From a virus: a stretch of 21,067 nt of DNA. Positions 1 through 21,067 of the stretch are shown piece after piece. The DNA is taken from IMG/VR virus record IMGVR_UViG_3300035698_035345, positions 1-21,067 of that record; one strand, written 5' to 3'. Every line of letters starts with the position of its first letter. Position 1 is the first letter of the stretch. Both the position numbers and the translations under genes were made by a program. A model generated the notes under the pieces. It had not been told where the DNA came from and did not search any database. It worked only from the letters and a program-made list of their open reading frames with translations.

Positions 1-489
1 ATGTACAATGTCATCAAAATTGGTAAGGAGTTCTATTTGACACCTTGGGTGAGGTTAAACCACAATCCAAGTGAAGAACGCGTGTATTTTTACGCAAAAG
101 ATCGAGATCCAAACAACTGGGTTGCCTCTCTTGTTGCCGGGAAGGACCACAAATCTCATCAAAAATTGCGAGACTATATCAAAGAAATTCCTGATGGACA
201 AAAGGCTAAATGGGGAAATTTTGATGCTGATCTCTGCGCAATAGCAATTCAAAACCAAACGTTACTGAGACAGAAAGGTGTTCAGAAATTAAATGAAAAT
301 TTTAGAAACCAAACGGGCACTGCCTCAAGTAATGAATATTTTATAGAACTATCGGATAACAAGTATGAAAGTGGTTGTTGGCACTGCAAAGGTCCCGTTG
401 ACAGCGATTGGGACTTAAAACACAGAAAGTGCGGGTGGCTGATTTGCGGACACTGTGGTGCGTGCGGTTGTGGTTATAGGGGAAAATAA
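1..489 (+). CDS. Hypothetical protein with Cys-rich C-terminal zinc-binding-like motif
   Basis: 162 residues if the ATG at base 1 is the start; an upstream start outside the window cannot be excluded. I do not recognise the family. The first ~120 residues are polar with no obvious motif. The C-terminus is a dense cysteine cluster (Cys126, 129, 144, 149, 152, 155, 157), including CWHC, then KCGWLIC, HCGAC and GCGY. This pattern fits a zinc ribbon, and similar 'C-x2-C ... CGW-x2-C-x-CGAC' tails occur at the ends of assorted bacterial proteins of unknown role. It is visibly more AT-rich than the recombination and replication genes, lies on the plus strand and converges with the recombinase cassette that ends at 564. 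It could be accessory cargo or the edge of another region. Function is unknown. Confidence 0.7.
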   Translation: MYNVIKIGKEFYLTPWVRLNHNPSEERVYFYAKDRDPNNWVASLVAGKDHKSHQKLRDYIKEIPDGQKAKWGNFDADLCAIAIQNQTLLRQKGVQKLNENFRNQTGTASSNEYFIELSDNKYESGCWHCKGPVDSDWDLKHRKCGWLICGHCGACGCGYRGK

Positions 490-563
490 TTAGCGCTAGA
501 ATCAAAATTAAAAATTGGGTGACGTAGCGGAACCTTCTGGGGAAATTGAAGACCTCATGCTGG

Positions 564-986
564 CTAAAGATCATATGCCTTTAGGTTGATAAGGGTTTCA
601 TTTTGAAACTTCCATTCAAGAGGGAAGTTTTTCAGAAGTTTCTTCATTGTAAGTGGCAATGGCTGGCACCCATTTAGGATCAACTCCACGATCTCAGGCG
701 ACAGAAGTGTCAGTCTTAGAATGCGACTGACGTACGAAGGGTTAATTTTTTCCGCATTCGCTATTTCCTCAATGGTTGTGTAAGTGCCGTCATCAAGGGT
801 TTTCTGCCACCGGAAAGCCCGGGCCAGCGCTTTGACCATAGCGTTATCGATCCGCTTCCGTGGCTTTGCCCATGAAGGCGACCCATCCGGCGTCACTATC
901 AACTTACGACCACCTCTAACCTGGAACTTCATCGGGACGCGAACTGTCATTGTTGTGCCATCAGGGCTTAATTTAGGGACCGTCAT
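564..986 (-). CDS. HTH (ParB/KorB-like) protein, last gene of the recombinase cassette
   Basis: 140 residues. A helix-turn-helix is readable at about residues 70-95 (TIEEIANAEKINPSYVSRIL), followed by LRLTLLSPEIVE and LPLTMKKLL, which resembles the KorB/ParB-type HTH. The start ATG (986-984) overlaps the recombinase stop by one base (TAATG), so it is translationally coupled to it. From memory, this small protein commonly follows a serine recombinase and DUF2924 gene in alphaproteobacterial prophages. A DNA-binding accessory role in recombination, such as site choice or directionality, is plausible. I infer this from position only. It is the promoter-distal gene of the cassette and converges with the gene at 1-489 across a 74-bp gap in which I see no strong terminator. 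Confidence 0.82.
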   Translation of the reverse strand: MTVPKLSPDGTTMTVRVPMKFQVRGGRKLIVTPDGSPSWAKPRKRIDNAMVKALARAFRWQKTLDDGTYTTIEEIANAEKINPSYVSRILRLTLLSPEIVELILNGCQPLPLTMKKLLKNFPLEWKFQNETLINLKAYDL

Positions 987-2299
987 TATGCAGCCCTCCG
1001 TTTTGTCATACTGCCCCTGATTTCAGAGACCAACGTTTCAAGTCCATCGACCCGGAATTTGATGTCGAGCCCATCGGGGTGGACATTGACCCGTTCGACT
1101 AATAGCTGAAGCACTCTGGATTGTTCGGTGGGAAACAGTTCATCCCAAAGCGGGTCGAGGTTTTGAAGCGCCTCACGCACATCAGCTTCAGAAATGCTTT
1201 TATCGTGATCTCGGGCAGCCCGCCAGGTGGCGACAACGATTTCTGGAACCCGAAGCAAGCCACGAACATTCTCGATGACGGCGGCCTCAATTTCCCCGGC
1301 AGGAACACGCCGGACAATGCCGTCTGGAACTTCTCCTTTGAGAAGTTCTGCCGCGACATAATAGCGATAGAGCTTGTTGGTTTTCTTGGTGTGAACCGGG
1401 GTCATTGCCCGCCCATCGGCACCAAAGATAATCCCCTTTAGCAATGCTGGCGTTTGAGCTCGTGTATGATTCGCCCGAGCCCTAGGGCTTTCTTTGATGA
1501 TGGAGCGAACTTTATTCCAAAGATCCAAGGATATGATGGCCTCATGTTCACCAGGATAGGCCGTGCCCTTGTGAACGGCTTTACCAATATAAACCTTATT
1601 TTTAAGTAGTTTGTAGAGGTAGCCTTTGTTTATAGGTTTGCCACGTTTTGAAGTTGTTCCTTCGGCTGCTAGGTCATTGGATAGCAGGGTTGCGGAGCCA
1701 ACGGACAGGAAACGCTTGAATATCATTCGAACTGTATTGGCCTCATCGGTATTCACGACTAGTTTTCGATCCCGGACGTCATAACCAAGAGGGGGATTAC
1801 CGCCCATCCATATTCCCTTCTTGCGGCTGGCTGCAATCTTGTCGCGGATACGTTCGCCGGTGACCTCACGTTCAAACTGGGCAAAGCTAAGCAGAATGTT
1901 AAGGGTCAACCGTCCCATGGATGTGGTTGTGTTGAAGGACTGGGTGACTGATACAAATGTCACGTTGTGCCGGTCAAACACATCGACCAATTTAGCGAAA
2001 TCCATTAATGAGCGGCTTAGCCGATCAATCTTGTAAACAACGACCACGTCAACGCGGCCAGCCTCTATATCGGCGAGCATGCGCTGTAGCGCCGGTCTCT
2101 CCAAAGTTCCGCCGGAAATCCCGCCATCGTCATATTGGTCTGGAACCAATACCCAGCCTTCTTGCTTCTGGCTGGTAATATAGGCCTCGCAGGATTCCCG
2201 TTGGGCATGGAGGCTGTTGAAATCCATGTCCAGGCCTTCTTCGCTGGATTTCCGCGTATAGACGGCACACAGTGTTTTACGAACAAGCGTTTGTTTCAT
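986..2299 (-). CDS. Serine recombinase (site-specific integrase)
   Basis: 437 residues from the ATG at 2299. I chose it over the upstream ATG at 2347 because it has an AGGAG ribosome site just before it and overlaps the DUF2924 stop as ATGA. The resolvase catalytic domain fills residues ~10-150. The nucleophile is Ser18 in YTRKSSEEG, with the helix-E arginines in the IDRLSRSL motif. Next comes the Recombinase domain (GNPPLGYDV, then LYKLLKNKVYIGKAVHKG). The region that is a Cys4 zinc ribbon in many large serine recombinases reads IIFGADGRAMTP here, without cysteines. I believe this is normal for the alphaproteobacterial branch. Such enzymes cut both attachment sites at a central dinucleotide through Ser-DNA links and integrate or excise circular DNA. 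It is shorter than typical large serine integrases but contains every active-site motif I expect. It is the likely mover of this element. Confidence 0.95.
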   Translation of the reverse strand: MKQTLVRKTLCAVYTRKSSEEGLDMDFNSLHAQRESCEAYITSQKQEGWVLVPDQYDDGGISGGTLERPALQRMLADIEAGRVDVVVVYKIDRLSRSLMDFAKLVDVFDRHNVTFVSVTQSFNTTTSMGRLTLNILLSFAQFEREVTGERIRDKIAASRKKGIWMGGNPPLGYDVRDRKLVVNTDEANTVRMIFKRFLSVGSATLLSNDLAAEGTTSKRGKPINKGYLYKLLKNKVYIGKAVHKGTAYPGEHEAIISLDLWNKVRSIIKESPRARANHTRAQTPALLKGIIFGADGRAMTPVHTKKTNKLYRYYVAAELLKGEVPDGIVRRVPAGEIEAAVIENVRGLLRVPEIVVATWRAARDHDKSISEADVREALQNLDPLWDELFPTEQSRVLQLLVERVNVHPDGLDIKFRVDGLETLVSEIRGSMTKRRAA

Positions 2300-2742
2300 C
2301 GACCTTCTCCTGATTTTCTTAGGCCGAAGAAGACCCAGCCGTTCCATCGTGTGCCTGTGATTGCTCTAGCGATAGCTGACAGCGACTTATATGGCCGACC
2401 CTGATATTCAAAACCCTCATCCGTTACTGTGGCGCAGTGCTCAATACCTTGGTACTCGCGAATTAGGCGGGTGCCTGAGATTGGGTGTTGATCAGCCCTG
2501 ATACGTCTCTGGGAAGCCTTCCCCCCGCTTAACTCTTTGCCCAAGGCTTCAAGGCGTTCAATGGTGGCCGGTTTAAGCCCGCCGTATTCAAGTTCCTGAA
2601 TTCGATAAGCCAGGCGACTTTCCAGAAAACGCCGATTCTGACGTGGGGGTTCAGTCTCGAATAGTTTGCTCCAGAGGGCTCTCAAATCCGTAGTTGGCGT
2701 GTCCTTCAACGCGGCAAGTTTAGTGATGATAGTATCGGTCAT
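2296..2742 (-). CDS. DUF2924 domain-containing protein
   Basis: 148 residues. The pattern LRALWSKLFETEPP, then RRFLESRLAYRIQELEYGG, then GTRLIREYQG and the C-terminal SLSAIARAITGTRWNGWVFF is characteristic of DUF2924, a family found next to serine recombinases in alphaproteobacteria. Its biochemical role is not established to my knowledge. The C-terminal half looks like a small nucleic-acid-binding module. The start at 2742 overlaps the upstream gene's stop by one base (TAATG), and its stop overlaps the recombinase start by four bases (ATGA), so the set behaves as one translational unit. I infer an accessory role in recombination, for example as a recombination directionality or site-recognition factor. 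Confidence 0.92.
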   Translation of the reverse strand: MTDTIITKLAALKDTPTTDLRALWSKLFETEPPRQNRRFLESRLAYRIQELEYGGLKPATIERLEALGKELSGGKASQRRIRADQHPISGTRLIREYQGIEHCATVTDEGFEYQGRPYKSLSAIARAITGTRWNGWVFFGLRKSGEGR

Positions 2743-2939
2743 TATGCATTCTCCGTCTTGGTTTCGACGGATACATGACCGCTCTGGGTGGGCATTAAGT
2801 CCAGATAACTGTCTCCCGGAACAGCAGATAGATGACTTGACTGGCGGGCCTGCAGGCGCATTAAGCCGACAGCTAAAATTGCTGCTAATTCATCAAGGCG
2901 TTCATCGGGTGTCATATGTTCGGGTCTTAAGGCATTCAT
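2742..2939 (-). CDS. Small conserved protein, first gene of the recombinase cassette
   Basis: 65 residues from the ATG at 2939 (MNALRPEHMTPDERLDELAA). I preferred this start because the family I remember begins at this MNA(I/L)RPEHMTPDERL stretch. A GGAG lies about 10 bases upstream. An ATG at 2978 would add 13 residues. The first half forms a predicted amphipathic helix (DERLDELAAILAVGLMRLQAR) and the tail is polar. I know no function. It recurs ahead of DUF2924 and serine recombinase genes in alphaproteobacteria, so it may be a structural or regulatory partner. Its stop overlaps the DUF2924 start (TAATG). Confidence 0.78.
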   Translation of the reverse strand: MNALRPEHMTPDERLDELAAILAVGLMRLQARQSSHLSAVPGDSYLDLMPTQSGHVSVETKTENA

Positions 2940-3071
2940 CACACATCGTCTCCAATCGGATGTATGATTGCCTGCCAAAATCAGGAAAATATAGCAAAAT
3001 CAAATGGGTGGAGAGATGCAGGTAAAACAAAAGTATCAGAGAGTAATTTGAGGATGTCAGCGCAATTATGA

Positions 3072-5534
3072 TCAATGTTTTTCATCATGATCGTCACTCT
3101 TACGTAGTCCATAGGTAAAATCCGTAAATTTATCAGCTATCTTATTCCACCGATCTTTAGGCTGTTTCAATAACTCAAGCAAAGCTGTGTAATCATTCTG
3201 GAGCCATGCAGGATGCACACCACTTCTTGACGCAAACTCAAGTCCGGTAATGGACCGCCTTTCTCCAGAGAATGATGTGTTGTCTAAGATAAGCTGGGCT
3301 TCGTTGATTTTGCTTTTCGTGAATACAATTTCCCACATCCACCTATATCTCATAGCATCAGAAATTTTGTTTTCTGGTAGAGATTTAGCCTTCACTTCGA
3401 TGCCAAGAACTTTAGCCTCTAAATGCTCTATACAGGTTTGAAGTAATTTACAGGCTGCGGCCGAAAGCTTCTCGTCGCGATCGGGGTCTATGACTGTATC
3501 GATTTTATCTGAAATCCAGTGACTTTCCGTTGTGGCGGCCACGGCAAGGACACCGCCAAAAACGTATGCTCCTGCTGGACCAAACATTAGTGCCCCAATA
3601 CCTTTCCCTGCAAAACCACCGGCAACCGCCATTATGCCCTTTGCAGCAGATTCAAGCGCAACATTGAATGAGGCCTCCTTCATGCTGTGCTGGCCGACCC
3701 ACCATCCATGGGCATTCTTAATTACAGACATAGTTGCGATTAAGGGAACGAGTTCATAATCACCAATTTCAGTTCCTGCTTTTATAGCCGTCTCGACCAA
3801 GCCGTCGGTAAATTCATATGAATAGCCCTCCACGAAAAAAACTTGGCTGGCCCAATCCGGTGATCTATCGGCAATAGTTTCTACAATTTCCGAATTAGCG
3901 ATGACTGGCGTATCCGGGTATTTTTCAAAATGACGTTCGAGAATTTGGAAGTTTTCAGGTGCAATACACTTAACTTGAAACTCAACGCCATCAACGAGCA
4001 GGTCATAACCTGGCTGTGATGCACTTTCAGGAATTGAGACTAGATATCCACTATCTGTTAATCTGGAAGCGACAATTCGTTCTGCTGTGTACCCTAGGAG
4101 ATTTGCTTCATGACCTTTGATTGCAGCGGTGGATAAGGAAGTAATTCTCTCTGCAAATTCTGCGAATAAAAAAGGGTCGCCTAGGTCTGCCGTATGGGAA
4201 AAATCTGCCGCTTCAAGGACCTTGGAATCGATAGATGAAAGGTCAAAAATGAAATCGCACAGTGATAGGCCTGCGAGAAGCAGAGTTTCCCCTTTGCTTC
4301 GTTGATCAGGGAATAGAAAACCTTCGATGAACTGCTCGTTTTTAGTTTTCCCAACGGGCTGATCAAGCTCAGATATCAGCAAGTCCATCTCTTTGTTAGC
4401 CGCTGGCAGTGCAAGCCCCGAGCATAACGCCAGGCTGAGATCGCGATATTTATCAGCAGACGGCAAAGATATTTGAGATGTATTTATTCCATTCTGTCGG
4501 ATCGAGCCGGAGGCATCAAAAAACATTCTGGCAGTACCAATTTTCTGCGACAAGCCGCTATCTAAACCTCGAACTGCGAGAAGAGAGCCTACTGAAACAG
4601 CAAATGCCCTGCGAACCGTTTTTGTCAGAAAATTGGCCTGCATTCCTCCCATTGCGAAAATGACTGGCAGCACAAACAAGGGGTGAGACATAACGAAAAG
4701 GGCAGAGACAAGTGTCTTCCCTCCGACCAAGGGGATAATGGCAGATGCTTGTGCGGCAAGGATGTACGCCCCAAAACCAGCAGCTTCCACCGCTCCCATC
4801 AAGCCGAGTAGACCTCCGCTACTAACGAGAACCTTTTGAATGGCGTCATCCGAAAGTGTTTCCAAGTTGGCTTCTTTAAGGACACTCTGATCCAAATTGG
4901 ATAGTTCACCTCGTATTTGAGAGATCAGATCCTGCTTTTCTGAATCGGGTGTATCGTTGTTACTTAGGGCTGCTCCTAGAAGGGCAAAGACAGCTTCTCG
5001 CACAGCTTCATCAAATGGGACGGCTTCAATGTCTCTGGAGCCAAAAGGATTAGCTTCGTTGGCAAGTCGCTTCCAATAAGCTATTTCCGTCTTCGATAAA
5101 GCGGCCTTTTCTTCAGCATTCCTCTTTTGTGCGATGGATACTGAAATTGCCGCGCCAATATCGTTTGCACAATAATCTAAGTCCCGGGGAGAAATTGCTA
5201 TACGCGGCTGAAGTTCGAAAGAATCCCGGATTTGCGCCCAGAGCGCGAACCTAAGCTCGTTGTCTGAAGAAGAGCCTTTTTCGATATTTGAAGCTATCTG
5301 AATTACACGTTTGGTAAAGCGTTCCGGCGAAACTGTAGATGTGCCATCTTTCCATTCTGAGTATTTGGCATAGGCACTATCGCCAAGGTTTCCGAGTTGA
5401 TCCGTAATTAGAGAAACAGCAGAGCTGTCCTCAAAAATTGCCAAGAATGTAGCAATGCTTTTACGGTCAAGTGACAGCAATCCAAGAGGGATTGAAGCAG
5501 GAGTGATTTTCCCATTTTGTAACTTGGTTGCCAT
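3072..5534 (-). CDS. Large putative membrane protein with PD-(D/E)XK nuclease motif, co-transcribed with the repressor
   Basis: 820 residues from the ATG at 5534, which has GAGGGAG upstream inside the repressor's 3' end and sits 5 bp past the repressor stop. An ATG at 5561 would add nine residues. I do not recognise the family. Order of parts: a helical, charged N-terminus; a long glycine/alanine-rich hydrophobic stretch at ~236-301, faintly reminiscent of YaaW-type proteins; a PD-(D/E)XK nuclease-like core at ~480-525 (GYTAERIVASRL, then GYDLLVDGVEFQVKC, giving Glu485, Asp511, Glu518 and Lys522); a second glycine-zipper-like hydrophobic segment at ~631-667; and a charged helical tail. The layout suggests a membrane-associated DNA-cutting or pore-forming protein. 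Placement directly behind cI means expression in the lysogen, as is typical of superinfection-exclusion or anti-phage genes. That function is inferred, not shown. It is more AT-rich than the early operon, as expected for acquired cargo. Confidence 0.85.
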   Translation of the reverse strand: MATKLQNGKITPASIPLGLLSLDRKSIATFLAIFEDSSAVSLITDQLGNLGDSAYAKYSEWKDGTSTVSPERFTKRVIQIASNIEKGSSSDNELRFALWAQIRDSFELQPRIAISPRDLDYCANDIGAAISVSIAQKRNAEEKAALSKTEIAYWKRLANEANPFGSRDIEAVPFDEAVREAVFALLGAALSNNDTPDSEKQDLISQIRGELSNLDQSVLKEANLETLSDDAIQKVLVSSGGLLGLMGAVEAAGFGAYILAAQASAIIPLVGGKTLVSALFVMSHPLFVLPVIFAMGGMQANFLTKTVRRAFAVSVGSLLAVRGLDSGLSQKIGTARMFFDASGSIRQNGINTSQISLPSADKYRDLSLALCSGLALPAANKEMDLLISELDQPVGKTKNEQFIEGFLFPDQRSKGETLLLAGLSLCDFIFDLSSIDSKVLEAADFSHTADLGDPFLFAEFAERITSLSTAAIKGHEANLLGYTAERIVASRLTDSGYLVSIPESASQPGYDLLVDGVEFQVKCIAPENFQILERHFEKYPDTPVIANSEIVETIADRSPDWASQVFFVEGYSYEFTDGLVETAIKAGTEIGDYELVPLIATMSVIKNAHGWWVGQHSMKEASFNVALESAAKGIMAVAGGFAGKGIGALMFGPAGAYVFGGVLAVAATTESHWISDKIDTVIDPDRDEKLSAAACKLLQTCIEHLEAKVLGIEVKAKSLPENKISDAMRYRWMWEIVFTKSKINEAQLILDNTSFSGERRSITGLEFASRSGVHPAWLQNDYTALLELLKQPKDRWNKIADKFTDFTYGLRKSDDHDEKH

Positions 5535-5539
5535 GGTTG

Positions 5540-6208
5540 CTAAATCTCCCTCGCAAACCACCGAACCCTCCCGATGATACTGATTTCATCGGCGGTACGC
5601 TCGTATTGGCTATAAAATGTGTTGTCAGATATCACCCTAACCTTAGGCGGATCATTGTTGGGGACGTGCTCAAGACGCTTGGCCACCAATCCCATGCCAT
5701 CAAACAAAATGAATATGCCGGGGGGCGTTGGGGAGCGTCGGGCCAAATCCACAAGAACAACGTCACCAGAATGCAGGGTGGGCATCATGCTGTCGCCTTC
5801 CACATGCATGATGCGAAGTTCAGATGGGCTGGCTTTGAGATCATGTTGAATCCACGACCGTTGAAAATGATAAGGTTTCCCGTTCTCCACCTCATCAGAA
5901 GTAATACTACCACCGCCCATGGAAGCCGTAACCTCGACCGAGGGGATCGAAACAAACGCTTGAGAGGGATCTTCAATGATCGGTGATTCGCCTTCTACAT
6001 CTCCCATGCCATGCAACAACCAGTTTCTGTCTACTTTGACCACCTTGGCAACTTGATCAAGTTTCTCCAGATTCGGGTTTTCTGATCGTCCCCGCATGAT
6101 GTCGTAGACAAAGGTCCTGTTGATATCTGCAAGTTCAGCCACCTGCCGGGCATTTAAGCCAAGCTGCCTGGAACGCGCTTTGAGCCTGTCGGCCATGGTG
6201 TATTTCAT
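5540..6208 (-). CDS. CI/LexA-like S24-family phage repressor
   Basis: 222 residues from the ATG at 6208, which has GAGGA seven bases upstream. The longer reading from 6316 would cover the operator region and is unlikely. The N-terminal XRE helix-turn-helix spans ~residues 5-60 (LNARQVAELADINRTFVYDI). The C-terminal S24 peptidase domain has nucleophile Ser140 in VEGDSMMPTL and general base Lys177 in GLVAKRL, with the hinge around VEVTASMGGGS. A classic Ala-Gly cleavage pair is not obvious there. Proteins of this type repress the lytic operon and self-cleave with RecA on DNA damage. It is divergent from the early operon at 6315 and followed 5 bp later by the 820-residue nuclease-like gene. The intergenic region holds its promoter and a tandem repeat that may be its operator. 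Confidence 0.95.
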   Translation of the reverse strand: MKYTMADRLKARSRQLGLNARQVAELADINRTFVYDIMRGRSENPNLEKLDQVAKVVKVDRNWLLHGMGDVEGESPIIEDPSQAFVSIPSVEVTASMGGGSITSDEVENGKPYHFQRSWIQHDLKASPSELRIMHVEGDSMMPTLHSGDVVLVDLARRSPTPPGIFILFDGMGLVAKRLEHVPNNDPPKVRVISDNTFYSQYERTADEISIIGRVRWFAREI

Positions 6209-6225
6209 CAGGTTATCCTCAGGGC

Positions 6226-6243
6226 TGTGGATTATGTGGATTA
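6226..6243. repeat. Tandem TGTGGATTA repeat, candidate repressor operator
   Basis: Two perfect head-to-tail copies of the 9-mer TGTGGATTA (6226-6234 and 6235-6243), with a related GGATTGA at 6249-6255. They cover the -10 and start region of the leftward promoter. Repeats placed here are typical repressor sites. Direct rather than inverted geometry is unusual for a dimeric CI protein, so the assignment is an inference. Confidence 0.5.
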
Positions 6244-6268
6244 AAAAGGATTGATTCATTCTAGTCAA
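6240..6268 (-). promoter_or_regulatory. Sigma-70-type promoter of the repressor operon
   Basis: On the minus strand TTGACT (6268-6263) is followed after exactly 17 bases by TTTAAT (6245-6240). Each hexamer matches consensus in 5 of 6 positions. Transcription would start about 6230-6233, some 25 bases before the repressor ATG at 6208. The -10 hexamer overlaps the second copy of the TGTGGATTA repeat, which fits autoregulation. Confidence 0.72.
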
Positions 6269-6277
6269 GGATATAAA
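6251..6277 (+). promoter_or_regulatory. Candidate rightward early promoter
   Basis: TTGATT (6251-6256) and TATAAA (6272-6277) are separated by only 15 bases, short for sigma-70. The site lies ~40 bases before the first rightward gene (6315) and overlaps the oppositely directed repressor promoter, so polymerases would compete. A better-spaced alternative was not found in this 106-bp gap. Confidence 0.4.
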
Positions 6278-6314
6278 ACAAATGGCGAACATATAAGCTT
6301 GTAGGTGGTCGGTC

Positions 6315-7004
6315 ATGGCGGGAATAGAGAAGGAATATTTTACACTGGACGAGGTAGTGTCCTGCTGGGATATGCCTCATCGAGACCTCGTGTACCTTGC
6401 CGAAAACGGGCTATTGAAGGTCTCCGTGCGGCTCTATGGCATCCACATCGAACGCGGTTCTTATGAAGAGATGGGAAATGGTCAGTGCTGCAATATCCCA
6501 GAAGAGCGTGTGTCGTTTCAGGGGCTGCAGGATCTTCTCTCTCGTGACGTTTATCGCCTGTTTCATGAAGGGCAGATCAAAGTCGACCAGTTTGACGCAC
6601 CAGATGACCAATATTGCCATGTGCTTTCCCCGGAAGAAGGTATTGTGATTAAGAAGGAGGAACTTGTGGTTAGCCGCTTAGAGCGGGACCGGGCGGAAGC
6701 AAAGCACGGCCTTGGCGGGGTGAGCCGTAGAACGGATACTGTGTTCGAGCAGAAGAACGATTTCACCGATGTATCATTAGGCGAACGAAGCTACACCCTG
6801 GGACCCATTCAGGCCAAAGTCGTCGGTATTCTCTATGATGCAGCAACGACAGGATCTCCCTGGCGGCATGGACAACAGGTGCTGGCCGAGGCGGGTTCAA
6901 GATGCACCCGGATTTCTGACCTGTTTAAGACCCAGTCCGACTGGCGCAAACTGATCCAGTCAGACAAGCGTGGAAAATACCGGCTGAACATCAAGTTTTC
7001 TTAG
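6315..7004 (+). CDS. Conserved prophage protein, first gene of the rightward operon
   Basis: 229 residues. The N-terminus (YFTLDEVVSCWDMPHRDLVYLAENGLL) reads like a winged-helix/MerR-type DNA-binding fold. The middle (FQGLQDLLSRDVYRLFHEG) and the C-terminus (LGPIQAKVVGILYDAA, PWRHGQQVLAEAG, ISDLFKTQSDWRKLI) form a second conserved block that looks like a wHTH. I remember homologues at this position, divergent from the S24 repressor, in alphaproteobacterial prophages, but no assigned function. Position equals that of Cro/early regulators, so a regulatory role is likely but unproven. An AGGTGG lies six bases before the ATG. A 191-bp gap follows. Confidence 0.82.
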   Translation: MAGIEKEYFTLDEVVSCWDMPHRDLVYLAENGLLKVSVRLYGIHIERGSYEEMGNGQCCNIPEERVSFQGLQDLLSRDVYRLFHEGQIKVDQFDAPDDQYCHVLSPEEGIVIKKEELVVSRLERDRAEAKHGLGGVSRRTDTVFEQKNDFTDVSLGERSYTLGPIQAKVVGILYDAATTGSPWRHGQQVLAEAGSRCTRISDLFKTQSDWRKLIQSDKRGKYRLNIKFS

Positions 7005-7068
7005 ATCCCCCAGAGCAATCCCTATTTTCTGGGCCTCGATGGCCATCAATCCCCTCGCCGTCCCCTTA

Positions 7069-7111
7069 TATATCCCCCCGCATCCCCCTAATTATCCTCA
7101 TTATATCCCCC
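7069..7111 (+). repeat. C-tract repeats in the 7005-7195 intergenic gap
   Basis: TATATCCCCC occurs at 7069-7078 (with a sixth C) and again at 7102-7111, with further CCCC runs between and before them and ATCCCCC at 7082-7088. A short hairpin CCGAC/GTCGG lies at 7130-7145. I see no convincing promoter. The 191-bp gap otherwise holds only the ribosome site of the gene at 7196. Confidence 0.4.
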
Positions 7112-7195
7112 AACCATCCATCAACGGTCCCGACGACAATGTCGGCCTAGATCGTCATTCTCCTCCCAACGTTCAATCAAACGAAGGAGGTGGCG

Positions 7196-7426
7196 ATGAT
7201 CACCAAACACTTACACCAAGTCCATCTCGCGGAACGATGGAACCTGAGCCCGCGCACATTAGAGCGCTGGCGCTGGGAAAAAATCGGCCCGCGTTATCTC
7301 AAGCTTGGTGGCCGCGTCGTCTACAGACTTGAAGATGTAGAGGCCTACGAAGAGCAGAAAATCTGCGACACCGAAGGCTCAACCACAACCCAGTTGCCGT
7401 TTCTCAGCATTGCGGGGGCATCATGA
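7196..7426 (+). CDS. Small helix-turn-helix (excisionase/MerR-like) protein
   Basis: 76 residues. A winged-helix reading of the MerR/AlpA kind is clear: LAERWNLSPRTLERWRWEKIGPRYLKLGGRVVYRLEDVEAYEEQK, with the typical 'P-x-Y-x-K-x-GG-R-V-x-Y' wing. The ATG at 7196 was chosen because AAGGAGG ends five bases before it; the GTG at 7190 sits on the ribosome site itself. Proteins like this act as excisionases or as small transcription regulators. Location at the head of the replication genes, far from the integrase, slightly favours regulation. The stop overlaps the next start (ATGA at 7423). Confidence 0.85.
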   Translation: MITKHLHQVHLAERWNLSPRTLERWRWEKIGPRYLKLGGRVVYRLEDVEAYEEQKICDTEGSTTTQLPFLSIAGAS

Positions 7427-7779
7427 CTACGCCCATTCCGATCTGGCGTGGATCCCCATCGCCGTTTCATTTGCAAAAACTGGACGAGACCTCTTTCTGT
7501 GCTTGGGTTGCTCAGGCCCGGCCCGGCGACATCCTCGAATACCACCGAGGCTTTCTGTGCCTGGACCGGGGCACGCCAGATCAAAGCAACAAGAAGCCTC
7601 ATCAGATCACACTCGATGAATTGTCCGCTCGGGCCTTGGATTTGGCTGAGCGCGATTTCCTTCACTTGCTCCAACAACGCATTGGCGATGCCTGCTTTCG
7701 GTATCTGGCTATCGCCCGCACTTGCCCAGAGGGGCAAGCCATCAACTTTTCATCAATCATGACAGAGGAGGCAGCTTGA
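7423..7779 (+). CDS. Conserved hypothetical phage protein
   Basis: 118 residues, coupled by ATGA to the preceding HTH gene and by TGATG to the next gene. Readable features are FCAWVAQARPGDILEYHRGFLCLDRG near the N-terminus and LAERDFLHLLQQRIGDACFRYLAIAR near the C-terminus. I recall close relatives in other alphaproteobacterial prophages without a known function. There is no signal peptide, membrane segment or catalytic motif. The neighbours suggest an early role in replication or its control. Confidence 0.78.
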   Translation: MTTPIPIWRGSPSPFHLQKLDETSFCAWVAQARPGDILEYHRGFLCLDRGTPDQSNKKPHQITLDELSARALDLAERDFLHLLQQRIGDACFRYLAIARTCPEGQAINFSSIMTEEAA

Positions 7780-8267
7780 TGCCCTATCCACAGAATACTC
7801 CATCCCTAACAGATCTGGCCTCCTGGCCTATCGGCGATATTGCCGAATTGCCCGCCGATGCTCTGGCAGCGTTGCAAAAGGAGGTTGACGATGCCCTTGG
7901 CAATACAAAGGCCAACAAGGCACGAATTGATGACGCGCTTCTTTCCAAATACGCAGATTCTGCATTGGCTTCTCGCCGGGCTGTTGGCAAAGACACCGGC
8001 ACCGTTCGAATTCAGGATGGTGACGTCACTATTGTCGCGGATTTGACAAAACGCATTGATTGGGATCAGACGACCCTCGCAGGTCTTGTCGAGCAGATCA
8101 AAAGCGATGGCGATGATCCGACCGAATACGTCGACATCACGTTCAAGGTTTCTGAACGCAAATACAACGCCTGGCCGAGTCATATCAAAGCGGCATTTCA
8201 GGAAGCACGTACAGTTCGCACGGGGAAAGAAAGCTTCAAGCTGATTTCCGGGGAGGACGGCCAATGA
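7779..8267 (+). CDS. Conserved hypothetical early protein
   Basis: 162 residues from the ATG at 7779, which overlaps the previous stop (TGATG) and has GGAGG seven bases upstream. The longer frame from 7722 is not needed. The sequence is acidic and helical in the N-terminal half (LPADALAALQKEVDDALGN), with a beta-rich middle (TVRIQDGDVTIVADLTKRIDW) and a C-terminal VSERKYNAWPSHIKAAFQEA. It shows no motif that I can name. It sits immediately before the Sak4-like ATPase with a four-base ATGA overlap, a position where phage recombination modules often place an accessory protein. Confidence 0.8.
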   Translation: MPYPQNTPSLTDLASWPIGDIAELPADALAALQKEVDDALGNTKANKARIDDALLSKYADSALASRRAVGKDTGTVRIQDGDVTIVADLTKRIDWDQTTLAGLVEQIKSDGDDPTEYVDITFKVSERKYNAWPSHIKAAFQEARTVRTGKESFKLISGEDGQ

Positions 8268-9163
8268 GCGCGCTCCCCATAATCTCCGCTGATCAGCGTC
8301 TCGCTGAACGGCGCGGCATTAAAGGCTGTATTTTCGGTAAATCCGGCATTGGCAAAACCTCTTTGCTTTGGACACTGAATGCATCAACGACTCTATTTTT
8401 TGATCTGGAGGCCGGTGATCTTGCCATTGAAGGCTGGCCCGGCGACACCATTCGTCCTCGGACGTGGCAGGAATGCCGAGATTTTGCGGTATTCATCGGT
8501 GGTCCCAATCCAGCATTGCGGGATGATCAGGTCTACAGCCAGGCTCATTTTGATGCGGTTTGTGAACAATTCGGTGATCCATCTTCGTTAGACAAATTTG
8601 AAACTGTCTTTATCGACAGCATCACAGTCGCGGGCCGTCTTTGTCTTCAGTGGGCAAAAGGTCAGCCTCAGGCTGTTTCAGAACGTTCTGGAAAACTTGA
8701 TATGCGCGGAGCCTATGGCCTGCACGGTCAGGAAATGATCGCCTGGCTCACTCACCTTCAACATACCCGGGACAAGAACATCTGGTTCGTTGGAATTCTA
8801 GACGAGAAACTCGACGACTTTAACCGCAGGATTTTCACCCCTCAAATCGACGGGTCAAAAACGGGCAACGAGCTCCCAGGCATTGTTGATGAAGTCATCG
8901 CCATGGCCGAAATCACCGAAGGCGATGGTGATCCCTACCGGGCGTTTGTTTGCCAAACTCTGAATGCCTCTGGCTATCCGGCAAAAGATCGCAGTGGTCG
9001 CCTCGATTTGATTGAGGAGCCGCACCTAGGCCACCTGATGGAAAAAATCAGCGGCCCTGTAAAACCGGCAAACGAAAGGTTGGCCTTCTCTAGGCCACAA
9101 CCTGCCGATGCCAACAATTCCGATACCCCCGACACCCAAGAAGAAGGAGCTGACCAGTCATGA
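8264..9163 (+). CDS. Sak4-like RecA-fold ATPase (phage single-strand annealing protein)
   Basis: 299 residues. Walker A is GKSGIGKTS at 25-33 and Walker B is FETVFIDSI at 112-120. A conserved MRGAYGLHGQEMIAWLTHL block follows, matching phage nucleotide-binding proteins of the Sak4 group. That family has a minimal RecA core and promotes annealing of single strands, usually with a phage SSB. The gene directly downstream (9160) fits that SSB partner, overlapping by ATGA. The last ~35 residues are low-complexity and polar. Expected role: recombination during phage DNA replication. A generic AAA-type phage NTPase is the fallback label. Confidence 0.87.
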   Translation: MSALPIISADQRLAERRGIKGCIFGKSGIGKTSLLWTLNASTTLFFDLEAGDLAIEGWPGDTIRPRTWQECRDFAVFIGGPNPALRDDQVYSQAHFDAVCEQFGDPSSLDKFETVFIDSITVAGRLCLQWAKGQPQAVSERSGKLDMRGAYGLHGQEMIAWLTHLQHTRDKNIWFVGILDEKLDDFNRRIFTPQIDGSKTGNELPGIVDEVIAMAEITEGDGDPYRAFVCQTLNASGYPAKDRSGRLDLIEEPHLGHLMEKISGPVKPANERLAFSRPQPADANNSDTPDTQEEGADQS

Positions 9164-9789
9164 CCGGCGCATGGAACGACTACAACGACGCGGAATCACA
9201 GAATTCTTACGACCTGATCCCCAAAGGCACCATTGTGCCTGTGCGGATGACCATAAAGCCTGGTGGATATGATGATCCATCACAAGGCTGGACTGGGGGT
9301 TACGCCACCCATAATGACACCACCGGATCGGTTTATCTGAGTGCTGAGTTTGTTGTGACGGAAGGACCGTTTGCCAAACGCAAGGTCTGGAGCCTGATTG
9401 GTCTGCTTAGCCTTAAGGGTCCTGAGTGGGGCAGCATGGGACGGTCATTTGTTCGAGGCATTCTTAACTCCTCACGGGGATTGTCGGACAAGGATAATTC
9501 TCATCAGGCTCAGAACGCACGCCGTATCAATGGATTTGCAGATCTCGACGGCATTGAGTTCCTGGCCAAAATCGATGTTGGTAAGGATGCCAACGGTGAT
9601 AGCAAAAACGAGGTTCGTTTTTCAGTCATGCCCAACAATAAAGATTGGGATGTGTATCAGAAAGAAGGAGGCCTTTGGAAACCGGCTGGCGTCACGAGCA
9701 GTCCAAATGCCGCAGCATCAACTCCGACACCTGCCACCCAAGAAACCCCGGCTGCTGCCAGCCCTAATCGCCCCTCATGGGCGCAATAG
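9160..9789 (+). CDS. Probable phage single-stranded DNA-binding protein
   Basis: 209 residues, overlapping the Sak4-like gene by four bases. The N-terminal two-thirds is beta-rich (LIPKGTIVPVRMTIKPGG, SVYLSAEFVVTEGPFAKRKVW, GIEFLAKIDVGKDANG, EVRFSVMPN), as expected for an OB-fold protein. The C-terminal ~30 residues are Ala/Pro/Thr-rich and end in RPSWAQ, without the acidic tip of bacterial SSB. I infer the SSB role from the fold-like pattern and the usual SSB-Sak4 pairing. I remember related phage proteins annotated only as hypothetical. Confidence 0.7.
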   Translation: MTGAWNDYNDAESQNSYDLIPKGTIVPVRMTIKPGGYDDPSQGWTGGYATHNDTTGSVYLSAEFVVTEGPFAKRKVWSLIGLLSLKGPEWGSMGRSFVRGILNSSRGLSDKDNSHQAQNARRINGFADLDGIEFLAKIDVGKDANGDSKNEVRFSVMPNNKDWDVYQKEGGLWKPAGVTSSPNAAASTPTPATQETPAAASPNRPSWAQ

Positions 9790-9801
9790 GAGAAAGCGGC
9801 C

Positions 9802-11478
9802 ATGTTGCTTCGCCCACGCCAAAAAACCTTCGTCGAGCGCAGCGTTCATGCGCTTGGCGAGCACGGCAATACGCTGGGTGTTGCTTCAACCGGGTTTGGA
9901 AAAACCATCGCGATTGCAGGCGTTGCCGGGAAGTTGCTCTCTAACAGTGCAGCCAAGGCTTGTGTCCTGGCCCATCGTGATGAGCTAACGGCTCAGAACG
10001 AGTTGAAGTTTTCCAAGGTTAATCCGGGCATTTCCACTTCTAGGTTTGATGCTGAGACCAAGTCATGGCGCGGACAGACAATCTTCGCCATGGTGCCGAC
10101 CTTGGCTCGCAAGACAAACCTCAAGGACATGCCTGTGCTTGACCTTCTGGTCATTGATGAAGCCCACCATGTGGCTGCCGATAGTTATCGGAGGATCATT
10201 GATCAAGCCAAGGCCAAGAACCCGGACGTTAAGATATTCGGCGTCACGGCGACCCCAAATCGTGGAGATAAAAAAGGCCTGCGCCTGGTCTTTTCCAATG
10301 TTGCCGATCAGGTATTCATCGGCGAGTTGATTTCCTCCGGCCATTTGGTTCCGCCACGCACATTCGTCATCGATGTTGGGGCCCAGGAAGCCCTCAAGTC
10401 AGTTCGCAAGACCGTCGATGACTTCGACATGAAGGCGGTCGATGCCATCATGAACAAGTCCCCCATCACCGATGCGGTAATCCGCCATTGGCGAGAAAAG
10501 GCCGGTAATCGACAAACGGTGGTGTTTTGCTCAACCGTTGATCATGCCCGCAATGTCCGGGGTGCCTTTGCCGCTGAAGGTATCCTTGCCGGGATGGTTT
10601 ATGGCGACATGGGCGCGGTTGCGAGGCGAGATGTGCTCCGAGCATATGATACGGGTGACATTCAAATCCTCGTTAATGTCTCTGTCCTCACGGAAGGCTG
10701 GGACCATCAGCCCACCAGCTGCGTCATTTTGCTCAGACCTTCATCTTATAAATCCACCATGATCCAAATGGTCGGACGTGGATTACGCACGGTCGATCCA
10801 ACCGAATACCCCGGCATCATCAAGACCGACTGCATTGTTTTAGATTTTGGCACATCAAGCCTATTGCACGGTTGTCTTGAACAAGACGTCAATCTGGATG
10901 GTCGAACGGGCATAGGCGAAGCTCCAACCAAGGACTGCCCTGAATGCAATGCCGTCGTTCCCCTGGCATCAATGGAATGCCCCCTCTGTGGTTATCTCTG
11001 GGAATCTTCCGCTGCGGGCGATGCTGTTCCCATCTCTGATTTTGTCATGTCTGAAGTCGATCTGCTGAAGCGGTCCAGCTTCCGGTGGTGTGATTTATTC
11101 GGCGATGACGCCGCATTGGTCGCCAATGGCTTCCATGCCTGGGGCGGCATCTTCTTCCTGCATGGGCGCTGGCATGCGGTTGGCGGCGGCAAAGGACACC
11201 GCCCTCATCTTTTAGCCATGGGAGAACGCACCGTCTGTTTGGCTGCTGCTGATGATTGGCTCAATGAAAATGAAACCGACGAAAGCGCTCACAAATCCCG
11301 GTCCTGGCTGAATCAGTCTGCAACCGACAAACAGCTTCAGTATTTACCTCCCGAATGCCATCAAGATTTTGGCCTGACCCGCTATCAAGCCTCGGCGCTG
11401 CTGGCTTTCACCTTCAATAAATCTGCGATCACACAATTGGTGATGTCGGCTTCTGATGGTGACCGGAGGGCCGCATGA
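9802..11478 (+). CDS. SF2 DEAD/DEAH-box helicase with C-terminal zinc ribbon
   Basis: 558 residues. Motif I is ASTGFGKT (28-35), motif II DEAH (119-122), motif III VTATP (148-152) and motif VI QMVGRGLR (322-329), with TEGWDHQPT as the motif V region. A Cys4 zinc ribbon follows (Cys379, 382, 393, 396; CPEC and CPLC). The C-terminal ~150 residues are specific to phage homologues, with FFLHGRWHAVGGG and a terminal helical part. It is an ATP-dependent nucleic-acid translocase, likely unwinding forks or recombination intermediates alongside Sak4, SSB and the nuclease at 11889. An AGGAG lies nine bases before the ATG. The stop is three bases before the next start at 11482. Confidence 0.93.
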   Translation: MLLRPRQKTFVERSVHALGEHGNTLGVASTGFGKTIAIAGVAGKLLSNSAAKACVLAHRDELTAQNELKFSKVNPGISTSRFDAETKSWRGQTIFAMVPTLARKTNLKDMPVLDLLVIDEAHHVAADSYRRIIDQAKAKNPDVKIFGVTATPNRGDKKGLRLVFSNVADQVFIGELISSGHLVPPRTFVIDVGAQEALKSVRKTVDDFDMKAVDAIMNKSPITDAVIRHWREKAGNRQTVVFCSTVDHARNVRGAFAAEGILAGMVYGDMGAVARRDVLRAYDTGDIQILVNVSVLTEGWDHQPTSCVILLRPSSYKSTMIQMVGRGLRTVDPTEYPGIIKTDCIVLDFGTSSLLHGCLEQDVNLDGRTGIGEAPTKDCPECNAVVPLASMECPLCGYLWESSAAGDAVPISDFVMSEVDLLKRSSFRWCDLFGDDAALVANGFHAWGGIFFLHGRWHAVGGGKGHRPHLLAMGERTVCLAAADDWLNENETDESAHKSRSWLNQSATDKQLQYLPPECHQDFGLTRYQASALLAFTFNKSAITQLVMSASDGDRRAA

Positions 11479-11481
11479 CCT

Positions 11482-11889
11482 ATGGCACATTTATCCGAAA
11501 ATGCCGCCCTGCGGCAACGGCTATTGCATCCGCGAGGAACGCTCTGTGCCGTCTGCAGGCGACCAACCCGTGGTTTTGGTTGGTTCGACCGCCGGTCTTC
11601 GAGGCGTCCACGACCCATGCGCTGGTTTTGCTCCATGGCCTGCCAAAGCTTCTGGTCACGATTGGCGAAGGAGAACGTGGGCATGGTTGACCTGACCGAA
11701 CAAGAACAAGCCGCAATCCGTACCACCATCAAACTGATGGCCGAGATTATGGAGGAGATCGGCTGGCAGTCTCGCTTGATTGACCTGTCTGAAGCGCAGG
11801 TCCTCACCCTCATTGAAGTTGCTGTCGGCGGCTTCCAGGACGCCATGTTGGCCACGGCCAAGGCCGATAACACGGAGATCCCATTCTGA
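11482..11889 (+). CDS. DUF6511 domain-containing protein
   Basis: 135 residues. The N-terminus holds a treble-clef-like zinc site (Cys22, Cys25, Cys50, Cys54; CAVCRRPTRGFGWF and WFCSMACQSFW). The C-terminal half reads MVDLTEQEQAAIRT, then MAEIMEEIGW, then LSEAQVLTLIEVAVGGFQDAM, which I recognise as DUF6511. Function is unknown. The zinc site and location between a helicase and a nuclease point to nucleic-acid handling. GGAGG lies 12 bases upstream of the ATG. An in-between ATG at 11475 in another frame overlaps the helicase stop, but that frame gives a non-conserved 71-residue product. Confidence 0.85.
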   Translation: MAHLSENAALRQRLLHPRGTLCAVCRRPTRGFGWFDRRSSRRPRPMRWFCSMACQSFWSRLAKENVGMVDLTEQEQAAIRTTIKLMAEIMEEIGWQSRLIDLSEAQVLTLIEVAVGGFQDAMLATAKADNTEIPF

Positions 11890-12650
11890 TGCTTGATTAC
11901 AATTCTTCGTCCAACGTTGCCGATCAAATAAACGCCCATATAGATGAGGCCTTGGAGGAGGAAAACCAGGCACAGACATCCCGAAAATATCTCGGTGGTT
12001 CTCGGCTTGGTGTTGCCTGCGACCGTGCATTGCAGTTCGAGTATGCACAGGCACCCAAAGACGATGGACGGGATTTTAAAGGTCAGACCCTGCGCATATT
12101 TGCTGCCGGTCACTTGTTTGAAGACATGGCCATCCGTTGGCTGCATATGGCCGGGTTTGATCTTTACACCACCAAAGGCAACAAGCCCGGGGGTGAGCAG
12201 TTCGGCTTCTCAGTGGCGGACGGACGCATTCGCGGCCATGTGGACGGCATCATCAATGCTGGCCCCGTTCTGACCGGCTTTCCTGCGCTCTGGGAATGCA
12301 AATCCATGAACGCCAAATCCTGGAAGGATACGGTGAAGAAAGGATTGGCTGCTTCCAAGCCGGTTTATGCCGCTCAGGTCGCTGTCTATCAAGCTTACAT
12401 GGAAGCGACGGTGCCGGGCATTTCTCAGAATCCGGCCCTGTTTACGGCGACCAATAAAGACACCTCAGAAATCTATCACGAGCTGGTTCCGTTTGATGGC
12501 GGGTTGGCTCAGAAGATGAGCGATAAAGGTGTGCGCATCATTCAGGCAACCGAGGCAGGCGAGCTGCTTTCTCGCATCGCCCAGTCAGCTGACTTCTTCG
12601 AATGTAAATTCTGCGACTGGTCAGATCGGTGCTGGAGATCAGATGTATGA
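11889..12650 (+). CDS. Cas4/RecB-type PD-(D/E)XK nuclease with probable Fe-S cluster
   Basis: 253 residues, coupled to DUF6511 by TGATG. The RecB-nuclease motifs appear in order: GHLFED (74-79), GHVDG with Asp119, ECK (136-138; Glu136, Lys138) and Q-x3-Y (Gln163, Tyr167). Four cysteines frame the domain, Cys44 alone and Cys239, Cys242, Cys248 at the end (CKFCDWSDRC). That 1+3 layout holds a 4Fe-4S cluster in Cas4 and AddB. In a phage early operon with Sak4 and SSB it most likely resects DNA ends to give single strands for annealing. There is no CRISPR array or cas gene nearby, so it is not an adaptation nuclease. Confidence 0.88.
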   Translation: MLDYNSSSNVADQINAHIDEALEEENQAQTSRKYLGGSRLGVACDRALQFEYAQAPKDDGRDFKGQTLRIFAAGHLFEDMAIRWLHMAGFDLYTTKGNKPGGEQFGFSVADGRIRGHVDGIINAGPVLTGFPALWECKSMNAKSWKDTVKKGLAASKPVYAAQVAVYQAYMEATVPGISQNPALFTATNKDTSEIYHELVPFDGGLAQKMSDKGVRIIQATEAGELLSRIAQSADFFECKFCDWSDRCWRSDV

Positions 12651-14848
12651 GCGGTGACGTGATAGCGCTCAATGACTGGCGTGACTTTAATACAGCAGCA
12701 CCCCAAAGGCAGGATGGCGATCGACAGTTAGAACTGAGTGTCGATGAACTGAAGACACGTCTGCTTGGCAGTCTGCGAGGAGCATTGTCCCACCTGTATC
12801 CTGCAGGCGCGTTTCGCCATGGCAAGTTTCTGGTGGGCGATGCCCAAGGCAATAAAGGCGAAAGCCTGACCGTTGAGTTAACCGGAAGCAAAGCCGGGAT
12901 GTGGCACGATTTTGCCACCAAGGAAGGTGGCGACATCATTAGCCTCTGGGCGGTGGCGACGGGTCAAGATGGACGGGCCAGTTTCCCTGCATTGCTGGAT
13001 GACATCCGGGATTGGCTGGGTGAGCCCAGAAAAGAAGATCCTCCCGTCCAATCCGCACCAACTGCTCCCGTTGATGAACTGGGACCGGTCACGGCCAAGT
13101 GGGATTACCACGGTGGTGACGGCACGCTGCTGGCCTGCGTCTATCGCTACGATCCGCCCGGTGGCAAACAGTTTAGGCCGTGGGACGTTCTTGCCCGCAA
13201 GATGAAGGCTCCTAATCCACGCCCCCTCTACAACCAACCCACCATAAGGTCAGCAGAGGAAGTCATTCTGGTCGAGGGTGAAAAGGCTGCCGAGGCGCTC
13301 ATCGGACAAGGTATCTGTGCCACCACTGCCATGAACGGTGCCAGTGCGCCGGTTGAAAAAACCGACTGGACACCGCTTATAAACAAGCGTGTTTTGATCT
13401 GGCCTGACAAGGATGCTGCTGGTTGGCAATACGCCGAGGCCGCTGCGCAAGCTGCGTTAAACATTGGGGCCACCTCGGTCGCCATTCTCATGCCACCGGG
13501 TGACAAACCTGACAAATGGGACGCAGCGGACGCGGTTGACGATGGCATGGACGTTGCTGCATTCATCGCCAATACCGGGCGGCAAGCCGTTGTCAAAACA
13601 CGATCCCATGCTCAGGCATTCAGCCTGGGACATCTGCTGGCTGACACATCCCCCATGCCCGAAGACATTATCGCACCGCGTATTTTGACGCCGTCAGGTC
13701 TGTTGGTGTTTGGTGGTGCCCCCAAGGTTGGCAAAAGTGACTTCTTGCTTAGTTGGTTGGTTCACATGGCCGCTGGTGTCGATTTTCTCTCTTTCAAGCC
13801 GTCTCATCCTCTGAGGGTTTTCTATCTACAGGCCGAGATCCAATACCACTATCTGCGTGAGCGCATTCGCCAGATTAACCTGCCGCCGGAAGTGATCGAG
13901 AAAGCGCACGACAAGTTGGTGGTCACCCCGCAACTTAAACTGATCTTAAATGAGGCTGGCATTGTCACAGTCACGGCTCTCATTAAAAAACACTTTCCTG
14001 ACGGTCTCGACATCATCGTCATTGATCCCATCCGCAACGTCTTTGACGGCGGCGAAGCCGGGGCCAGCGAGAACGACAACAATGCCATGCTGTTCTTCCT
14101 GCGCGACCGTGTGGAGCAACTGCGTGACAACGTCGATCCGAGTGCTGGCATCATTCTGGTTCACCACACGAAGAAGCTTTCCAAGAAACAGGTGGACGAA
14201 GATCCCTTCCAGGCTTTGTCAGGGGCAGGATCGCTACGCGGTTATTACAGCTCAGGCATGATCTTGTTCCGACCGGATGAAGCTCAACCCGAACGTCGCC
14301 TAATCACGGAGCTTCGCAATGGCCCAGCCTTGGCAGCCAAGGTTGTCGATAAACGTAATGGCCAGTGGCTTGAAATTGACCCGTCGTCGGAGCGTCTTGT
14401 TCGTCAGGAATACGGCGAAAAGCTGGATGCTGAACGCCTGCGCAAGCGTGACGTGATCCTGAATACCCTGTTTGAGGAAGCCAGGTTAGGTAACGTTTAC
14501 ACTTCAATCCAGTTTGCAGAGGCGTTTGAAGGCAAGGTCGGCTTGGGTGGAAGAAGCACCATAGCTGAGCGCATAAGCGTCCTTGCCACCAAGGGACAAA
14601 TCAAATTTTTCAAGAATCCCGATCAGTATGATTTGCCGCCATTACGGCGATCAAAGTTTGGTTACCTGTGCGTTGAAACCATGCACCTTGGTCTTCCTGA
14701 AGAGGCTGTTGATGCCGAGACCGGAGAGGTCACAGAGGTCGTTCACCCCCTCCTGCCAACACACTTTAAATGCCGCCATACCGGTGTAGCCCTCGAGGTT
14801 GAAAATCCGAATACCTGGGTCTACCCGGATGTGGAGGATGACCAATGA
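12647..14848 (+). CDS. TOPRIM primase / RecA-fold replicative helicase fusion
   Basis: 733 residues from the ATG at 12647, which overlaps the nuclease stop as ATGA. The ATG at 12629 would add six residues. The N-terminal part has a DnaG-like pattern (GSKAGMWHDFATKEGGDIISLW, ~78-100). The TOPRIM core follows: ILVEGEKAAEAL with Glu210, then WPDKDAAGW with Asp254 and Asp256. A RepA/DnaB-type ATPase comes next: Walker A GGAPKVGKSD (356-365), Walker B DIIVIDPI (455-462) and the sensor ILVHHTKK. The C-terminal ~200 residues may be a wHTH and DNA-binding part. It would prime and unwind the element's DNA, as in phage P4-like or T7-like replication. A repeat array follows in the 342-bp non-coding gap. 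Confidence 0.92.
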   Translation: MSGDVIALNDWRDFNTAAPQRQDGDRQLELSVDELKTRLLGSLRGALSHLYPAGAFRHGKFLVGDAQGNKGESLTVELTGSKAGMWHDFATKEGGDIISLWAVATGQDGRASFPALLDDIRDWLGEPRKEDPPVQSAPTAPVDELGPVTAKWDYHGGDGTLLACVYRYDPPGGKQFRPWDVLARKMKAPNPRPLYNQPTIRSAEEVILVEGEKAAEALIGQGICATTAMNGASAPVEKTDWTPLINKRVLIWPDKDAAGWQYAEAAAQAALNIGATSVAILMPPGDKPDKWDAADAVDDGMDVAAFIANTGRQAVVKTRSHAQAFSLGHLLADTSPMPEDIIAPRILTPSGLLVFGGAPKVGKSDFLLSWLVHMAAGVDFLSFKPSHPLRVFYLQAEIQYHYLRERIRQINLPPEVIEKAHDKLVVTPQLKLILNEAGIVTVTALIKKHFPDGLDIIVIDPIRNVFDGGEAGASENDNNAMLFFLRDRVEQLRDNVDPSAGIILVHHTKKLSKKQVDEDPFQALSGAGSLRGYYSSGMILFRPDEAQPERRLITELRNGPALAAKVVDKRNGQWLEIDPSSERLVRQEYGEKLDAERLRKRDVILNTLFEEARLGNVYTSIQFAEAFEGKVGLGGRSTIAERISVLATKGQIKFFKNPDQYDLPPLRRSKFGYLCVETMHLGLPEEAVDAETGEVTEVVHPLLPTHFKCRHTGVALEVENPNTWVYPDVEDDQ

Positions 14849-14871
14849 TGGGCTCAATTATCCTCAATTGT

Positions 14872-14989
14872 AGAATCCAGACGCTCTGGATTCTGGATTC
14901 TAGCTGGACGCTAATTCTAAGCAAATTCAGTGGGTTAATCATGGTTTCAGAATCCAGCTGGATTCTAGTTTTGGATTCTTGGATTCTGG
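14872..14989. repeat. TGGATTCT repeat array with perfect palindrome; candidate origin or operator cluster
   Basis: About seven copies of the octamer TGGATTCT or its complement lie within 118 bp. They are: a perfect 10-bp inverted repeat AGAATCCAGA/TCTGGATTCT with a 3-base loop (14872-14894); an adjoining GGATTCT (14895-14901); a perfect 18-bp palindrome AGAATCCAGCTGGATTCT (14949-14966); and two head-to-tail copies at 14972-14979 and 14980-14987. It directly follows the primase-helicase gene. Iteron-like arrays at this position are often replication origins, but a regulator-binding array is equally compatible. The 14849-15190 gap otherwise holds two hairpins and the next ribosome site. Confidence 0.75.
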
Positions 14990-15045
14990 TTGTAGCCCTT
15001 TCTCACTGCGGGTTACAGGCGTCCCCCAACTATTCAGTCTTTCTC

Positions 15046-15064
15046 CTACCCCTTACAGGGGTAG
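15046..15064 (+). terminator. GC-rich hairpin, weak terminator candidate
   Basis: CTACCCC (15046-15052) and GGGGTAG (15058-15064) form a perfect 7-bp stem with loop TTACA, followed by TGGGTTTTC. The T-run is short and delayed by four bases, so termination may be partial. It could divide the replication genes from the RuvC-like gene downstream. Confidence 0.4.
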
Positions 15065-15072
15065 TGGGTTTT

Positions 15073-15093
15073 CACCAGCGCTTACGCTTGGTG
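15073..15093 (+). repeat. Second hairpin in the post-primase gap
   Basis: CACCAGCG (15073-15080) pairs with CGC-T-TGGTG (15085-15093), eight base pairs with one bulged T and loop CTTA. It lies only eight bases after the preceding hairpin. No T-run follows, so it is not a canonical terminator. It may be part of an origin or of a leader RNA for the gene at 15191. Confidence 0.4.
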
Positions 15094-15190
15094 ACACCCA
15101 CCCATCGATCTTTCGAACCCAAAATCCGGACGGTGATGCACCCATGCGTCCTCGCCATCCTCACCACACCAAAATCAATGGAGAACCAAC

Positions 15191-15703
15191 ATGAATGAAA
15201 CGAGTTTGATCAATCAAAAATCAGAGGCAACCACAATGACGGTTCTTGCCATTGATCTCGGCACCAAGACCGGGTGGGCGCTGCATGGCCAAGACCAATT
15301 CATCACCAGTGGCACAGTCGAATTTAAAAACGATCGTTGGCAAGGTGGTGGCATGCGCTTCTTGCGGTTCAAGCAATGGCTGACCGAGATCAAGCAAGTG
15401 GCTGGTGGTTTGGATGCCGTGTTTGTCGAGGAGGTTCGCCGTCACATCGGTGTTGATGCGGCACACGCCTACGGTGGATTTCTTGCCCACGTCACTGCTT
15501 GGTGCGAACACCACCAAATCCCATACGAGGCTGTCCCCGTCGGAACCATCAAGCGCCACGCTACCGGCAAGGGCAACGCCAACAAGGAAGCCGTAATCAA
15601 CGCCATGCGTGCGCGTGGCTTCAATCCTGCAGACGACAACGAAGCTGACGCCTTGGCCCTGCTTGGTTGGGCACAGGAACTCCGCATGGGAGGCGCGCCA
15701 TGA
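15191..15703 (+). CDS. RuvC-like Holliday junction resolvase (phage type)
   Basis: 170 residues. RNase H-fold acidic residues are in place: Asp22 in LAIDLGTKTGWA, Glu80 in VFVEEVRR and the terminal cluster DDNEADALAL (Asp149, Glu151, Asp153). The block TIKRHATGKGNANKEAV is typical of phage RuvC-like proteins. GGAG lies seven bases before this ATG. A second in-frame ATG at 15236 (MTVLAIDLG), preceded by GAGG, would remove 15 non-conserved residues and may be the true or an additional start. It would cleave four-way junctions or branched replication intermediates before packaging. The stop overlaps the next start as ATGA (15700). Confidence 0.9.
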   Translation: MNETSLINQKSEATTMTVLAIDLGTKTGWALHGQDQFITSGTVEFKNDRWQGGGMRFLRFKQWLTEIKQVAGGLDAVFVEEVRRHIGVDAAHAYGGFLAHVTAWCEHHQIPYEAVPVGTIKRHATGKGNANKEAVINAMRARGFNPADDNEADALALLGWAQELRMGGAP

Positions 15704-15900
15704 AGTGGCACCCACGGGGATTTGGTGGCGAGCGCCGCCCTCCCGATCAGGTCAAAAAGGATGGCTGGTGCGAGCAAGGCATGCTGGCAGTCTCGGTTGA
15801 GGACGACCGCTTGACCTGGCCTGAGAAAGAACTGATCCGTCAGCTGGGCGAGAAGCTCTATGGCAGACGACAAAAAAACACGGAGAACCATCATGACTGA
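15700..15900 (+). CDS. Small conserved prophage protein
   Basis: 66 residues from the ATG at 15700, coupled by ATGA to the RuvC-like gene. The sequence begins MKWHPRGFGGERRPPDQVKK, and a second block reads DRLTWPEKELIRQLGEKLYG. I recall similar small proteins next to DUF6362 genes in alphaproteobacterial prophages. It is basic and lacks membrane segments or cysteine pairs (a single Cys in DGWCEQG). Function is unknown. Its end overlaps the DUF6362 gene by eight bases. Confidence 0.75.
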   Translation: MKWHPRGFGGERRPPDQVKKDGWCEQGMLAVSVEDDRLTWPEKELIRQLGEKLYGRRQKNTENHHD

Positions 15901-16342
15901 CTGGACGCCAACCTTGGTGGAGGACCGCTTGGAGGAAGCCGCTGACGTGCTCAAGCGATTGCCTGAGCAAAGGGTCCAAGGGTATTTCAACGTCTGGCCT
16001 GACATGTTCCAGAGCTTCGCTGATAAGGTCGGGCAAATGCCCGTGCCCATGCGTCGGCCTCCGCCGTCAGCAGCATCAATCACTCGCATGGACGAGACGA
16101 TGATGTGGATGGCTTATCTTGATGTTGAAGATGCCCGTTTGGTTTGGATGCGATCCGAGAGAAAACACTGGAAGGAAATTTGCTGGTGCTTTGGGGTCAG
16201 TCGATCAACGGCCATCCGGCGGCAGAAGTTTGCACTCAGTGTCATTGCCCTACGGCTTAACGGCTTGCCTGTTGCAACGAAGCGATCACGGTCGTTTGTG
16301 ATCAAGAGTGCCCGGAGGTTGTCAATCGAAATCGTAAAGTGA
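15893..16342 (+). CDS. DUF6362 family protein
   Basis: 149 residues from the ATG at 15893, chosen over 15860 because GGAG lies seven bases upstream and the family begins around W-x-P-x-x-V-E-x-R-L-x-E-A. Features are EDRLEEAADVLKRLP, RRPPPSAASITRMDETMMWMAYL and VWMRSERKHWKEICWCFGVSRSTAIRRQK. The last is a helix-turn-helix similar to sigma-70 region 4 / terminase small-subunit HTHs. I recognise the protein as DUF6362, which occurs just before packaging genes in prophages. A late-transcription activator is a reasonable guess from the HTH and position, but unproven. It closes the coupled early operon. Confidence 0.88.
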   Translation: MTDWTPTLVEDRLEEAADVLKRLPEQRVQGYFNVWPDMFQSFADKVGQMPVPMRRPPPSAASITRMDETMMWMAYLDVEDARLVWMRSERKHWKEICWCFGVSRSTAIRRQKFALSVIALRLNGLPVATKRSRSFVIKSARRLSIEIVK

Positions 16343-16376
16343 CACACTTTTTGCTGACACATCGCAAGGTGAGACA
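16340..16376. repeat. TGACACA motif repeated at 15-bp period
   Basis: TGACACA at 16340-16346, TGACACA at 16355-16361 and TGAGACA at 16370-16376 are spaced exactly 15 bp apart and begin at the DUF6362 stop codon. They head the 349-bp stretch without a gene (16343-16691). Regular spacing suggests a protein-binding array. A short hairpin GCCCC/GGGGC (16380-16394) follows without a T-run. Confidence 0.5.
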
Positions 16377-16548
16377 GATGCCCCTAAATGGGGCTATATT
16401 CGGATCAGAATTGAGAAAAACGCGTCCGGGATTGCCCCGGCCAACCCCGTCCCGCCTAACCCTTTGATATATTGGGTCCTTCCTGGCCGATATCCCATAC
16501 GGGAGGGCTCAGTGCGGCATTTTCCTAGTGACGCGCTCAAAAAGTCCA

Positions 16549-16663
16549 TTTCCGTTTCCGATTGAGATCTAAAAAATCCGCCCGCAAGGCGTGGAACCTT
16601 TGACGTTGAAGAAACTCCGCTTGCGACCGCAAACGGAAATGACCCCGACCTTACAAACGGAAA
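16549..16663. repeat. AAACGGAAA repeats in the gap before the methylase gene
   Basis: The 9-mer AAACGGAAA occurs at 16631-16639 and 16655-16663 in direct orientation 24 bp apart. It occurs once inverted as TTTCCGTTT at 16549-16557; the inverted match to the first copy extends to 11 bp (CATTTCCGTTT against AAACGGAAATG). The last copy ends 28 bases before the ATG at 16692. Elsewhere in the gap I see only a short CCGGG/CCCGG hairpin at 16426-16440 and no clear promoter. Candidate roles are an operator, a terminase recognition site or an RNA hairpin. Confidence 0.5.
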
Positions 16664-16691
16664 CGCTTCAATCTTTGGAAACAAAAACCAT

Positions 16692-17975
16692 ATGACCGCA
16701 AGTATCATCAACACAGGCGACAAGATTGAACTGGTCGCCGCTGACAAACTTGCCTGCCACCCTGACAATCCGCGCCGGGGTGACGTAGATGGGATCCGCG
16801 CGAGTATTTCTGCCAACGGTTTTTATGGGGCCTTGGTGGTGCAACGTTCAACCGGGCACATCCTTGCAGGCAATCACCGCTTCATGGCGGCGCAGGCGGA
16901 AGGGCTAGAAAAGTTCCCGGTCATCTACGTGGATGTTGATGACGAAGAAGCAAAATACATTCTGGTGGTCGATAACCGATCGTCAGACCAAGCCGAAAAT
17001 GATCACGAAGTTCTAGCCGCCATTTTGCAGGGCCTTCAGTCCAATGAACAAGGATTGAGCGGCACTGGATATTCCGATGCAGACCTAGCTGGTTTGTTAG
17101 CTTCTGTAATGGATGCTGGCGAAGCCTTAGAGGGCGAAGACGATGTTCCAGACACCCCGGAAGAACCGGTTACGTGCCCAGGTGATTTATGGACCCTTGG
17201 AAATCACCGCCTAATTTGTGGTGACGCAACCCTAGCCACCGACGTGGAGCGATTGTTGGGAACGGTCAAACCGCTCCTTATGGTCACGGACCCGCCTTAC
17301 GGTGTGGAGTATGATCCGTCATGGCGCAATCAAGCTGGTGCCACCGCCACCAAACGAGTCGGAAAAGTGTTAAACGATGACCGAGCAGACTGGCGCGAAG
17401 CTTGGGTATTATTCCCGGGGGATGTTGCCTATGTCTGGCATGGCGCATTACATGCGGCAACTGTCGCTGAGAGCCTCGAAGAATCTGGTTTTAAAGTTCG
17501 CTCACAAATCATCTGGGCTAAAGAAAGATTAGTGCTGAGCCGTGGAGATTACCACTGGCAGCATGAACCTTGTTGGTACGCAGTCAAAAAGAAGGGTAAG
17601 GGCCACTGGGCAGGTGATCGCAAGCAGACAACCCTTTGGCAGATCGCCAACCGTGACCAGGACAGTGTGACCGTTCATGGCACACAAAAACCTGTAGAAT
17701 GTATGCGCCGCCCCATCTTGAATAACTCAAGTCCGGGACAGGCAATTTACGAGCCCTTCATGGGATCGGGGACAACGATGATCGCGGCGGAAAGCACGGG
17801 TCGTGTTTGCTATGGCTCTGAACTAAGCCCGGCCTATGTGGACGTGGCAATTTTGCGTTGGCAAAACATAACAGGTGAAAAAGCAATTCTGGATGGTGAT
17901 GGCCGGACCTTTAATGACATTCACCACAAAAAATATCAGGATAGCTCCGCTTCCATTTTGTTGTCTTCGGCATGA
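16692..17975 (+). CDS. ParB-like nuclease-domain / DNA methyltransferase fusion
   Basis: 427 residues. The ParB N-terminal-like domain spans ~10-110 (LACHPDNPRRGDVDGIRASI, then ILAGNHRFMAAQ). The methylase follows in beta-class order: catalytic DPPY at 200-203 and the SAM motif FMGSGTT at 356-362, ending with LSPAYVDVAILRWQNITGE. Such phage enzymes methylate adenine-N6 or cytosine-N4 and can protect phage DNA from host restriction. The specificity cannot be read. No restriction gene is adjacent, so it is an orphan methylase. The ribosome site is weak (TTGGAAA, 13 bases away). The final ~15 residues (KYQDSSASILLSSA) are read from the antisense strand of the XRE gene, which overlaps it by 40 bp. 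The original 3' end was therefore probably replaced when the AT-rich block at 17936-19486 arrived. Confidence 0.92.
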   Translation: MTASIINTGDKIELVAADKLACHPDNPRRGDVDGIRASISANGFYGALVVQRSTGHILAGNHRFMAAQAEGLEKFPVIYVDVDDEEAKYILVVDNRSSDQAENDHEVLAAILQGLQSNEQGLSGTGYSDADLAGLLASVMDAGEALEGEDDVPDTPEEPVTCPGDLWTLGNHRLICGDATLATDVERLLGTVKPLLMVTDPPYGVEYDPSWRNQAGATATKRVGKVLNDDRADWREAWVLFPGDVAYVWHGALHAATVAESLEESGFKVRSQIIWAKERLVLSRGDYHWQHEPCWYAVKKKGKGHWAGDRKQTTLWQIANRDQDSVTVHGTQKPVECMRRPILNNSSPGQAIYEPFMGSGTTMIAAESTGRVCYGSELSPAYVDVAILRWQNITGEKAILDGDGRTFNDIHHKKYQDSSASILLSSA

Positions 17976-18886
17976 CGATATTTGTCCTCTAGCCAGGCAA
18001 CACGATCACCTGCTCTACGAGGTTCCCAGAGATCGTCAGGAATTTCTGAGATCGATACGACACCTTTTTCAAGGGCGTTTCTTGCATCTGTGCTACCAAG
18101 CGTAATTTGTTCGAGGATGTCCAAACAAACACTGTGATCTGGTACGCGGTTGCCTGACGAGTACCAATAGCGTTGAGCAATGTCTCTTTCGTCAACAACT
18201 TCCGTGTCGTTTTTTAAAAGCGGCCTTTGACTGACTTCATATAAATAGTCAGCAAAGGGATTAGGGCTTTCCCAAGGGGGAGCGTACTCATCGTGTAGAT
18301 ACCCTTCGAATAAATCTCTGTTTTTTACAGCATGCCACCGCTCTGAAAAATAGTCCTCCTCCGTAGAGCCTGGCGGCATCGCATCTGATTCAGGCATCCA
18401 CGGTATGGTTGGTGTTTTTAACAAATCACCTAAACCTGGAATTTGGTGCCAAAGAGTTGTGAGATTTCCATATTCGCGTGCGTCTTTGTCAACTTGTTCT
18501 TTTTGGCGCTGAAGACTTTCTTCCGCAGCATTGGCAAAAAGAAGTGGGGCGACCAGTATTATATCTTCAATATCTATGTGATATTTACGCTTCAAAAGAT
18601 CATAATTAAGCCTAGTCTGGGGATTAAGTCGAACGCTGAGGTCAAATGGTTTTCCGTCTTTGGGCATTGGATCCTCTCCTGCCAAGACACCAGGTCTTTC
18701 ACCTAGGGCCTTACATAAACCCTTCAGGGTTTTCTGTTGGACGAAAATACGGTCTGATTTTTCTTTTTCGAGGGTCGAAATTCTACGTGCGGTAAGAGAA
18801 CTCTTTTCAGCGAGCTCTTCTTGTGACCACCCTTTTCGAAGTCGTAGGGCTTTTAAATTTTGTGGTGAAATGACAGATTTTTTCAT
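17936..18886 (-). CDS. XRE-family regulator with large C-terminal domain
   Basis: 316 residues. The HTH is at ~8-62 (NLKALRLRKGWSQEELAEKSSLTARRISTLEK). A long C-terminal domain follows, with LNYDLLKRKYHIDIEDIILVAPLLFANAAEESLQRQK and acidic helical stretches. It ends around DDLWEPRRAGDRVAWLEDKYR. I recall proteins with this C-terminal domain in proteobacteria annotated only as transcriptional regulators. It lies 34 bp downstream of the DUF4258-like gene on the same strand, as in a toxin-antitoxin or self-regulated pair. The block is noticeably AT-richer than the methylase it overlaps (40 bp, tail to tail). AAGG lies about ten bases before the ATG. Confidence 0.88.
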   Translation of the reverse strand: MKKSVISPQNLKALRLRKGWSQEELAEKSSLTARRISTLEKEKSDRIFVQQKTLKGLCKALGERPGVLAGEDPMPKDGKPFDLSVRLNPQTRLNYDLLKRKYHIDIEDIILVAPLLFANAAEESLQRQKEQVDKDAREYGNLTTLWHQIPGLGDLLKTPTIPWMPESDAMPPGSTEEDYFSERWHAVKNRDLFEGYLHDEYAPPWESPNPFADYLYEVSQRPLLKNDTEVVDERDIAQRYWYSSGNRVPDHSVCLDILEQITLGSTDARNALEKGVVSISEIPDDLWEPRRAGDRVAWLEDKYRHAEDNKMEAELS

Positions 18887-18920
18887 TGGGTTATGTACCT
18901 TTTAATTTTCAGAGAAATCA

Positions 18921-19337
18921 TCAGTTGATAATTTTTGAAATTCTTTTGAGCTCTGATTTGGAGCACGAGTAGCAGGTGACTACGTGATTTCCGCTGACTA
19001 CTACTTTTCTATTTTTCAACCGCTCAATGGCATCTATTTGTTGGCGCAGATTGGACATTTGTGAATATAGACCGTCGTTACTCTGACGTATTTCAGTGCC
19101 GCAGTGATCGATACGGTTTTTGCTGATTCGTCGTATTATTGTTTTGATATGTTCACGAAGATTGGAAATTTCTCGCTCTGTGTCTTTGCGTGTAAACAAT
19201 ACTTCTTTGTCATTTATGAATGTGCCGAGGTGGATAATTGACGATATATCGGCTTCTGAAAAAGACCGTTGCTGCATACGGGCCTGGGCGTGTTTTGTGA
19301 AAAACAATGTGGTGTTTGGGTTCTTAGAATTCTTCAT
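18921..19337 (-). CDS. DUF4258-like protein (possible RelE/BrnT-type toxin)
   Basis: 138 residues with a perfect AGGAGG upstream. The N-terminus FFTKHAQARMQQRSFSEADISSII and the C-terminus KVVVSGNHVVTCYSC match the DUF4258 layout (His-Ala-x-x-R-M-x-x-R opening, final beta-strand VV-x-G-x-x-VVT-x-Y). Between them is an enlarged charged helical segment with a repeated pattern (EREISNLREHIKTI and SQMSNLRQQIDAIERL), which may be an internal duplication making it longer than the ~90-100 residues I expect. DUF4258 proteins resemble small ribonuclease toxins but activity is not established. The XRE gene behind it on the same strand would serve as regulator or antitoxin. Both are inferences from arrangement. 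Confidence 0.75.
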   Translation of the reverse strand: MKNSKNPNTTLFFTKHAQARMQQRSFSEADISSIIHLGTFINDKEVLFTRKDTEREISNLREHIKTIIRRISKNRIDHCGTEIRQSNDGLYSQMSNLRQQIDAIERLKNRKVVVSGNHVVTCYSCSKSELKRISKIIN

Positions 19338-19393
19338 GGTTGCCTCCTGGCTTTGTTCGTTGTGATGCGCCTAGAATGCCAAAACAACAGCCG

Positions 19394-19486
19394 GAAATTA
19401 AATAGAAAAGTTATACTATATTTCTGAAAATATATCGCAATTATGGAAATTAAGTTACATAATTTCACAATTATTTTGATAATTTC
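19394..19486. promoter_or_regulatory. GAAATTA half-site cluster, candidate XRE operator
   Basis: Four perfect GAAATTA half-sites: forward at 19394-19400 and 19446-19452, reverse (TAATTTC) at 19460-19466 and 19480-19486. The middle two form a 7-7-7 inverted repeat, and the last two are spaced 20 bp (about two helical turns). They fill the very AT-rich divergent gap between the DUF4258-like gene and the membrane-protein gene. The arrangement is what a dimeric XRE repressor would bind. A leftward promoter may lie among them (TTGCGA, 16-base spacer, TAGTAT) but is weak. Confidence 0.5.
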
Positions 19487-19507
19487 TTGTTTTTGAAGGA
19501 AATATCC

Positions 19508-19735
19508 GTGAAACAATCAAAACAGATGTCATTTTTGGAATCACTCACCAACGTAGCCGTTGGTTATGGCGTTGTCGTATCAACCCAGATTTTGGTTTTC
19601 CCCATGTTTGGGCTCGACGTGCCCCTGTCGGACAACCTGGCCATCGGTGCCATTTTCACAGGAATCTCGATTATGCGCAGCTATACTTTGCGCCGCGTGT
19701 TTGAAGAAATCCGTTTTCGTAAAGTTTGGGTGTAA
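19508..19735 (+). CDS. Small two-helix membrane protein (DUF7220-like)
   Basis: 75 residues from a GTG at 19508. I chose it because AAGGA sits seven bases upstream and the family begins M-K-Q-S-K-x-M-S. A TTG at 19487 is the only upstream alternative. Two hydrophobic helices are apparent, ~10-32 (ESLTNVAVGYGVVVSTQILV) and ~42-58 (LAIGAIFTGISIM), ending in a basic tail (RRVFEEIRFRKVW). I recall this as a widespread small phage protein labelled DUF7220, though I am not certain of the number. Function is unknown. It lies 58 bp before the terminase gene. Confidence 0.78.
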   Translation: MKQSKQMSFLESLTNVAVGYGVVVSTQILVFPMFGLDVPLSDNLAIGAIFTGISIMRSYTLRRVFEEIRFRKVWV

Positions 19736-19793
19736 TCTACCGAGCCCTAGCGTCGGCCCCACCCCAATAGAATTTTAGGCTCACTATCATAAC

Positions 19794-20357
19794 ATGGCTG
19801 AAAGCGCTCAATCCGCTGACGTGTTGGCAAAATTGCTCGACATCACCGAACGCCGCGTCCGTCAGCTCAGCGCGGAAGGTATCATTCCAAAGGTTGCGCG
19901 CGGTCGTTACGAAATGGTTGGCGCTGTGCGCGGCTATATCCGATACCTGCGAGAATTATCTCTCAAAGGTGAAGTAGGTCCCGCTGACTACGGCACCCAA
20001 CGCGCACGCCTAGTTAAAGCAAAAGCAGACTTGGCGGAAATGGAAGCCTCACAAATGCGGGGAGAATTGTTACCGGCTCCCGATGTGAAACGGGCATGGA
20101 CGGAAATCGTGGCGCTTATGCGGGCACGACTGCTGGTGCTGCCCGATAAAATAGCACCGGTGGTTCATGAAACGACAAGCATCGCTCAAGCCAAAGACGT
20201 CATCAAAAAAGCGGTCTTCGAAGTCCTCTCGGAAATCGCCGACACCGACGTTGAAATCACCCCTCACCTTGAAGGGAACGACGGCGTTGAAGTTGACGGT
20301 GACGAGCGCGCTGAAAGTCGCAACACCGCCGCCAAGCCTGACGATCAGCCAGTGGGT
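19794..20357 (+). CDS. Terminase small subunit (Nu1-like), 3' end fused to chromosomal sequence
   Basis: About 188 phage-derived residues. The N-terminal wHTH is clear (LAKLLDITERRVRQLSAEGIIPK, ~10-33, then RGRYEMVGAVRGYIRYLREL). The block RARLVKAKADLAEMEASQMRGELLPA is typical of Nu1-type small terminases, which bind the packaging site and load the large subunit. After an acidic linker the phage-like sequence runs to about DDQPVG (ending 20357). The same reading frame then continues to a stop at 20648 through the histone deacetylase gene in the wrong frame, giving a 284-residue product with ~96 nonsense residues. No terminase large subunit follows. The gene is therefore cut at its 3' end by integration or deletion. 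The ribosome site is weak. Confidence 0.85.
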
Positions 20358-20360
20358 TTT
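20339..20360. other. Junction between phage terminase and histone deacetylase sequence (candidate att site or deletion joint)
   Basis: Phage-like terminase coding appears to persist to about 20357. Histone-deacetylase homology in another frame (ASGFCYFNEPAL) begins at about 20348, just after a TGA at 20339-20341. The two homologies share GCCAGTGGGT (20348-20357). A short shared core is expected at a serine-integrase attachment site but also at a microhomology deletion. I found no second copy of this core at the left end of the window. Confidence 0.65.
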
Positions 20361-21067
20361 GTTATTTCAACGAGCCTGCACTCACCATGGGTCACCTTCT
20401 TGAAACCGGCACTCAACGCATTTTCTATATCGACCTTGATGCCCATCATGGTGATGGCGTGCAGGATGCTTTCCATGACGACGACCGCGTCTTCACCCTG
20501 TCCATTCACGAAGGTGGTCGCTGGCCGATGGATCGACGCAGCGCCAATCCAGATACACAGCCCGGCGGCATTATGGACCGGGCTGGGGGCGCTGCCCGAA
20601 ACCTCCCCGTCCCACCCGGCCTTAACGATGATGAACTTGAAGCCTTGATTGAGGGCGTCGCATTACCCCTCATCACATCGTTCGAGCCTGAGGCATTATT
20701 TATTCAATGTGGCGTGGATGCGCTCAGTGATGACCCACAAAGTCGTCTTGAGCTCTCGAATACAGCGCTTTGGCGTGCCGTCAGCACGCTTAAGGATTTA
20801 GCCCCCCGCCTGATCGTTTCTGGTGGCGGTGGATACAACCCCTACAGCGTGGCGCGTGGCTGGGCAGGTATCTGGGGCGTGCTCGCTGGGTTCGATGTGC
20901 CTGAGGCTTTACCGCCAGAAGCCAAGGCCCTATTGCGCAACGTAACATGGCAACATCGCCGCGCCGCCAATGCACCAAAAAGATGGTTCACCACGCTCGC
21001 CGACCCAGCTCATCATGGCCCCATCCGCCCCGAAATCCGAAATCTGATTAAAGAGCATTCTAGCTAA
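20342..21067 (+). pseudogene. Histone deacetylase / AcuC-like gene, 5' truncated
   Basis: An open frame of 241 codons runs to the stop at 21067. The family signatures are strong: GFCYFNEPAL, the zinc-ligand motif DLDAHHGDGVQ, the second aspartate region QCGVDALSDDP and the active-site loop SGGGGYNPYSVARGW. The normal N-terminal ~130-150 residues, including the catalytic His-His pair, are missing because the terminase gene replaces them. An internal ATG at 20387 could give a 226-residue product, but it would lack the catalytic dyad. These enzymes are zinc-dependent deacetylases acting on acetyl-lysine or small acetylated substrates. This is chromosomal, not phage, sequence. The missing 5' part may lie beyond the left end of the element, outside this window. 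Confidence 0.88.

Follow-up and report, generated by a model that had tools for sequence, protein, structure and literature searches.

What does a protein of 820 residues do when its gene lies directly behind the repressor of a prophage? The question is raised by a virus record (IMG/VR IMGVR_UViG_3300035698_035345) whose positions 1 to 21,067 are called the window below: these 21 kb hold a serine recombinase, a cI/S24 repressor, a replication region and a terminase small subunit, and the gene of interest is placed between the repressor and the recombinase. A first, sequence-only reading had proposed a membrane-anchored nuclease or pore of an unrecognised family. We argue from sequence comparison that the target is probably a little-known defence protein, guarding the host of the resident virus against other viruses, since relatives of it occur in further mobile elements and in the company of known anti-phage genes.

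The gene and its prophage setting

The features of this region of the window are:

3072..5534, minus strand: target coding sequence, 820 amino acids, candidate membrane-linked PD-(D/E)XK defence protein (open reading frame; full-length homologues L001, L002, L004, L024 and L038)
5540..6316, minus strand: cI-like repressor, HTH and Peptidase_S24 (Pfam PF00717, PHROG phrog_4)
5546..5551, minus strand: AGGGAG ribosome-binding-like site, within the end of the repressor gene (sequence)
986..2347, minus strand: large serine recombinase/integrase of the prophage (Pfam Resolvase/Recombinase, phrog_95 integrase)
2296..2742, minus strand: DUF2924 protein, between the target gene and the recombinase (Pfam PF11149)

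The target gene is defined by an open reading frame of 820 codons and its translation. Its ATG lies 5 bp past the repressor stop, on the same strand, just as the first reading had it, and this start is backed by the copy in L001, whose protein is 90% identical and begins with the same first methionine. A scan for promoters and terminators returned fewer sites than in shuffled sequences, and is uninformative. The gene is under purifying selection: compared with the L001 copy, dN/dS is 0.076 over the whole gene (dN 0.052, dS 0.688) and 0.03 in the nuclease region, where just 3 replacements are found in 125 residues. It is thus more than a product of chance.

Elsewhere in the window, an XRE-type HTH gene (17936-18886, 44.7% GC) and a DUF4258 gene (18921-19337, 40.3% GC) adjoin each other on the minus strand; they are low in GC compared with 51% for the window, and are possibly a toxin-antitoxin or defence cargo pair. 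The frame of the terminase small subunit (19794-21067, plus strand) matches phrog_57 to about residue 169 and, judged by eye, continues into sequence resembling the histone-deacetylase family in another frame (20387-21067): this end of the record may be host DNA, decayed prophage or an assembly joint. At the opposite end, positions 1-489 of the plus strand hold a 162-codon open reading frame with low GC (40.9%), a Cys-rich C-terminus and no family match.

A predicted nuclease core between two hydrophobic regions

The hydropathy profile of the target protein has two long hydrophobic regions (residues ~231-304 and ~633-668) and a third, short one (417-435). Both long regions are glycine-rich and the nuclease-like motif lies between them, as the first reading had described. 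The parts of the protein are:

4845..5534, minus strand: N-terminal helical region, residues 1-230 (AlphaFold2 secondary structure, low confidence; alignments A1/A6)
4677..4964, minus strand: stretch with a tentative, distant similarity to JukA/YaaW (DUF3944), residues ~191-286 (hhalign of A8 against A9; PADLOC JukA on 2 of 8 members, the window's own not among them; decoy test)
4623..4844, minus strand: first glycine-rich hydrophobic region, residues 231-304, with an AGF-x-x-Y motif (hydropathy; motif kept in 8 of 8 members)
3735..4109, minus strand: predicted PD-(D/E)XK nuclease core, residues 476-600 (AlphaFold2 of residues 430-600; Foldseek; PDC-M72B match)
4080..4082, minus strand: Glu485 codon, invariant (14 of 14)
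4002..4004, minus strand: Asp511 codon, invariant (14 of 14)
3975..3977, minus strand: Gln520 codon (Q in 8 of 14, N or S in 6)
3969..3971, minus strand: Lys522 codon, invariant (14 of 14)
3531..3638, minus strand: second glycine-rich hydrophobic region, possible hairpin, residues 633-668 (hydropathy; conserved after the nuclease in relatives)
3081..3479, minus strand: C-terminal helical region, residues 686-818 (AlphaFold2 pLDDT about 64-86 over residues 691-790)

Searches of Pfam, NCBIfam and PHROGs returned no family for this protein: a single chain in which two hydrophobic modules flank a PD-(D/E)XK core is not represented there. The earlier statement that the family is unrecognised is correct to that extent, but the nuclease half does match a PADLOC candidate, PDC-M72B. 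A match of the glycine-rich C-terminal half to the tape-measure family phrog_167 (E=0.008) was put down to composition. In the Bacteroidota members, the second glycine-rich region matches Pfam Gly-zipper.

The signature proposed at first was E...D...E-x-Q-x-K, and Glu485, Asp511, Glu518, Gln520 and Lys522 are indeed at the positions given for them. Conservation, however, upholds only part of it: Glu485, Asp511 and Lys522 are invariant in 14 relatives out of 14, most of them less than 50% identical in the core, but just 3 of the 14 aligned proteins have E at position 518. Q occupies position 520 in 8 of them, namely L009, L037 and every long-form member, and the remaining 6 have N or S there; adding L039, a member of PDC-M72B, brings the proteins with Q to 9. 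Consequently, the signature is E...D...QxK, which leaves out Glu518, a residue that the alignment marks as probably non-catalytic. The E...D...QxK signature occurs in the Mrr- and HJC-like branches of PD-(D/E)XK enzymes.

Residues 430-600 probably adopt the PD-(D/E)XK fold. Their AlphaFold2 model, built with four sequences, has a pTM of 0.65 and a pLDDT of about 80-91 across most of the core, and the predicted order is a helix (Glu485), strands (Asp511; Gln520 and Lys522), a helix and a strand, that is, alpha-beta-beta-alpha-beta. In this model Glu is on a helix, and Asp and QxK are on beta strands, as in PD-(D/E)XK enzymes. Structure prediction had been put forward as one test of the nuclease claim, and what emerged is a confident core in the PD-(D/E)XK order instead of an absence of the fold. 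The Foldseek comparison with the PDB is led by the HJC resolvase 4tkd and by CdiA-CT, 4g6v (both with probability 0.99), with I-Ssp6803I, Ecl18kI and YaeQ lower down; the best matches are mostly PD-(D/E)XK enzymes, no match has an E-value below 0.001, and unrelated folds are also among the 50 matches listed. Against a viral library, the matches include VRR-NUC, restriction endonucleases and PD(D/E)XK proteins, all weak, and a sequence search of the PDB gave no match to any solved nuclease. We take 4g6v to be a toxin nuclease that cuts tRNA; since it is among the best structural matches, the substrate of the target may be RNA.

Of the two options offered at first, nuclease or pore, a restriction-endonuclease-type core with hydrophobic flanks speaks for the membrane-anchored nuclease, and nothing was found for the pore. 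The full-length AlphaFold2 model (three sequences) has a pLDDT of 38.7 and is therefore unusable for topology.

The closeness of the core to the CdiA-CT toxin suggests another reading, in which a phage signal would release the otherwise inactive nuclease, which would then degrade host DNA or tRNA, stopping the infected cell. The large N-terminus, helical in the model, could act as the sensor of such an abortive-infection toxin. All full-length members keep both hydrophobic modules, however, which favours action at the membrane, and we regard this reading as possible but unlikely, with further evidence on both sides coming from the neighbours of the relatives.

Relatives and their neighbourhoods

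Full-length relatives are rare: they are found on a second viral contig, on a plasmid, on a recombinase-bearing element and in an island that also holds DSR2, GmrSD and a methyltransferase. The closest is the L001 copy, whose surroundings comprise a tyrosine integrase, an IS-type open reading frame whose end lies just upstream and, on the downstream side, an AAA_15 ATPase. Its DNA similarity to the window record is confined to the target gene, and its neighbours are different: the same gene thus sits in two different mobile surroundings. The other relatives of full or nearly full length include L002 from Rhodothermales (31% identity), a protein of a Paracoccus plasmid (28% identity, WP_101754937.1), L024 on the viral contig IMGVR_UViG_2698536749_000002 (26-28% identity), and L038; Shinella has a truncated copy. 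In L037 (6314-8861), the membrane half and the nuclease half are separate open reading frames overlapping by 29 bases, which is either a two-gene form or a frameshift; the membrane half is homologous to the N-terminus of the window protein (E=1e-9).

More distant relatives, found in the phylum of G002, have in common only the nuclease core, a hydrophobic region rich in glycine and a tail of coiled-coil type, and in most of them a single N-terminal hydrophobic helix replaces the long N-terminal half. Matches occur in 6 of 395 sampled genomes of that phylum (A1) and in 7 of 245 in one class (A4). For a genome labelled Nitrospirae, the search of its phylum returned that genome alone, and 50,697 GenBank phage records gave no match. 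A tree of the core weakly separates the long QxK forms from the N/SxK group: it requires two changes, and a single change is obtained in 54% of bootstrap trees.

The sister group L011/L018, L035, L036 and L012 has NxK in place of QxK, with the glycine-rich region, the coiled-coil-like tail and, where the N-terminus is complete, one N-terminal hydrophobic helix. This N/SxK group, from Bacteroidota-type genomes, is partly found beside MoxR/BatA-like genes, and its role is perhaps not defence.

The neighbour lists that follow are descriptive, with no background rate of defence neighbours to set them against. Around L002 (locus L022) we find a GmrSD-like protein, a methyltransferase, an XRE-ImmA-like protein and DSR2 (1281 bits), and further on HsdR_N and NucS-type proteins and a PIN protein, then the relative itself. 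Around L009 (locus L016) there are a NERD-UvrD helicase, a PHP-SMC protein (Ppl-like) and a methyltransferase. In L037, the relative is flanked by recombinase-like open reading frames, and a PDC-M63A-like protein is present. On the L024 contig, the opposite strand carries an M48-like protease, DUF7002, an adenylosuccinate-synthetase-like protein and ImmA-macro proteins, and the S24 repressor is ~8 kb from the relative. Independently of the relative, this group of genes (L024:11513-16298, minus strand), in which the adenylosuccinate-synthetase-like protein has a dCTPase-like N-terminus, resembles an undescribed nucleotide- or ADP-ribose-related defence cluster.

The survey of homologues proposed in the first reading thus gives a divided result: long forms often lie by phage, mobile-element or defence genes, but part of the sister group has housekeeping neighbours. 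Linkage to a repressor, found in this window, recurs in none of the relatives, which adjoin an IS and integrase, a PIN toxin, IS elements or recombinases.

These neighbours bear on the abortive-infection toxin discussed above, which gains from relatives that adjoin toxin-like genes and DSR2, and loses because no accompanying gene for an antitoxin or immunity protein was seen. They also raise the suspicion that the protein has no part in defence, being a membrane-linked nuclease, or former nuclease, with a role in housekeeping, maintenance or element transfer that mobile elements carry by chance. L018 and L036, both NxK, do adjoin MoxR/BatA-like and other housekeeping genes, and just a handful of members are known; however, every long QxK form with readable surroundings belongs to a mobile element or a defence island, and a position in a repressor operon suits a gene useful to the lysogen. 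A role outside defence is, in our judgment, distinctly unlikely.

The explanation that we prefer, at close to even chances, is a PD-(D/E)XK nuclease associated with the membrane, part of the prophage's cargo, that attacks the nucleic acid of incoming phages in lysogens. The gene would be cargo of the lysogeny region and, if co-transcribed with the cI repressor, the nuclease would probably be made together with it in lysogens. The two hydrophobic modules, presumably inserted in the inner membrane, would keep the protein there and at a distance from the host chromosome, and the nuclease core (Glu485, Asp511 and Gln520/Lys522) would face the cytoplasm. From there, it would cut the nucleic acid of a superinfecting phage on entry, presumably DNA during injection, and the expected result is superinfection exclusion. 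Against this explanation, known phages hardly ever carry members of the family, and the linkage to a repressor is a single case. The three residues E485, D511 and K522 allow a direct test of the nuclease mechanism.

Comparison with known systems

This picture is not wholly new: the nuclease half appears to belong with a defence candidate that is already catalogued, and anti-phage nucleases bound to the membrane have been published as a concept. The PADLOC model PDC-M72B (PADLOC-DB candidate PDLC04784/PDLC04785) matches the window protein with E=2e-4 over model positions 30-124 of 193; through the nuclease core it also matches L001 (7.5e-6), L009 (6.6e-7), the Paracoccus protein, L024, L037 and L038. 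The profile-profile searches suggested in the first reading succeeded for the core, whose profile A4 aligns by hhalign with L039, a clear PDC-M72B member of 335 amino acids, with E=1e-7 and probability 94, the next best of 44 E. coli and 6 JukA/YaaW-type proteins having a probability of 2. Like the window protein, L039 has a hydrophobic region behind the core, and its Glu, Asp and QxK fall in the matching alignment columns; unlike the window protein, L039 is without the N-terminal half of ~400 residues, including the first hydrophobic module. Its gene lies between a small coiled-coil-like open reading frame and a zinc-ribbon-like one, with Mrr-like and AbiE-like genes, identified by eye, in the vicinity; PADLOC gave no match near it to PDC-M72A, the partner in this two-gene candidate system. 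PDC-M72B itself is a computational candidate only, and a literature search found no published function for PDC-M72.

For the N-terminal hydrophobic block, the profile-profile outcome is more modest, and depends mainly on the split relative L037. Alignment A8 compared with the JukA/YaaW profile A9 gives E=8e-5 and probability 60 (60 column shuffles reach at most 2); the L037 half reaches probabilities of 83-88, above 44 E. coli decoys, and other members taken alone have no match to the profile. The PADLOC JukA model matches the L037 half (E=6e-6) and 2 of 8 members overall. We treat PADLOC JukA and YaaW as one family, partly because the JukA model has matches in E. coli. The N-terminal hydrophobic module may thus be distantly related to the jumbo-phage sensor JukA, which is described as a sensor paired with diverse effectors (PMC13282480).

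It is tempting to see in the target a fusion of the Juk type, in which a JukA-like N-terminal module would bind early phage products at membranes and the nuclease would be the effector. However, the window's own protein has no match to the PADLOC JukA model, comparisons with single JukA-like proteins score low (best probability 28), E. coli YaaW itself gives no match, the DUF3944 N-terminal domain was not found, and hydrophobic sequence can mislead profile comparisons. JukA, moreover, is a separate sensor of ~245 residues without a nuclease, and the window protein has a predicted one in the same chain. We consider such a fusion quite improbable. We are little more inclined to a broader conjecture, doubtful as it stands: a single-chain immune protein made of a JukA-type membrane sensor of early infection, a PD-(D/E)XK nuclease and a second membrane module, existing in one-gene and split (L037) forms, used by a prophage behind its repressor, and explaining PDC-M72B.

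On two plasmids of 94-100 kb, from E. marmotae and E. coli (L042:1-909 and L046:124-1347), genes of the YaaW/JukA type with DUF3944 immediately follow the gene of a helix-turn-helix regulator; on the Acinetobacter plasmid pMsp11 (L043) such a gene comes after a DUF4258 gene.

Several relatives weakly match the PADLOC systems LeoB/LeoBC over the glycine-rich region and the helices that follow, with no match for the window protein; these matches, in which the nuclease has no part, and those to ZorA, were put down to glycine-rich, coiled-coil composition. The HJC resolvase and CdiA-CT, the best structural matches to the core, have low scores, no sequence similarity and no membrane modules.

The closest parallel to the membrane-associated nuclease that we prefer is SNIPE, with which membrane-held nucleases were recognised in 2026 as a new way to tell phage DNA from self (PMC13190303). 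SNIPE has an inner-membrane anchor and a cytoplasmic nuclease, cleaves during injection, and becomes toxic once the anchor is removed; it consists of one N-terminal transmembrane helix, DUF4041 and a GIY-YIG nuclease (PMC13190303). As in SNIPE, one chain would join a membrane anchor and a nuclease, both predicted here, and the proposed target is entering phage DNA; unlike SNIPE, the window protein has a predicted PD-(D/E)XK core and two longer hydrophobic regions, with no DUF4041 match in Pfam and nothing corresponding in NCBIfam or PADLOC. By analogy, it would work like SNIPE without being SNIPE, since nuclease family and anchors differ. If this is true, PADLOC's unexplained PDC-M72B would gain a testable mechanism, and an unrelated nuclease fold, in a different membrane arrangement and on a prophage, would mean that the same solution arose more than once.
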